Shown one piece after another: positions 1 to 64,000 of a DNA stretch of 64,000 nucleotides. Below the pieces are notes generated by a model, which worked only from the letters and a program-made list of their open reading frames with translations, searched no databases and was not told the origin of the DNA. Within the stretch, counting starts at the first letter, position 1. Every line of letters begins with the position of its first letter. The translations under genes and the position numbers were made by a program. Where the stretch lies: the NCBI RefSeq assembly GCF_018760365.1, contig NZ_JAHIAB010000002.1:248001-312000 (forward strand). The letters run 5' to 3'. This DNA comes from Pseudooceanicola endophyticus. GTDB lineage: Bacteria > Pseudomonadota > Alphaproteobacteria > Rhodobacterales > Rhodobacteraceae.

Positions 1-56
1 CCCTCGGCCTAAAGCGATGACCGGCGCCTCCGGGGCGCAATCCGAGGATGATGACC

Positions 57-3000
57 ATGGCCATGGAAAAGACCTTCAACGCCGCCGATGCGGAGGCCCG
101 GATCTACGAGGCCTGGGAAAGCTCGGGCGCCTTCAAGGCAGGGGCCAACGCCAAGGATGGCGCCGAGAGCTTCTGCGTGATGATCCCGCCGCCCAACGTC
201 ACCGGCGCGCTGCACGTGGGCCATGCCTTCAACAACACGCTGCAGGACATCCTAGTGCGCTGGCACCGGATGCGGGGCCATGACACCCTGTGGCAGCCGG
301 GGCAGGATCACGCCGGCATCGCCACCCAGCTGCAGGTCGAGAAGATGCTGGCGGCGCAGGGCAACGAGGGCCGCCGCGAGCTGGGCCGAGAGAAGTTCCT
401 GGAGAAGGTCTGGGAATGGAAGGGCCAGTACGGCGGCACCATCGTGTCGCAGCTGAAGCGCCTCGGCAGCTCCTGCGACTGGTCGCGCAACGCCTTCACC
501 ATGGCCGGTGCGCCGGGCGATCCCAAGATCGGCCACGAGAATTCGCCGAACTTCCACGATGCCGTCATCAAGGTCTTCGCCGAGATGTACCAGAAGGGCC
601 TGATCTACCGCGGCAAGCGGCTGGTGAACTGGGACCCGCATTTCGAGACCGCGATTTCCGACCTTGAGGTCGAGAACATCGAGGTCGCGGGCTACATGTG
701 GCACTTCAAGTACAAGCTGGCCGGCGGCGAGACCTACACCTATGTCGAGAAGGACGAGGACGGCAACGTCACCTTCAGCGAGGAGCGCGACTACATCTCG
801 ATCGCGACGACCCGCCCCGAAACCATGCTGGGCGACGGCGCCGTGGCCGTGCATCCCGATGACGAACGCTATGCGCCCATCGTCGGCAAGATGGTGCATC
901 TGCCGCTGTGCGACCGTCTGATCCCCATCGTTTCGGATGAATATCCCGATCCGACCTTCGGTTCGGGCGCGGTGAAGATCACCGGGGCGCATGACTTCAA
1001 CGACTACCAGGTCGCCAAGCGCGCGGGCCTGCCGATGTACCGCCTGATGGACACCCGCGGCCATATGCGCGCCGACGGTCTGCCCTACGAGGCCTGCGTG
1101 GCCCGCGCCCGCGAGATCGCGGCGGGCGCCCAGGCCACCGAGATGGAGATCGACACCCTCAACCTCGTGCCCGAGAAGTATCGCGGCATGGATGGCGCCA
1201 CCGCCCGCAAGGCCGTGGTCGAGGACATCACCGCCGCCGGTCTGGCCGTGATGACCGTGGCCTCGGATCCCCGTCTGGGCGGCAAGCGCCCGGAAGGCGA
1301 AGAGGGTGAGGTGATCGTGCCCCTGGTCGAGGCCAAGCCCATCATGCAGCCCTTCGGCGATCGTTCGAAGGTGGTGATCGAGCCGATGCTGACCGACCAG
1401 TGGTTCGTCGACAGCCAGCAGATCGTTGGCCCGGCGCTGGATGCGGTGCGCGAAGGCCGCACCAGGATCATGCCCGAGAGCGGCGAGAAGGTGTATTACC
1501 ACTGGCTCGAGAACATCGAGCCCTGGTGCATCTCGCGCCAGCTGTGGTGGGGCCACCAGATCCCCGTCTGGTACGGGGTCGACCTGGGCACGCTGAAATC
1601 CGGCGGCGAGGGCGATCTGGACCTGGTCGACATGCTGACGCTCTTCGTCGATGACCACCTGGTCCACATGGGCGACGTGGAGGCCTGCGGCGGCTCCTTC
1701 GATGAGGTGATCGAGACCTTCAAGGACAAGAACGCCGATGTTCCGGCGCCGATCAGCCATGCCCGCATCGTCGAGGTGGCCGACAAGAAGACCGCCCAGC
1801 ACATGCTGGCCGAAAGCCTGGCGCAGTACACCGCGACCCAGGACCCGACCGTGCTGGTCTACCCGGTCTGGCGCGACCCGGACGTTCTGGACACCTGGTT
1901 CTCCTCGGGTCTCTGGCCGATCGGCACGCTGGGCTGGCCGCAGGAAACCCCCGAGCTGGCGAAATACTTCCCCACCGACGTGCTGATCACCGGCGAGGAC
2001 ATCCTGTTCTTCTGGGTCGCCCGGATGATGATGATGCAGCTCGCCGTGGTCGAGAAGGAGCCCTTCCACACCGTCTACCTGCACCAGCTCGTCCGCGACG
2101 AGAAGGGCAAGAAGATGTCCAAGACCACCGGCAACGTCATCGACCCGCTGGTGATCGTCGATGAATACGGTGCCGACGCGCTGCGCATGACCAACGCCTC
2201 CATGGCGGCGATCGGTGGTGTGCTGAAGCTCTCGGAAGAGCGCATCAAGGGCTACCGCAACTTCGGCACCAAGCTCTGGAACGCCACCCGCTTTGCCGAG
2301 ATGAACGGCGTCTTCGAGGCCGGCGCGCCCTCGGCCAGCGTTCCGGTGGCGACCGCCACGGTCAACAAGTGGATCATCGGTGAGACCGCCCGCATCCGCG
2401 AGACCGTCGATGCCGCGCTGAGCGAGTTCAAGTTCAACGAGGCGGCGCTTGGCCTTTACGCCTTCGTCTGGGGCAAGGTCTGCGACTGGTATGTCGAGCT
2501 GGCGAAACCGCTGCTGGCCGAAGATGCGCCCGAGCGCGCCGAGACCCAGGCGGTCATGGGCTGGGTGATCGACCAGTGCCTGATCCTGCTGCACCCGATC
2601 ATGCCCTTCATCACCGAAGAGCTGTGGGCGACCACCGCCGAGCGTCCGAAGATGCTGGTTCATGCCGACTGGCCGACCTACGGCGCCGAACTGATCGACG
2701 CCGATGCCGACCGAGAGATGAACTGGGTGATTTCCCTCATCGAGGACATCCGTTCGGCCCGCGCCCAGGTGCATGTGCCCGCGGGCGCCTATGTGCCGCT
2801 GGTGGTCACCGGCTTCGGGGAACAGGCCCAGGCCGCATGGGCCGCGAACGAGACGCTGATCCTGCGTCTGGCGCGGATCGAGGGGCTGACCCGGGTCGAG
2901 GCCTTCGAGAAGGGCACGATCACCGTGCCGGCCGAGGGCGCGACCTTCGGTCTGCCGCTGGCCGGCATCATCGACGTGGCCGAGGAGAAGGCGCGGCTTG

Positions 3001-3182
3001 AGAAGTCGCTGCAAAAGCTTGCCAAGGAAATCGGTGGCCTGGCCGGGCGTCTGAAGAACCCCAAGTTCGCCGAAAGCGCGCCCGCCGAGGTGGTCGAGGA
3101 AACCCAGGCCAACCTCGCCGCGCGCCAGGACGAGGAAAGCAAGCTGAAGGCCGCCCTTGCGCGGATGGCCGAACTGGGCTGA
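57..3182 (+). CDS. valS: Valyl-tRNA synthetase
   Basis: Class I aminoacyl-tRNA synthetase that charges tRNA-Val in the cytoplasm. The class I HIGH motif is seen as HVGH at about residues 53-56 after the [10 protein letters not shown] block. The KMSKS loop appears as KMSKT near residue 690, followed by TGNVIDP. The CP1 editing domain lies between them ([19 protein letters not shown]). The C-terminal 70 residues are a charged coiled coil typical of bacterial ValRS ([13 protein letters not shown]). Length of about 1041 residues is slightly above the 900-950 usual in bacteria, as in other alphaproteobacteria. Several ATGs cluster at the start (48, 51, 57, 63). The one at 57 is best spaced from the GAGG at 44-47. 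It is followed by a strong hairpin, so it looks like a single-gene or 3'-terminal unit. Confidence 0.97.
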
Positions 3183-3209
3183 CCCGCCGCGCCACGACTG
3201 ATGCCTTTC

Positions 3210-3238
3210 GAACGGCCCGCCACCCCGGCGGGCCGTTC
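3210..3238 (+). terminator. Hairpin terminator after valS
   Basis: A perfect 12-bp stem (GAACGGCCCGCC / GGCGGGCCGTTC) with a 5-base loop starts 28 bp after the valS stop. The T-run that follows is poor (CGCTTTCG), so it could also work as an mRNA 3'-end stabiliser. Confidence 0.7.
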
Positions 3239-3300
3239 CGCTTTCGCGGGATCCGTTCGCGCCTCACACAACCGTGCGGAACCGCCGGGTTTTTCTGGAC

Positions 3301-3323
3301 AGACTCGCCTCAAAGGCTAGTCT
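3301..3323. promoter_or_regulatory. Inverted repeat upstream of coxL-like gene
   Basis: Ten-base arms AGACTCGCCT (3301-3310) and AGGCTAGTCT (3314-3323) are inverted repeats with one mismatch around a 3-base centre, 28 bp before the coxL-like ATG. No T-run follows, so a DNA operator is more likely than a terminator. The binding protein is unknown. Confidence 0.5.
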
Positions 3324-3351
3324 CGGAAGAAGGGATGGAGGGGGTGACGCC

Positions 3352-5649
3352 ATGGAGAAATTCGGTCGCAGTCAGCCGGTCACGCGGGTCGAGGACCACC
3401 GGTTCGTCACCGGGCAGGGCGGCTATTCCGACGATGTCGTGCCCGAGGGGGCGCTCTATGCCTTCCTGTTCCGCGCGGCCGTGGCCCATGCCGATATCGA
3501 TGCGCTCGACCTGACCGAGGCGCGGGACGCGCCCGGCGTGCACCTGGTGATCGCTGCCGAGGATCTGCGCGCCGGCGGGCTGACCCGGGGCCTGTCCGCG
3601 GTGCGGGCGCCGGGGCGCGACGGCACGCGCGGCGCCGAGGTTCGCTATCCTCTTCTGGCCGAGGGGCGGGTGCGCTTCGTCGGTGAACCCGTGGCGCTGA
3701 TCGTGGCCGAGACGCTGGATGCCGCTCGCGATGCCGCCGAACGGATCGAGATCGAGCTGGAGGACCGCCCGGTGCAGATGACCCTGGGCGATCCGGTGAC
3801 CGAGCTGCACCCGGGCCTGCCCGACAACCGCGGCGTCGACTACCTGGTCGGCGATCCGCAGGCCACCCGCGCCGCCCTTGCGGCCTCGGCCCATGCGCTG
3901 CGCTTCGAAGTGTCCGACAACCGCGTCATGGTCGTCTCCATGGAGCCGCGCGGCTGCCATGCGGAATGGATCGACGGTCGGCTGCACCTGTCGATGGGCG
4001 GGCAGGGCGTCTGGGGCCCGAAGGCAGAGCTTGCAACCCTGTTCGATCTGCCCCCCGAGGCGGTGCGTGTCACCCATCCCGATGTCGGTGGCGGCTTCGG
4101 CATGAAGGCCAAGCTCTATCCCGAATACGCGCTTTGCGCCTTCGCGGCGCGGATGCTGCAGCGCCCGGTGCGCTGGACGGCGGATCGCACGGAATCGATG
4201 CTTTCCGACAATGGCGCCCGCGACCTGACCCATGTGGTCGAGATGGGCTTTGACGCCGATCTGAAGATCACCGCCTATCACGTGAAGACCCGCTTCAACC
4301 TGGGCGCCTACAATTCCAACTTCGGCCAGCTGATCCAGAGCCATCTGTTTGCCCGGGTGCTGACCGGGGTCTACGACATCACCACCGCCTGCCTGGAGGC
4401 CGAGGGCTTCTACACCAACACCACCCCCACCGATGCCTATCGCGGCGCCGGCCGCCCCGAGGCGAACTACCTGCTGGAACGCTGCCTGAGCTATGCGGGC
4501 CGGGAGCTGGGGGTCGATGAGTTCGAGCTGCGCCGCCGCAACTTCATTCCGCCCGAAGCCTTTCCATACGACACCGTATCCGGAGAGTGCTACGATGTCG
4601 GCGCCTTTGATCGGCTGCTGACCCGCGCCGAACAGGCCGCCGATCGCGCGGGCTTTGCCGCCCGCCGGGCCGAGGCGGAGGCACGCGGCAGGCTGCGCGG
4701 CCTCGGGCTCTGTTATTATATCGAAAGCATTCTGGGCGATCCTTCGGAGACCGCGAAGGTGGAGTTCATGCCAGAAGGCCTTGTCAACATATACGTCGGC
4801 ACCCAGTCGAACGGCCAGGGACACGAGACGGTCTATGCCCGCTTCCTGTCGGATCAGTGCGGCATTCCCGTGGACCGCATCCGCGTCATCCAGGGCGACA
4901 GCGACCGCATCGCCACCGGCGGCGGCACAGGCGGATCGCGTTCGGTCACCACCCAGAACAATGCCACCCTGGCCGTGGTGGGGCAGATGGTCACCGCCTT
5001 TTCGGCCTTTCTGGCCGAGAAGATGGGCGTGCCGCCCGAGGAGGTCTCCTTCGATGACGAGAGCTTCCGGATCAAGGGATCGAATGCCGCGCCCGACATG
5101 CTGGACGTGGCCGAGATGGCGCGCGAGGCCGGGCGCGCCGACCTGCTGGTGCACGAGCAGAGCGCGACGCTGCCGGGGCGCTCCTATCCCAACGGTGCCC
5201 ACCTGGCCGAGGTGGAGATCGACCCCGACACCGGAGCCGTTCGGCTGGAGCGTTACACGGTGGTCGATGATTTCGGCAACATGATCAATCCGCTGCTGGC
5301 AGAGGGGCAGGTGCATGGCGGGGTGGTTCAGGGCATCGGACAGGCGCTGATGGAGGCGGTGCATTTCGATGCGGATGGCCAGCTGCTGAGCGCGAGCTTC
5401 ATGGATTACGCCCTGCCGCGTGCCGCCGACGTGCCGATGATCGGCTTCTCGGTCGAACCGGTGCCCTCGCTCAACAACCCGATGGGCATGAAGGGCTGCG
5501 GAGAGGCCGGTACCGTGGGGTCGATGGCGGCTGCCGCCAATGCCGTGATGGATGCGCTGGCCGCGCGCGGGGTGAGACGGGCCGACATGCCCTTCACCCC
5601 GGCGCGGGTCTGGACGCTGCTGCAAGATGCCGCCGCGCGGCCCGCTTGA
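3352..5649 (+). CDS. Form-II CoxL-like molybdopterin-binding subunit (xanthine dehydrogenase family)
   Basis: Large catalytic subunit of a molybdenum hydroxylase (CO dehydrogenase/xanthine oxidase family) that binds the molybdopterin-cytosine-dinucleotide cofactor. The N-terminal aldehyde oxidase/xanthine dehydrogenase domain covers about residues 15-130, followed by the two MoCo-binding domains with GQGGXWGPKAEL-type, GGGFGMKAK and GQGHET motifs. The active-site loop reads AYRGAGR (nucleotides about 4435-4455). This is the form-II signature, not the AYxCSFR of true CO dehydrogenase, so oxidation of CO should not be assumed. The likely substrate is an aldehyde or N-heterocycle. The start at 3352 has a strong GGAGGGGG Shine-Dalgarno 7 bp upstream. 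No small FeS subunit or FAD subunit lies nearby, which is unusual because these enzymes normally need all three. Confidence 0.92.
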   Translation: MEKFGRSQPVTRVEDHRFVTGQGGYSDDVVPEGALYAFLFRAAVAHADIDALDLTEARDAPGVHLVIAAEDLRAGGLTRGLSAVRAPGRDGTRGAEVRYPLLAEGRVRFVGEPVALIVAETLDAARDAAERIEIELEDRPVQMTLGDPVTELHPGLPDNRGVDYLVGDPQATRAALAASAHALRFEVSDNRVMVVSMEPRGCHAEWIDGRLHLSMGGQGVWGPKAELATLFDLPPEAVRVTHPDVGGGFGMKAKLYPEYALCAFAARMLQRPVRWTADRTESMLSDNGARDLTHVVEMGFDADLKITAYHVKTRFNLGAYNSNFGQLIQSHLFARVLTGVYDITTACLEAEGFYTNTTPTDAYRGAGRPEANYLLERCLSYAGRELGVDEFELRRRNFIPPEAFPYDTVSGECYDVGAFDRLLTRAEQAADRAGFAARRAEAEARGRLRGLGLCYYIESILGDPSETAKVEFMPEGLVNIYVGTQSNGQGHETVYARFLSDQCGIPVDRIRVIQGDSDRIATGGGTGGSRSVTTQNNATLAVVGQMVTAFSAFLAEKMGVPPEEVSFDDESFRIKGSNAAPDMLDVAEMAREAGRADLLVHEQSATLPGRSYPNGAHLAEVEIDPDTGAVRLERYTVVDDFGNMINPLLAEGQVHGGVVQGIGQALMEAVHFDADGQLLSASFMDYALPRAADVPMIGFSVEPVPSLNNPMGMKGCGEAGTVGSMAAAANAVMDALAARGVRRADMPFTPARVWTLLQDAAARPA

Positions 5650-6691
5650 GCAGCTGCTGCGGCTGGTCCGGCCGCGCTGGCTGGCCCGCCACAAGCGGAC
5701 CACGCTGGCCAACCGGCGCGGCCCGGTCACCCATGTCATCCTCCTGGACGGCACCATGTCCTCCCTCGAGGAGGGGGACGAGACGAATATCGGGCTGATC
5801 TACAAGCTGCTGACCGAGCGCGCCGGGGTGGCACTGTCGGTCTATTACGAGGCCGGCATCCAGTGGACGCGCTGGTCCAACACGCTCGATGTGCTGATGG
5901 GGCGGGGGATCAACCGCCAGATCAGCCGCGCCTACGGCTACCTGGCCTCGCGCTACCGGCCCGGCGACCGGATCTTCCTGATGGGCTATTCGCGGGGCGC
6001 CTATGCGGTGCGTTCGCTGGCCGGGGTGATCGACAAGGTGGGGCTGCTGCGCGCCGAGGAGGCGACCGAGCGCAACGTGCAGCAGGCCTATCGCCTCTAC
6101 CAGACGCCCAATGCCGGCGAGGCCTGCGCCGTCTTCCACCGCCTCCATTGCCATGCCGGGGTGGAGATCGAGATGATCGGCGCCTTCGACACGGTCAAGA
6201 GCCTGGGGCTGCGGCTGCCCTGGATCTGGAAGCTGGCGGAGGCCCATCATGCCTTTCACAATCACCACCTCTCGGCCTGCGTGCGTTCGGGCTTCCATGC
6301 CCTGGCGCTGGAGGAGACGCGCTCGGTCTATGCGCCGGTCCTCTGGCAGAGCGACCCGGACTGGCACGGCCGGCTGGAACAGGTCTGGTTCGCCGGCACC
6401 CATGGCGATGTCGGTGGCCAGCTGGGGGGCCTGCGGGCGGCGCGCGGCCTGTCGAACCTGCCGCTGGTCTGGATGCTGGGCCAGGCGGAGCTGCGCGGCC
6501 TGCCGTTGCCGTCGGGCTGGCGGGCGCGCTTTCCCGGGGATGTCGAGGCGCCTTCCGTCGGGCAATGGCGCGGGACCGCCAAGTTCTTCCTGTTGCGCAA
6601 ACCGCGCCTGGTGGGGGCCGATCCCTCGGAACGGCTGCACGACACGGCACTGGCGCGCGGCACGATCCCGACCCATCGGCAGATGGCCTGA
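5627..6691 (+). CDS. DUF2235 alpha/beta-hydrolase domain protein
   Basis: A 354-residue protein of the DUF2235 family, related to the catalytic part of type VI phospholipase effectors (Tle1) but also common as stand-alone proteins of unknown role. The N-terminal strand and oxyanion region read VILLDGTMSSLEEGDETNI. The nucleophile elbow is GYSRGA near residues 121-126, matching GxSxG. A later GTHGDVGG carries the probable catalytic Asp/His pair. No signal peptide or other domain is seen. The start codon at 5627 lies 23 bp inside the CoxL-like gene, so the two are probably co-transcribed and coupled. No immunity gene or T6SS component is present, so an effector role is not supported. Confidence 0.85.
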   Translation: MPPRGPLEQLLRLVRPRWLARHKRTTLANRRGPVTHVILLDGTMSSLEEGDETNIGLIYKLLTERAGVALSVYYEAGIQWTRWSNTLDVLMGRGINRQISRAYGYLASRYRPGDRIFLMGYSRGAYAVRSLAGVIDKVGLLRAEEATERNVQQAYRLYQTPNAGEACAVFHRLHCHAGVEIEMIGAFDTVKSLGLRLPWIWKLAEAHHAFHNHHLSACVRSGFHALALEETRSVYAPVLWQSDPDWHGRLEQVWFAGTHGDVGGQLGGLRAARGLSNLPLVWMLGQAELRGLPLPSGWRARFPGDVEAPSVGQWRGTAKFFLLRKPRLVGADPSERLHDTALARGTIPTHRQMA

Positions 6692-6703
6692 GATCGCCGG
6701 GCG

Positions 6704-6760
6704 GGCGGCCCGTGGCCGCCGTGGCGATGCCTCCGGCGGGGATATTTGAGGCCAGGTGAC
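6704..6760 (+). repeat. Oriented 3' intergenic element, copy 1 (after DUF2235 gene)
   Basis: A hairpin GGCGGCC-CGT-GGCCGCC (6704-6720) is followed by the core GGGGATATTTGAGGCCAGG (6738-6756). The core matches the ATATTT-nGGCCAGATGAC core of the copies near 40.9 and 50.9 kb. It lies in the same orientation as the gene that ends just before it. Confidence 0.65.
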
Positions 6761-6845
6761 AGGGAGGGCGTGACGCCCCGGCAGGCCACCGCGGTCCTGT
6801 GGCGCCGCCCGCGCCCCCGGGGTGGAAAAGGGCGCGCCCTGCCGG

Positions 6846-6872
6846 TTTCATCTTTCCAAAAATATGCACGGC
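6846..6872 (-). repeat. Oriented 3' intergenic element, copy 2 (after metF)
   Basis: On the minus strand this reads TGCATATTTTTGGAAAGATG and then AAA. It sits about 50 bp after the metF stop, in the same orientation as metF, and is closely similar to copy 3 after the inositol-monophosphatase gene. Confidence 0.55.
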
Positions 6873-6923
6873 GCGCCGCTGGAAGCAGACGCGCCGGTGC
6901 CGGGATCGCAGTGTCGCTGAAGA

Positions 6924-7790
6924 TCAGGCGACGTGTTCGAGCTTGCCGTTCGGCGTCACGCCCAGGGCGTGGCAGACATCGCGGGTCAGTTCGGGCTTGT
7001 TGAGCGTGTAGAAGTGCAGCTTCTCGACGCCTTCCTGCATCAGCCGGTCGCACATCTCGGTGCACAGCGAGGTGGCCAGCAGGTCCTCGCGACCGTCGCG
7101 CCCGGCCTTCTCGAAGGCCTCGTCCATCCAGGCGGGGACATTGGCGCCACAGTTCAGCGCGAAGCGGCGCATGCCCTTCCAGTTCTCGATCGGCAGGATG
7201 CCCGGCACGATCGGCTTGTCGATGCCGGCGGCCACGCAGCGATCGCGGAAGCGCAGGAAGGTATCGGCCTCGAAGAAGAACTGGGTCAGCCCCTCCGCGG
7301 CGCCGGCTTCGAACTTGCGCTTCAGCCAGGTGACGTCGGCATCGGCATCGGGGGCGTCGGGGTGACGTTCCGGATAGGCGCCGACGCGCAGGGTGAACTT
7401 GCCGGTGGCCGCGAGGGCCTCGATCAGCTCGACCGAATTGGCGAAGCCGCCCTCGCAGGGGGTGAACTTGCCCTCGCCCTTGGGCGGGTCGCCGCGCAGC
7501 GCGACGATCTCGGTCACGCCGGCTTCGGCGAAGCTGTCGGCGACGGCGAGGGTTTCCGCGCGCGTGGCGTTCACGCAGGTCAGGTGCGCGGCCACGTTGA
7601 GGCCCGCGTTCTTGTGCAGCGTTGCCACCGCGTCACGGGTCAGTTCGCGCGTCGTGCCGCCGGCTCCGTAGGTCACGGAGACGAAGCGGGGGGCGAGCGG
7701 GGCGAGAACCTGGACCGTGTCCCACAGGCGGAACGAGGCCTCGAGGTTCTTCGGGGGGAAGAATTCGAACGAAATTTCGGGAATCGTCAT
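6924..7790 (-). CDS. metF: 5,10-methylenetetrahydrofolate reductase
   Basis: FAD-dependent reduction of 5,10-methylene-THF to 5-methyl-THF, the methyl donor for methionine synthesis. The 288-residue TIM-barrel protein shows family hallmarks: the start ISFEFFPPK with the catalytic Glu, the FVSVTYGAGG loop, AHLTCV, and ALRGDPPKG. The ATG at 7790 is preferred over upstream in-frame starts (7802, 7835) because GGAG lies 6 bp before it and the barrel begins there. It is transcribed divergently from a MetR-like regulator, which in other proteobacteria activates metF/metE. No transmembrane or extra domains are seen. Confidence 0.96.
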   Translation of the reverse strand: MTIPEISFEFFPPKNLEASFRLWDTVQVLAPLAPRFVSVTYGAGGTTRELTRDAVATLHKNAGLNVAAHLTCVNATRAETLAVADSFAEAGVTEIVALRGDPPKGEGKFTPCEGGFANSVELIEALAATGKFTLRVGAYPERHPDAPDADADVTWLKRKFEAGAAEGLTQFFFEADTFLRFRDRCVAAGIDKPIVPGILPIENWKGMRRFALNCGANVPAWMDEAFEKAGRDGREDLLATSLCTEMCDRLMQEGVEKLHFYTLNKPELTRDVCHALGVTPNGKLEHVA

Positions 7791-7831
7791 CTGCAACTCC
7801 ATATGCTTGGCCCCTTGTCGCTGAGCCTGCG

Positions 7832-7869
7832 TCATGAGACAACTTCATAATACTCACGATTATCATGAG
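7832..7869. promoter_or_regulatory. Candidate MetR operator between metF and metR
   Basis: TGAG-ACAAC-TTCA at 7835-7847 is one base off the enterobacterial MetR consensus TGAA-N5-TTCA. The heptamer TCATGAG occurs twice (7832-7838, 7863-7869), and CTCA (7853-7856) is inverted relative to the second copy. The location between divergent metF and metR fits autoregulation plus activation of metF. Confidence 0.5.
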
Positions 7870-7879
7870 GCCGGCTGAA

Positions 7880-8845
7880 ATGCACATCGAGCTTCGACAT
7901 CTCAGGACGATCCGCGCCATTCACGAGGCCGGCGGGCTTCAGCGGGCCGCCGAGCTTCTGAACATAACGCAAAGCGCGCTCTCGCACCAGATCAAGGGGC
8001 TTGAGGACCAGGCGGGGATGGAGCTGTTCGTGCGGCGTACCAAGCCGATGCGGCTATCGGCCGCCGGGCTGCGGCTGCTGCGGGTGGCCGAGCGGGTGCT
8101 GCCCGAGGTCGAGGGGCTGGAGGCCGAGTTCGAGGGCTTGCGCGAGGGCAGCGCGGGGCGGCTGCACATCGCGCTGGAATGCCATGCCTGTTTCGAATGG
8201 CTGCTGCCGGTGCTGGAGCTGTTCCGCCATGCCTGGGCCGATGTCGACGTGGACATCCGCCCGGGGCTGGCCTTCAACGCCATGGAGGCGTTGGCGCGCG
8301 AGCAGGTCGATGTGGTGCTGACCTCGGATCCCGAAGACCTGGCCGGGATCACCTTCGTTCCGCTGTTCGACTATTCGCCGGTCTTCGTGGCCGCCGCCAC
8401 CCATCCCCTGGCCGCCAAGCCTTTCATCGAGGCCGAGGATTTCCGTGGCGAGACGCTGCTGAGCTACCCGGTGGAGCGTTCGCGCCTCGATGTCTTCACC
8501 ATGCTGCTGGAGCCCGCGGGCATCGAGCCCGCGCAGCAGCGCCGGGTCGAGCTGACCGAGGTGATCCTGCTGCTGGTGGCCTCGGGGCGGGGGGTGACGG
8601 TGCTGCCCGACTGGGTGCTGCGCGAGGTGAAGTATCACTCCGACTACATCACCCGGCCGATCACCGAGACCGGGCTGACGCGACGGATGTTCGCGGCCTG
8701 CCGGTCCGAAGAGGTGAGCAAGCCCTACATGGCCCATTTCAACCGTCTGGCCCGGACCGAGGCGGTGAAACTGCAGCGTGGACCCGGGACGCGACCGCCT
8801 TCCGCTCCGGCGGCGGGGAAACCTGCGCCGGAACTCGAGGGCTGA
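7880..8845 (+). CDS. metR: LysR-family regulator, MetR type
   Basis: LysR-type transcription factor of about 321 residues with an N-terminal winged helix (LRTIRAIHEAGGLQRAAELLNITQSALSHQIKGLE) and a C-terminal substrate-binding domain. The HTH sequence and the ECHACFEWLLP and PDWV stretches of the effector domain resemble MetR, which senses homocysteine. The divergent metF supports this. The ATG at 7880 has GAGG 9 bp upstream and begins with MHIELRHL, the usual MetR start; the ATG at 7865 is a less likely alternative. The last 25 residues are Pro/Ala-rich and probably disordered. Confidence 0.88.
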   Translation: MHIELRHLRTIRAIHEAGGLQRAAELLNITQSALSHQIKGLEDQAGMELFVRRTKPMRLSAAGLRLLRVAERVLPEVEGLEAEFEGLREGSAGRLHIALECHACFEWLLPVLELFRHAWADVDVDIRPGLAFNAMEALAREQVDVVLTSDPEDLAGITFVPLFDYSPVFVAAATHPLAAKPFIEAEDFRGETLLSYPVERSRLDVFTMLLEPAGIEPAQQRRVELTEVILLLVASGRGVTVLPDWVLREVKYHSDYITRPITETGLTRRMFAACRSEEVSKPYMAHFNRLARTEAVKLQRGPGTRPPSAPAAGKPAPELEG

Positions 8846-8924
8846 GGGCCTTTACACGTCCGCAAGGCCTTGGCAAGCGGTCATGCGACGTCTATACGCG
8901 CCTTTCGAAACCAGGAGCCGCCCC

Positions 8925-9713
8925 ATGTCCTTCAGCGCCAATCTCAACATCATGATGAAAGCTGCCCGCAAGGCGGGTCGCTCGCTCGTGAAAGACTTCC
9001 GCGAGGTCGAGAACCTGCAGGTCTCGATGAAGGGTGCGGGCGACTTCGTCAGCCGCGCGGACATCGCCGCCGAGGCGATCCTGAAGGAAGAACTGCGCGG
9101 CGCGCGTCCGACCTATGGCTGGATCGCCGAAGAGGGCGGTGCCGAGGGCGGCGAGGACCCGACGCGCCGCTGGATCGTCGATCCGCTGGACGGCACCACC
9201 AACTTCCTGCACGGCCTGCCGCACTGGGCGATCTCGATCGCGCTGGAGCACAAGGGCCAGATCGTCGCCGGCGTGATCTACGACGCTGCCAAGGACGAGA
9301 TGTTCATGGCCGAGAAGGGCGCCGGCGCCTGGATGAACGACCAGCGGATCCGCGTCTCGGGGCGCATCCGGATGATCGAGTCGATCTATGCGACGGGCCT
9401 GCCCTTCGGGGGCCGCTCTGATCTGCCGGAGACGCTGAAGGACCTGGCGCGGCTGATGCCCGCCTGTGCCGGTGTGCGCCGCTGGGGCGCGGCCTCGCTG
9501 GACCTGGCCTATGTGGCGGCGGGCCGCTACGACGGCTTCTGGGAACGGCGCCTGAAGCCCTGGGACATCGCGGCGGGCATCGTGCTGGTGCGCGAGGCCG
9601 GCGGCATGATCGAGCCGATCAACCCCGAGGGCAACATCCTGGCGGATGGCGAGGTGGTCTGCGCCAACGAGCCGCTGTTCGAGAAGTTCTCGAAGATCAT
9701 CCGCGACGTCTGA
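8925..9713 (+). CDS. suhB: Inositol-1-monophosphatase family protein
   Basis: Mg-dependent phosphatase of the IMPase/SuhB/FIG superfamily, 262 residues. The metal-binding motifs are clear: EEGG near residue 67, WIVDPLDGTTNFLHG with the DPLDGT core, and WDIAAG near the C-terminus. It may hydrolyse inositol monophosphate or another sugar phosphate. In E. coli SuhB also acts in rRNA antitermination, which cannot be judged here. The start at 8925 has CAGGAG 7 bp upstream. It is a single-gene unit ending in a strong intrinsic terminator. Confidence 0.93.
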   Translation: MSFSANLNIMMKAARKAGRSLVKDFREVENLQVSMKGAGDFVSRADIAAEAILKEELRGARPTYGWIAEEGGAEGGEDPTRRWIVDPLDGTTNFLHGLPHWAISIALEHKGQIVAGVIYDAAKDEMFMAEKGAGAWMNDQRIRVSGRIRMIESIYATGLPFGGRSDLPETLKDLARLMPACAGVRRWGAASLDLAYVAAGRYDGFWERRLKPWDIAAGIVLVREAGGMIEPINPEGNILADGEVVCANEPLFEKFSKIIRDV

Positions 9714-9731
9714 TCGCGGGGCGCCAAAGCT

Positions 9732-9785
9732 GCGGGCGGGGCGCCCGTGGCCGCCGGTGCATGCATATTTATGGAAAGGTGAAAG
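9732..9785 (+). repeat. Oriented 3' intergenic element, copy 3 (after suhB)
   Basis: GCGGGCGG...CCCGTGGCCGCC is followed by TGCATATTTATGGAAAGGTG and then AAA. The first half matches copy 1 and the second half matches copy 2, so the family looks mosaic. It lies in the same orientation as suhB and runs directly into the terminator stem. Confidence 0.6.
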
Positions 9786-9807
9786 GGGGGCCGGAGGCGC
9801 CCCTTTT
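9782..9807 (+). terminator. Intrinsic terminator after suhB
   Basis: An 11-bp stem with one mismatch (AAAGGGGGGCC / GGCGCCCCTTT) and loop GGA ends in a T-tract. This is a good Rho-independent terminator placed 68 bp after the suhB stop. Confidence 0.75.
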
Positions 9808-9871
9808 GCATTTCGGCCGGGACGTGCTGCGGGATTGACAGGGCGGGCGGGGCAGAGAATAGTCGGCCCAC

Positions 9872-11895
<2,024 letters not shown>

Positions 11896-11901
11896 GCGCG
11901 A

Positions 11902-11930
11902 CGGGCGGGCCCCGTTCTGGGGCCCGCCCG
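11902..11930. terminator. Bidirectional hairpin between thiC and the M24 gene
   Basis: A perfect 12-bp stem (CGGGCGGGCCCC / GGGGCCCGCCCG) with loop GTTCT sits in the 42-bp gap between convergent genes. It is symmetric, so it can serve both strands. T-runs are absent. Confidence 0.65.
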
Positions 11931-11937
11931 GTCATGC

Positions 11938-13074
11938 TCAGGCTCCGGCCACCAGGATTTCGCGCGCGGTGGTGGTCAGGCGGCGGCAGCCGGTTTCCGT
12001 GACCTCGACGGTTTCCGACAGCGCGAGGCCCTTGGCGGTGGTGTAGAGGTGCAGCACCTGGCCCGCCTCGAACCGCCAGGTGGCGCCGGGATGCAGGCTG
12101 ATCACCGTTTCCGAGGACCGGGGCGTCTTGGCGTAGATGCCAAGGGCATAGCCGGTGATGTTGGGATATTCGTCGCGCAGCCCCTCGCGCAACATGCCCT
12201 CGCGCAGCAGGGCATCGGCGGCGCGGGCTTCCTCTCCGGGGCGGATGGCGGCGAACTGGGCGTCCTGAAGGGAGACCATGCGCGCCATCACCTCGCGGTC
12301 CTCGGCCGAGGGCGTGCCAAGGCTGATCGAGCGCATGAAGCGGGCCGAGTAGAAGCGCACGCGCGGCACCAGCTCCACGTGCAGGATGTCGCCTTCCGAC
12401 AGGCGGTCCTCGGTGAAGGTGGCATGCAGGAAGCCCATGCCATGCCCCTGCGCGGCCCGCGCCTGGCGCGCGATCGAGATCGGGCCGACCCAGTAGTCAT
12501 CCGCCCCCTGGGTCAGGTAGTGCTGCGCCCCGATGGCCGAGGCGTCCCGCGCCCGCATCCCCGGGGCGATCCCGGCGGCAATCGCGGCCATGGCGCCATC
12601 GCCGATGGCGGCGGCCTCGGCGATCAGCGCGATCTCGGCGGCATCCTTGACGTTGCGGATGGTGTTCGAGATCGCGTTCAGATCGACGAACTGCGCCCCG
12701 GGCAGCAGCTGCGACAGCCGGTCCCGGGTCCAGGCGGTGAAGCCGAAAGAGGTGAAATCCGCCCCGATCCGGGTCGCGCCGAAGCCCGCCAGCGCCTCGG
12801 CCATGGCGACATGGGGATCGGCGTGATCGGGATAGGTCACCACCCGGGGCACCCAGGTCGCGGCGCGGCAGGGCACCTCGTCGATGGCGCGCAGCACCCA
12901 GACGGGATCGCCCTCCAGCGGCAGGATGCAGCCCCGGTAGAAGGTTTCCGAGACGGTGTAGCCGGTCAGCCAGTGCAGCATCTCGGCGTGATCGCACAGG
13001 AAGACCTCGGCCCCGGCGGCGCGCATGGCAGCGCGCAGCCGGTCCACGCGATGCGCGTGGGAGGCCGGGATCAT
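11938..13074 (-). CDS. M24 (pita-bread fold) protein with degenerate metal site
   Basis: A 378-residue protein with the two-domain layout of creatinase/Xaa-Pro dipeptidase: an N-terminal creatinase-like domain (RLRAAMRAAGAEVFLCD, HWLTGYT) and a C-terminal M24 barrel. The canonical ligands of M24 metallopeptidases appear changed. DxG reads VELVP, SDxTRT reads SARFMRS, GHGIG reads GYALG and the EPG block reads HLYTT. Only the last Glu (SETVEVTE) seems kept. Metal-free M24 enzymes are known (creatinase, ectoine hydrolase EutD/DoeA), and they cut C-N bonds in small molecules. It is the last gene of the uptake operon, and its ATG overlaps the stop of the M20 gene (ATGA). A GGAG lies 8 bp upstream. 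Substrate unknown. Confidence 0.82.
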   Translation of the reverse strand: MIPASHAHRVDRLRAAMRAAGAEVFLCDHAEMLHWLTGYTVSETFYRGCILPLEGDPVWVLRAIDEVPCRAATWVPRVVTYPDHADPHVAMAEALAGFGATRIGADFTSFGFTAWTRDRLSQLLPGAQFVDLNAISNTIRNVKDAAEIALIAEAAAIGDGAMAAIAAGIAPGMRARDASAIGAQHYLTQGADDYWVGPISIARQARAAQGHGMGFLHATFTEDRLSEGDILHVELVPRVRFYSARFMRSISLGTPSAEDREVMARMVSLQDAQFAAIRPGEEARAADALLREGMLREGLRDEYPNITGYALGIYAKTPRSSETVISLHPGATWRFEAGQVLHLYTTAKGLALSETVEVTETGCRRLTTTAREILVAGA

Positions 13075-14297
13075 GCCGCGGGCTCCAGCCCGCAGATTTC
13101 CGCGATGGTCAGGATGTAGATCTTCACGCAGTCGATGAACTGGGACTTGCGGACGCGCTCGTCGGGCATGGTGTTGAATTCGCCGCCCGGGCCGCAGACG
13201 ATGCCTTCCATGCCGGCGGCGGCAAGGTGCGCCGCATCGGTGCCGAAGAAGCAGGGCGGGGCGATCGGGCCGGTCGGCTGGGGCATCCCGCGCACCGCCT
13301 CGTAGGCCTGGTTCACCACCTTGACGATTTCGCTGTCGCGCGAGACCTCGAAGGGGGGCATCTGCGGCTTGTTCTTGCGCAGGTCGTAGCTGTCGAGGGT
13401 CCATTGCAGGCCCGGGAATTCCAGCTCAAGCGCGCGCAGCTGGGCCCGCATGTCCTCCATCACGCTCTCGATGCTCTGCGAGGGGGCGTAGCGGCAGGTG
13501 CCGAGGATCTTGGCGCGGTCCGCGACCTGCGGCGGGCGCCATTCCTCGAACGTGTCGCCAAGGCCTGCGCGCACCACGCCGACGTGGCCGCGGTTCACCG
13601 CCTTGTGGTCGGCGGTCTTCGCCCCGGTGAAGGTCATCTTGTTGATGCGCGGCACCAGCGCGGCAGCGGCGGCCAGGGCATCGCAGGCCTCATGGCGCTT
13701 GGAGACGTGCCGGGTGTCGCCGGTCAGCTCGATCTGGTAGGAGAAGGCGCCCGAATGCAGCGTCAGCGCCTGGATGTCGGTGGGTTCGGAGTTGACGAAG
13801 TAATCCGCCCGCACGCCCTGTTCGAGCATCCGCACCGTGCCGATGCCGCCCTGAAGTTCGCCGACCACGAAGGACAGGATGACATCGCCCTTCGGGCGCA
13901 GGCCGGCCTTCAGGATCGTCTCGACCGCGCAGAGGTAGGCCGCATCGCCCGCCTTCATGTTCGACACGCCGATGCCGTAGATGAATTCCTCGTCGATGAC
14001 GCCGCCCCAGGGATCGACGGTCCAGCCGGTGGTGACCGGGTTGGTGTCGAGGTGGCCGTTGAACAGCAGGCTTTTCCCGCCGCCGGTCCCGCGCAGGGTG
14101 CCGATGGCATTGACCCGCTCGCCCTCGACCGGCTGAAGCTGTGCCTCAAGGCCCAGCTCTTCCAGGATGTCGCGCATGTGACGCGCCAGCACCAGCTCTT
14201 CCTCGGTTTCCGAGTAGCTCTTGTGCTGGACCATGTCGGCGAGCCTTGCGAGGCAGGCGGCTTCGTCGACGGATGCGATCAGGTCTTCGGGGGTCAT
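13071..14297 (-). CDS. M20-family hydrolase homologue with altered metal ligands
   Basis: A 408-residue protein of the ArgE/DapE/ACY1/CPG2 fold. The first His/Asp pair is intact (NGHLDTNP). The bridging-Asp motif DMKG reads SNMKAG, DEExG reads GELQGG (first Glu kept, second lost), the Glu of EPTD is kept, and the last His region reads EFNTMPDE where AHxxDE is usual. A dimerisation lid (TGDTRHVSKRHEACDAL) is present. Either the metal site is remodelled or this is a one-metal or non-hydrolytic homologue. It overlaps the ATPase gene upstream and the M24 gene downstream by ATGA, which means tight translational coupling. Start at 14297 with GGAG 8 bp before it. Confidence 0.85.
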   Translation of the reverse strand: MTPEDLIASVDEAACLARLADMVQHKSYSETEEELVLARHMRDILEELGLEAQLQPVEGERVNAIGTLRGTGGGKSLLFNGHLDTNPVTTGWTVDPWGGVIDEEFIYGIGVSNMKAGDAAYLCAVETILKAGLRPKGDVILSFVVGELQGGIGTVRMLEQGVRADYFVNSEPTDIQALTLHSGAFSYQIELTGDTRHVSKRHEACDALAAAAALVPRINKMTFTGAKTADHKAVNRGHVGVVRAGLGDTFEEWRPPQVADRAKILGTCRYAPSQSIESVMEDMRAQLRALELEFPGLQWTLDSYDLRKNKPQMPPFEVSRDSEIVKVVNQAYEAVRGMPQPTGPIAPPCFFGTDAAHLAAAGMEGIVCGPGGEFNTMPDERVRKSQFIDCVKIYILTIAEICGLEPAA

Positions 14298-16351
14298 CGG
14301 ACGGTCTCCGTGGTCTTCGGGGTCTTGAACTGCCAGATCGGGGGCACGGCGCGCAGTTCGGCGGTGTCGATGTGGCACAGGATGTCGTGATCCGCCCCGG
14401 GCTGGCGCAGGGGCGGGCGGGCGCTGTCGCAGAGCGCGCCGACATGGCGCGGGCAGCGGCTGGCGAAGGGGCAGCCCGACAGGGTGTCGGTGCGCTTGGG
14501 CAGGGCGCCCTGAAGGCGCACGCGCCGGGTCTCGCTGCCGGGATCGACGGAATGCGAGGACGACAGCAGCGCCTCGGTATAGGGGTGCCAGGGCGCGGCA
14601 TCGAGATCGGCGATCTCGCATTGCTCGACCATCTCGCCCAGGTACATCACCGCCACCCGGTCCGCGACATGGCGCAGGATGCCAAGGTCATGGGTGATGA
14701 AGACCAGCGCGGCGCCGGTCTCGGCCTGGATCTCGCGCAGCAGGCGGACGATGGCGGCCTGCACGGCGGCATCGAGGCCCGAGGTGATCTCGTCGCACAG
14801 GATCACCTGCGGGCGGGCGGCGAGCGCCCGGGCAATGGCGACACGCTGCTTTTCCCCGCCCGAAAGCTGGTGTGGGTAGCGGCTGGCGTAATCGGCGGGC
14901 AGGCGGACGCGTTCCAGCAGGCGGGCGATCTCGGGCGCGTAATCGGCGCGCGACAGGTCGGGGCGGAACAGGCGCAGCGGCCGCGACAGGATCGTCGCCA
15001 GAGAATGGCGCGGGTTCAGCGAACTGTCGGGGTTCTGGAAGATCGTCTGCACCCGGGCGCGCCAGGCGGAGGAATTCGGGCGCACCGGCTGGCCGGCCAG
15101 TTTCGTGGTGCCCTCGAAACCGTGCAGCCCGGTCAGCGCCCGCGCGAGCGAGGACTTGCCGCAGCCGCTTTCCCCCACCAGCGCAAGGGTTTCGCCCCGG
15201 CGCAGACGGAAGCTGACGTTGTTGACGGCGCGCACCTTGGCGGCGCTGCGGCCCCGCAGCCGGTCCACCAGGCTGTCGCGCCCGTAGGTGACCTGCATCC
15301 CCTCGACCTCCAGCAGCGCCTCGTCCTGGCGGGGCGAGGGCAGCGGAGCGGGGGCTTCGGGGGCTGGCAGGACCTCTCCGGCGCCGGCGCGGGCACAGGC
15401 GATGCGGCGATCGCCGGCCTCGGCCAGCCGCACGGGGGCGCCATCGCAGAGATCGGCACGGTGATGCGGGCAGGAGGCCGAGAAGATGCAGGCGGGCATG
15501 GTGCCGCGCCGGGGCGCGGGGCGGGCACCGCTGGCGGCAAGGCCGCGGCCCGTCTGGCGGTCCGAGGCGCGCGGCAGGCTGGCCAGAAGCGCCTGGGTGT
15601 AGGGGTGGCGGGGGGCGGCAAAGATGTGCTCTACCGGGCCTTCCTCGACGATGCGGCCACCGTAGATCACCGCGACGCGGTGGGCGATGTCGGCCACGGT
15701 GCCAAGGTCATGGCTGATGAACAACGCCGAGACCCCGGTGCGTTCCTGCAACGCGCGGAACAGGTCCAGCAGCGTCGCCGCCGTGGTGGCATCCAGCGCC
15801 GAGGTCGGTTCGTCGAACAGGATCAGCTCGGGTTCGCAGGCGAATGCCAGGGCCAGCACGACGCGCTGCTTTTCCCCGCCCGAGACCTGGTGGGGATAGC
15901 GGTTCATCATCGCCTCGGGGTCGGGCAGGCCGACCATGGCGATCAGTTCAAGCGCCCGGGCGCGGGCGCCGGAGGCATCCAGATCGGTGTGCCGTTGCAG
16001 CGTCTCCAGCAGATGCGCGCCCAGCGTCTGGACCGGGTCCAGCGTGGTCGCGGCGTTCTGGAACACCATGGCGATGCGGCGGCCCCGCAGGGCCTCCAAA
16101 GCGCGTTCGGGCAGGGCGGTGATGTCATCGCCGTTCAGCACGATGGCGCCGCGTTCCTCGGCGACCTTGCCGGGCAGGTCGCGGATCACCGCATTGGCGA
16201 GCGAGGATTTGGCCGAGCCGCTTTCGCCCACCAGTCCCAGCACCTCTCCGCGTCCGATGGTCAGGGTGATGTCGTCGAGGATGCGCACCGGGCCGGTGGC
16301 GGTGTCGTAGTAAAGCGCGTAGTCGCGCAGGCTCAGGGCAGTGTCGGTCAT
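14294..16351 (-). CDS. Fused double ATPase of an oligopeptide-class ABC importer (DppD-DppF type)
   Basis: A single 685-residue polypeptide with two complete nucleotide-binding domains, powering the two permeases encoded upstream. NBD1 (about 1-320): Walker A GESGSAKSS, signature VSGGEKQRV, Walker B ELILFDEPTSALD, switch FISHD. NBD2 (about 340-685): GESGCGKSS, LSGGEKQRV, VILCDEITSGLD, ITHD. Both end with the HPYTxALL oligopeptide-transporter tail and Cys-rich segments (CIFSASCPHH; CPFASRCP). In NBD1 the glycine before the Walker A lysine is Ala (codon GCC), so ATP turnover there may be impaired while NBD2 is intact. The gene starts 4 bp after the permease stop, with GGAG 7 bp upstream. Confidence 0.93.
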   Translation of the reverse strand: MTDTALSLRDYALYYDTATGPVRILDDITLTIGRGEVLGLVGESGSAKSSLANAVIRDLPGKVAEERGAIVLNGDDITALPERALEALRGRRIAMVFQNAATTLDPVQTLGAHLLETLQRHTDLDASGARARALELIAMVGLPDPEAMMNRYPHQVSGGEKQRVVLALAFACEPELILFDEPTSALDATTAATLLDLFRALQERTGVSALFISHDLGTVADIAHRVAVIYGGRIVEEGPVEHIFAAPRHPYTQALLASLPRASDRQTGRGLAASGARPAPRRGTMPACIFSASCPHHRADLCDGAPVRLAEAGDRRIACARAGAGEVLPAPEAPAPLPSPRQDEALLEVEGMQVTYGRDSLVDRLRGRSAAKVRAVNNVSFRLRRGETLALVGESGCGKSSLARALTGLHGFEGTTKLAGQPVRPNSSAWRARVQTIFQNPDSSLNPRHSLATILSRPLRLFRPDLSRADYAPEIARLLERVRLPADYASRYPHQLSGGEKQRVAIARALAARPQVILCDEITSGLDAAVQAAIVRLLREIQAETGAALVFITHDLGILRHVADRVAVMYLGEMVEQCEIADLDAAPWHPYTEALLSSSHSVDPGSETRRVRLQGALPKRTDTLSGCPFASRCPRHVGALCDSARPPLRQPGADHDILCHIDTAELRAVPPIWQFKTPKTTETVR

Positions 16352-16355
16352 GCGC

Positions 16356-17183
16356 TCACTCCGCCGTCTTGGGGTTGAGGACATCGCGCAGACCGTCGCC
16401 CAGCAGGTTGAAGCCGATGGCGACCAGCGCGATGGCGACGCCGGGGGCGATCACCGGCCAGGGGCTGCGGAACAGATGGGTGCGCGCCTCGGCGATCATC
16501 AGGCCCCATTCCGGCGCCGGCGGCTGGGCGCCCAGGCCCAGGAAGGACAGGGTGGCCAGCGTCATGATCGCGAAGGCGACGCGGATCGTGCCCTCGACGA
16601 TGACGGGGGCGATGGTGTTTGGCAGGATCTCGGCCAGGACGATCCAGATCAGGCTTTCGCCGCGGGCGCGGGCGGCAGAGACGTAATCGAGGCTGCGCAC
16701 CTGAAGCGTGACGGAACGCGCGATGCGCGCCATGCCGGGGGTGAAGGCGATGCCGATCGCCAGCACGGCGTTGATCGCGGAGGAGCCCAGCACGGCCAGG
16801 ATCATCAGCGCGAAAAGCAGCGAGGGGATCGCCATCAGCGCATCGGTCACCCGCATCAGCATCTCGTCCGCGAGACCGCCGAGGTAGCCCGAGACGACGC
16901 CGATCACGGCCCCCGCGACGGTGCCGATCAGGGTCGCCAGCAGCGCCAGCAGCACGGTGGAGCGGGCGCCGACCAGAACGCGGCTCAGCAGGTCGCGGCC
17001 GTACCAGTCGGTGCCCAGCGGGAACTGCGCGGAGGGCGCGGCGAAGCGGGAACCGAAGTTGAAGGCCTCCGGGTCGTTCGGGGCCAGCGACGGGCCCAGG
17101 ATGGCGATCACCAGCAGCGCCGTCACGATCACCAGCCCGAGGGCACCTTGCGGGTTCTTCAGCAGTGCGCGCAGGGTGCTCAT
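16356..17183 (-). CDS. ABC transporter permease, DppC/OppC type
   Basis: Inner-membrane permease of the dipeptide/oligopeptide/nickel class, 275 residues, with an N-terminal membrane segment followed by the TM_PBP2 domain. The EAA loop is visible (SLDYVSAARARGESLIWIVLAEILPNT). The N-terminus GLVIVTALLVIAILGPSLAPNDP is the usual OppC_N block with one transmembrane span. Its ATG overlaps the stop of the other permease gene by ATGA. It forms the translocation pore with the DppB-type partner. Confidence 0.94.
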   Translation of the reverse strand: MSTLRALLKNPQGALGLVIVTALLVIAILGPSLAPNDPEAFNFGSRFAAPSAQFPLGTDWYGRDLLSRVLVGARSTVLLALLATLIGTVAGAVIGVVSGYLGGLADEMLMRVTDALMAIPSLLFALMILAVLGSSAINAVLAIGIAFTPGMARIARSVTLQVRSLDYVSAARARGESLIWIVLAEILPNTIAPVIVEGTIRVAFAIMTLATLSFLGLGAQPPAPEWGLMIAEARTHLFRSPWPVIAPGVAIALVAIGFNLLGDGLRDVLNPKTAE

Positions 17184-18130
17184 TGGTACTGGATCCTCTT
17201 GTCGAGCGCCGCATAGGCAAGGTCGGCGGCCAGGTTGGCCAGCGCATAGGTCAGCGCCATGATCAGCGCGCCGGCCTGCAGCATCGGCAGGTCGCGGTTC
17301 TGGATCGCCAGGATCAGCTGGCGACCGATGCCGGGGAAGGCAAAGACCTCTTCCACGACGATGACGCCGCCGATCAGGTAGCCGACGTCGAGCGCGATCA
17401 CGGTGATCGCCGGCAGCATGGAGTTGCGCAGCGCGTGGCGGTAGATCACCTGCCGGCGCGACAGGCCGCGCAGCCTTGCGGCGCGGACGAAGTCGCTTTC
17501 CATCGTGTCCACCATCTCGGAGCGCACCATGCGGCTGATATGGGCGATGAGGATGATCGCCAGCGTGATCACCGGCAGGGCGATATGGTGCAGCGCATCC
17601 AGCGGGTCATCGGCGAAGGAGGTGTAGCCCGAGGCCGGGAACAGCCCCACCGAAGGCCCCGCCAACCAGGCCAGCAGCAGCGTCGCCAGCACGAATTCCG
17701 GCAGCGACACGCCGAGGTAGCTGATCACCGAGAGGCCCAGGTCGGTCTTGCCGCCGCGCCGGGTGCCGGCCAGAACGCCCAGCGGAATGGCGATGACGCA
17801 GACCAGCAGCAGCGACAGGATCGCCAGGATCGCCGAACGTCCGAAGGCCGCCAGGATCGTCGGGCCGACCGGCTGGCTGGTGCGCAGCGAGGTGCCGAAA
17901 TCGCCATGCAGCACGCGGCCCAGCCAATGCCCATATTGCAGCCAGGCGGGATCGCCCAGACCCAGCTTGGCATTCAGCGCGGCCAGGGCTTCGGGGGTGG
18001 CATATTCGCCCAGGATCATCGTCGCGGCATTGGCGGGCAGAAGCTGGGTCACGCCGAAGACGATCAGCGAAACGAGGAAGGCGGTCAGCGCCAGATAGGC
18101 AAGGCGCCGCAGCAGGAAGCTGGCCGACAT
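17180..18130 (-). CDS. ABC transporter permease, DppB/OppB type
   Basis: Inner-membrane permease of 316 residues with about six transmembrane helices and the DppB EAA loop (FVRAARLRGLSRRQVIYRHALRNSMLP). The N-terminal FLLRRLAYLALTAFLVSLIVFGVTQLLP helix is typical of the family. The ATG at 18130 is preceded by GGGAG. It pairs with the DppC-type subunit encoded next in the operon. The distance from the binding-protein gene is 111 bp and contains a strong hairpin. Confidence 0.94.
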   Translation of the reverse strand: MSASFLLRRLAYLALTAFLVSLIVFGVTQLLPANAATMILGEYATPEALAALNAKLGLGDPAWLQYGHWLGRVLHGDFGTSLRTSQPVGPTILAAFGRSAILAILSLLLVCVIAIPLGVLAGTRRGGKTDLGLSVISYLGVSLPEFVLATLLLAWLAGPSVGLFPASGYTSFADDPLDALHHIALPVITLAIILIAHISRMVRSEMVDTMESDFVRAARLRGLSRRQVIYRHALRNSMLPAITVIALDVGYLIGGVIVVEEVFAFPGIGRQLILAIQNRDLPMLQAGALIMALTYALANLAADLAYAALDKRIQYQ

Positions 18131-18211
18131 GGCAGGGTCTCCCGGGCTTTGGGGGCTGGGGGTCCGCGCAAGGGGCGCGGCAGGAACGGGGCCGCGCATA
18201 TCGCACGGCAG

Positions 18212-18233
18212 GCCGGCCCCCGAAGGGGCCGGC
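18212..18233 (-). terminator. Hairpin between binding-protein and permease genes
   Basis: A perfect 9-bp stem GCCGGCCCC / GGGGCCGGC with a 4-base loop lies 9 bp beyond the binding-protein stop, with no T-run. Such hairpins commonly attenuate transcription or protect the 3' end, so that the binding protein is made in excess over the membrane subunits. Confidence 0.6.
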
Positions 18234-18241
18234 TGGGGGGC

Positions 18242-19789
18242 TTACTTGGACAGCCAGACCTTGTGCAGCGCGAAGGTCGCACCGCGCGGGCTTTGTTCAT
18301 AGCCCTGAACATGGTCGCCGCGCGCGCCCAGCAGGTCGAAGAAGCAGGGCACCAGCGCGGGAATGTCGGTGCGCATCAGCTCCTGGGTCTTGGCGTAAAG
18401 CTCGGCGCGCTTGTCGGTGTCGGTGGTGGCATCTGCCTCGGCGACCAGCTTGTCGAACTCGGCGTTGTTCCAGCGGGTTTCGTTCCAGCTGGCGTCCGAG
18501 GTGAAGAGCAGGTTGAAGATCGCGCCCTCGGTCGGCTGCATGTTGTAGTAGCCGACGTAGAACTTGCCCTTCTTCCACACCTGATCAAGGTAGGTCGGGT
18601 GGTCCATGGTCTGCACGGTGATGTCCCATCCGCCGGGCTTGGCCATCTCGCGCAGGACCACGGCCATGGCGGCGCGGTAGTCGGGCTTGACGGAGGCGAC
18701 CAGCTCGATCTGGATGCCGTCGGGATAGCCGGCCTCGGCCAGCAGCGCCTTCGACTTCTCGGGGTCGTAGGCTTTCAGCGGCGCATCGGCATAGTACTTG
18801 TAGGCGGCGTTGACGGGGGTGTCGTTGCCCGGGGTCCCGAAGCCTTCGGCCACCATGTCCACCATGGCCTGGCGGTCGACACAGTAAGAGAGCGCCTCGC
18901 GGACCTTGGGGTTGTTGAAGGGCTCGACCGTGCAGTCCATCACCACGTCCAGGAACCGGCCCGAGGGGGTGCGCATCCCGGTGACGCCCTTGCCATCGGC
19001 GATCCGCTTGTAATCGGTGGGCTGCACTTCGGTCAGCAGGTCGACTTCGCCGGCCAGCATGGCGGCGGCAGCGCCGGCGGCATCGGGGAAGGTGCGCACG
19101 ACGATCTCGTCCAGGTAGGGCTGGCCCTCGATGTAGTAATCGGGGTTCTTCTCGACCACGGCGCGGTCATCGGCGACGAATTCCTTAAGCCGGAAGGGGC
19201 CGGAGCCGACGGGGGTGGTGCCGAGGCTGTCGAAGTCGTTCTCGATCACCGAGGCGGGCAGGATCTTGGCGGTCGGGTAGGTCAGCGCGACCGGCAGGTC
19301 GGCATAGGGCGTCGAGGTGCGGAAGATCACGCCGGTCTCGCCATCGGCCACCACTTCGGAGATCGGGCCAAGGTTGCGGCTGCCCGGCGCGGCGGTGGCC
19401 GGATCCAGAAGCTTGGTGAAGGAGGCGACGACATCGGCGGTGGTCACCGGCGCCCCGTTCGAGAAGGTCGCGCCCTGGCGCAGGGTGAAGTGCCACTCGG
19501 TGGCATCGTCATTGGCGCTCCATTCCGTCGCGAGGTCGGGTTGCGCGGTCATGTCGGCGCCCAGCATGGTCAGGCCGGAATAAAGCAGCTCTGCCAGCAG
19601 GTATTCGGAGTTCAGCCGCACCAGCATCGGGTTCAGCACCGAGGGGGTGATGTTGAGGGCCAGCCGCAGCGTGCCGCCGGGCTGGATGTCCTGGGCACGG
19701 GCGATCGAGGCCAGGCCCGGCAGGGTCACGAGCGCGCCCGAGGCGGCGGCCGTGCGCAGGAAGCTGCGGCGGTCGAGGGTGAAGGTCAT
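18242..19789 (-). CDS. Tat-exported oligopeptide-class substrate-binding protein
   Basis: Periplasmic binding protein of the SBP_bac_5 family (DppA/OppA/NikA), 515 residues. The N-terminus carries a twin-arginine motif (DRRSFLRTAAASG) and a hydrophobic stretch ending in ARAQD, which suggests folded export through Tat. Family blocks include YSGLTMLGADM, WHFTLRQGATFSNGAPVTTADV and NNPKVREALSYCVDRQAMVD. The DppA fold binds peptides, but also nickel, haem, opines and sugar conjugates, so the ligand is open. The start at 19789 has GGAGAG just upstream. It belongs to the GntR-linked operon and is followed by a hairpin before the permeases. Confidence 0.93.
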   Translation of the reverse strand: MTFTLDRRSFLRTAAASGALVTLPGLASIARAQDIQPGGTLRLALNITPSVLNPMLVRLNSEYLLAELLYSGLTMLGADMTAQPDLATEWSANDDATEWHFTLRQGATFSNGAPVTTADVVASFTKLLDPATAAPGSRNLGPISEVVADGETGVIFRTSTPYADLPVALTYPTAKILPASVIENDFDSLGTTPVGSGPFRLKEFVADDRAVVEKNPDYYIEGQPYLDEIVVRTFPDAAGAAAAMLAGEVDLLTEVQPTDYKRIADGKGVTGMRTPSGRFLDVVMDCTVEPFNNPKVREALSYCVDRQAMVDMVAEGFGTPGNDTPVNAAYKYYADAPLKAYDPEKSKALLAEAGYPDGIQIELVASVKPDYRAAMAVVLREMAKPGGWDITVQTMDHPTYLDQVWKKGKFYVGYYNMQPTEGAIFNLLFTSDASWNETRWNNAEFDKLVAEADATTDTDKRAELYAKTQELMRTDIPALVPCFFDLLGARGDHVQGYEQSPRGATFALHKVWLSK

Positions 19790-19839
19790 GAGGGCTCTCC
19801 TGTTGGGTCTTGTTATGGTCTTGAAGGGTCTTTTGACGA

Positions 19840-21114
19840 TCAGGCCGGATCGGGGATCGCACCGTCCTCGGCAAGGAACAGGGCGATGGCCTGCGACAGG
19901 GCGCAGAGATCGGCGCGGGTGGTGAATTCGTCGGCAGCGTGGATGTTGCGGTCGGGGCGGGCGAGGCCCCCCAGCAGCATGTGGCGCAGCCCGGCCTTCT
20001 GCACCCAGCCGAAATCCGACGAGGTGCCCGAACCGTAGCGCGCGAAGGCGCTTTCGGGCAGGCCGAAGGCCTGGGCGCGGGCGCGGGTCCAGCGTTCGGT
20101 CGCGGGGCCGTCGGGGTCGGACACGGGGGGCAGGTGGCCGGTCTGGATCAGCTCCCAGCCAAGCGCGGGGGTGTCGCGCAGCGCCTCGGCGATGGTCTCG
20201 CGGATCTCGCGCTCGACGGCCTCGGCGTCTTCCTCGGCCAGGTAGCGGCGGTTCACGGTGGCGACGGCGGCCCCGGGGATGGCCGAGCCCTTGTCGCCCG
20301 AATGCACCGCCGTGATGTTGAGCCGCGCGCGCAGCGGGCCCTTGGCCCAGGGCGGGGCGGGCAGCGCGGTCTCGCGCGCCTCGATCACGGGTTTCAGCCC
20401 CTGAAGCGCCAGCAGCGCCGGCAGCAGCGCCTCCGCGGCATTGATTCCGCGGTCGGGTTCGCCGGAATGGCTGGCCTTGCCGGTCAGCGTCAGCGTCAGG
20501 TCCATGGAACCCAGGCACCCGGCCCAGATCCGCGGCTCGGCCGAACCGTTGAGGTTCAGCAGCACCTCGGGCAGGGGCATCGTCTCGGCCAGGTGGCGGA
20601 TGCCGGGATAGCGCCCGCCTTCCTCGTCCGAGCAGAAGGCCAGCACCGGGCGATAGGCCAGCGGCGTGCCGGCAATGGCCAGCCGCAGCAGCGCGTCGCG
20701 CACCGCCACGATGGTCCCCTTCATGTCCGCCGTGCCCCGGCCCAGCAGCCGTCCGTCGCGTTCGGTGACGGTCAGGGGATCGCTGCTCCAGCCGTCGCCG
20801 ATGGGGGCGGTGTCGGTGTGGAAGTAGATCATCGCCTCGGGCTGGTCGTCGTGGGCGCCGGGCATCTCGGGGCGCAGCAGCAGGTTCACCCGCGCGCCGC
20901 GCAGCCCCGGACCGTCCCAGAGCGCCTGCGGCACCTCGATGCGCTCGGCCGTGCCGCCCAGGGGCGCAAAGCTCTGCTCCATCAGGTCGGCAAAGGCCGC
21001 ATAGCCGTCGCCCGGCGGCATCACCGTCGGACATGCCACCATTTCGGTCAGCTGGCTGACCATTTCGTCGGCATCCGGTGCGCCGAGCAGGGGATCTGAG
21101 TCGGTATATCTCAT
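19840..21114 (-). CDS. M20-family amidohydrolase/deacylase (ArgE/DapE-like)
   Basis: Zn- or Co-dependent hydrolase of about 424 residues, first gene of the operon. All canonical M20 motifs are present: FHTDTAP, GRGTADMKGT, SDEEGG, a dimerisation domain with TGKASHSGEPDRGINA, and the C-terminal HAADE. Expected chemistry is removal of an N-acyl group or cleavage of a terminal amide from an imported compound. No signal peptide, so cytoplasmic. The ATG at 21114 lies inside a palindrome, and the -10-like TATATA is only about 5 bp upstream. The message may therefore be leaderless, because no Shine-Dalgarno is visible. Confidence 0.88.
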   Translation of the reverse strand: MRYTDSDPLLGAPDADEMVSQLTEMVACPTVMPPGDGYAAFADLMEQSFAPLGGTAERIEVPQALWDGPGLRGARVNLLLRPEMPGAHDDQPEAMIYFHTDTAPIGDGWSSDPLTVTERDGRLLGRGTADMKGTIVAVRDALLRLAIAGTPLAYRPVLAFCSDEEGGRYPGIRHLAETMPLPEVLLNLNGSAEPRIWAGCLGSMDLTLTLTGKASHSGEPDRGINAAEALLPALLALQGLKPVIEARETALPAPPWAKGPLRARLNITAVHSGDKGSAIPGAAVATVNRRYLAEEDAEAVEREIRETIAEALRDTPALGWELIQTGHLPPVSDPDGPATERWTRARAQAFGLPESAFARYGSGTSSDFGWVQKAGLRHMLLGGLARPDRNIHAADEFTTRADLCALSQAIALFLAEDGAIPDPA

Positions 21115-21124
21115 ACCTATATAG
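21103..21124. promoter_or_regulatory. Probable GntR operator and divergent promoter
   Basis: GGTAT-ATCTC-ATACC (21103-21117) is a perfect 5-5-5 palindrome over the start codon of the M20 gene. It is followed by CTATATAG (21117-21124), also palindromic, which can act as a -10 for the minus-strand operon. HutC-type GntR proteins bind AT-containing palindromes with GT/AC ends of this kind, and the regulator gene is adjacent. Confidence 0.6.
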
Positions 21125-21197
21125 AAATACGGATGGACGGCTCTTGGCAAGTGTGGTTTCTGTTGAAACATTAAGCAGTCTGAGAACGGAGCAGTGC

Positions 21198-21995
21198 ATG
21201 GCGGGGAAGGTGGACGTGGATCCGCAGGTGCAGGAGGAGGGGTCCGACGGGACTCTGACCGAGGGCGCCCTGGTGAAGACCCCGCTGCACGAGCAGGTGA
21301 AGGAACGCATCCTGCGCCGCATCATCCTGGGCACCTGGGGAGAGGGCTTCGTGCTGCCGCCCGAGACCGAGCTGGCGCGCCAGTTCGGCGTCTCCTACGG
21401 GACGATCCGCCGGGCAATGACCGACCTGACCGCCTCGGGGGTGATCATGCGGCGGCGCAAGACCGGCACCGTGGTCACGGGGCGCACGCCGCACCATTCG
21501 ATGTCACAGTTCTACCGCTACTACCGGCTGCACGGGCGCGACGGGCGGCTGCTGAACAGCGATACCGTGCTGGCCGATGCCTGCCACCGCCCGGCCACCC
21601 AGTCCGAGGCCGAACTGCTGGAGATCCCCGCCGGCGCCCCGGTGGCCTTCATGCTGCGCCGCCGCTTCCACGAGGGGCGCGTGGTGATGGTGGACCGCGT
21701 GACGGTGCCGCTGGCGCTGGCCCCCGATTTTCCCGCCACGATCGAAGAGATGCCGACGCTGGTCTACAAGTGGCTGCTGGAGCATCACGGGTTGCGGCTG
21801 GCCGCCGTGCGCGAAAAGCTGGTGGCGCGGCTGGCCACCCCGGAAGACCTGAAATGGCTGGAGCTGCCGGCGGACGCGCCGCGCGCGGTGCTGGATATCG
21901 AGGAGGTCTCCTACGATTCCCTGAACCGTCCGCTGGTCGCGATGCGCCATGCCGCCCTGACCGAGGATCACTGCTACATCAACGAGATACGCTGA
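21198..21995 (+). CDS. GntR-family transcriptional regulator, HutC subfamily
   Basis: A 265-residue regulator. After a 25-residue acidic leader come the GntR winged helix (HEQVKERILRRIILGTWGEGF...PPETELARQFGVSYGTIRRAMTDLTASGVIMRRRKTGTVV) and a UTRA ligand-binding domain (about 105-265). HutC-type members usually repress catabolic or uptake genes until bound by a pathway intermediate. The gene is divergent from the M20-ABC operon, which is the probable target. ATG at 21198 with GGAG 6 bp upstream. It converges on the next gene with only 3 bp between stops. Confidence 0.92.
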   Translation: MAGKVDVDPQVQEEGSDGTLTEGALVKTPLHEQVKERILRRIILGTWGEGFVLPPETELARQFGVSYGTIRRAMTDLTASGVIMRRRKTGTVVTGRTPHHSMSQFYRYYRLHGRDGRLLNSDTVLADACHRPATQSEAELLEIPAGAPVAFMLRRRFHEGRVVMVDRVTVPLALAPDFPATIEEMPTLVYKWLLEHHGLRLAAVREKLVARLATPEDLKWLELPADAPRAVLDIEEVSYDSLNRPLVAMRHAALTEDHCYINEIR

Positions 21996-21998
21996 GGC

Positions 21999-23525
21999 CT
22001 AGCCGATCTTCAGAACCGCTTTCGCGGCGCGGAGCGTGGCCTCGGGGCGGCCCGAGGCATCCAGCTCCTGCCACTCGCCCAGTGGCCCGCTGCCCTGCGC
22101 CAGCTGCCCCGCGAGCACCAGCGTATCGGCATCCGACCAGTCGTTGCGCCGTGCCGCGACGCGCGCGTCCAGCACCGGCTCGGGTGCCTCCAGCCAGAGG
22201 CCGGTGACCGGGCAGCCAACATCGCGCCCCAGGGCGGTGACCGCCTCGCGCCGTGCCGGATCAAGGAAGGTGCCGTCCAGCAGCACCGATTGCCCGGCCT
22301 CCAGCAACAGGCGCGCCCGCGCCAGCAGCCCCTCGTAGACCGCGCCCCGTGCGGCGATGCCATAGGCCGTGCCCGGCATCTTGCGCTCGCGCCCGACATG
22401 GGCCGCGCTCTTGCGGGCCTCGTCGGTGGACAGCAGCACCGCGCCCAGCTCGGGGGCCAGCGCCCGCGCCAGCACCGACTTGCCCGAGCCCGAGACCCCG
22501 CCCACCGCCACCAGCCGCGCAGGCGTCGGGCGCAGCACCGCGCAGGCCTGCGCCAGATAGGCCGCGATCTCCCGGGCGGAGGCGCCGGGCTGGCCGGTGG
22601 CCGCATCGGTTTGCAGCAGCACCATGGCCCTGATCATCGCCCGGACCGACAGGAACAGCGGGAAGGCGGCCAGACCGGCATCCTCCTGGCCCCCGGCGGC
22701 AGCCAGATAGGCCGAGAGCACCAGCGTCGCGGCGCGCGCCAGCCCCCGGTGATCCAGGTCCATCACCAGGAAGGCCAGATCGTACAGTACGTCGCAGGTG
22801 CCAAGGTCTTCGCTGAATTCAAGGGCATCGAAGGGGACGGGGGCGCCGTCGATCAGCACCAGGTTGCGCAGGTGCAGATCGCCATGGCCGCGCCGCCTGT
22901 GCCCGGCGGCGGCACGGTCCTCCAGCAGAGGGCCCTGCGCCTTCAGCGCCCTGCCGGCCTGCGCCAGGGCCTCGGGCAGCTGCGCGGTGCCGGGCGCGCC
23001 GGGAAATTCGCCAAAGACCCGGGCCAATTCCTCCAGGATCGCCTGCATCGGTGCGGCGCCGGGTCCCGGGCGGATCTCGGCCCCGGCATGGTAGGCCTGC
23101 ACCATCCGCCCGATCGCCCCCGCCAGATCATCGTCCAGCGCGCCGCGCGCGGCCACGGCCTCAAGCTCGTTCTCGGCGGGAAAGCGGTGCATCCGCAGCA
23201 CCCAGTCGATCACCGGGCCGGAGCCGTCGATCTCCGGGCTATCGCTTTCCGGGCCCTCGGTCACCGGCACGACATCGCGGTACAGCATCGGTGCGGCGGG
23301 GGCGTTCAGCGCCAGCTCCCGCTCCAGCAGGGCATGGCGCAGCTCCGGGGTGGAGAGGTCCATGTAATCGTAGCAGACCGCCCGCTTCAGCTTCAGCACG
23401 CTGTCGCCCAGCAGGAAGATCACCGCGCCATGGGTGTCGATGCGTTCGGGGTGCGGCCCGTCGGCGGGCGCGCCGAAGGCGGCGGGGGTGGAGAGAAACG
23501 CGATGGTTGCCGCTTGCGTGCTCAT
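21999..23525 (-). CDS. Fused aminoglycoside-phosphotransferase-like / AAA kinase protein
   Basis: A 508-residue two-domain protein. The N-terminal part (about 1-330) is APH/choline-kinase-like, with the catalytic loop HGDLHLRN and a following FDALEF in place of the metal-binding D-x-E segment. The C-terminal part (about 345-508) is a P-loop kinase-like ATPase with GVSGSGKS and a STDEARKS lid-like segment, resembling gluconate kinase/zeta-toxin-like proteins. This fusion is known in proteobacteria but has no settled function. Nothing here supports antibiotic resistance. ATG at 23525 with GGAGG upstream. Confidence 0.85.
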   Translation of the reverse strand: MSTQAATIAFLSTPAAFGAPADGPHPERIDTHGAVIFLLGDSVLKLKRAVCYDYMDLSTPELRHALLERELALNAPAAPMLYRDVVPVTEGPESDSPEIDGSGPVIDWVLRMHRFPAENELEAVAARGALDDDLAGAIGRMVQAYHAGAEIRPGPGAAPMQAILEELARVFGEFPGAPGTAQLPEALAQAGRALKAQGPLLEDRAAAGHRRRGHGDLHLRNLVLIDGAPVPFDALEFSEDLGTCDVLYDLAFLVMDLDHRGLARAATLVLSAYLAAAGGQEDAGLAAFPLFLSVRAMIRAMVLLQTDAATGQPGASAREIAAYLAQACAVLRPTPARLVAVGGVSGSGKSVLARALAPELGAVLLSTDEARKSAAHVGRERKMPGTAYGIAARGAVYEGLLARARLLLEAGQSVLLDGTFLDPARREAVTALGRDVGCPVTGLWLEAPEPVLDARVAARRNDWSDADTLVLAGQLAQGSGPLGEWQELDASGRPEATLRAAKAVLKIG

Positions 23526-23592
23526 GGGGGCCTCCGTGACTGCGCGGACAGTCTGGCACCCGGCAACCGGCAAGGCCATGCGCTGGATCAAG

Positions 23593-23630
23593 TTTCCCGG
23601 GGCGCGCGCGTGCGGCCAGCCCCGGGGAAA
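23593..23630 (-). terminator. Hairpin after phnA-like gene
   Basis: Arms TTTCCCGGGGC and GCCCCGGGGAAA pair with one bulged base around a 15-base loop, just beyond the stop of the PhnA-like gene. No T-run. Confidence 0.5.
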
Positions 23631-23637
23631 GGACGGA

Positions 23638-23982
23638 TCAGTCGGTGACCTTCTTCACGAACTGGGATTTCAAGCCCATCTGGCCGATCCCGGGGATCTT
23701 GCAGTCGATGTCGTGATCGCCCGCCACCAGGCGGATGCCGCGCACCTTGGTGCCGACCTTCACCACCGAGGAGCTGCCGCGCACCTTCAGATCCTTGATC
23801 ACGGTCACCGTGTCGCCATCCTGAAGGATGTTGCCGACACTGTCGCGCACGACCGCTTCCTCCGCATCGGCGGGGGCATCGGCGGACCATTCGTTTCCGC
23901 ATTCGGGACAGATCAGCAGGGCATCCACCTGGTAGGTGTAGGCCGAAGCACAGGACGGGCAGGGGGGCAGGGTATCGCTCAT
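23638..23982 (-). CDS. phnA: PhnA/YjdM-family zinc-ribbon protein
   Basis: A 114-residue protein with an N-terminal zinc ribbon (CPSC...CPEC, about residues 8-29) and the PhnA C-terminal beta domain ([31 protein letters not shown]). Family members were once linked to phosphonate use, but their function is not established, and no phn genes are nearby. The start at 23982 lacks a good Shine-Dalgarno (AGGG about 14 bp away). The name is homology only. Confidence 0.9.
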
Positions 23983-24274
23983 GATGCGGCCATAATCCCT
24001 GAGCGTCGCGCGGGCCAGAGGCAAATGCGCGCAGGCCCGGCGCGGTGCGCGCGGCGCAAACTCTTGAAAATCCCTTGCCGCAAGGGCCTGTGGAAAAACC
24101 TTCAACTTCCTGAATGAAAGGAAATTTCCGGACTTCCGGACACGCGGAAACCAGCCCATGCAAGTCAAAAATGTCGCAAAAAATCGCTTTCGGCAGGAAC
24201 TCGCGGGTGGGGAAAGCACGTTGTTCCGGCACAAACCGCCCCGCTGCCGGGCGGCGCTGAAAAGGAGATAGACC

Positions 24275-24796
24275 GTGAAGAAGACCGCTGCCCTGTCCGC
24301 CCTCGCCCTCGCCCTTGCCCTCTCGACCGCCGTCGCCCTTCCGGCGCTGGCCTATGACGGCCCCGTCGACACCGTCACCGCCGACATGCCCGAGCCGGTG
24401 ACGGTCACCAGCCCCTCCGTCGGCGGCTATGCCCGCGCACTTGAAGGCGATATCGACGCGGCCATCGTGGCGGCGCTGCAGACGCCCACCGGCGTGCCGG
24501 GCGGCATCACCGTGGCGACGACGCTGGACCGGATGGACATCGAATCAAACTACCAGACGCCCGAGCCCGACTACAGCGGCCTGCGTGGCACGGTCGAGGT
24601 TCGCGATGCCAATGGCGTGGTGCTGCGCCGCCTGCCGATCGACCTCAGGGCCGAGGCCGCCCCGGTGGTCGATGCACCGGCCAATGCGGTGATCGTGCCC
24701 CCGAGCCTCGATTCCTACTATGCCGCCATGGTCAAGGTCTTTGCCGAGAAGGCCGTGGGCGACATTCGCAGCCTGCCGGACTTCCAGGCTTCCTGA
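24275..24796 (+). CDS. Small secreted protein of unknown function
   Basis: A 173-residue protein with a clear Sec signal peptide ([25 protein letters not shown], cleavage expected after ALA near residue 26). The mature part is acidic, with no cysteine and no recognised domain. It contains a beta-rich segment ([25 protein letters not shown]) and a conserved-looking end ([24 protein letters not shown]). AAGGAG precedes the ATG. It is followed by an intrinsic terminator, so it is its own unit. The 292 bp upstream hold a 10-bp palindrome GGAAATTTCC (24120-24129) and a small hairpin CCCTTG/CAAGGG (24072-24086), and nothing else I recognise. Confidence 0.8.
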
Positions 24797-24816
24797 TCCC
24801 GCCAGAAGCCGGATCC

Positions 24817-24846
24817 AGGGCCCCCGGTCTCACCGGGGGCCCTTTG
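24817..24846 (+). terminator. Intrinsic terminator after the secreted protein gene
   Basis: A perfect 12-bp stem AGGGCCCCCGGT / ACCGGGGGCCCT with loop CTC is followed by TT, 21 bp after the stop. Confidence 0.75.
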
Positions 24847-24858
24847 CATGTCCGTCCC

Positions 24859-24906
24859 ATTTTCTTGTTCGAAATACCTCGGGGGTCCGGGGGGCAGCGC
24901 CCCCGG
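24859..24906 (-). repeat. Oriented 3' intergenic element, copy 4 (after orphan binding protein)
   Basis: On the minus strand a GC hairpin (CCGGGGG / CCCCCGG) is followed by CCCCCGAGGTATTTCGAACA and AGAAAATG. This is the same layout as copies 5 and 6, and it lies downstream of, and in the same orientation as, the binding-protein gene. Confidence 0.55.
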
Positions 24907-24967
24907 GGCCGGGTCGGCGCGCCTCCCTCGCCCCAGAGTCCCCCGCCTCAAACTGCCCCGCGCCTCC

Positions 24968-26596
24968 TCAGCCCGCCCGCCACCAGCGGTCGTAATGCAT
25001 CTCCAGCGCCGGGTGCATCTCGGCGCCCATGACATCGGGCTTCATGTGCCGGAACAGCGACCGCCAGTAGGGCTGCACCATCACCGCCTCCTCCAGCAGG
25101 ATGGTTTCCAGCCGGGCCATGATGGCGCGCCGGGCCTCGGCATCGGCCAGCGACAGCGCCTGGTCGAGCAGCTGGTCGAACTCCGGGTTGGCCATCCCGG
25201 TCTCGTTCCAGGACGCGCCCGAGCGATAGGCCAGCGCCAGCACCTGCACCCCGAGGGGCCGCATGTTCCATTCCGTGGCCGAGAACGGGTAGCTCAGCCA
25301 GTCCTTCCAGAAGGTCGAGCCGGGCAGGATGGTGCGGCGGATCTTCAGCCCGGCGTCGCTGATCTGGGCGGCCACCGCATCGCAGGTCTCCGACTGCCAC
25401 TGGTCGTCGAGCGAGATCAGCTCGAACTCGGTCTCCTCCAGCCCCAGGGCGCGCATCTGCGCCAGCGATCCCGCCGGGTCGGTCGGGATGCCCGGCACCT
25501 TCGCGTATTCGGGGTGGATCGGGCAGACATGGTGGTTCTCGGCCACCGTGCCGTCATTGTGGTAGCCCAGCTCCAGGATCACCCGGTTGTCCACCGCATT
25601 GACCAGCGCATGGCGCACCTGCGGATCGTCGTAGGGCGGATGGGCGCGGTTGAAGCGCACGGTCATCGTCGCGGCGGTCATCGCCTCGGATTTCTTCCAG
25701 CCCAGGGCATCGAGCCGGGCGATGAACTCTCCGGTGGACTGGTAGGTCATGTCGATCTGGTCGGCCTCGGCGGCGGCCATCCAGGAGGCCATGTCGGTGC
25801 CATGGTCGAGGAATTCGATCCGGTCGAGCCAGGCGCCCTGGCCCCACCAGGACCGGGCGGTGTCGCGCACCAGCACCTGGCGCTCTCCGGGCAGATTGGT
25901 TTCGGGCAGGTAAGGGCCGGTGCCGATGGCACCGACCGAAGGATCGCCGCCCCCGTAGGAAGGATGCACCAGCGCGGCGGGGTAATCGGCAAGGCTCGGG
26001 ATCAGGGTGATGTCGGGGCGGGCGCAGGCCAGCTCGACCGTGTGTTCGTCGGGGGTCCGGATCGCATCGTCTCGGGCCTGGCCGGTGGCGGGATCGATCA
26101 GCGATCCCAGCCGCGAGGCCATGGAATTGCCGGCGGCGGCGCTGTCGCACCAGCGGGCGATGTTGAAGGCCACGTCCCGGGCGCCGAAGGCATCGCCGTT
26201 CGACCACAGCACATCGCGGCGCAGGTGCAGCCGGTAGAGCGTGGCATCATCGTTGACCTCCCAATGGCTGGCCAGCCGCCCCTCGAAAGTGCCGTCGCGC
26301 TGGTACTCGACCAGGTATTCCAGCCATCCGCGGGTGAAATTGGCCATCTCGGGCCAGTCGAAGCTGCGCGGGTCCTTCAGCGCCTTGCACGACATCTGCA
26401 CCCGCAGCGTGCCCCCGGCCCGGGGCGCCTCCTGGGCGCGGGCCGGCTGGGCCAGCCCGCCCAGGGCATGGGCCGCGGCGCCCGTGAGCCCAAGCGCGGT
26501 GGCCCGTGCCAGGAACTCCCGCCGGTCCAGGCGACCGGCGCGGAAGTCGCGGGCATACATCCGGGCGGCGGGGTGGGGCGGGTCGTGCTGGGGCAT
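24968..26596 (-). CDS. Orphan Tat-type oligopeptide-class binding protein
   Basis: A periplasmic SBP_bac_5 protein of 542 residues with a twin-arginine signal ([34 protein letters not shown], about residues 21-54). Family blocks include [36 protein letters not shown] and [18 protein letters not shown]. No permease or ATPase is next to it, so it must share a transporter encoded elsewhere or have a sensing role. ATG at 26596 with GGAGAGGA upstream. The promoter region holds the palindrome GGCAT-N5-ATGCC. An AraC regulator is encoded immediately upstream on the same strand. Confidence 0.92.
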
Positions 26597-26620
26597 TGTC
26601 CTCTCCGTGGCGGGACTCCG

Positions 26621-26636
26621 GGCATCCAGAATGCCA
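26621..26636. promoter_or_regulatory. Palindrome / possible sigma-54 site before the orphan binding protein
   Basis: GGCAT-CCAGA-ATGCC is a perfect inverted repeat 25 bp before the start. Read on the minus strand, TGGCATTCTGGATGCC also fits the sigma-54 -24/-12 spacing (TGGCA...TGC). The two readings compete: an operator or a sigma-54 promoter. Confidence 0.4.
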
Positions 26637-26733
26637 CAGGCCTGCCCCTGGGAGGACACTTTTTCGGGTCATTTCTTCCGGATAGGGGAACCGACCGGTG
26701 CGGGGGCGCGGCCCCGGGGCGCCGGTCGCGCGT

Positions 26734-27528
26734 TCAGCGCGGGCCGCGCAGCGCATCCGGCAGGGCGCCGGTATGCTTCTGGATGAAGCTGGAGAAGGGA
26801 GCGGCGCCGCCAAAGCCCAGCATGTCGGCGATCAGCCCGACCGGCAGGCGGCCATCTTCCAGCATGGCGCGGGCTTCGTGCAGGCGGCGGCCTGCCAGCA
26901 CCTCCTCGGGGGCCAACCCCGAGGTGCGCTCCAGGCTGGCCGAGAGGTCCTGCGGGCTGACGCCCAGGTCATGGGCCAGTTCCGGCACGCCGCGCGCGGT
27001 GCGGTAATCGCGCGACACCATCGCCGAATAGGCGGCCGCCAGGGTCTCGTGGGCATCGCGGGGCCGCGGGATCGACCGTTCGGCCCGCAGCATCCGCCGC
27101 ATCCAGATCGACAGCAGCGCGGCATGGGCCTCCAGCGCCTCGGTGGCATGGGGGCGGGCCTCGGCCTGTTCGCGGCGCAGCGCATCCAGGGTCAGCGTCA
27201 GCTCGGCCAGCGCCGGCGGCGTGCGCACCGAGATCAGCACCGACTCCGTGGGAACCGCCACATGGGCGGAGGGCGGGATCTGCACCACCTCGCCATAGCT
27301 CTGGCGCCCGATCTCGAGGCTCATCAGCGCATGGGCCGGCACGAAGAGCACGCTGTTGGTCGACAGACCCCGGCGCCGCCCGTTGACGACGCAGCGCCCC
27401 TGTCCGCGCGCCAGGAACACCACCAGGTGGTGATCGCGTTCATGGGGCAGCTGCAGGCGCCACGCGCCCCCGGCGCAGAACCGTGACAGGGTCAGGCTGG
27501 TGACAGCGGGGGGCGATTGGTCGTTCAC
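26734..27528 (-). CDS. AraC-family transcriptional regulator
   Basis: A 264-residue regulator with an N-terminal cupin-like sensor ([34 protein letters not shown]) and a C-terminal double helix-turn-helix ([24 protein letters not shown] ... [36 protein letters not shown]). The start is GTG at 27528, with GGAG about 10 bp upstream. It is followed by the orphan binding-protein gene, its plausible target. The inducer is unknown. Confidence 0.9.
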
Positions 27529-27655
27529 GGGTCGCAGGCTCCGGTTGGGGCTTGGTCGCTCCGGTCCAGGAAAGGAAAGGGGGGCCAGGAGGAAATCAGG
27601 TCGCGGGAGATCGGGAGGACATCCGGGAATGACCTCCGAAGACGCCCGATTGTAC

Positions 27656-28555
27656 CTATCCAGAGGAAAATTGCAAAAGTTCTCCGGGAGTCAGGCGGTT
27701 CCAGCCCTGCATCCGGGCGCGAAACCAGCTGCGTTGACGTTTGGCATACTGCCGGGTGGCGATCACGGCACGATCCCGCGCCTCCGTCAGCGAAATTTCG
27801 CCGTGCAGATGGGCGATCAGCTCGGGTCCGCCGATGGCGCGGGACGAGGGCAGGGCGGGATCCCACCCGTCCAGGTTGGCCCGCGCCTCTTCCAGTGCGC
27901 CCTCGGCGAGCATCTGGTCGAATCGCCGCTCGATCCGGGGTGTCAGCCAGTCCTTCGGCGCCTCCAGCAACAGGGGCTGGGTGTCGGCCAGGGGCAGGCG
28001 GGGGGGCGGCGTCTCGGCCTGCCAGGCGGCCAGGCCGCGCCCGGTGGCCCGCAAAACCTCCCAGGCGCGCTGCACGCGCGCGGGATTGGCCAGGTCGATG
28101 CGCCCGGCGGTCTCGGGGTCAAGGGCGGCGATCATCTGCGCCAGCGCCCCGGCTTCGCGCAGGGCGTTGCCCTCTTCGCGCACGGGATCGGGGACCGGGG
28201 GGATCTCGGCCAGCCCCTCGGTCAGAGCGCTGAAGTACAGGCCGGTGCCGCCGATGATGATCAGCCGCTCGGGCCCGTCCAGCAGCTCCGAGACCTCGCG
28301 CAGCCAGTCGCCGACGCTGTAGGCGACATTGCGCGGCACATGGCCGAACAGGCGGTGCGGCGCGCGGGCTTCCTCCTCGGCGGAGGGGCGGGCCGACAGC
28401 AGCCGCCAGTTGGCGTAGACCTGCAGCGCATCGGCATTGACGACAGTGCCGCCTTGACGCGCCGCGATTTCCAGCGCGAGGGCGGTTTTCCCGGAGGCTG
28501 TTGGTCCGGCGATCAGAACATGCTGCCCGGCGGCGAGGCGCTTTGTCCCGGTCAT
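27656..28555 (-). CDS. miaA: tRNA dimethylallyltransferase
   Basis: Transfers an isopentenyl group from DMAPP to A37 of tRNAs reading UNN codons. The 299-residue protein has the P-loop GPTASGKT near residue 17, the NADALQVY motif, GGTGLYF, and the R-x-x-R-A-W-E-V substrate region. The C-terminal [12 protein letters not shown] is the typical tRNA-binding end. ATG at 28555 with AAGAGG 8 bp upstream. It is divergent from pyrH, with 111 bp between them. Confidence 0.96.
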
Positions 28556-28666
28556 GGGCAAACCTCTTCCATTCGGCAGAACTTCATGTTTTCCCGCATT
28601 GAACCCCCGGTGCATTTCGGACATTTTGCGCCGGATCCCAGACCCCGCGCCGCAGAGGAGTGCACC

Positions 28667-29398
28667 ATGTCAGAAAGCGACCAGGACCCCAAGTACAAAC
28701 GGGTTCTTCTGAAGATTTCGGGCGAAGCTCTGATGGGGCCGCAAGGATTCGGCCTGCACCCGCCGACCGTCGAGCGGATCGCGCAGGAAGTGAAATCGGT
28801 GCATGACCTCGGTGTCGAGATCTGCATGGTCATCGGCGGCGGCAACATCTTCCGCGGCCTGGCCGGCTCTGCCCAGGGCATGGAGCGCACCACCGCCGAT
28901 TACATGGGCATGCTGGCGACCGTGATGAACGCGCTGGCGATGCAGTCGGCGCTGGAAGGCATCGGCGTCTTCACCCGGGTGATCAGTGCCATCACCATGA
29001 ACGAGGTGGCCGAGCCCTACATCCGCCGCCGCGCCGTGCGCCACCTGGAGAAGAAGCGCGTCTGCATCTTCGCCGCCGGCACCGGCAACCCCTATTTCAC
29101 CACCGACACCGCCGCGACCCTGCGCGCCAACGAGATGGCCTGCGAGGCGATCTTCATGGGCAAGAACGGTGTCGACGGGGTCTACGACAAGGATCCGAAG
29201 AAGCACGCCGACGCCAAGCGATACGACTACGTGACCTACGACGAGGCGCTGATGAAGAACCTCAAGGTCATGGATGCCTCGGCGATCGCGCTGGCGCGCG
29301 ACAACCACAAGCCGATCATCGTCTTCCCGCTGGACGAGCCCGGCGGCTTCAAGGGCATCCTGGCCGGGCAGGGCACCTACACCACCGTTCACGACTGA
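28667..29398 (+). CDS. pyrH: Uridylate kinase (UMP kinase)
   Basis: Phosphorylates UMP to UDP using ATP; a hexameric amino-acid-kinase-fold enzyme. The 243 residues begin with [15 protein letters not shown]. Further hallmarks are [37 protein letters not shown] and [18 protein letters not shown] lies 6 bp before the ATG. It leads the conserved alphaproteobacterial block into frr, uppS, cdsA, dxr, rseP and bamA. Confidence 0.98.
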
Positions 29399-29423
29399 GC
29401 TGGCCGGTGCGCGGCGGCGCGAT

Positions 29424-29445
29424 CCCGTCCGGGTCTCCGGACGGG
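29424..29445 (+). terminator. Hairpin after pyrH
   Basis: A perfect 9-bp stem CCCGTCCGG / CCGGACGGG with loop GTCT lies 25 bp after the stop. No T-run, so termination may be partial or Rho-assisted. Confidence 0.5.
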
Positions 29446-29465
29446 GTCGGACCCCGCGTCGCCCG

Positions 29466-29484
29466 GGCACCGAAATTCGGTGCC
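29466..29484. promoter_or_regulatory. Perfect 19-bp palindrome in the pyrH-frr gap
   Basis: GGCACCGAAATTCGGTGCC is fully symmetric with 9-bp arms and one central base. A TATACA -10-like sequence follows at 29489-29494, about 60 bp before frr. It could be an operator on an frr promoter or a second RNA hairpin (7-bp stem, loop AAATT). Confidence 0.5.
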
Positions 29485-29554
29485 GCTCTATACAACATGC
29501 CGTGACTGGCGCTATAGGAACGGCAACTAAGCATACCTGAGGGGGACTGAGCAG

Positions 29555-30118
29555 ATGTCCGACGAATTCGAGCTCGATACCGACGCTCTCTCGCGCCGCA
29601 TGGAAGGCGCCATGAGCAACCTGAAGACGGAATTCGCCTCGCTCCGCACCGGCCGTGCCTCGGCCTCGATGCTGGAGCCGGTGATGGTGGAGGCCTATGG
29701 CACGCCCACCCCGATCAACCAGGTCGGTACCGTCAACGTGCCCGAGCCGCGCATGGTCACGATCAACGTCTGGGACAAGGGCATGGTCGGCAAGGTCGAG
29801 AAGGCGATCCGCGAAAGCGGCCTCGGCATCAACCCGCAGCTCAACGGCACCATCATCATGCTGCCGATCCCCGAGCTGAACGAGGAACGCCGCAAGGAGC
29901 TGACCAAGGTCGCCGCCCAGTATGCCGAGCACGCCCGCGTGGCCGTGCGCAACGTGCGCCGCGACGGCATGGACCAGATCAAGAAGGCCAAGGCCGACGG
30001 CATGTCCGAGGATGACCAGAAGTTCTGGGAAACCGAGGTCCAGGACCTGACCAACAGCTTCATCGCCAAGGTCGACAAGGCCCTGGAAACCAAGCAAGCC
30101 GAAATCATGCAGGTCTGA
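29555..30118 (+). CDS. frr: Ribosome recycling factor
   Basis: Splits post-termination ribosomes together with EF-G. At 187 residues it has the standard RRF length, with [36 protein letters not shown] and [10 protein letters not shown] hallmarks. ATG at 29555; the purine-rich GAGGGGGA is about 10 bp upstream. The stop overlaps an out-of-use ATG (TGATG), and uppS starts 41 bp later. Confidence 0.98.
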
Positions 30119-30159
30119 TGCGCGTCCGCGCGCATCGACAGAAGACAGAAGGAGATCCC

Positions 30160-30894
30160 ATGGCGCAGGACGAGGCATCCGTTTCGGTCAGGCCCGGACC
30201 ACGTCATGTGGCGATCATCATGGATGGCAACGGCCGTTGGGCGACCATGCGTGGGCGCCCGCGGCTGTTCGGCCACCATGCCGGCGCCCGCCGGGTCCGC
30301 GAGATCGTCGAGGCCTGCCCCGACCTTGGGGTCAAGTACCTGACGATTTTCGGCTTCTCGACCGAGAACTGGAAACGCACCCAGATCGAGGTCGCGGGGC
30401 TGATGAGCCTGTTCCGCTCCTATATCCGCAAGGAGGCCCGCGCGCTGCGGGACCAGAACGTGCGCGTGCGCTTCATCGGCGACCGTCCGGGGCTGGACCA
30501 CAAGCTTCAGGCGCTGATGGACGAGCTGGAAGAGATGACGGCGCATTGCACCGGCACCAACCTGACCATCGCGCTGAATTACGGTGGCCGCGACGAGGTG
30601 GCCCGCGCCACCAAGCGCCTGGCCGAGGATGTTGCCGCGGGCCGTCTGAACCCTGCCGACATCGACGTGGAAACGCTGCCGAAATACCTTGATACCTGCG
30701 TGCTGCCCGATCCCGACCTGGTGATCCGCACCAGCGGCGAGGCGCGGATTTCCAACTTCCTGCTGTGGCAGTCCGCCTATGCCGAATACGATTTCGTCGA
30801 CACGCTCTGGCCGGATTTCAGCCGAGAGGTCTTCGGGCGCGCAATCGAGAGCTACAGCTGCCGGGATCGCCGCTTCGGCGGCGTCAAGGGCTGA
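30160..30894 (+). CDS. uppS: Undecaprenyl diphosphate synthase (cis-prenyltransferase)
   Basis: Makes the C55 lipid carrier for peptidoglycan and O-antigen from FPP and IPP. The 244-residue protein carries the catalytic MDGNGRWA near residue 21, the HHAGARR region, FGFSTENWKR, NYGGRDE, and the C-terminal DLVIRTSGEARISNFLLWQ plus WPDF. The ATG at 30160 has AAGGAG 6 bp upstream and is preferred over an ATG that overlaps the frr stop. cdsA begins 2 bp after it. Confidence 0.97.
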   Translation: MAQDEASVSVRPGPRHVAIIMDGNGRWATMRGRPRLFGHHAGARRVREIVEACPDLGVKYLTIFGFSTENWKRTQIEVAGLMSLFRSYIRKEARALRDQNVRVRFIGDRPGLDHKLQALMDELEEMTAHCTGTNLTIALNYGGRDEVARATKRLAEDVAAGRLNPADIDVETLPKYLDTCVLPDPDLVIRTSGEARISNFLLWQSAYAEYDFVDTLWPDFSREVFGRAIESYSCRDRRFGGVKG

Positions 30895-30896
30895 CG

Positions 30897-31685
30897 ATGG
30901 CCGCGCGAAACTGGTCCGACCTGATGCCCCGGGTGCTGTCGGGGGTGGCGATGGTCCTGGGAGGCGGCGCGCTGATCTGGGCGGGCGGCAACTGGTTCCG
31001 CATCTTCATCGCGCTGCTCTGCGGGGGCATGGCATGGGAACTGGCGCGGATGATCGCGCCCTATGCGAAGACCCGCGCCCTGCAGATGGGGGGCATCGCG
31101 GCGGTCTGCGTCGCGCTGGCGATCTACCTGCCGGGCGGCATGGCGCTGCCCTTCCTGCTGATCCCCTCGATGGCGGGCATCGCGCTGATGCCGCAGCGCC
31201 GTTCGATGTTCCTGACCTTCTGCGCAATGATCCTGCTGGCCGGTTACGGCATGGTGCGGCTGCGCGATGATCAGGGGCTGGGCTGGCTGGCCTGGGTCGT
31301 GGCCGTCGTCGTCGTCACCGATGTGGCGGGCTACTTTGCCGGGCGGCTGATCGGCGGACCGAAATTCTGGCCCCGCGTCAGCCCCAAGAAGACCTGGGCG
31401 GGCACCACGGCGGGCTGGGTTGCAGCCGCACTGGTCGGGGTCTGGGTCGGCCATTACTCGGGCATGGGCCTTCAGATCGCCGCCGTCTCCGTCGCGCTGT
31501 CGATGGCGTCGCAGATGGGCGATATCGCCGAAAGCGCTGCCAAGCGGCGGGTCGGCGTCAAGGACAGCTCCAATCTCATTCCCGGCCACGGCGGGTTGCT
31601 GGACCGGTTCGACGGCATGCTGGGCGCGTCGCTCATGCTGCTGATCACCGGGCCCTGGACCGGGCTCTTCTTCATCGCGGGGTAA
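30897..31685 (+). CDS. cdsA: Phosphatidate cytidylyltransferase (CDP-diglyceride synthase)
   Basis: Integral membrane enzyme converting phosphatidic acid and CTP to CDP-diacylglycerol, the precursor of all phospholipids. The 262 residues contain about seven transmembrane helices. The CDS signature near the C-terminus reads SAAKRRVGVKDSSNLIPGHGGLLDRFDG. VSPKKTWAGTTAGW is the second conserved block. It is tightly packed between uppS and dxr (2 and 4 bp gaps). Confidence 0.97.
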   Translation: MAARNWSDLMPRVLSGVAMVLGGGALIWAGGNWFRIFIALLCGGMAWELARMIAPYAKTRALQMGGIAAVCVALAIYLPGGMALPFLLIPSMAGIALMPQRRSMFLTFCAMILLAGYGMVRLRDDQGLGWLAWVVAVVVVTDVAGYFAGRLIGGPKFWPRVSPKKTWAGTTAGWVAAALVGVWVGHYSGMGLQIAAVSVALSMASQMGDIAESAAKRRVGVKDSSNLIPGHGGLLDRFDGMLGASLMLLITGPWTGLFFIAG

Positions 31686-31689
31686 ACCC

Positions 31690-32874
31690 ATGCGCAGGAT
31701 CACGATCCTCGGTGCGACCGGCTCCATCGGTCAGAGCACCATCGACCTCATTGCCCGGGATCCGGACGCCTATGCCGTCGAGGCGCTGACCGGCGGGCAC
31801 AACATCACGCAGCTGGCGCAGGACGCCATCCGGCTGAACGCGAAACTGGCCGTCACCGCCCATCCCGGGCGGCTGGAGGACCTGCGCGAGGCGCTGTCGG
31901 GCACCGGGATCGAGGCCGCCGCCGGGCCGCAGGCCCTGATCGAGGCCGCCGAACGTCCCGCGGACTGGGTGATGTCGGCGATCATCGGCGCCGCGGGCCT
32001 GGCCCCGGGGCTGGCCGCGCTGCGCAAGGGCGCGACGCTGGCGCTGGCGAACAAGGAAAGCCTGGTCTGTGCCGGTCGGCTGATGCTGTCGGAGGCCGAG
32101 GCCCACAACGCCCGGATGCTGCCCGTGGACAGCGAGCATTCGGCCCTGTTCCAGGCGCTGGCGGGCGAGGATATGGCCAGCGTCGAGCGGGTCATCATCA
32201 CCGCCTCGGGCGGGGCCTTCCGCGACTGGCCGATCGAGGCCCTGTCGCAGGCCACGCCCGAGCAGGCTTCGACCCATCCGAACTGGGCGATGGGGCAGAG
32301 GATCACCATCGACAGCGCCTCGATGTTCAACAAGGCGCTGGAGCTGATCGAGGCGCGCGAGTTCTTCCACCTCGATCCCGATCAGATCGAGGTGCTGGTC
32401 CACCCCGAAAGCCTGATCCACGCCATGGTCGGCCATGTCGATGGCGGGCTGCTGGCCCATGTCGGCCCGGCGGACATGCGCCATGCCATCGGCTATGCGC
32501 TGAACTGGCCGGAACGCGCGCCCCTGCCGGTGGAACGTCTGGACTTCGCGAAGATCGCCCAGCTGACCTTCCGCGCCCCCGATCCGGTGCGCTACCCCGC
32601 GCTGGAAATCGCCCAGCGGGTGATGCGGCGCGGCGGCCTGTCGGGCGCGGTGATGAACGCCGCCAAGGAAGAGGCGATGGACGCCTTCATCGACCGCCGC
32701 ATCGGTTTCAACGACATGGCGCGCACCGTCTCGCGGGTTCTTGACCGTGCCGAGGGCGATCCGTCGCTGCTGGATGCGGATTTCACCCTTGATAACGTGC
32801 TCGGCGCCGACCAGATGGGTAGGTCATGGGCACGCGATGACCTGCCCGCCGTTACAGGAACTGGGACCGCATGA
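31690..32874 (+). CDS. dxr: 1-deoxy-D-xylulose 5-phosphate reductoisomerase
   Basis: Second step of the MEP isoprenoid pathway: NADPH-dependent conversion of DXP to MEP. The 394 residues show the NADPH loop GATGSIGQST, the ANKESLVCAG block, the metal-binding VDSEHSALFQ, and the flexible lid HPNWAMGQRITIDSASMFNKALE. It supplies precursors used by uppS and miaA in the same window. The stop overlaps the start of rseP (ATGA). Confidence 0.98.
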   Translation: MRRITILGATGSIGQSTIDLIARDPDAYAVEALTGGHNITQLAQDAIRLNAKLAVTAHPGRLEDLREALSGTGIEAAAGPQALIEAAERPADWVMSAIIGAAGLAPGLAALRKGATLALANKESLVCAGRLMLSEAEAHNARMLPVDSEHSALFQALAGEDMASVERVIITASGGAFRDWPIEALSQATPEQASTHPNWAMGQRITIDSASMFNKALELIEAREFFHLDPDQIEVLVHPESLIHAMVGHVDGGLLAHVGPADMRHAIGYALNWPERAPLPVERLDFAKIAQLTFRAPDPVRYPALEIAQRVMRRGGLSGAVMNAAKEEAMDAFIDRRIGFNDMARTVSRVLDRAEGDPSLLDADFTLDNVLGADQMGRSWARDDLPAVTGTGTA

Positions 32875-34226
32875 CTTCTCTTCTGCCCGTCTTCGGGAGC
32901 ACGCTCTACGTGGTCGTGGCCTTCGTGATCTCGCTGTCGATCATCGTCGCCATTCACGAATACGGGCATTACATCGTCGGGCGCTGGTCCGGCATCAAGG
33001 CCGAGGTCTTCTCGCTCGGCTTCGGGCCGGTGCTGGTGTCGCGCGTCGACCGCCATGGCACGCGCTGGCAGATCGCGGCGCTGCCCTTCGGCGGCTATGT
33101 CCGCTTCAAGGGCGACGAGGACGCGGCCTCGGCCACCCAGGACAGTGCGGCGATCCGCAACATGAGCGCGGCAGAGCGGCGCCAGACCATGCAGGGCGCC
33201 CCGCTCTGGGCCCGGGCGGCGACCGTGGCCGCCGGTCCGGTCTTCAACTTCATCCTCTCGACGGTGCTGTTCGCGGCGCTGCTGTTTGCCCGCGGCGACG
33301 TGGCCGAACCCATCGCGGTGGGCAGCCTGCGCGCGCTGCCGCCCGTTCAGGGCAGCACCCAGTCGGGGCTTGAGCCCGGCGACCAGATCCTGTCGATCGG
33401 CGGGGTCAGCCTTCAGGACGACCAGAGCACGGCCTCCATGCCCGCAACCAGCCTGCCGCGCAGCGCGCTGGTGGATTACGTGGTGCGCCGCGACGGCCAG
33501 CAGATCACCGTGCCAGGCCCCTATCCCTATCCGCCGCTGGTGGCGCAGCTCTCGCCCAATTCGGCGGCCTATGATGCGGGGCTCAAGCAGGGCGACGTGA
33601 TCACCGCCATCGGGGATACCCCCGTGGTGGCCTTCGACCAGCTGCGCGAGGCGGTCGAGGGATCGAACGGCGCGCCCCAGGCCCTGACGGTCTGGCGCCC
33701 GGGCACCGGCAGCGACCTGCATTTCACCCTGGTGCCGCGACGGGTCGATGAACCGGCCGCCGACGGCGGCTTCACCACCCAGTGGCGCATCGGCATCGCC
33801 GGGGGCATGGCCTTCGAACTCGCGACGGAGCGCGCCGGGCTGTGGCAGTCGATCACCGGCGGCGTGACGCAGACCTGGTCGGTCATCGTGACCTCGCTCG
33901 ACGGGCTGTGGAACATCGCCACCGGCGCGATTTCGTCGTGCAACATGACCGGGCCGATCGGCATCGCCAAGACCTCGGGGGCGATGGCCAGCCAGGGGCT
34001 TGTCAGCTTCGTCTGGTTCGTTGCCGCGCTCTCGACCGGGGTGGGGCTGCTGAACCTCTTCCCGGTGCCGGTGCTGGATGGCGGCCATCTGGTCTTCCAC
34101 GCCTGGGAAGCGGTCACCGGGCGTCCGCCTTCGGACCGCGCGCTGCGGGTGCTGATGATCGCCGGGATGACCCTTGTTCTGGCCGTGATGCTGTTTGCGC
34201 TGACCAATGATGTGACCTGCCCCTGA
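32871..34226 (+). CDS. rseP: Site-2 protease RseP (M50 intramembrane zinc protease)
   Basis: Inner-membrane protease that in other bacteria cleaves anti-sigma factors or remnant signal peptides. The zinc motif HEYGH lies in the first helix near residue 28. The second metal/active motif near the C-terminus is LLNLFPVPVLDGGH. Between them are periplasmic PDZ domains (SGLEPGDQILSIGG; AYDAGLKQGDVITAIGD). The 451-residue length is normal. Co-translated with dxr and followed by bamA after 117 bp. Confidence 0.96.
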   Translation: MTSLLPVFGSTLYVVVAFVISLSIIVAIHEYGHYIVGRWSGIKAEVFSLGFGPVLVSRVDRHGTRWQIAALPFGGYVRFKGDEDAASATQDSAAIRNMSAAERRQTMQGAPLWARAATVAAGPVFNFILSTVLFAALLFARGDVAEPIAVGSLRALPPVQGSTQSGLEPGDQILSIGGVSLQDDQSTASMPATSLPRSALVDYVVRRDGQQITVPGPYPYPPLVAQLSPNSAAYDAGLKQGDVITAIGDTPVVAFDQLREAVEGSNGAPQALTVWRPGTGSDLHFTLVPRRVDEPAADGGFTTQWRIGIAGGMAFELATERAGLWQSITGGVTQTWSVIVTSLDGLWNIATGAISSCNMTGPIGIAKTSGAMASQGLVSFVWFVAALSTGVGLLNLFPVPVLDGGHLVFHAWEAVTGRPPSDRALRVLMIAGMTLVLAVMLFALTNDVTCP

Positions 34227-34276
34227 GGCAGGTCCGTCGTGACTGCCGGGAAGCTGCCGACGGGTCGTGACGTGTT

Positions 34277-34305
34277 TTGACAATGGGGGGCTGACCCGGT
34301 ACTCA
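34277..34305 (+). promoter_or_regulatory. Possible bamA promoter
   Basis: TTGACA (34277-34282) is a perfect -35 box with a 17-bp spacer to TACTCA, a weak -10. It suggests an internal promoter for bamA within the larger operon. Confidence 0.4.
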
Positions 34306-34343
34306 GATTGCAAACAAAGAGCAGTCTAGACGGGACAGTCCAC

Positions 34344-36695
34344 ATGCCGAAGAACCACGCAGCGGGAACCGCCAGCGCCCCGGTCCGCCGCCGCCTGTAT
34401 TCCGCTCCGCTTGCCGCGGCGCTTTTCATGATGGTGTCGGGTGTGTCGCTGTCGGTGCCGCAGATGGCGGCGGCGCAAAGCTACAGCTTCAACGCCGTCT
34501 CGGTGGAGGGCAATACCCGCATCCCCACCGGCACGATCCTGTCCTACGCGGGAATCGCCAAGGGCGCGAATGTCAGCGCCGCAGAGCTGAACGACGCCTA
34601 CCAGCGCATCGTTGCCTCGGGCCTGTTCGAAACGGTGCAGCTGACGCCCCAGGGCGGCACGCTGAAGATCCAGGTCGCGGAATACCCGACGATCAACAAG
34701 ATCGACTTCGAGGGCAATGCCCGCCTGAAGGACGATGATCTGGCCCAGCTGGTCAAGTCGAAGGTCCGTCAGGTCTACTCTCCCTCCCAGGCGGAGGCCG
34801 ATGCCGCGCTGATCTCGCAGTCCTATGCTGCCCAGGGGCGCCTGGCGGCCAAGGTGACGCCGCGCATCATCCGCCGCTCCGACAACCGCGTCGACCTGGT
34901 CTTCGAGATCTTCGAGGGCGGCGTGACCGAGGTGCAGCGCATCTCCTTCGTCGGCAACCGCGACTACTCGGACCGCCGCCTGCGCCAGGTGCTGCAGACC
35001 AAGCAGGTCAACATCCTGCACGCGCTGTTCAAGAACGACACCTTCGTCACCGACCGGGTGGAATTCGACAAGCAGGCGCTGACCGATTTCTACCATTCGC
35101 GCGGCTATGTCGATTTCCGCATCACCGGCGTCAACGCCGAGCTCTCGCCCGAGCGCGACGGCTACGTGGTGACCTACAACATCCAGGAAGGACAGCAGTT
35201 CAAGCTGGGCAAGGTCTCGACCGTCAGCAACTACCCGGGCGTCGATGCCAAGGACTACCAGGATGCGCTGAAGGTCAAGCCGGGCATGGTCTACTCGCCC
35301 TCGATCATCGACAACTCCGTCACCCGTCTGGAACGCCTGGCCGTGCGCCAGGGCCGCGATTTCCTGCGCGTCGATCCCAAGATCACCCGCAATGACCGCG
35401 ACCAGACGCTGGACGTCACCTTCGAGCTGAACAAGGGCAAGCCCATGTTCGTCGAGCGGATCGACATCCAGGGCAACACCACGACGCTGGACCGGGTGAT
35501 CCGCAACCAGTTCCACACCGTCGAAGGCGACCCGTTCAACCCGCGCGCCATCCGCGAGGCAGCCGAGCGCATCCGCGCCCTGGGCTTCTTCAAGACCGCC
35601 GACGTGAACGCCCGCAAGGGCACCGCCGACGACCAGGTGATCGTCGACGTCAAGGTCGAGGAACAGCCGACCGGCTCGCTTTCCTTCGGGGGCACCTATT
35701 CGACGACCGACGGCTTCGGCCTGGCGGTCTCGCTGTCGGAAAACAACTTCATGGGCCGTGGCCAGACCGTCGGCCTGACGCTCTCGGGGGCCTCCTCGGA
35801 CCAGGTCTACGGCGCCCGCTTCGTGGAGCCGAACCTGCTGGGGCGTGACGTGAAACTGTCGCTGGGCGCCAATTACGAGGCGACCGACAGCGACTATGCC
35901 GATTACGACACCGAGGTCACCAGCTTCACCGCCGGCCTGACCTTCCCGGCGGGCGAGCTGTCGACCTATACGCTGCGCTACTCGGCCCAGCTTTCCGACG
36001 TGACGCTGAACGATACCACCGTGGGTTCGCTGATCACCGCGGAAGCGGCGAAGGACCCGCAGCTGGCCTCGGCCATCGGCTACGGCTACAGCTACGACAC
36101 CCGCACCAACGGCCTGAACCCGAACGCCGGTATGCTGTTCGAGTTCAACCAGGACTTCGCGGGCCTGGGTGGCGATGAGCAGTACATCAAGACCACGGCC
36201 AAGGCGATCGCCCAGACCAAGCTGATGAACGAGGAGCTGACGCTGCGCGCCACCTTCCGCGCCGGCATGATTAACTCGCTCGGCGACAGCCACACGCTGG
36301 TCACCGACCGCTATCGGATCGGCAACTCGATCATGCGCGGCTTCCAGCCCGACGGCATCGGTCCGCGCCAGCGCGACAGCGACGGCACCTACGACGACAT
36401 GCTGGGTGGCACCACCTACGCGGTTGCCAGCTTCGACGCCGAATTCCCGCTGGGCCTGCCCGAGGAACTGGGCATCACCGGGGGCACCTTCCTGGACATC
36501 GGTTCGGCCTGGGGGCTCGATCAGTCGGCCTCGGATGTGCTGTACGAGGATGGCCCGATCCGGGTTGCCGCCGGTGTCTCGATCTTCTGGAACACGCCGA
36601 TCGGTCCGCTGCGCTTCAACTTCTCCAAGGCGCTCAAGAAAGAGAAATATGACCAGACGCAAACCTTCGATCTGTCCATCCGGACGGATTTCTGA
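34344..36695 (+). CDS. bamA: Outer-membrane protein assembly factor BamA
   Basis: Central Omp85-family insertase for outer-membrane beta-barrels. The 783 residues comprise a long, basic signal peptide ending in AAAQS near residue 45, five POTRA repeats (to about residue 440), and a C-terminal 16-strand barrel ending in the expected aromatic residue (SIRTDF). The barrel holds the conserved RGF motif as MRGFQPDGIGPR. The ATG at 34344 has a weak GGGACA upstream. Its 3' end overlaps the skp-like gene. Confidence 0.97.
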   Translation: MPKNHAAGTASAPVRRRLYSAPLAAALFMMVSGVSLSVPQMAAAQSYSFNAVSVEGNTRIPTGTILSYAGIAKGANVSAAELNDAYQRIVASGLFETVQLTPQGGTLKIQVAEYPTINKIDFEGNARLKDDDLAQLVKSKVRQVYSPSQAEADAALISQSYAAQGRLAAKVTPRIIRRSDNRVDLVFEIFEGGVTEVQRISFVGNRDYSDRRLRQVLQTKQVNILHALFKNDTFVTDRVEFDKQALTDFYHSRGYVDFRITGVNAELSPERDGYVVTYNIQEGQQFKLGKVSTVSNYPGVDAKDYQDALKVKPGMVYSPSIIDNSVTRLERLAVRQGRDFLRVDPKITRNDRDQTLDVTFELNKGKPMFVERIDIQGNTTTLDRVIRNQFHTVEGDPFNPRAIREAAERIRALGFFKTADVNARKGTADDQVIVDVKVEEQPTGSLSFGGTYSTTDGFGLAVSLSENNFMGRGQTVGLTLSGASSDQVYGARFVEPNLLGRDVKLSLGANYEATDSDYADYDTEVTSFTAGLTFPAGELSTYTLRYSAQLSDVTLNDTTVGSLITAEAAKDPQLASAIGYGYSYDTRTNGLNPNAGMLFEFNQDFAGLGGDEQYIKTTAKAIAQTKLMNEELTLRATFRAGMINSLGDSHTLVTDRYRIGNSIMRGFQPDGIGPRQRDSDGTYDDMLGGTTYAVASFDAEFPLGLPEELGITGGTFLDIGSAWGLDQSASDVLYEDGPIRVAAGVSIFWNTPIGPLRFNFSKALKKEKYDQTQTFDLSIRTDF

Positions 36696-37449
36696 GGCCC
36701 CGCGTCGGGTGATCCTCGGCAGCGCGGCGGTGCTTTCCGCCGCGCTGCTGGTTTGCGGCGCTCCGGCGCTGCAGGCCCAGGATGGCCTCTCTCCGCCCGA
36801 GAGCGCCTCCGACGACGGTACCGGCGGGATCCATCTGCCGCGCTCTCCGGTGCTGATGATCGACACCGAACGGATGTTCTCGCAAAGCCGTTTCGGTCAG
36901 GAGCTGGCCCAGAAGGTCGAGGCGCAGGCCAATGCGCTGGCCGCCGAGAACCGGAAGCTCGAGGCCGAACTGGCCGATGAAGAGCAGAAGCTGACCGACG
37001 AACGTTCCACCATGGATCCGGCCAAGTTCCGCACCCTGGCCGATGCCTTCGACAAGAAGGTCACCCGCATCCGCCGCGAGCGCGAGGAGAAGGCCAAGGA
37101 CCTGGGCCAGGATTCCGATGCCGCGCGCAAGAAGTTCCTGTCCGCCGCCCAGCCGGTGCTGAACGAGATCATGCGCCGGGCCGGGGCCGCGATCATGCTG
37201 GACCGGCGCAGTGTCTTCCTGGGGCGGGAGTCCGTTGACGTGACCGACGCCGCCGTTGCCATGATCGACGCGAGCCTGGCGCCCGTCGACAATGCCGCAC
37301 CCGATGCCTCGGCCGCGCCGGCGGCGCCCGAGGCCGGCAGCGCCGAGCAGTTCGGCAAGGTCAATCCCGATGCCGCACCCGCGGCGCCGGCGGCCGATCC
37401 CGGCGATGGCCCGCTGCTGCCGGGGCAGGGCAAGGCCGCATCCCCCTGA
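36649..37449 (+). CDS. skp: OmpH/Skp-family periplasmic chaperone
   Basis: Periplasmic holdase for unfolded outer-membrane proteins, placed as usual right after bamA. It is 266 residues from the ATG at 36649, which lies 47 bp inside bamA. A later GTG at 36709 would remove the basic n-region and is less likely. The signal segment is VILGSAAVLSAALLVCGAPALQAQ. The core is a charged coiled coil (about 65-190; SRFGQELAQKVEAQANALAAENRKLEAELADEEQKL). Unlike E. coli Skp (161 residues) it has a 60-residue Ala/Pro-rich tail. The Shine-Dalgarno is poor, so translation may be coupled to bamA. Confidence 0.88.
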   Translation: MTRRKPSICPSGRISEAPRRVILGSAAVLSAALLVCGAPALQAQDGLSPPESASDDGTGGIHLPRSPVLMIDTERMFSQSRFGQELAQKVEAQANALAAENRKLEAELADEEQKLTDERSTMDPAKFRTLADAFDKKVTRIRREREEKAKDLGQDSDAARKKFLSAAQPVLNEIMRRAGAAIMLDRRSVFLGRESVDVTDAAVAMIDASLAPVDNAAPDASAAPAAPEAGSAEQFGKVNPDAAPAAPAADPGDGPLLPGQGKAASP

Positions 37450-37596
37450 GGCGGCAGGCGCCCCGGTGCCGGGGCGGGGCCTGACGCCGCGCCCCTCCGG
37501 CCACCCCCGCGCTTGCCGCAACGCGGCGGTCTTGCTAGGGGTTTGTCAAAGAACAGGCGCGGGCCGCCCGCGCGCAGTAACGAGGACAGACCCCCG

Positions 37597-38064
37597 ATGA
37601 GCCAAGAGCTTCAGACCGCCGATATCGCGCGCATCCAGCGCCTCATCCCGCACCGCTACCCGTTCCTGCTGGTGGACAAGGTGATCGATATCGACGGCTA
37701 CGCCTCGGCGACCGGTATCAAGAACGTCACCATGAACGAGCCGCATTTCACCGGCCACTTCCCCTCCAAGCCGATCATGCCCGGTGTCACCATCGTCGAG
37801 GCGATGGCGCAGACCTCGGCGGTGATGGTGGGCGCGGCGCTTGGCTTTGAAGACAAGAACGTGCTGGTCTATTTCATGGGCATCGACAAGTGCAAGTTCC
37901 GCCGCATGGTGGTGCCGGGCGACGTGCTGAAGATGGATCTGAAGACCGTGCGCGGCAAGCCGGGCGGCAAGGTCTGGAAATTCGAGGGCACCGCGACCGT
38001 CGACGGTGAGCTGGCCTGCGAGGCCGAGTTCATGGCGATGCTCGAAATGCCGGCGGAGGCCTGA
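37597..38064 (+). CDS. fabZ: 3-hydroxyacyl-ACP dehydratase
   Basis: Fatty-acid synthesis dehydratase of the hotdog fold, 155 residues. Catalytic His is in [14 protein letters not shown] and catalytic Glu in [19 protein letters not shown] at the N-terminus is the family start. It is located between skp and lpxA as in many Gram-negatives, but lpxD is not between them. GAGG lies 9 bp before the ATG. lpxA starts 4 bp after the stop. Confidence 0.98.
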
Positions 38065-38068
38065 GCCC

Positions 38069-38872
38069 ATGGCCATCAGCCACGAAGCCTTCATCCATCC
38101 GCAGGCGCTGGTCGAGGACGGCGCCGAGATCGGCCCCGGCGCCAAGATCGGCCCGTTCTGCCACGTCGGCCCCGAGGCGGTCATCGGCGCGCGGGTCGAG
38201 CTGATGAGCCACGTGGTGGTGCAGGGCGTGACCTCGGTCGGCGAGGACACGCTGGTGCATCCCTTCGCGGTGCTGGGCGGCATCCCGCAGGACCTGAAGT
38301 TCAAGGGCGAGAAGACCCGCCTGACCATCGGCAAGCGCAACCGCATCCGCGAGCATGTCACCATGAGCACCGGCACCGCCGGTGGCGGCGGGCTGACCTC
38401 GGTCGGGGATGACGGGCTGTTCATGGCGGGCTGCCACGTGGCACACGACTGCCGTGTCGGCAACAACGTCATCCTGGTGAACAACTCGGCCCTCGCGGGC
38501 CATTGCGTCATCGAGGACGAGGTGATCATCGGCGGCCTTTCGGGCGTGCACCAGTGGGTGCGCATCGGGCGTGGCGCGATCATCGGTGCCGTGACCATGG
38601 TCACCGCCGACGTGATCCCGCATGGCCTTGTGCAGGCGCCGCGCGGCAAGCTGGACGGGCTGAACCTGGTGGGGCTGAAGCGCCGCGGCGTGGCGCGTTC
38701 GGACATCACCGCGCTGCGCGCCGCCTTCCAGATGCTGGCGCAGGGCGAAGGCCCGTTCCAGGACCGCGCCCGGCGCCTTGGAGACGAGACCGAAAGCGAC
38801 TACGTGCGCGAGATCGTCGGTTTCATCACCGGTGAGAGCGACCGCTCCTTCCTGACACCCGGCAAGGCCTGA
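38069..38872 (+). CDS. lpxA: UDP-N-acetylglucosamine acyltransferase
   Basis: First step of lipid A synthesis. The 267-residue protein has a left-handed beta-helix of hexapeptide repeats (IHPQALVEDGAEIGPGAKIGPFCHVG ...), the catalytic His within GCHVAHDCRVG, and the C-terminal helical bundle (LNLVGLKRRGVARSDITALRAAF). GGAGG about 9 bp upstream. It forms an operon with fabZ, lpxI and lpxB. Confidence 0.98.
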   Translation: MAISHEAFIHPQALVEDGAEIGPGAKIGPFCHVGPEAVIGARVELMSHVVVQGVTSVGEDTLVHPFAVLGGIPQDLKFKGEKTRLTIGKRNRIREHVTMSTGTAGGGGLTSVGDDGLFMAGCHVAHDCRVGNNVILVNNSALAGHCVIEDEVIIGGLSGVHQWVRIGRGAIIGAVTMVTADVIPHGLVQAPRGKLDGLNLVGLKRRGVARSDITALRAAFQMLAQGEGPFQDRARRLGDETESDYVREIVGFITGESDRSFLTPGKA

Positions 38873-38881
38873 GGGGACGAC

Positions 38882-39703
38882 ATGAGCACGACTGAAGGAC
38901 GCCTGGGCATCATTGCCGGAGGCGGCGCCCTGCCGCTGCTGCTGGCGCAGGTTGCGCCCGACGCGCTGATGCTGGCCGCCGAGGGCACTGCTTGCGGGCT
39001 GCCCGAAGCGGCGCTGACCCGCTTCCGCTTCGAGAAGATGGGCGGCCTCTTCGAGACGCTGCGCGCCGGTGGCGTGACCCGCGTGGTCATGGCCGGTGCC
39101 ATCGACAGGCCGAAGTTCGACATTTCGCAGGCCGATCCGGTCTTCATGGAGCTTGCGCCGCAGCTGATGGCGGTGATGCAGGCGGGGGGCGACGATGCGT
39201 TGCTGCGCTTCGTGATCACGGTCTTCGAGGAGCAGGGCTTTGCCGTCGTCGGCGCCCATGACCTGCTGCCGCAGCTGACCGCCCCGGTGGGGCTGGTCGG
39301 CGGGCCCGAACCCTCGATGGCGATGCTGCGCGATGCGGAGCGGGGCCGGGCGATCCTGTCGGCGCTTTCCGCGCTTGATGTCGGGCAGGGCTGCGTGGTC
39401 GAACAGGGCAGCTGCCTTGGGATCGAGACAGCCCAGGGCACCGATGCGCTGCTGGGCTACGTCAAGGCGACGCCTGCGGGCCTGCGCCGGGGCGAGGGCG
39501 TCTTCTGCAAGTTCCCGAAGGTGGGGCAGGACCTGCGCGTCGACATGCCGGCGATCGGTCCGGGCACGCTCAGGGCGGCTGCCGATGCGGGGCTGTCCTG
39601 CGTCGCCATCGCTGCCCGCAAGGTGCTGCTGCTGGAGGCCGACACCCTGCCGGCCCTCGCGCAGGAGCTGGGCCTGTCGCTGATCGCGCAGGACGCCGGA
39701 TGA
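38882..39703 (+). CDS. lpxI: UDP-2,3-diacylglucosamine pyrophosphatase LpxI
   Basis: A 273-residue LpxI (DUF1009) protein that hydrolyses UDP-2,3-diacylglucosamine to lipid X, replacing the LpxH of gammaproteobacteria. Recognised from LGIIAGGGALPLLLA at the N-terminus, DRPKFD, the GPEPS region and CFKFPKVGQDLRVDMPAIGP-like C-terminal block (here VFCKFPKVGQDLRVDMPAIG). It lies between lpxA and lpxB as in other alphaproteobacteria. Its stop overlaps the lpxB start by ATGA. Confidence 0.95.
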   Translation: MSTTEGRLGIIAGGGALPLLLAQVAPDALMLAAEGTACGLPEAALTRFRFEKMGGLFETLRAGGVTRVVMAGAIDRPKFDISQADPVFMELAPQLMAVMQAGGDDALLRFVITVFEEQGFAVVGAHDLLPQLTAPVGLVGGPEPSMAMLRDAERGRAILSALSALDVGQGCVVEQGSCLGIETAQGTDALLGYVKATPAGLRRGEGVFCKFPKVGQDLRVDMPAIGPGTLRAAADAGLSCVAIAARKVLLLEADTLPALAQELGLSLIAQDAG

Positions 39704-40851
39704 GAGTCTTCGTCATCGCCGGAGAACCCTCGGGCGATGCGCTCGGCGGGGCGGTCATGGCGGGGCTGAAGGCGCTGGTCCCGGACGTGACGTTCGAGGG
39801 CGTCGGCGGCCCGCTGATGGAGGCCCAGGGCCTTTCCAGCCGCTTCCCGATGGACGAACTGTCGCTCATGGGGCTGGCCGAGATCCTGCCGAAGTACTTC
39901 CACCTGAAGCGGCGGATCGCGGAATGCGCCGAGGCGGTGGTGGCGAACCCTCCGGACCTGCTGCTGACCATCGATGCGCCCGATTTCAGCCTGCGCGTGG
40001 CGCGGCTGGTGAAGGCGAAATCCAACGTGCGGACAGTGCATTACGTGGCGCCGACGGTCTGGGCCTGGCGCCCGGGTCGTGCCGCGAAGATGGCCGAGGT
40101 GATCGACCATGTTCTGGCGCTTTTCCCGTTCGAGCCGCCGCTGATGCAGGCTGCCGGGATGGACTGCGATTTCGTCGGCCACCCGGTGGTGACGCAGCCC
40201 GTCGCGGATGCGGCCGAGGTCGCGGCCTTCCGGGCGAAACACGGGATCGGGGGGGCGCCGCTGTTGCTGGTGCTGCCCGGTTCGCGCCGGGGCGAGGTTG
40301 CGCGCCTGGCGCCGGTCTTCGGCGATGTTCTGGGGCGGCTGTCTCAGGAGGTGCCCGGCCTGCGTGCGGTGCTGCCGGCGGCCGGCAATGTCGCGGCCCA
40401 GGTCGAGGAGCAGGTGGCGGGCTGGCCGGTCAGGCCGCTGGTGCTGGATCCGCGCGGTCAGGATGCGGAGGTCTTCGCCGCCTCGAAACGGGCGGCCTTC
40501 GCGGCCTCGGACCTGGCGCTGGCAGCCTCGGGGACGGTCTCGCTGGAGCTCGCGGCCTCGGACACGCCGATGGTCATCGCCTACAGGATGCACTGGCTGA
40601 CCCAGGAGATCATCCGTCGCAAGCTGCTGGTGGATACGGTGACGCTGGTGAACCTGGTGGCGGAGAGCCGGACCATTCCCGAGTTCATCGCTGATCGATG
40701 CCGGTCCGAGCTGATCGCTCCCGCGCTGCGGGACGTGCTGGACGCGCCGGGCGCCCAGGAAGAGGCGATGCGTCTGACGATGGAGCGGCTGGGACGCGGC
40801 GGAGAGCCGCCGGGGATGCGGGCGGCGCGGGCAATCCTGGCGCGGCTGTGA
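39700..40851 (+). CDS. lpxB: Lipid-A-disaccharide synthase
   Basis: Glycosyltransferase (GT19) that joins lipid X and UDP-diacylglucosamine. The 383 residues start with the family hallmark VFVIAGEPSGDALGG. Further blocks are FEGVGGPLM, DELSLMGLAEILPK, IDAPDFSLRVA, YVAPTVWAWRPGRAAKM and ASGTVSLELA. Last gene of the envelope block; an oriented 3' element follows directly. Confidence 0.98.
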   Translation: MRVFVIAGEPSGDALGGAVMAGLKALVPDVTFEGVGGPLMEAQGLSSRFPMDELSLMGLAEILPKYFHLKRRIAECAEAVVANPPDLLLTIDAPDFSLRVARLVKAKSNVRTVHYVAPTVWAWRPGRAAKMAEVIDHVLALFPFEPPLMQAAGMDCDFVGHPVVTQPVADAAEVAAFRAKHGIGGAPLLLVLPGSRRGEVARLAPVFGDVLGRLSQEVPGLRAVLPAAGNVAAQVEEQVAGWPVRPLVLDPRGQDAEVFAASKRAAFAASDLALAASGTVSLELAASDTPMVIAYRMHWLTQEIIRRKLLVDTVTLVNLVAESRTIPEFIADRCRSELIAPALRDVLDAPGAQEEAMRLTMERLGRGGEPPGMRAARAILARL

Positions 40852-40855
40852 GGGA

Positions 40856-40913
40856 GGGGGCGCTGCCCCCGTCGCCTGCGGCGACTCCCCCGGGATATTT
40901 CGGGCCAGATGAC
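40856..40913 (+). repeat. Oriented 3' intergenic element, copy 5 (after lpxB)
   Basis: Hairpin 1 GGGGG-CGCTG-CCCCC (40856-40870) is followed at once by hairpin 2 GTCGC-CTGCG-GCGAC (40871-40885). The core CCCCCGGGATATTT and CGGGCCAGATGAC (40887-40913) follows. It begins 5 bp after the lpxB stop. Compare with copy 6, where hairpin 2 has different but still complementary arms. Confidence 0.75.
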
Positions 40914-41031
40914 AGGGGAGCCGGGCCGGCTCCGCAGGAGACAGCAGGGGTGGACCCGGCTCGATGCCGGGTCCGCCCCTGCGTTGGTCATGTATTGGTA
41001 AGATCTGGGGGGCGTAGGTAAGGTTACCCGA

Positions 41032-42177
41032 TCAGTGGCCGCGCCAGATCCAGCCGCCGCCCAGGATGCGGCTGTCGCCTGTCTCGTAGAAGACGCAGGC
41101 CTGGCCGGGGGAAATGCCCTCTTCCGGGGTCAGCAGCTCCACCTCGGCTTCGGTTTCCGAGATCGGGCGCAGGATCGCCTCGCGCGGCGGACGGGTGGAG
41201 CGGACCTTGACCGAGATCTCGTAGCTTTCCCGGTCGGTGAAATTGCCTTCGCCCAGCCAGTTGATCTCGCGAATCGGGACGCGGCGGGTGGAGAGCATCT
41301 GCTTCGGGCCGACGATCACCTGCTTGGCATCGACGTCGAGCTTCACCACGTAGAGAGGCTCGGAAAGCCCGCCGATGCCGAGGCCGCGCCGCTGGCCGAT
41401 CGTGTAGTGGATCACGCCGGTATGGGTGCCGAGGATCCGACCATCGGCATGGACGATCTCTCCGGGTTCGGCAGCGCCGGGGCGCAGCTTTTCGATCACC
41501 GAGGCGTAATCGCCGTTCGGCACGAAGCAGATGTCCTGACTGTCGGGCTTGTCGGCAACGGCGAGCCCGTATTCCGCCGCCAGCGCCCGGGTCTCGGCCT
41601 TGGAGGCCAGGTGGCCCAGCGGGAAGCGCAGGAACGCGAGCTGCTCGGGCGTGGTCGAGAACAGGAAATAGCTCTGGTCGCGGTTGGCATCGGCGGCGCA
41701 GTGCAGCTCGGGGCCGTTTTCGCCCATCTTGCGCTGGATGTAGTGGCCGGTCGCCATGCAGTCCGCGTCGAGGTCCTTGGCGGTCTCCAGCAGGTCCTTG
41801 AACTTCACCCGCTCGTTGCAGCGGATGCAGGGCACGGGGGTCGCGCCCGCAAGGTAGCTGTCGGCGAATTCGTCGATCACGGCATCCTGGAAGATGTTCT
41901 CGTAATCAAGGACATAGTGGGGGAAACCCATCTCTTCCGCGACACGGCGCGCATCGTGGATGTCGATCCCCGCGCAGCAGGCGCCCTTCTTGGCCAGCGC
42001 GGCGCCGTGATCATAGAGCTGCAGCGTCACGCCGATGACGTCGTAGCCCTCGGACTTCAGCTTGGCGGCCACGACTGAGCTGTCCACGCCGCCCGACATG
42101 GCGACGACGACGCGCGTCTCCTGAGGGGGCTTCGGGAAGCCCAGAGAATTCAGTCCGGTGGCGGTGTCCAGTCCCAT
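41032..42177 (-). CDS. mnmA: tRNA-specific 2-thiouridylase
   Basis: Adds sulfur to U34 of tRNA-Lys, -Glu and -Gln using ATP. The 381-residue protein has the PP-loop [12 protein letters not shown]. The catalytic Cys pair is in [13 protein letters not shown] and [13 protein letters not shown], and C-terminal beta-barrel domains follow ([11 protein letters not shown]-like: [14 protein letters not shown]). ATG at 42177 with AGGAG 7 bp upstream. Divergent from sciP. Confidence 0.97.
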
Positions 42178-42324
42178 GGCGGCTCCTGACTGCCCCGGGG
42201 TGGATGGATCGGGGCGCAAAGACGGTGAGAATATAGGAAAATGCGAGATACTCTCAACCCCGCGTTTCACCCCCCGTTAAATCGGCGGCCCAAGGATAGG
42301 TCTGTTCCACGGAGGGTCGGAGTG

Positions 42325-42603
42325 ATGTATCTCAAGAAGGTTCAGGGGCCAAGGGCGGTCACATTGCCGGACGGCCGTGTGATGACGCGCGCGGATCTGC
42401 CGCCGCCCGAAACGCGACGCTGGGTGGCTTCCCGCAAGGCGGCCGTGGTAAAAGCCGTCGTGCATGGTCTGATCACCCAGGACGAGGCGCAGGAACGATA
42501 TGCGATTTCCCCCGAGGAATTCCTTGAATGGGTGAGTGCCGTGGCCAATCATGGTGAAGAGGCCCTGAAGGCCACCGCCCTGCAGAAATTCAGACAACCC
42601 TGA
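42325..42603 (+). CDS. sciP: CtrA inhibitor SciP (DUF1153)
   Basis: A 92-residue DUF1153 protein with a helix-turn-helix (AVVKAVVHGLITQDEAQERYAISPEEFLEWVSAV) after the conserved start YLKKVQGPRAVTLPDGRVMTR. In Caulobacter, SciP binds CtrA and blocks its transcriptional activation in the cell cycle. The ATG at 42325 has GGAG just upstream and removes a non-homologous extension. It lies directly upstream of ctrA, in the same direction, with a 92-bp gap. Confidence 0.94.
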   Translation: MYLKKVQGPRAVTLPDGRVMTRADLPPPETRRWVASRKAAVVKAVVHGLITQDEAQERYAISPEEFLEWVSAVANHGEEALKATALQKFRQP

Positions 42604-42640
42604 GCTGATGAACATTTCAGGAATAATCGGTAACGTTGAG

Positions 42641-42684
42641 TTAACCAATTGGCGTCACCATCGTTCAAGTCTGGGGATTAACGG
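42641..42684 (+). promoter_or_regulatory. CtrA-type half-sites before ctrA
   Basis: TTAACCAA (42641-42648) and TTAACGG (42678-42684) resemble the TTAACCAT CtrA half-site. They suggest autoregulation, but no TTAA-N7-TTAA full site is present, so this is weak. Confidence 0.3.
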
Positions 42685-42695
42685 AGAAAGCTGGC

Positions 42696-43415
42696 ATGCG
42701 TGTGCTATTGGTGGAAGACGACCCGACCACGTCGAAGAGTATCGAGTTGATGCTGACCCATGCCAATCTGAACGTCTACACGACGGATCTGGGTGAAGAG
42801 GGCATCGATCTTGCGAAACTTTACGATTACGACCTGATCCTGCTGGATCTGGGGCTGCCGGACATGAACGGCCACGAGGTGCTGCGACAGCTGCGGCTGG
42901 CGCGGATCGAGACGCCGATCCTGATCCTGTCGGGCGCCGACGACACGGAAAGCAAGCTGCGCGGTTTCGGCTTCGGGGCCGATGACTATCTGACCAAGCC
43001 CTTCCACCGCGAGGAGCTGGTGGCGCGTATCCACGCGATCATCCGCCGCTCCAAGGGCCATTCGCAATCGGTCATCCGCACCGGGCGGATCGAGGTCAAC
43101 CTGGATGCCAAGACGGTGGAGGCCGACGGCAAGTCGGTGCATCTGACCGGCAAGGAATACCAGATGCTGGAACTGCTGAGCCTGCGCAAGGGCACCACCC
43201 TGACCAAGGAGATGTTCCTGAATCACCTCTACGGCGGCATGGACGAACCGGAACTGAAGATCATCGATGTCTTCATCTGCAAGCTGCGCAAGAAACTTTC
43301 CACCGCCACCGACGGCGAGAATTACATCGAGACGGTCTGGGGCCGCGGATATGTGCTGCGCGATCCCGAACCCGCGCGGATCGACGAAAAGCGCATGGCG
43401 CTCGGCGCCGGCTGA
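42696..43415 (+). CDS. ctrA: Cell-cycle response regulator CtrA
   Basis: OmpR-type response regulator of 239 residues. The receiver domain (1-120) has the acidic pocket EDD, phospho-acceptor Asp in [13 protein letters not shown] (Asp51) and KPF. The C-terminal winged helix (about 130-230) contains the CtrA-specific [32 protein letters not shown]. In Rhodobacterales CtrA controls motility, gene transfer agent and other functions and is usually not essential. GGAG lies 9 bp upstream. Paired here with its inhibitor gene sciP. Confidence 0.98.
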
Positions 43416-43492
43416 CGGCGCGGCAGAGGGGCGACGGGCGCGACATGCTCGGACTGGACCTTGGATGCGACGCCCCCTATCACTCGGCTTGA

Positions 43493-48069
<4,577 letters not shown>

Positions 48070-48097
48070 GCTTTTATCCCCTGATTTGTCCCTGTTT

Positions 48098-48122
48098 GTT
48101 CTCAAAAGTTCTTAAAAAGTTC
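48098..48122 (+). promoter_or_regulatory. LexA (SOS) box
   Basis: GTTC at 48108-48111 and GTTC at 48119-48122 are separated by exactly 7 bases, which is the alphaproteobacterial LexA operator GTTC-N7-GTTC. A third direct GTTC (48098-48101) lies 10 bp before the first. The box is 64 bp upstream of a small ORF, in an AT-rich gap after recG. Confidence 0.7.
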
Positions 48123-48185
48123 TTTACTGGGACGGAGGGATGTGAGAACAAATCAGCAACGGAACCGATCACAGGGAACAGACCG

Positions 48186-48311
48186 ATGCTGAAGACCTTC
48201 CTCCGCGTATGCCGCCGCTCTCCGGGCACCATGATGGCCGATGTGATCGGCGTGGCCGCCCTGGGCGTGCTTCTGGTCGGTTCGCTGTATCTGCCCGGCT
48301 CCTTCGCCTGA
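48186..48311 (+). CDS. 41-residue single-span membrane protein, probably SOS-induced
   Basis: A very short protein with a basic N-terminus (MLKTFLRVCRRSPG) and one hydrophobic helix (about residues 17-38, ADVIGVAALGVLLVGSLYLPG). The positive-inside rule predicts N-in, C-out. The ATG has AGGGA about 9 bp upstream. The LexA box upstream suggests expression on DNA damage. In Caulobacter the 29-residue inner-membrane protein SidA is an SOS-induced division inhibitor; this protein is similar in size, topology and regulation, but I see no sequence similarity that proves equivalence. It is not a fragment of recG. Confidence 0.65.
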   Translation: MLKTFLRVCRRSPGTMMADVIGVAALGVLLVGSLYLPGSFA

Positions 48312-48521
48312 CGCCGGAGCCACCGCTTTCAAGAGATCGCCGTTGCGCCCCAGGGCGCCGGCCCGCCTGCACCGCAAGCTGCCTTAGGGCCCTTCCGCTC
48401 CCCAATGGGAGGTCCGGTTGCCTAGCCGGAGCGCCGGGTTTGCCTCATGCCCCGGTGCGCCCCTGTCCCGTGCACTTGCCAACTGGCCGTCACGCCCCAA
48501 CCCCGGGTGTGGCGGCCCCTT

Positions 48522-49928
48522 TCAGAACCGGTAGGCCAGCCGCAGCCCGCCCCAATGGCGGCCCTTGACGGTGATCGGCGCCGAAAGATCCTTCATCATC
48601 GCGAAGGCGCCGCCCCCCATGTCGCGGCGGTAGACCTGCAGCAGGAAGGGCTGGCGGTTGCGCCCGGCCTTCAGCCCGACGCGGTCGTCGAAGATCCGCC
48701 GGTTGCGGCAATGGGCCATGTTCCAGACGGGATCGTCGCCCTGGGGCTGCGAGAAGGCGGCGTTATGCGTCGGCAGGTAGCCGTTGCGATCCACGGCGGC
48801 GCAGAAGACGATGTGGTCGCCCAGATCCAGCGCCTCTTCCTGCAGATCGGCCAGCAGCGTGTCGGTCAGCCGGGTGAACCGGGTGGTGACCTGTTCGGGA
48901 TCGGAATTCGGCACCGGGCGGTACTCTTCGTCGAAAAGGTCGGCGGCACTGATCCGGCCGCTTTCCAGCGCGGCCTCGAACAGGGCCGAGATCCGCGCGG
49001 CGCGGGCCTGCACGTCCCGGATCAGGGTCAGGTCCTCTGATCCGCCGCCGGCAAGGACGCTGGTCTGCACCATGCTTTCCGACATGTCGGCCAGATCCGC
49101 GATGCGTTCATGGGCTTCCGAAAGCGTCTCGGCGGTGTCCTTGACGACGTCGAAGCTTTGTTCCACCTGCGGGGCGAAGCGGTTCAGCGCGGTGCCGGCC
49201 TCGGTCGCGTCGTCGCGCACCAGCTTCATGCGGTGCACCGTCTCGCGAAAGCTCTGCTCCACGGTGCGGTTGCGGTCTTCCGAGGTGGCATAGATCGCCG
49301 AGAGCACCTGAGAGTCGCGCGCCACCTGTCCGGTCTCGCCCTGGAGGGTGTGGATCCAGTCCGCCATCCGTTCGATATTGTCGCGGATCTGTTCGGCGGC
49401 GGTGCCGGTCTGCTGCGACAGCGCATTGATCGCATCGGCCACGACGGAGAAACCGCGCCCCAGCTCTCCGGCCCGGGCGGCCTCGATCTTGGCGTTGATC
49501 GCCAGCATGTTGACCTGGGCGGCGATGGCGGCGACCTGATCGTTGCTGGTCTGCACCGCCTCCAGGACACTGCCGACATCCTGACTGCGGGTGGCCAGGG
49601 TGTCGACCCAGCTCAGCACCCGTGTACCAAGGCCGCCGGCCTCGCGCGTGAGGGCCAGCGCCTCGGAAAAGGCGGCCTCGGTCGCTTCGAGCTGGTCGTA
49701 GGCCTTGACGATGGTTGCCATGACGGCTGCATTCATCTGCAGCACATGGCCCGAATCCTTGCGCATCGCATTGAGCTGGCGCAGCAGCCCCTCCGTACGG
49801 TCGGTCATTTCCTCGAGGTAGCCGCCGACATCGACGACCTCACGACCGATGTCGGAGGCTATGCCCGCCAGCCGGTCGAGCGAGAGGTCCGCAGGGCGCG
49901 GATCGGGAAAGGCGGTGTCGTGTTCCAT
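48522..49928 (-). CDS. Soluble methyl-accepting chemotaxis protein
   Basis: A 468-residue chemoreceptor without transmembrane segments. The signalling tip motif reads INAKIEAARAGELGRGFSVVADAI near residue 145, inside a long coiled coil. The C-terminal 130 residues (FCAAVDRNGYLPTHN ... CRNRRIFDDRVGLKAGRN ... GGAFAMMKDLSAPI) look like a Cache/PAS-type sensor placed after the signalling domain, the reverse of the usual order. It is probably cytoplasmic, reporting internal state to a Che pathway. No che genes are in the window. No strong Shine-Dalgarno before the ATG at 49928. Confidence 0.88.
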   Translation of the reverse strand: MEHDTAFPDPRPADLSLDRLAGIASDIGREVVDVGGYLEEMTDRTEGLLRQLNAMRKDSGHVLQMNAAVMATIVKAYDQLEATEAAFSEALALTREAGGLGTRVLSWVDTLATRSQDVGSVLEAVQTSNDQVAAIAAQVNMLAINAKIEAARAGELGRGFSVVADAINALSQQTGTAAEQIRDNIERMADWIHTLQGETGQVARDSQVLSAIYATSEDRNRTVEQSFRETVHRMKLVRDDATEAGTALNRFAPQVEQSFDVVKDTAETLSEAHERIADLADMSESMVQTSVLAGGGSEDLTLIRDVQARAARISALFEAALESGRISAADLFDEEYRPVPNSDPEQVTTRFTRLTDTLLADLQEEALDLGDHIVFCAAVDRNGYLPTHNAAFSQPQGDDPVWNMAHCRNRRIFDDRVGLKAGRNRQPFLLQVYRRDMGGGAFAMMKDLSAPITVKGRHWGGLRLAYRF

Positions 49929-49985
49929 GCCGGGCCGTCGAATGAACTGCCCGGACCGGAGTAGAGCGGAAGTGAGAAGATGCGG

Positions 49986-50435
49986 TTAAGCGCAGTGCGT
50001 CTGTTCGGCCTCGTCCATCGCCTGCGACAGCGCGTCCAGCGAGAGCATGATCGAGGCGTGGCGGTTCTTGTACTCGCGCGCGGGCTGGAGCACCTCCAGG
50101 CCGTCGAAGGGCGCGGCGGGCACCGGGCCGCCCTCTTTCAGCATGGCCTTCAGCGCATCGCGGGCCGCCAGGATCTGGGCCTTGGTGCAGCCGATGACAT
50201 TGGCGCCCACCACCGAGGCCGCAGCCTGGCCAAGCGCGCAGGCGCGCACCTCCTGGCCATAGCCGGTGATCCGGCCCGCTTCGGTGGTGACATCGACGGT
50301 GATCGTCGAGCCGCAGAGCGGCGCGCGCTTGCGCACCGTGGCATCGGGGTCGGAGAGGCGTTCCTGTCGGGGAATGTCGGCCGCCAGCGCGAGGATGCGG
50401 GTCGAGTAGAGCTTGATCAGGTCGGTATCGCTCAT
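49986..50435 (-). CDS. IscU/NifU-N-like iron-sulfur scaffold protein
   Basis: A 149-residue protein of the IscU/SufU fold (COG0822-type). Two of the three cluster-binding cysteines are evident: APLCGSTITVDV and RACALGQAAASVVG. At the third position, where SufU/IscU have RVKCA, it reads KNRHASIML, so His appears to replace Cys; a Cys occurs only at the extreme C-terminus (HCA). It could be a specialised or non-canonical scaffold. ATG at 50435 with GGAG 5 bp upstream. Divergent from hisI; no isc/suf genes are nearby. Confidence 0.82.
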   Translation of the reverse strand: MSDTDLIKLYSTRILALAADIPRQERLSDPDATVRKRAPLCGSTITVDVTTEAGRITGYGQEVRACALGQAAASVVGANVIGCTKAQILAARDALKAMLKEGGPVPAAPFDGLEVLQPAREYKNRHASIMLSLDALSQAMDEAEQTHCA

Positions 50436-50517
50436 GGGGGCTCCGGGGCTGGTGGTCTTGGCCGGTGAGATGTCATAGATAGGCCCGGATTTCCGCAATG
50501 CAAAGGGGGCTTGCCCG

Positions 50518-50877
50518 ATGAGCTTCGATCCCGCCACGCTGACCTATGACGAAAAGGGCCTGATCCCGGCCATCGCCCAGGATGCCGAGAGCGGCGACAT
50601 CCTGATGTTCGCCTGGATGAATGCCGAATCCGTTGCCCGCACCCTGGAAAGCGGCAAGGTGACCTACTGGTCGCGCTCGCGCCAGAGCTTCTGGGTGAAG
50701 GGAGAGACCTCGGGCCATGTGCAGACGCTGGTCGATTTCCGCATCGATTGCGACCGGGATTGCCTGCTGGTGCTGGTGCGCCAGGAGGGGCCGGCCTGCC
50801 ATACCAACCGGCGCTCCTGCTTCTATACCGCGGTGCGGGAGGGGGACGAGGTCGAGCTGATGAAGCCGATGGTCTGA
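50518..50877 (+). CDS. hisI: Phosphoribosyl-AMP cyclohydrolase
   Basis: Third step of histidine biosynthesis, a Zn/Mg enzyme. The 119-residue monofunctional protein lacks the HisE pyrophosphohydrolase domain, as usual in alphaproteobacteria. Hallmarks: ILMFAWMNAES, VTYWSRSRQSFWVKGETSGH, DCDRDCLLVLV with the metal-binding Asp/Cys set, GPACHTNRRSCFY. AAGGGGG upstream of the ATG. A 3' element follows. Confidence 0.98.
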   Translation: MSFDPATLTYDEKGLIPAIAQDAESGDILMFAWMNAESVARTLESGKVTYWSRSRQSFWVKGETSGHVQTLVDFRIDCDRDCLLVLVRQEGPACHTNRRSCFYTAVREGDEVELMKPMV

Positions 50878-50890
50878 GGATCGCAGGGCG

Positions 50891-50946
50891 GGGGGCTCTG
50901 CCCCCGCGCCTTCGGCGCTCCCCCGGGATATTTGGGGCCAGATGAC
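50891..50946 (+). repeat. Oriented 3' intergenic element, copy 6 (after hisI)
   Basis: Hairpin 1 GGGGG-CTCTG-CCCCC (50891-50905), hairpin 2 GCGCC-TTC-GGCGC (50906-50918), then core CCCCCGGGATATTT and GGGGCCAGATGAC (50920-50946). The arms of hairpin 2 differ from copy 5 (GTCGC/GCGAC) yet remain perfectly complementary. Confidence 0.75.
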
Positions 50947-50957
50947 GGGGAGCGGGG

Positions 50958-51815
50958 CTAGAGGCCGACCAGTTCGCGGATGCCCGCCGGCGTGATGCCC
51001 TGGGCGCGGTAGAGCGAGAGGGCGCGGGCGTCGTCGCGTTTGGCGAGCCGCTTGCCGTGTGCGTCGCGGATCAGGCGGTGGTGGCGATAGAGCGGGGTGG
51101 GCAGGTCGAGAAGCGCCTGGAGGAGGACGTGGATCGCCGTTGCCTCGAAGAGGTCCTGGCCGCGGATGACCTCGGTGATCTCCTGGGCGGCATCGTCGAT
51201 GACCACGGAGAGGTGGTAGGAGGTGGCCATTGCCGGGCGCGAGAGCACGACGTCGCCGACCTTGTGGAGGAGGTCTTCGGGCGGGAGGGCGATGAGGCCG
51301 GTCTCGCCCTTCGGACCCGCGCCGCATTCGACGAAGGCGAGGCGGCGGGTTTGCGCCAGCGCGCGGGCCATGTCGAGGCGCAGGGTGACGCCTTCGGGCA
51401 TCGCGCCCCGGGGGGGCGTGTCGGGGCGGCAGGTGCCGGGATAGACCAGCCCGTCGGGTCCGGCCACCGGCGCGGCGCCTTCCTGCGGCGCCGAGGCGGC
51501 CTCGGCGATGTCGCGGCGGGTGCAGTGGCAGGGGTAGAGCAGGCCCATGTCCCAGAGCCGTTGCAGGGCCGCGTGATAGGCGGGCAGGCGGTCGGACTGG
51601 CGCATCACCGGTTCCGGCCAGGTGAGGCCCAGCCAGTGCAGGTCATCGCAGATCTGCGCTTCCCATTGCGGGCGGGCGCGGGAACGGTCGATATCCTCGA
51701 TCCGCAGCAGGAAGGTGCCGCCCGCCTGCTGTGCCAGGTCATGGGCGATCAGCGCCGAGAAGGCGTGCCCGAGGTGCAGCGGACCCGTGGGCGAGGGGGC
51801 AAAGCGCGTGCGCAA
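50958..51815 (-). CDS. gluQ: Glutamyl-Q tRNA(Asp) synthetase
   Basis: Truncated GluRS paralogue that attaches Glu to queuosine in tRNA-Asp. The 285 residues keep the class I catalytic core only: TRFAPSPTGPLHLGHAFSAL (HLGH), the zinc-binding region CHCTRRD, and LAKRDDA in place of KMSKS. No anticodon-binding domain is present. The start is TTG at 51815, just before RTRFAPSPTG, and no ATG or GTG fits. Expression is probably coupled to the small membrane gene 4 bp upstream. Confidence 0.94.
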   Translation of the reverse strand: MRTRFAPSPTGPLHLGHAFSALIAHDLAQQAGGTFLLRIEDIDRSRARPQWEAQICDDLHWLGLTWPEPVMRQSDRLPAYHAALQRLWDMGLLYPCHCTRRDIAEAASAPQEGAAPVAGPDGLVYPGTCRPDTPPRGAMPEGVTLRLDMARALAQTRRLAFVECGAGPKGETGLIALPPEDLLHKVGDVVLSRPAMATSYHLSVVIDDAAQEITEVIRGQDLFEATAIHVLLQALLDLPTPLYRHHRLIRDAHGKRLAKRDDARALSLYRAQGITPAGIRELVGL

Positions 51816-51819
51816 GGCC

Positions 51820-52026
51820 CTAGTCGCGGCCCCGGTCCTGCCAGCGGCGGTCTTCGCGCCGCTGGTAGATCAGGATCCAGGCCAGCAGGATGAACATCGG
51901 GTGGGTCAGCCCGCCGGAGAAGATGATCGCCGGCAGCCAGATCACGAAGACCACGATGGCCAGGAAGGGTCGCCCCGCGAAGAGGATCGACAGGGGCGGC
52001 AGGAAGAGGGCGAGAACGTAGTTCAT
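51820..52026 (-). CDS. Small two-helix membrane protein, Pmp3/YqaE-like
   Basis: A 68-residue hydrophobic protein with two predicted helices ([32 protein letters not shown] and [16 protein letters not shown]) and a charged C-terminus ([13 protein letters not shown]). The LFLPPL...IWLPAIIF pattern resembles the UPF0057/Pmp3 stress-related family, though this is uncertain. Its ATG overlaps the trmFO stop (ATGA) and gluQ follows after 4 bp, so trmFO, this gene and gluQ form an operon, two of the three acting on tRNA. Confidence 0.75.
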
Positions 52027-53381
52027 TCGGCAGCCTCCTGCGGTTGGCCCTCCAGCCAGGCGGTCCAGAGCTCCTTGGCGCGGTCGGTATAGCCCTTGTA
52101 GCGGTCCTTGCGGCCGCGACGGCCCCCGCGCACGCCCTCGAGCGGCGGGAACAGCCCGAAGTTCACGTTCATCGGCTGGAAGGTCTTGGCCTCGGCGCCG
52201 CCGGTGATGTGGTGGATCAGGGCACCCATGGCGGTTTGCTGGGGCACGGGCGCGACCGGGGTCCCGAGGATCTCGGCCGCGGCGAGGCGGCCCGCGAGAA
52301 GGCCCATGGCGGCGCTTTCCACGTAGCCCTCGACCCCGGTGATCTGGCCGGCAAAGCGGATATGGGGCCGCGATTTCAGCCGCATCTGGTCATCCAGCAG
52401 CGTCGGAGAGTTGATGAAGGTGTTGCGGTGGATGCCGCCCAGGCGGGCGAAGCGGGCGTTTTCCAGCCCCGGGATCATCCGCAGCACCTCGGTCTGGGCG
52501 CCGTACTTCATCTTGGTCTGGAAGCCCACGATGTTGTAGAGCGTGCCAAGGGCGTTGTCGCGGCGCAGCTGGACCACGGCATAGGCCTTTTCCTCGGGCT
52601 TGTGGGTATTGGTCAGGCCGACGGGCTTCATCGGGCCGTGGCGCAGGGTCTCGCGACCGCGCTCGGCCATCACCTCGATCGGCAGGCAGCCGTCGAAATA
52701 GCCGGCGGTCTCGCCCTCGTGGAACTCGGTCTTCTCGGCGGCCAGCAGCGCGTCGATGAAGGCCTCGTACTGGTCCCTGGTCATCGGGCAGTTGAGGTAG
52801 GCCTTCTGCTCTTCCTCGGTCTCGCCCTTGTCGTAGCGCGATTGCAGCCAGGCCACGCCCATGTCGATGCTGTCGGCATAGAGAATGGGGGCGATGGCGT
52901 CGAAGAAGGCCAGCGCATCGGTGCCGGTCTCGGCCTGGATAGCCTTGCCGAGGCCCTCGGAGGTCAGCGGGCCGGTGGCGATGATCCACTTGCCCTCGCT
53001 CGGCAGGGTGTCGATCTCTCCGGCTTCGACGCGGATCAGCGGATGCGAGAGCAGCCGGTCGGTGACCGCCTCGGCGAAGGGATCACGGTCCACGGCCAGG
53101 GCGCCGCCGGCGGGCAGGCGGTGCTTGTCCGCCATCTCCATGATCAGGCCGCCCGCCGCGCGCATCTCCCAGTGGAGAAGGCCCACGGCGTTCTGCTCGT
53201 CATCATCGGAGCGGAAGGAATTGGAGCACACCATCTCGGCCAGGTGGCCGGTCTTGTGCGCGAAGGTGCCAACCTGGGGGCGCATCTCGTGGATCACCAC
53301 GGGAACCCCGGCCTGGGCGGCTTGCCATGCGGCTTCAGAGCCTGCCATGCCGCCGCCGATGATATGCAATGTCTCGGTCAT
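52023..53381 (-). CDS. trmFO: Methylenetetrahydrofolate--tRNA-(uracil-5-)-methyltransferase
   Basis: FAD- and folate-dependent enzyme making m5U54 in the T-loop of tRNA. About 452 residues, with the Rossmann FAD loop [16 protein letters not shown] at the start, [12 protein letters not shown] with the catalytic Cys, and the C-terminal [19 protein letters not shown] block. Two ATGs (53381 and 53390) are possible and neither has a clear Shine-Dalgarno; 53381 begins [11 protein letters not shown]. First gene of a three-gene operon. Confidence 0.96.
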
Positions 53382-53496
53382 GGGCGGCATGTAGGCGAAG
53401 GCGGGGCGCTTGCAAAGGGGCTGCGCGGGGTCTTGCGCGAAAAGCGCTGTTTTCCGGGGCGGCGGGATCGGCCATGGTAGGGCAGGAGGACGCGCG

Positions 53497-53922
53497 ATGG
53501 ATCTTGAGGCCCTGCGGAATTTCCTGCGCAGCCGCTTTCCCCAGGTGGCCGGGGATTACCTGCCCGAAGAGCACGAGGGCAGGCTGGTCCTGCGGCTGCG
53601 GGTGGGCGCGCATCACCTGCGTCCCGGGGGGACGGTTTCGGGGCCCGCGCTTTTCGGGCTGGCCGATGTGGCCTTCTACCTCGCGCTGCTGGCGCGGATC
53701 GGACCGCAGGCGCTGGCGGTGACGACCTCGGGCCAGATCGACTTCATGCGCAAGCCCGGCCCCGGACGGGATGTTCTGGCCCGACCCGAGATCCTGAAGC
53801 TGGGGCGGCGGCTGGCGGTGGGCGAGGTGCGCCTTTACAGCGAGGGCCTGCCGGATCCGGTGGCCCGGGCCGCGCTGACCTACGCGATTCCGCCGGATCC
53901 GGGCGGCAAAGCGGGCGCTTGA
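53497..53922 (+). CDS. Hotdog-fold thioesterase, PaaI-like
   Basis: A 141-residue hotdog-fold protein, likely an acyl-CoA thioesterase. The pattern [25 protein letters not shown] corresponds to the PaaI HGG...AD helix region, with GGTVSGP in place of HGG and an Asp on the helix. The later [12 protein letters not shown] is the usual strand. CAGGAGGA lies 6 bp before the ATG. Substrate unknown. It is divergent from trmFO and followed by the AT-rich rplM promoter region. Confidence 0.8.
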
Positions 53923-53988
53923 ATGTGGTATCATTATACCTATTTTGCAACCATATGTTTTTGCTTTATTAATTTGGATCTTGTCCAA

Positions 53989-54016
53989 TTGACGGGGGCG
54001 AATTTGGCTGTATAAC
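53989..54016 (+). promoter_or_regulatory. Sigma-70 promoter of rplM-rpsI
   Basis: TTGACG (-35, 53989-53994), 16-bp spacer and TATAAC (-10, 54011-54016). An AT-rich stretch (53930-53985) upstream may act as an UP element. This is a strong housekeeping promoter suited to ribosomal protein genes. Confidence 0.75.
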
Positions 54017-54081
54017 CCGGCCATCACGTCGCCCGCGGGTCTTCGGACAGCGCGGGCTGCCAATTTTCAAAGGGCACCGTC

Positions 54082-54543
54082 ATGAAAACCTTCTCTGCAA
54101 CGCCTGCAGACATCGACAAGAAGTGGATCATCATCGACGCCGAAGGCGTCGTGCTGGGCCGTCTTGCATCGATCGTCGCCATGCGCCTGCGTGGCAAGCA
54201 CAAGCCGTCGTTCACCCCCCACATGGACATGGGCGACAACGTCATCGTCATCAATGCCGACAAGATCCAGCTGACCGGCAAGAAGCGTGGCGACAAGAAA
54301 TACTACTGGCACACCGGCTTCCCGGGTGGGATCAAGGACCGCACCGCGGGCCAGATCCTGGACGGCAAGTACCCGGAGCGCGTCGTGACCCTCGCGGTCA
54401 AGCGCATGCTGCCCGGCAACCGCCTGTCCCGCCAGCAGATGACCAACCTGCGCGTCTACGCAGGCGCTGAGCACCCGCACGAAGCGCAGGCGCCGGAAGT
54501 GCTGGACGTCAAATCCCTGAACTCCAAGAACACCCGGAGCTGA
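54082..54543 (+). CDS. rplM: 50S ribosomal protein L13
   Basis: Large-subunit protein L13, 153 residues, recognised from [56 protein letters not shown] and [16 protein letters not shown]. First of the universal rplM-rpsI pair. AAAGGG upstream; rpsI begins 5 bp after the stop. Confidence 0.99.
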
Positions 54544-54548
54544 GTCAG

Positions 54549-55037
54549 ATGGCTGATCAAGTGAATTCCCTGGAAGAGCTCAAGGGTGCTGTCGCCGAAG
54601 CCGGCACCGTGGTCACGCTCGACGCACCGCGCGAGCCGGTTCGCGACGAACTGGGCCGCTCCTATGCCACCGGCAAGCGTAAAGACGCTGTTGCCCGCGT
54701 CTGGGTCAAGCCCGGCTCCGGCAAGGTCACCGTCAACGGCAAGGACATGAGCAAGTACTTCGCTCGTCCGGTTCTGCAGCTGATCGTGAACCAGCCCTTC
54801 GGCATCGCCGGCGTCGACGGCCAGTTCGACGTGATGGCCACCGTCAAGGGCGGCGGTCTCTCCGGTCAGGCCGGTGCCGTGAAGCACGGTATCTCCAAGG
54901 CGCTGCAACTCTTCGACCCGTCCCTGCGCGACGCTCTGAAAGCCGCCGGCTTCCTGACCCGCGACAGCCGCGTCGTCGAGCGTAAGAAGTACGGTAAGCG
55001 CAAGGCACGCCGCAGCTTCCAGTTCTCCAAGCGCTGA
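54549..55037 (+). CDS. rpsI: 30S ribosomal protein S9
   Basis: Small-subunit protein S9, 162 residues. The core begins [28 protein letters not shown], and the C-terminal tail [15 protein letters not shown] contacts P-site tRNA. An N-terminal extension of about 35 residues is usual in alphaproteobacteria. Followed by a good terminator. Confidence 0.99.
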
Positions 55038-55063
55038 TCCTTCGCGTTTCGGAACGATTTCGG

Positions 55064-55090
55064 AAAGGGCTCGCTTCGGCGGGCCCTTTT
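55064..55090 (+). terminator. Intrinsic terminator of rplM-rpsI
   Basis: AAAGGGC-CGC / GCG-GCCCTTTT stem with one mismatch and a TTCG tetraloop, ending in a T-tract, 27 bp after rpsI. Confidence 0.85.
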
Positions 55091-55549
55091 CCTGTTTGGA
55101 CAGGTTGGCGGGCGCCGGGATGGGCGGCACAGGGCCGGACCTGCTTGGGGCGCCCTGTCGGGCGGTCTCGCCCGGTCGGGGAGGTGTTCCATCGGAGGCA
55201 GCATGGGATTCCGGGGCGGCGTCCGGGAAGGGCCGTCTGACGGGGTTGAGGCCCCAGTGCCTGGTCCGTGCTTGCAGCCGATCCGGAGGTCACCCCGAAG
55301 ATCGGGATCCTGGCCGCCGGCGATGGTGCGCGCCGGCGCCATTGCGGGCAGTGGACAGGATCCGGATCGTGCAGGACAGCCACGGCCAGCGTCAGGGGCC
55401 GGGGGATCGCGCGGTGCCTTCCCGGGGTCCGGGGCCGACCCCATCGGAACGGCGTATTGCCGCGACAGCTCGACCGTCGCATGTCGGAACCGACCCGCCA
55501 CTGTGCGACCGGCTGTTCCCATTGAATGCCCCCGTTTCTTGGGCGCAAT
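55091..55549. other. Gene-poor stretch after rpsI
   Basis: No reading frame here looks like a real gene: frames lack ribosome binding sites and the translations are Arg/Pro/Gly-rich, as expected for non-coding GC-rich DNA. It borders the IS remnant and may be decayed sequence. Confidence 0.5.
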
Positions 55550-56055
55550 CGTGTCGCAGTCTCCGCTTGAAATCGACGGGCGACAGCATTCCGTTTCGGG
55601 CGTGCTTGGGCTTCGGGGTGTCGAACATCTCCATGCAGTCGAACATATCCTGCCCGGCTTCTTCGCGTGTTCGGTCGGTGGCCTGATGCCCGGTCCCGAA
55701 GGCGCATCTCACGTGCTGCCCGGCAGGCACATGTGACGGCAATCTGCCAAGAGGGGGCATTGCTGGCGAAATACGCGGGCGCCTTTGTCTGGCACACAGT
55801 CTCCCTGCTGATCCTCACAGTTTACGGTATCCCGCTCCTCCGCCACTCTCAGAAGCGCGCGCTTGAGCCGACGGATCCGGGCCTCTTTCCCGGCGTCACC
55901 AGATGATGCCTTCGCGAACGTCTTCTTCAGGCGCAGAGCGCTTGATGGCTCTTGTCCAGACGCCCAGCCACCTCCCTGATCGGGGAACGCCTCTCCATGA
56001 TCTGAGAGACGGCGTCTCTCTTGAAATCGTCGTGGAACTTGGTGCGGCTCGTCAT
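55550..56055 (-). pseudogene. Decayed IS3-family transposase remnant (orfA and tail of orfB)
   Basis: The minus strand starts at 56055 with MTSRTKFHDDFKRDAVSQIM and continues ERRSPIREVAGRL, the typical OrfA helix-turn-helix of IS3-family elements, but stops after 42 codons (55927). In other frames, RIRRLKRALLRVAEERD (55842-55895) and APAYFASN (about 55765-55790) continue OrfA. Only the end of OrfB survives (about 55556-55650): MFDCMEMFDTPKPKHARNG then MLSPVDFKRR, matching the DYIExxYNxxRxHxxxGxxSPxxFE end of IS3 DDE transposases. The catalytic DDE core is deleted. It is inactive. No matching inverted ends were found. Confidence 0.8.
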
Positions 56056-56100
56056 GGCCTCCTTGCCTCAAAATTGGCTTAGAGGGCGTCCACGAGACAC

Positions 56101-56126
56101 GGGGCTATTCGGCGGGGCTATTCGGC
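56101..56126. repeat. 13-bp tandem duplication at the edge of the IS remnant
   Basis: GGGGCTATTCGGC occurs twice head to tail, just outside the 5' end of the decayed transposase gene and 15 bp before the end of the chemoreceptor gene. It may be a trace of insertion or excision, or replication slippage. Confidence 0.6.
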
Positions 56127-56140
56127 CAGAGGCCGGAAGG

Positions 56141-57952
56141 TCAGGCCCGGCGCCGGTCCGGTTGCGCCTCTCGTCCTGCCCGGTTGTTTGCGATGCGGCG
56201 ATCGCTCAGATCGACCCCGCCGGTGATGCGGAACTCTCCGACCCGTGCAGCCAGGGTGTTGGCCGTCTCAGACAGGACGGCATTGGACGACAGGGTTTCC
56301 TCGAAGATCGCGGCATTGGACTGGGTGAAGGCCTCCAGTTCGGTAATGGCGGTGCTGACTTCGCGCAGGCCGCGGGATTGGTCCGCAGTGGCCTCCGACA
56401 CGGCCTGCATCCGTTCCACCGTCCGTTCGACCGCGGTGCGGATTCCGGAAAGCGCCGTGCCGGTGGTCTTTACCAGATCGACACCGCGATGGACATGCGA
56501 GGCCGAGGTGTTGATCAGCCCGTCGATCTCCTTGGCGGCGTTGGAGCTGCGCTGCGCCAGGGCCCGCACCTCGTTGGCGACCACGGCAAAGCCGCGCCCG
56601 GCCTCGCCGGCGCGCGCGGCCTCGACCCCGGCATTCAGCGCCAGCAGGTTGGTCTGGAAGGCGATGTCGTCGATCACCGTGATGATCTTGCGGATTTCCG
56701 AAGAGGATCCCTCGATCTGGTCCATCGCCGACACCGTCGTTTCCATGAGCTGGTTGCCCGATCCGGCCTGATTGCGGCTGTCCTCGGTGGCGGTGCGGGC
56801 AGCCGCTGTGTCGCGGGCGATTTCCTCGATCAGCGTGGTCAGCTGTTGCAGCGTCGCCGCCGCGTCCGACAGGGTTGCGACCTGCTTTTCGGTGCGCCGG
56901 CCCAGATCCTCGGCGGCATCGCGGATCTCGCGCGACTGGTTGCGGATCGAGACGACCTCGGCCTGAACCACCGTCATCGCCTCTTCCAGCCGCGCGACCC
57001 CGGCGTTGAAGCTTTCGGAGAGCCCGTCGAACTCGCTTGGCAGGGGCTGGTCGATGCGGGTGGTCAGATCGCCCCCGGCCAGCGCCGCCAACCGCTCGCG
57101 CAGCAGGGCGATCACGGCCTCGACCCCGGCGCGGTGACGGGCCTGGGTGGCGGCGACCTCGGCCTCGGCCTGGCGCAGGGCGGCGGCATTTTCCTCCGAG
57201 CGGCGCAGCGCATCCTCCGCCTCGCTGCGGGCGCGGGTGGCCGAGGCAATGGCCTCCTCGGTCAGGGTCATAGCCTCTTCCGCCTCGCGCTGGCGGCTGT
57301 CGGCCTGGGCCAGGGCAATGCGGGCCTTTTCCATCGCGGCCTCCAGCTGCCCGTGGCGGCGCTCGGAAAACAGCGTCTGGGTCCGCCGGGCCGAGATCAT
57401 GAGGGTCAGCAGCCCGCCGGTCAGCGCCAGGGCGCCAAGCTGGAACAGCACATGAGAGAGCCCGCTGTCCAGGAAGACCAGCCTTGGAAACAGCAGGCCG
57501 AGCAGCAGGTGATGGGCCAGGATCAGCGCGCCGGCCCCGGCCAGCGCTGTGCGCGAGGACAGCATGGAGATCGCCGCCAGGGCGATGAAGTACAGAACGT
57601 GGCTGTCGGATTGCACGGGCTGCCCCTTGAGGGCGGCATTCAGCAGGATGCACTGGGCGACCAGCGCCAGCGCCAGGGTGACATGCCCCGCGCGGCTGTC
57701 CCGGCGGGCCGCAAGCACGGCGCCGAGGGCCGCCAGAAGCGTTGCGGGCAGGACCCAGGGCAGGGTGCCGTTGTCGGCAAACCAGGCGGCGGCAGCCACC
57801 AGCAGGGGGAGAGCCATCCCCGCAAGGCCAAGCGCCCGGGCCACCTGCCGGCGCTGCCGAAGGAAGCGCGGGCCAAGGGGCGACGTGCCCTGCGGCTCTG
57901 GCCCCGGGCCGGTGGCCCCGGCAGAAAGGATTTCGTCGGTCGTCGTCGTCAC
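56141..57952 (-). CDS. Membrane methyl-accepting chemotaxis protein
   Basis: A 603-residue chemoreceptor. The N-terminal 190 residues hold about six hydrophobic helices with short loops ([19 protein letters not shown] ... [18 protein letters not shown]) rather than a periplasmic sensor. A long coiled coil (about 205-285), a HAMP-like segment ([27 protein letters not shown]) and the signalling domain follow, with tip [35 protein letters not shown]. The start is GTG at 57952. It probably senses a membrane or energy-related signal. No che genes are nearby. Confidence 0.9.
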
Positions 57953-58018
57953 GGCAGGCCCCGGCGCAGGATCATCCCCTCCGGAGTGACAGATTCGCCT
58001 TTCCCGGCGCTTAACCCC

Positions 58019-58639
58019 TCAGCGGTCCGCTTCGATCAGGCCGAGGCCGCGCAGGTAGATCCCGATGCCGCTTTCCAGCAGGTCCTCGGGGTTGTAGGGG
58101 CTTTGCGATCCGGGCGAATTGCGCGCGAAAAGCTCCACGACACCGTGGCACATCGCCCAGATATGCGCCGAGAACATCGAGGCCGGAGGGCGCTTATCCT
58201 CGGGAATGTGACGCGAGAGGTCGCGCGCGGCACGCTCCAGCACCTCGCGGGCGCGGGCGGCGACGGCGGCCAGCTCGGGGGTGCGGTTGACGGAAATCCC
58301 GCTCTCGAACATCGAGATGTAGTGGCCGGGATACTTGCGGGCGAAGGCCAGGTAGGCGCGCCCCGTCGCCTCGAAGGCGGCCAGAGCCGAGGGCTGGCCG
58401 GTCTGGTAGGCATAGTCGATCACGTCGGCGAAGATCTCGTAGCCCTGGCGGGCGGCCTCGGCGATCAGGTCTTCGCGGCCCTCGAAATGGCGATAGACGG
58501 CGGCGGGGGTGACACCGGCCTGCTTGGCGGCCTCCGACAGGGTGAAGCCGGTCGGGCCCTTCTCCTCGATCAGGGCAAGGGCGGCCTCGACCAGCGCCTG
58601 ACGCAGGTTGCCGTGGTGATATCCGCGTTTCTTCGGCAT
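58019..58639 (-). CDS. TetR-family transcriptional regulator
   Basis: A 206-residue regulator with an N-terminal TetR helix-turn-helix (RQALVEAALALIEEKGPTGFTLSEAAKQAGVTPAAVYRHFEGREDLIAEAA) and a C-terminal WHG-type ligand domain (FSAHIWAMCHGVVELFA). It follows ppk2 with 3 bp between stop and start, so it is co-transcribed with it. It may regulate that operon or membrane/lipid genes elsewhere. Confidence 0.92.
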   Translation of the reverse strand: MPKKRGYHHGNLRQALVEAALALIEEKGPTGFTLSEAAKQAGVTPAAVYRHFEGREDLIAEAARQGYEIFADVIDYAYQTGQPSALAAFEATGRAYLAFARKYPGHYISMFESGISVNRTPELAAVAARAREVLERAARDLSRHIPEDKRPPASMFSAHIWAMCHGVVELFARNSPGSQSPYNPEDLLESGIGIYLRGLGLIEADR

Positions 58640-58642
58640 CGT

Positions 58643-59512
58643 TCAGGCGTCCCAGATCCCGGGGCCGCCGCAGATCAGGGGATCGGGGCGTCCGACCAGC
58701 CGGGCGTCCTTGTCGGTGTAATCCAGCGCGTTCAGCACCGTGCGCATGGCGGCCAGCCGGGCGCGGCGCTTGTCGTCACTGCGCACCACCGTCCAGGGGG
58801 CGTGATCGGTATGGGTATGGTCCAGCGTCTCGCGGATCGCGTCGGAATAGCTGTCCCAGCGGGACAGGCCCTGCACGTCGATCTCGCTCAGCTTCCATTG
58901 CTTCAGGGGGTCACGTTCCCGGTCCAGGAAGCGTTTCAGCTGCTCGGCGCGTCCGACGTTCAGCCAGAACTTGAACAGGTGCACGCCGTCCTCGACCAGC
59001 ATCCGTTCGAAATCCGGCACCTGCAGGAAGAAATGCCGGCGCTGCTCGGGGGTGCAGAAGCCGAAGACATGTTCCACCACGGCGCGATTGTACCAGGAAC
59101 GGTCGAACAGGCTGATCTCTCCGGCGGTGGGCAGGTGCTTGATGTAGCGCTGGAAGTACCACTGGCCGCGCTCGCGCTCATGGGGGGCGGGCAGGGCGAC
59201 GACATGGATGCCGCGGGGGTTCATGTATTCGTGGAAACGCTTGATCGTGCCGCCCTTGCCGGCGGCATCGCGCCCCTCGAACAGGCAGACGACCCGCGCG
59301 CCCGAGGTCTGGACCCAGGCCTGCATCTTCAGCAGCTCGACCTGAAGCGCCTCCAGCTCGGCCTCGTAGGGTTTGCGCGCCAGCCGTTCCAGATAGGGAT
59401 AGCCGCGGTCCAGAATGTCGCCGGGCTCGGCGCGCTTGATCGCCTCGCGCACCGCGCGGGGGGCGTCGTTGCGGTAGTATTCGCTGATGGCGCCATTGAA
59501 GGGCAGGTCCAC
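58643..59512 (-). CDS. ppk2: Polyphosphate kinase 2
   Basis: PPK2-family enzyme, 289 residues, which uses polyphosphate to phosphorylate nucleotides. It shows Walker [16 protein letters not shown], the lid residues NPRG, and Walker [20 protein letters not shown]. The single-domain form with this length is typical of class I PPK2 (nucleoside diphosphate phosphorylation), though class assignment from motifs is tentative. The start is GTG at 59512 with AAGGAAG upstream. Operon with tetR. Confidence 0.95.
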
Positions 59513-59624
59513 GGGGTCTTCCTTTCGCGGTGAGTGTCGCGCGTGCGGAAGATGTAATGTGAAAAGCTTTAACGGGGAAGGGCACGCGGCGGAAAGGCCC
59601 GGAAAACCGGGGGAATTTCCACGT

Positions 59625-60572
59625 TCAGAGGGGCGCGCGCAGGGCGGCGCGGTCGATGGCGGCGATCACCCGGGCGCGGGCGGCATGATGGGGCATGTGG
59701 CCGATGCCGGGCAGCGGCGTCAGGGTGGTGCCGGGGATCTCGGCGGCCAGGCGGGCGGAATGGATCGACAGGCCGACCGTGGTGTCGGCAGTGCCGTGCA
59801 CCACCTCGACGGGCAGGGTGATCTGCGGATAGAGCGGGCTCTGCGCCGCCAGTTCAGCGCGCAGGCGGGTGCGCTGGCGAGCGTTCTCGACGAAGGCGCG
59901 GGGGCGCAGGATCAGCCCCAGGCCGATGTGATCCCCATAGCCGTCGGGCGCCTCCTGCGGCGCGAAAACGCCCTCCATCTGGGCGCGGACATAGGATTCT
60001 GGCACCCAGGCGCGGATCAGATGGGCCAGCGCCGGGCCCAGCAGCGGCATGGACAGCCGGGCGTGGAAGGCATCGAGCCGCCCGCGCCAGGGATGAGTGG
60101 CCCCCGCCACCGACACGATGGCCGAGGCATCGCCGGCCTGGCGCAGCGCCCAGGCCATCGCCACGGCGCCGCCGTAGCTGTGTCCGACGATGACGGGGCG
60201 GTGCAGGCCCAGCAGCCGCGCGGCCTCGGCCAGGTGGTCGGCCTGTTCGGCGATGCTGGCGCCGCCCTGTCCGATCCGGGCGCTGTAGCCCATGCCGGGG
60301 CGGTCGAAGACCGTCACCCGGTAGCGTTTCGCCAGCTCGGGAGCGAGGCGGAAGGTATAGTCGCGGGTGTTGCCGGAGGCGCCGTGGATCAGGACCACGT
60401 CGCGGCCCCGGCCCATCTGCACCGCATGGACCCGGTGCCCCCCGACCGAGATCAGCCGCCCCTCGGGCGGGTGTTCGGCCCGGGCGCGGGCTTCAAGGCG
60501 GGCACCGCGCCAGGCCGTCAGCCCGGCGCCGGTCGCCAGCAGGACGATCAGGACCGCCCAGAGGTCAGCCAA
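59625..60572 (-). CDS. Alpha/beta hydrolase
   Basis: A 315-residue alpha/beta hydrolase with an N-terminal membrane anchor or uncleaved signal ([18 protein letters not shown]). The oxyanion loop is IHGASGN, the nucleophile elbow GHSYGG (Ser near 137), the acid in HGTADTTV and the His in PGIGHMPHH. The start is TTG at 60572, overlapping the end of metA by 8 bp with AAGGAAG upstream, so it is coupled to metA. It is not a MetX-type acyltransferase: the fold is shared but the length and motifs are those of esterases/lipases. Substrate unknown. Confidence 0.85.
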
Positions 60573-61509
60573 CCACGGCTTCCTTGCGCCCGATCGCCAT
60601 CAGGTCGTAGGGGGTTTCCTGGTAGATGTAGTTCACCCAGTTGCCGTAAAGCAGGTGGGCATGGCTGCGCCAGCGGTTCAGCGGCGTCTTCGCGGGATCA
60701 TCGTCGGGATAGTAGTTCAGCGGCACGCTGATCGGCGTGCCCCCGGCGACATCGCGGTCATATTCCTGCTTCAGCGTATCGCTGTCGTATTCGAAATGAT
60801 TGAAGACATAGAGCGCGTTATGCGCGGGATCCTCGACCAGGCAAGGGCCGGTGTCGGGATTGCCCAGCAGGGTCTTAAGACCACCGCCGGCAGCCTCGAT
60901 GTCGGACTGGCGCACCTCGGTCCAGCGCGACACCGGCACCGTGCAGGCATCCGAGAAGCCGCGCAGGAACGGCGAGGCCGGCGCCATGTTGGTCTGCGGA
61001 TAGCAGCCGAAGTACTTTTGCGGCAGCAGGTGCTTGGGCACGCCGTTGAAGTAGTTGATCATCGCCATGCCGCCCCAGCACACCCCGAAGGTCGAGAAGA
61101 CATGGCTCTGGGTCCATTCGAAGATCTCGCACAGCTCGTCCCAGTAGGTCACGGCCTCGAAGGGCAGGTGCTCTATCGGGGCGCCGGTGATGATCAGCCC
61201 GTCGAACTTCTCGCCGCTGGCCTTCACCTCCTGGAAGGGACGGTAGAAGCTTTCCATGTGGTCGGCGGCGGTGTTCCTGGTCTGATGCTCGCTCATGCGG
61301 ATCAGCGACAGGTCGATCTGCAGGGGCGTCGCGCCGATCAGCCGGGCGAACTGGTTCTCGGTCTGGATCTTCTTCGGCATCAGGTTCAGCAGGCCGATGC
61401 GCAGCGGGCGGATATCCTGGCGGGCGGCCTGATCCTCGGACATGACCATGACGCCCTCTCGGGTCAGGACGTCGTAGGCGGGCAGGTCGGAGGGGATCTT
61501 GATCGGCAT
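60565..61509 (-). CDS. metA: Homoserine O-acyltransferase (MetA type)
   Basis: First committed step of methionine synthesis, acylating homoserine from succinyl- or acetyl-CoA. The 314 residues carry the catalytic Cys in [10 protein letters not shown], the Glu/His triad members in the GIPEW-like region and FNHFEYD, and the start [15 protein letters not shown]. Acyl specificity cannot be settled by eye. Many alphaproteobacterial metA genes have a SAM-II riboswitch, but none is visible in the 26-bp gap to the upstream gene. It is translationally coupled to the hydrolase downstream. Confidence 0.97.
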
Positions 61510-61535
61510 GTCTGAACTCGGGCTTCTGGAAGAAC

Positions 61536-62408
61536 CTAGGTAGCGTCGTGACCGCGGCGCGCAAGGGCGGTCGCGATCAGCTCATTGAAATCCGCGGCAG
61601 AGCGGACGGCAGCGACCTCGTCCGCAAGGACCGTCACGCCGCGGCGCGCCATGGCCGCATAGCGCGGCTGGCGGTGGGCCAGGGCGCGGGCGTAGGTCCA
61701 GCGGACGAAGGCATCCGGGTCGACGGTCTCGGGAGTGCGCTCGAACGTCTCCAGATATTCCGCCCAGGCCTGCCGCAGGAAGGAAGGTTCGTAATACATC
61801 GGTTTCGGCGCCCGGTCAAAGCGACGGATCAATTCTTCCGTATGTGCCTCGTCGCCCTTGATCCAGACCAGCAGGGCGCTGTCGGACAGCGCGGTCAGGA
61901 TCTCGTCCTCGGGGTTGTCGGGGTCGACCACCTCGCAGATCGAACCGCCGCTGTCGCAGACGAAATGCGGGTAGCCGTAGAGGTCCTTGGCGCGGCGCAC
62001 GAAGCGCGGCGTGTCCAGCAGCGAGGCGATCTCGGCCTGGCGGTGCTGGTCCTGGCGGATCATGTATTCCTCGAAGGCCAGCCCGCCCTTCGAGGGGTCG
62101 CCGGGCTTGCCCAGGTAGGTCGAAAGCGGCGCCAGGTTGTTGAAGGTGATGTTGGAGCCGATGTAGATCGAGTCCGACATCAGCAGTTCCCGCAGGAAGG
62201 GGACCTGCATGGCATGACGCTTGGCATTGTCGGCAATGTGCTCGCCCATGTAGCGCGTGCCGATGCGGTAATCGACCGAGTAGTGGAACCAGTCGCCCGC
62301 GTCGCGCAGCAGGTTCGAGACATGGGTCTTGCCCAGCCCCGACATCCCGAAAAGCAGAATGCTTTTCTGCGGGGCATCCCGCCAGTCCTGCGCCGATTGG
62401 TAAAGCAT
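61536..62408 (-). CDS. P-loop ATPase/kinase-like protein of unknown function
   Basis: A 290-residue cytoplasmic protein with a P-loop [17 protein letters not shown] near residue 20 and an acidic hydrophobic strand [10 protein letters not shown]. It also has a conserved-looking middle ([43 protein letters not shown]). It resembles small nucleotide or shikimate-kinase-like P-loop proteins but matches no family I can name. It lies immediately upstream of metA (26 bp), probably the first gene of an ATPase-metA-hydrolase operon. Confidence 0.8.
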
Positions 62409-62539
62409 GAGTTCCGGGCCCTTCCGTTGCCCGGGCCGGTGAGCCGGGGCGATTGTGTCCCGGCATGCCTAGGCGAAGGCGCGGGAAGGGTCAAACCCCG
62501 GCGCTGCGCGCGGGGCCGTGGCGTGGCGCCGCTGCCGTC

Positions 62540-63439
62540 CTAGCGGGCGCCGGATGCCGGGGCCCGGGTTTCCGCCCAGATATTGAGGTAGTTGCCCGCA
62601 AAGATCACCGCCGCGCCCAGCAGCACGATTGGGTCGAACGGGTCGCCCAGCACCAGCGCGCCGAGGATGGCGGCCAGCGGCAGGCGGGTGAAGTCGATGG
62701 GCACCACCAGCGTCGCCGGGGCAAAGCTGAGCGCCGAGGTGACGCAGAAATGCGCGGCGAGGCCGGCGACCCCGACCAGGATCAGCAGCGGCAGGGTGGC
62801 GGCGCCGGGCAGGGTGACCTGGCCATCGTAGCCCGCGCAGATCAGGCCGAAGACGGTTTGCAAAGCGGTCATCCAGAACAATATGCAAAGCGTCGGCACC
62901 GTGCGGGTCAGCCGTTTCGTGGTCAGGAAGGTCAGGGCAAAGCCCACCGCCGCGATGCCTGCCGCGATCACCCCCGGCGACAGTGGCTGCGAACCGGGGC
63001 GGGTAACGATCAGGATCCCGACAAAGCCCAGCAGGGCCGAGAACGCGCGGGTGCGGGTGATCCGCTCGCCCAGCAGCAGCGGCGAGAGCAGCAGCACCCA
63101 GAGCGGAGAGGTGAATTCCAGCGCGAAGACCTGCGCCAGCGGGATCACCGTGATGGCGTAGAACCACAGGTTCTGGGCGGTGAAATGCGCGAGGTTCCGG
63201 CCCAGGTGCAGCCCCATGTGGCGGGGCGAGATGTCGCGCCAGCGGCCGCGCAGGGTGATCACCAGCACCATGATCGCCAGCCCGGTCAGGCTGCGCCAGG
63301 TCATGATCTCGAACGTGTCGAAGGTGGCGCCGAGGCTGCGACCGGCGATGGCCATGGCAAGGAAGGAGACGATGGCCCCGCTCATCCAGAGCACGGCGCG
63401 GAAGACATCCCGGGTCTGGGTCACGGAGGGGCCTTTCAT
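62540..63439 (-). CDS. EamA-family (DMT) transporter
   Basis: A 299-residue inner-membrane protein with about ten helices in two EamA repeats (FRAVLWMSGAIVSFLAMAIAGR ... GFVGILIVTRPG; AAGIAAVGFALTFLTTKRL ... GALVLGDPFDPIVLLGAAVIFAGNYLNI). Such proteins usually export amino acids or other small metabolites. The start at 63439 has only a weak Shine-Dalgarno; a GTG at 63424 is an alternative. It may be linked to metabolite efflux, but its neighbours give no clue. Confidence 0.92.
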   Translation of the reverse strand: MKGPSVTQTRDVFRAVLWMSGAIVSFLAMAIAGRSLGATFDTFEIMTWRSLTGLAIMVLVITLRGRWRDISPRHMGLHLGRNLAHFTAQNLWFYAITVIPLAQVFALEFTSPLWVLLLSPLLLGERITRTRAFSALLGFVGILIVTRPGSQPLSPGVIAAGIAAVGFALTFLTTKRLTRTVPTLCILFWMTALQTVFGLICAGYDGQVTLPGAATLPLLILVGVAGLAAHFCVTSALSFAPATLVVPIDFTRLPLAAILGALVLGDPFDPIVLLGAAVIFAGNYLNIWAETRAPASGAR

Positions 63440-63485
63440 TTGATCCGTCAAGCCTTGTGGCGGGCCGCGGACCATCTGGCAAGGC

Positions 63486-64000
63486 TCATGCCTGTGCGAG
63501 GACGCGCCGCAGCGTCGTGACGTTGCGCATCGTCACCGGGCGTTTCAGCGCGGGCTCGATCCGGGGCGACAGTTTCGAGCGTCCCAGCCCGTTCGGTGCC
63601 GAGAGGTAGAAACAGCCCCGCCCCGGCGCCAGCTGCTCTGCGGCGGTGCACCAGGGCGCAAGTGCGGCCAGGTCGGGCAAGGGCGCGTCGCCGGACCAGA
63701 AACCCAGGTGCAGCCGCGCGGGATCGCCGTCGAAGGGCTGGGCCGCAAGCGCGGCGGAAAGGGCCTCGGGGCGCAGCGCCACGGCGGCGGGACGGAAGCC
63801 GAAGCGCGCCGCGATCAGCTCGCCGATCCGGGTGCAGACGGCGTCGGGATCGGTTTCGGGCAGGTGCAGTGCGACATTGCCGCTCTGGATCAGGGTGCGG
63901 ACATCGCCCGCGCCGCTGTCCTCAAGCGCGGCGCGCAGGGCGGCCATGGGCAGCTTGCCGGTGCCGCCGACGTTGACGGCGCGCAGCAGGACCAGCCAGT
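63486..64000 (-). CDS. DUF1697 protein, 5' end outside window
   Basis: Partial gene running off the window. The visible N-terminal part reads WLVLLRAVNVGGTGKLPMAALRA, the DUF1697 hallmark (LLRGVNVGG). DVRTLIQSGNVALHL follows, and NRTTLRRVL-type ending MRNVTTLRRVLAQA. Function of the family is unknown. Probably fewer than ten codons are missing at the start. Confidence 0.9.
   Translation of the reverse strand, partial: WLVLLRAVNVGGTGKLPMAALRAALEDSGAGDVRTLIQSGNVALHLPETDPDAVCTRIGELIAARFGFRPAAVALRPEALSAALAAQPFDGDPARLHLGFWSGDAPLPDLAALAPWCTAAEQLAPGRGCFYLSAPNGLGRSKLSPRIEPALKRPVTMRNVTTLRRVLAQA

Follow-up and report, generated by a model that had tools for sequence, protein, structure and literature searches.

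A GntR-linked uptake and hydrolysis operon with fixed metal-site losses in two peptidase folds

The window, a stretch of 64,000 nt from Pseudooceanicola endophyticus, contains a seven-gene operon in which two enzymes of unrelated peptidase folds, M20b and M24, have largely lost their metal ligands. These losses are regarded as fixed and not as decay, because the substitutions are invariant among related loci and dN/dS is low. With a confidence slightly better than even, the locus is interpreted as a repressor-controlled operon that takes up and breaks down a single small compound, either a non-standard amide or a peptide-like molecule.

Organisation of the locus

A GntR regulator of the UTRA (HutC) type with 265 aa is encoded at 21198-21995 on the plus strand, and its UTRA (73 bits, cut-off 23.8) and GntR (61.2 bits, cut-off 27) domains exceed the respective cut-offs. 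It is divergent from seven minus-strand genes (21114-11938). The original prediction of such a regulator facing a seven-gene operon was thus confirmed, with all genes present between 11938 and 21995. In order, the seven genes encode M20a, an M20-family hydrolase (19840-21114, 424 aa, with a possible alternative longer start at 21171), a solute-binding protein (18242-19789, 515 aa), permease 1 of the DppB/NikB type (17180-18130, 316 aa), permease 2 of the DppC/NikC type (16356-17183, 275 aa), a fused double ATPase of the DppD-DppF type (14294-16351, 685 aa), the metal-depleted M20-family protein M20b (13071-14297, 408 aa) and M24, classed as a metal-free EutD-like pita-bread hydrolase (11938-13074, 378 aa). 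The last five genes are joined as described before, with overlaps of 4 nt between the permeases, between the ATPase and M20b and between M20b and M24, and a gap of 4 nt between permease 2 and the ATPase. The spacing is looser between M20a and the binding protein (+50 nt) and between the latter and permease 1 (+111 nt).

The Pfam families found in the operon are SBP_bac_5, BPD_transp_1, ABC_tran in two stretches, Peptidase_M20 in two proteins, and Peptidase_M24 with Creatinase_N. The proposed combination of uptake and hydrolysis is supported. An SBP_bac_5 protein, two BPD_transp_1 permeases and ATPase domains with oligo_HPY correspond to a peptide-type importer (Dpp/Opp/Nik). The binding protein and both permeases score highest against nickel-type Opp/Nik models, all under cut-off. 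For the ATPase, the top score is that to a dipeptide model (518.9 of 408 bits); since it passes the NikD and NikE models as well, it does not discriminate. Tat export of the binding protein had also been proposed; the Pfam model TAT_signal reaches 20.6 bits, slightly below its cut-off of 22.7, and 77 of the 83 homologous binding proteins carry the motif RRx[FLIM] among their first 45 aa, which supports the proposal.

A putative operator, TTTCTATATAG, lies immediately upstream of M20a (21117-21127, minus strand). Among the 77 divergent intergenic stretches, counting that of the window, 62 contain the motif CTATATAG, compared to 0.2 expected by shuffling; these stretches are related and not independent, one of them (L049) is empty and some are shortened by the choice of start. 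Across the genome, the 11-mer has a single occurrence and is no rarer than its backwards control, which is also found once.

Conservation and distribution

The operon was compared across 86 related loci, comprising 80 genome loci and six plasmid loci. For the genome loci, the 80 best of 256 M20b relatives were taken, a selection by M20b similarity that makes the counts lean towards close relatives and favours the M20b conservation count, and the plasmid loci were chosen via M24. The gene order is conserved: the complete order is present in 44/86 loci, and 30/86 show the same order without a detectable M24, one of which (L033) ends 464 bases past M20b. In three loci (L067, L092 and L105), the best ATPase match is located elsewhere. 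M24 was matched in 52/86 loci, M20a in 82/86 and GntR in 77/86. One M24 (L100) and two M20a sequences (L055, L075) were too short for residue counts and were left out, giving 51 M24 and 80 M20a sequences. Where M24 is present, the spacing between it and M20b ranges from -25 to +17 nt in 50 of the 51 cases.

Since M24 is undetected in 30 ordered loci and reduced to a 5' remnant in three loci, it is not essential everywhere. It is an accessory enzyme, M20b is the constant one, and the core of the operon consists of the importer and M20b. A central role of M24 in the pathway was rejected because these 30 loci keep the order without it. In a second architecture, the importer and M20b are flanked by M24 proteins of other kinds, which are metal-depleted too.

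Judging by organism names, the loci with this gene order belong to alpha- and gammaproteobacteria. Presumably marine genera such as Marinomonas are among the carriers, and plasmid-borne copies occur in rhizobia, Agrobacterium vitis, Pantoea and others. A scan of viral contigs with M20b returned no relative, and no paper describing the operon or the gene combination was found in the open-licence literature, as judged from the listings.

Active sites of the three enzymes

M24 metallopeptidases of the Xaa-Pro type bind their metals via Asp, Asp, His, Glu and Glu. Read against the M24 paralogues of the same genome, the first Asp is replaced by Glu234, the second by Arg245 and the His by Tyr309, the fourth ligand is gone, and only the final Glu354 is retained. 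Glu234, Arg245, Tyr309 and His217 are found in 51/51 sequences and Glu354 in 50/51. The AF2 model of M24 (pLDDT 92.7) matched EutD 6yo9 by VIA with a Z score of 42.3 (rmsd 2.2, 365 aligned residues), compared to 37.9 for creatinase 1chm (rmsd 2.3, 362 aligned). DoeA, the operon M24 and the variant M24 proteins form one clade with an SH-aLRT support of 98 in a tree obtained by a quick search with long branches. By sequence, tree and structural comparison, M24 is therefore closest to the ectoine hydrolase EutD/DoeA and not to creatinase, which bears out the suggested link to ectoine hydrolase.

In an alignment to 6twk, the active-site Glu and His of EutD (E255 and H238 by our own count) correspond to Glu234 and His217 of M24 in all 51 sequences. 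Glu255 acts as the nucleophile in EutD. The DoeA-like paralogue of the genome and M24 have the Glu, Tyr, His and last Glu in common. Nevertheless, an identity as ectoine hydrolase proper was rejected on residues and on cut-offs, as M24 reaches 101.6 of 613 bits for TIGR02993 and 111 of 575 for NF038259. Three operon M24 and two variant M24 proteins elsewhere were likewise below these cut-offs. Creatinase proper was rejected because the residues at the old metal positions differ.

The dinuclear metallohydrolases of the M20 family use His, Asp, Glu, Glu/Asp and His as ligands. With M20a as reference, the bridging Asp of M20b is replaced by Asn113, a Glu by Leu148 and a His by Asn375 in 86/86 loci, while His82 and Glu171 are retained. 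Asp84 and Glu147 (86/86) and the lid residue His197 are also kept. The claim that metal ligands are largely lost in M20b and M24 was thus correct, but to call the pair degenerate is misleading. The substitutions show no variation, and among four genes compared M20b is under the strongest purifying selection, with a dN/dS of 0.10-0.14 against three relatives; decay of the pair was rejected accordingly. The predicted fold of M20b (pLDDT 88.4) is that of M20 enzymes, with Z scores of 39.9 to 3pfo and 37.0 to DapE 5vo3, and the mono-zinc DapE entries 4o23 and 3isz are among its structural matches. Among the matches listed (25 of 45), M20b is below the cut-off of every NCBIfam model. The outgroup M20 proteins of L018 and L019 also lack ligands, so that the losses may be older than the operon.

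M20a had been described as a canonical M20 enzyme, but its sequence suggests a departure from the full canonical set. All 80 sequences have His99, Asp130, Glu165 and His392, whereas the GEPT motif has not consistently retained its Glu, which is present at position 193 in 10/80 only. Asn189 is invariant and the lid residue His216 is kept; the fifth ligand position is read from sequence.

Proposed function and alternative explanations

In the favoured explanation, the Tat-exported binding protein would capture the compound and the Dpp-like importer would carry it inside. M24 would attack it without metal, with Glu234 as nucleophile and His217 and Glu354 assisting. M20b would cut an amide using at most one metal, since it retains the first-site residues His82/(Asn113)/Glu171 along with Glu147 as base and His197 as lid residue, and has lost the second site (Leu148, Asn375). 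M20a would complete the breakdown with a near-normal M20 site, and the compound or a product may free GntR from the putative operator. As substrate, a D-amino-acid-containing or a lactam- or cyclic dipeptide-like compound around plants or algae is proposed with low confidence; the hints towards D-amino-acid peptides or lactam-like compounds are weak. The class suggested earlier, an undescribed amide, lactam or conjugate in place of plain peptides, may apply. Given the occurrence on plasmids of rhizobia, A. vitis and Pantoea and in marine genera, the substrate could be common among plants or algae and so far overlooked as a nutrient for bacteria.

A more far-reaching and rather doubtful extension is that M20b founds an M20 class that uses one metal or none. 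Together with several kinds of metal-free M24 proteins, it would form an exchangeable module for metal-independent C-N hydrolysis with a dedicated importer. This would be a second bimodule beside EutD/EutE, arisen via parallel metal-site loss in two unrelated peptidase folds and directed at a novel nutrient, possibly a D-peptide, a lactam or a chelating conjugate.

Ordinary salvage of di- or oligopeptides, with an importer for common peptides and three usual metallopeptidases, would agree with the likeness to Dpp/Opp/Nik systems, with the peptidase folds of the M20 and M24 proteins and with the four of five ligands retained by M20a. This is considered improbable since the ligand loss is fixed in two of the three enzymes, and M24 proteins with one of five ligands, as aligned, have no dinuclear site.

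To a similarly small degree, M20b could be non-catalytic and serve as a sensor or as the partner of another subunit, such as M20a in a hetero-oligomer in which two incomplete sites make one enzyme. The ligands kept by M20b (His82, Glu171) and M20a (His99, Asp130, Glu165, His392) reflect complementary losses, both proteins have the lid His, and M20a is found in all but 4/86 loci, three of which are on short contigs. However, the Variovorax plasmid locus L120 consists of the regulator, the importer and M20b as the sole one of the three enzymes, and no M20a was found there by tblastn, the only match being M20b itself. Furthermore, five loci have an M24-type gene in the M20a position and no M20a match, and the catalytic Glu147 of M20b is kept throughout.

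The use or detoxification of a peptide-like compound that chelates metals or acts as an antibiotic, for which metal-free enzymes would be advantageous, is a quite unlikely alternative. It is suggested by the nickel-type scores of the binding protein and permeases and by a PDB match list of the binding protein that, besides the distant AgaA, includes NikA and 6lu2, an EDTA-type binding protein. The ATPase does not discriminate, the metal losses of creatinase and EutD presumably involved no chelator, and no metal gene was conspicuous beside the operon in the annotated regions covered, where neighbours such as a P-type ATPase (L117) or a ferric receptor (L021) are unrelated. Similarly unlikely is a role in the utilisation of ectoine or a related cyclic amidine, with ring opening by M24 and deacetylation by an M20 protein, which could stand in for EutE as none was found in the genome with TIGR02994 (weak control). 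Against this, M24, despite EutD being its nearest relative, is far below the model cut-offs and has Arg245, Met247 and Arg319 in place of the DoeA residues, a closer DoeA-like gene (546.8 of 613 bits) exists elsewhere in the genome, and the Dpp-like importer is presumably outside the known ectoine importer types.

As interpreted here, the operon would represent a nutrient pathway that is so far uncharted and has directly testable enzymes. Fixed metal-site losses in two unrelated folds within one operon also provide a testable case of the transition from metalloenzyme to metal-free hydrolase. In public annotations, the enzymes go by the names Xaa-Pro peptidase, M20 metallo-hydrolase and metallopeptidase; a single record has acetylornithine deacetylase and succinyl-diaminopimelate desuccinylase instead. 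Their active sites make these names doubtful.

Comparison with known systems

AgaA (6hlx), an agropinic acid (opine) binding protein with an amino-acid conjugate as ligand, is the closest solved structure to the binding protein by sequence. The relationship, judged on overall sequence, is distant (176.8 bits, with the best stretch over query residues 49-416), and the literature search returned no paper on AgaA ligand binding, as judged from the listings. The D,D-dipeptide system of E. coli, ddpXABCDF, also has a peptide-type importer. A gene for DdpX, a D-Ala-D-Ala dipeptidase, follows M24 in 4/86 loci and in Pantoea SOD02. This substrate hint comes from a small number of closely allied Enterobacterales, and the four loci include two from one species. 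In contrast, the operon of the window has no DdpX and contains M20/M24 enzymes.

Creatinase is metal-free and shares the M24 fold with the operon M24. The paralogue own8, which is assumed to be creatinase-like by its motif and has no match to a creatinase model in NCBIfam, differs by Asn/Ala/His where M24 has Glu/Arg/Tyr and is placed outside the EutD-side clade. With ArgE and DapE, M20b shares the M20 fold, His82, Asp84, Glu147, Glu171 and the lid His, but three of the five ligands are replaced in all loci.

A further parallel is the ectoine system, in which EutD and EutE are described as a bimodule in PMC8739950; the parallel drawn earlier to an M24 hydrolase paired with a deacylase is therefore fair. 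The same paper describes the ectoine regulator EnuR as a MocR/GabR-type member of the GntR superfamily, to which the operon regulator also belongs. Both systems have an M24 fold without a dinuclear metal site and a hydrolase gene adjoining a deacylase or deacylase-like gene. No EutE domain was found among the operon genes with Pfam and no EutE homologue in this genome with TIGR02994, for which the control matched in only 1/14 genomes and below cut-off. The operon differs by Arg245/Arg319 in M24 instead of Pro/Asp, by an M20-type partner instead of EutE, and by a peptide-type importer around which M24 is optional.

Gene content and conservation of gene order

Domain matches and gene boundaries show that the reverse strand encodes, from 21114 to 11938 and in this order, M20a, the solute-binding protein, both permeases, the fused ATPase, M20b and M24. 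A regulator with GntR and UTRA domains (21198-21995, forward strand) was recognized by its domain matches. The operon is adjoined by thiC (10033-11895) and, on the regulator side, by a gene encoding an AAA_33 domain (21999-23591). The original prediction of an importer operon with an M20/M24 pair that has lost most of its metal ligands is confirmed by gene content, junctions and residues, and the four tight gene junctions it described are all exact according to the gene coordinates. Nearby, a second peptide-type binding protein (SBP_bac_5) with a Tat-like start is encoded at 24968-26659 on the reverse strand.

The conservation of the seven-gene order had been proposed as a check. A scan of genome contigs with the M20b alignment gave 256 relatives. 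The best 80 of these and six annotated plasmid regions showing the arrangement of the window (Terrarubrum, Neorhizobium, Sodalis, Agrobacterium vitis, Pantoea dispersa and Rhizobium beringeri) make up a set of 86 loci; three genes of the R. beringeri region have no annotation-table entry and were located by tblastn. With the same tool, M24 matched 56 plasmid records, every one below 60 % identity. The complete order from GntR through M20a, the binding protein, the permeases, the ATPase and M20b to M24 was found in 44 of the 86 loci, and another 30 show it without a detectable M24, including one that stops 464 bases past M20b (L033). In the remaining 12, the contig is short, a GntR match is missing, the best ATPase match lies elsewhere or the genes are rearranged (L059). 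Among the loci without M24, three retain a 5' stump of it (L064, L087, L088). A Variovorax plasmid (L120) carries the regulator, the importer and M20b, and neither M20a nor M24 was found there by annotation or tblastn. Since the order is kept without M24 in so many loci and this plasmid lacks both other enzymes, M20b is the constant enzyme, and it, not M24, is the core of the operon.

The distribution of M20b is sparse. It was detected in 10 of 295 genomes of the same family at E <= 1e-60, counting the source genome and one distant relative (36 %), and in 2 of 398 genomes drawn across the phylum at E <= 1e-100, again including the source genome. In two genomes (G201, G258), the M20b match contains one in-frame TGA each, which may reflect a disrupted gene or an assembly error.

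A sister architecture exists in five genomes of the same family (L111, L112, L113, L114, L116). Here, an M24-type gene with 24-28 % identity to the M24 of the window comes first, followed by the binding protein, both permeases, the ATPase and M20b. Four of the five loci have a further M24-type gene after M20b. The first-place protein has lost its metal ligands but retains the Glu at the nucleophile position; in all five, Lys replaces the second Asp and His replaces the last Glu. The protein behind M20b, aligned for L112 and L114, likewise keeps this Glu, and its other ligands are gone; the adjoining regulator tested in these two loci is of the FCD/GntR type. Thus, the importer and M20b pair with different metal-free M24 proteins. 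The rearranged L059 carries one M24 like that of the window and one of the other kind.

Active sites of the M20 proteins

His82, Asp84, Asn113, Glu147, Leu148, Glu171, His197 and Asn375 of M20b are present in all 86 loci. Compared to the canonical M20 ligand set, which we take from DapE with M20a as the in-operon reference, the alignment shows that three ligands of M20b are lost (the bridging Asp, a Glu and the final His) and that the catalytic Glu is retained. The dN/dS values of M20b against three relatives (0.128, 0.103, 0.140) are below those of M20a (0.23-0.32), M24 (0.21-0.26) and the binding protein (0.16-0.17). The AF2 model (mean pLDDT 88.4) has the M20 fold, with Z 39.9 to 3pfo (rmsd 3.4, 389 aligned residues). 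We infer that M20b is a hydrolase working with one metal or none; it may instead have no catalytic function. The predicted "degenerate" M24/M20 pair stands with regard to the lost ligands, but the invariant residues and low dN/dS show that the metal-site losses of M20b and M24 are fixed and selected. In two relatives with 33-36 % identity to M20b (L018, L019), GEL replaces DEE and further ligands are missing, so that metal-depleted M20 proteins may form a larger group with other neighbours.

M20a (19840-21114) had been called a canonical M20 hydrolase. This agrees with His99, Asp101, Asp130, Glu164, Glu165 and His392, which are invariant in 80 of 80 sequences, but not with the Glu of the GEPT motif, since position 193 is Glu in only 10 of 80, amid invariant Asn189, Gly190 and Ala192. 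In the alignments, the ligand losses of M20a and M20b look complementary. However, a shared site cannot be the general rule: M20a is present in 82 of the 86 loci, but the Variovorax locus and the second architecture both have M20b without it.

Putative operator

CTATATAG is found in 62 of the 77 stretches between GntR and M20a, against 0.2 expected from mononucleotide shuffling. In the 5.2 Mb genome, TTTCTATATAG has a single occurrence, at 21117-21127, which is not telling by itself because a backwards-letter control is also found once. We regard this sequence as a putative operator for GntR; alternatively, it may belong to a promoter. The putative operator ends two bases ahead of the M20a ATG, and no ribosome site is evident there (21114-21130, reverse strand), and CTATATAG-NN-ATG also recurs in several near relatives, so the start choice or translation of M20a may be unusual.

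Substrate hints

A DdpX gene directly follows M24 in 4 of the 86 loci, two of them from Pantoea dispersa, and also in Pantoea SOD02. The loci with ddpX-type D-Ala-D-Ala dipeptidase genes are L022, L024, L039, L077 and L117 (Sodalis, Pantoea, Erwinia); two of the proteins score 283.1 and 271 bits, above the NF007557 (D-Ala-D-Ala dipeptidase) cut-off of 176, and L054 holds a 36-residue DdpX stump. In Paracoccus aminophilus, genes for an amino acid racemase and a D-cysteine desulfhydrase adjoin the operon on the opposite strand. Three gammaproteobacterial loci (L043, L044, L047) have a gene for an OprD-type porin behind M20b; in a fourth, L040, the frame chosen at this place had no family match. 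The closest solved structure to the binding protein is AgaA. These observations weakly suggest D-amino-acid peptides or lactam-like conjugates as the substrate. The operon would import and hydrolyse an amide or peptide-like compound, and any function beyond this we infer.

Relation of M24 to EutD/DoeA

Residues of M24 (11938-13074) were counted in 51 complete sequences from 52 loci with a match. All 51 have His217, Glu234, Arg245, Met247, Arg248, Tyr309 and His342, and 50 of them have Glu354. M24 as an ectoine hydrolase was rejected by its family score (101.6 of 613 bits); a DoeA-like ectoine hydrolase is encoded elsewhere in the genome (G000:C23:340321-340947) with 546.8 of 613 bits. A search of the source genome for EutE gave no TIGR02994 match, with a weak control. 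EutD works via a covalent intermediate on Glu255. As far as the account in PMC8739950 indicates, EutD and EutE form a bimodule, for which a stable complex had not been observed in vitro.

The proposed ectoine-hydrolase link was borne out in that M24 is EutD-like. Its top PDB match by phmmer is EutD/DoeA 6twk (E 6.3e-24), and its AF2 model (pLDDT 92.7) is closer to EutD 6yo9 (Z 42.3, rmsd 2.2, 365 residues) than to creatinase 1chm (Z 37.9, rmsd 2.3, 362 residues). In a quick ML tree with long branches, the M24 of the operon groups with DoeA and the M24 proteins of the second architecture (SH-aLRT 98). The DoeA-like protein of the genome has the Glu, Tyr, His and last Glu in common with M24, with Pro in place of Arg245, whereas an M24 paralogue that we take, from its motif, to be creatinase-like has Asn, Ala and His in place of Glu234, Arg245 and Tyr309.
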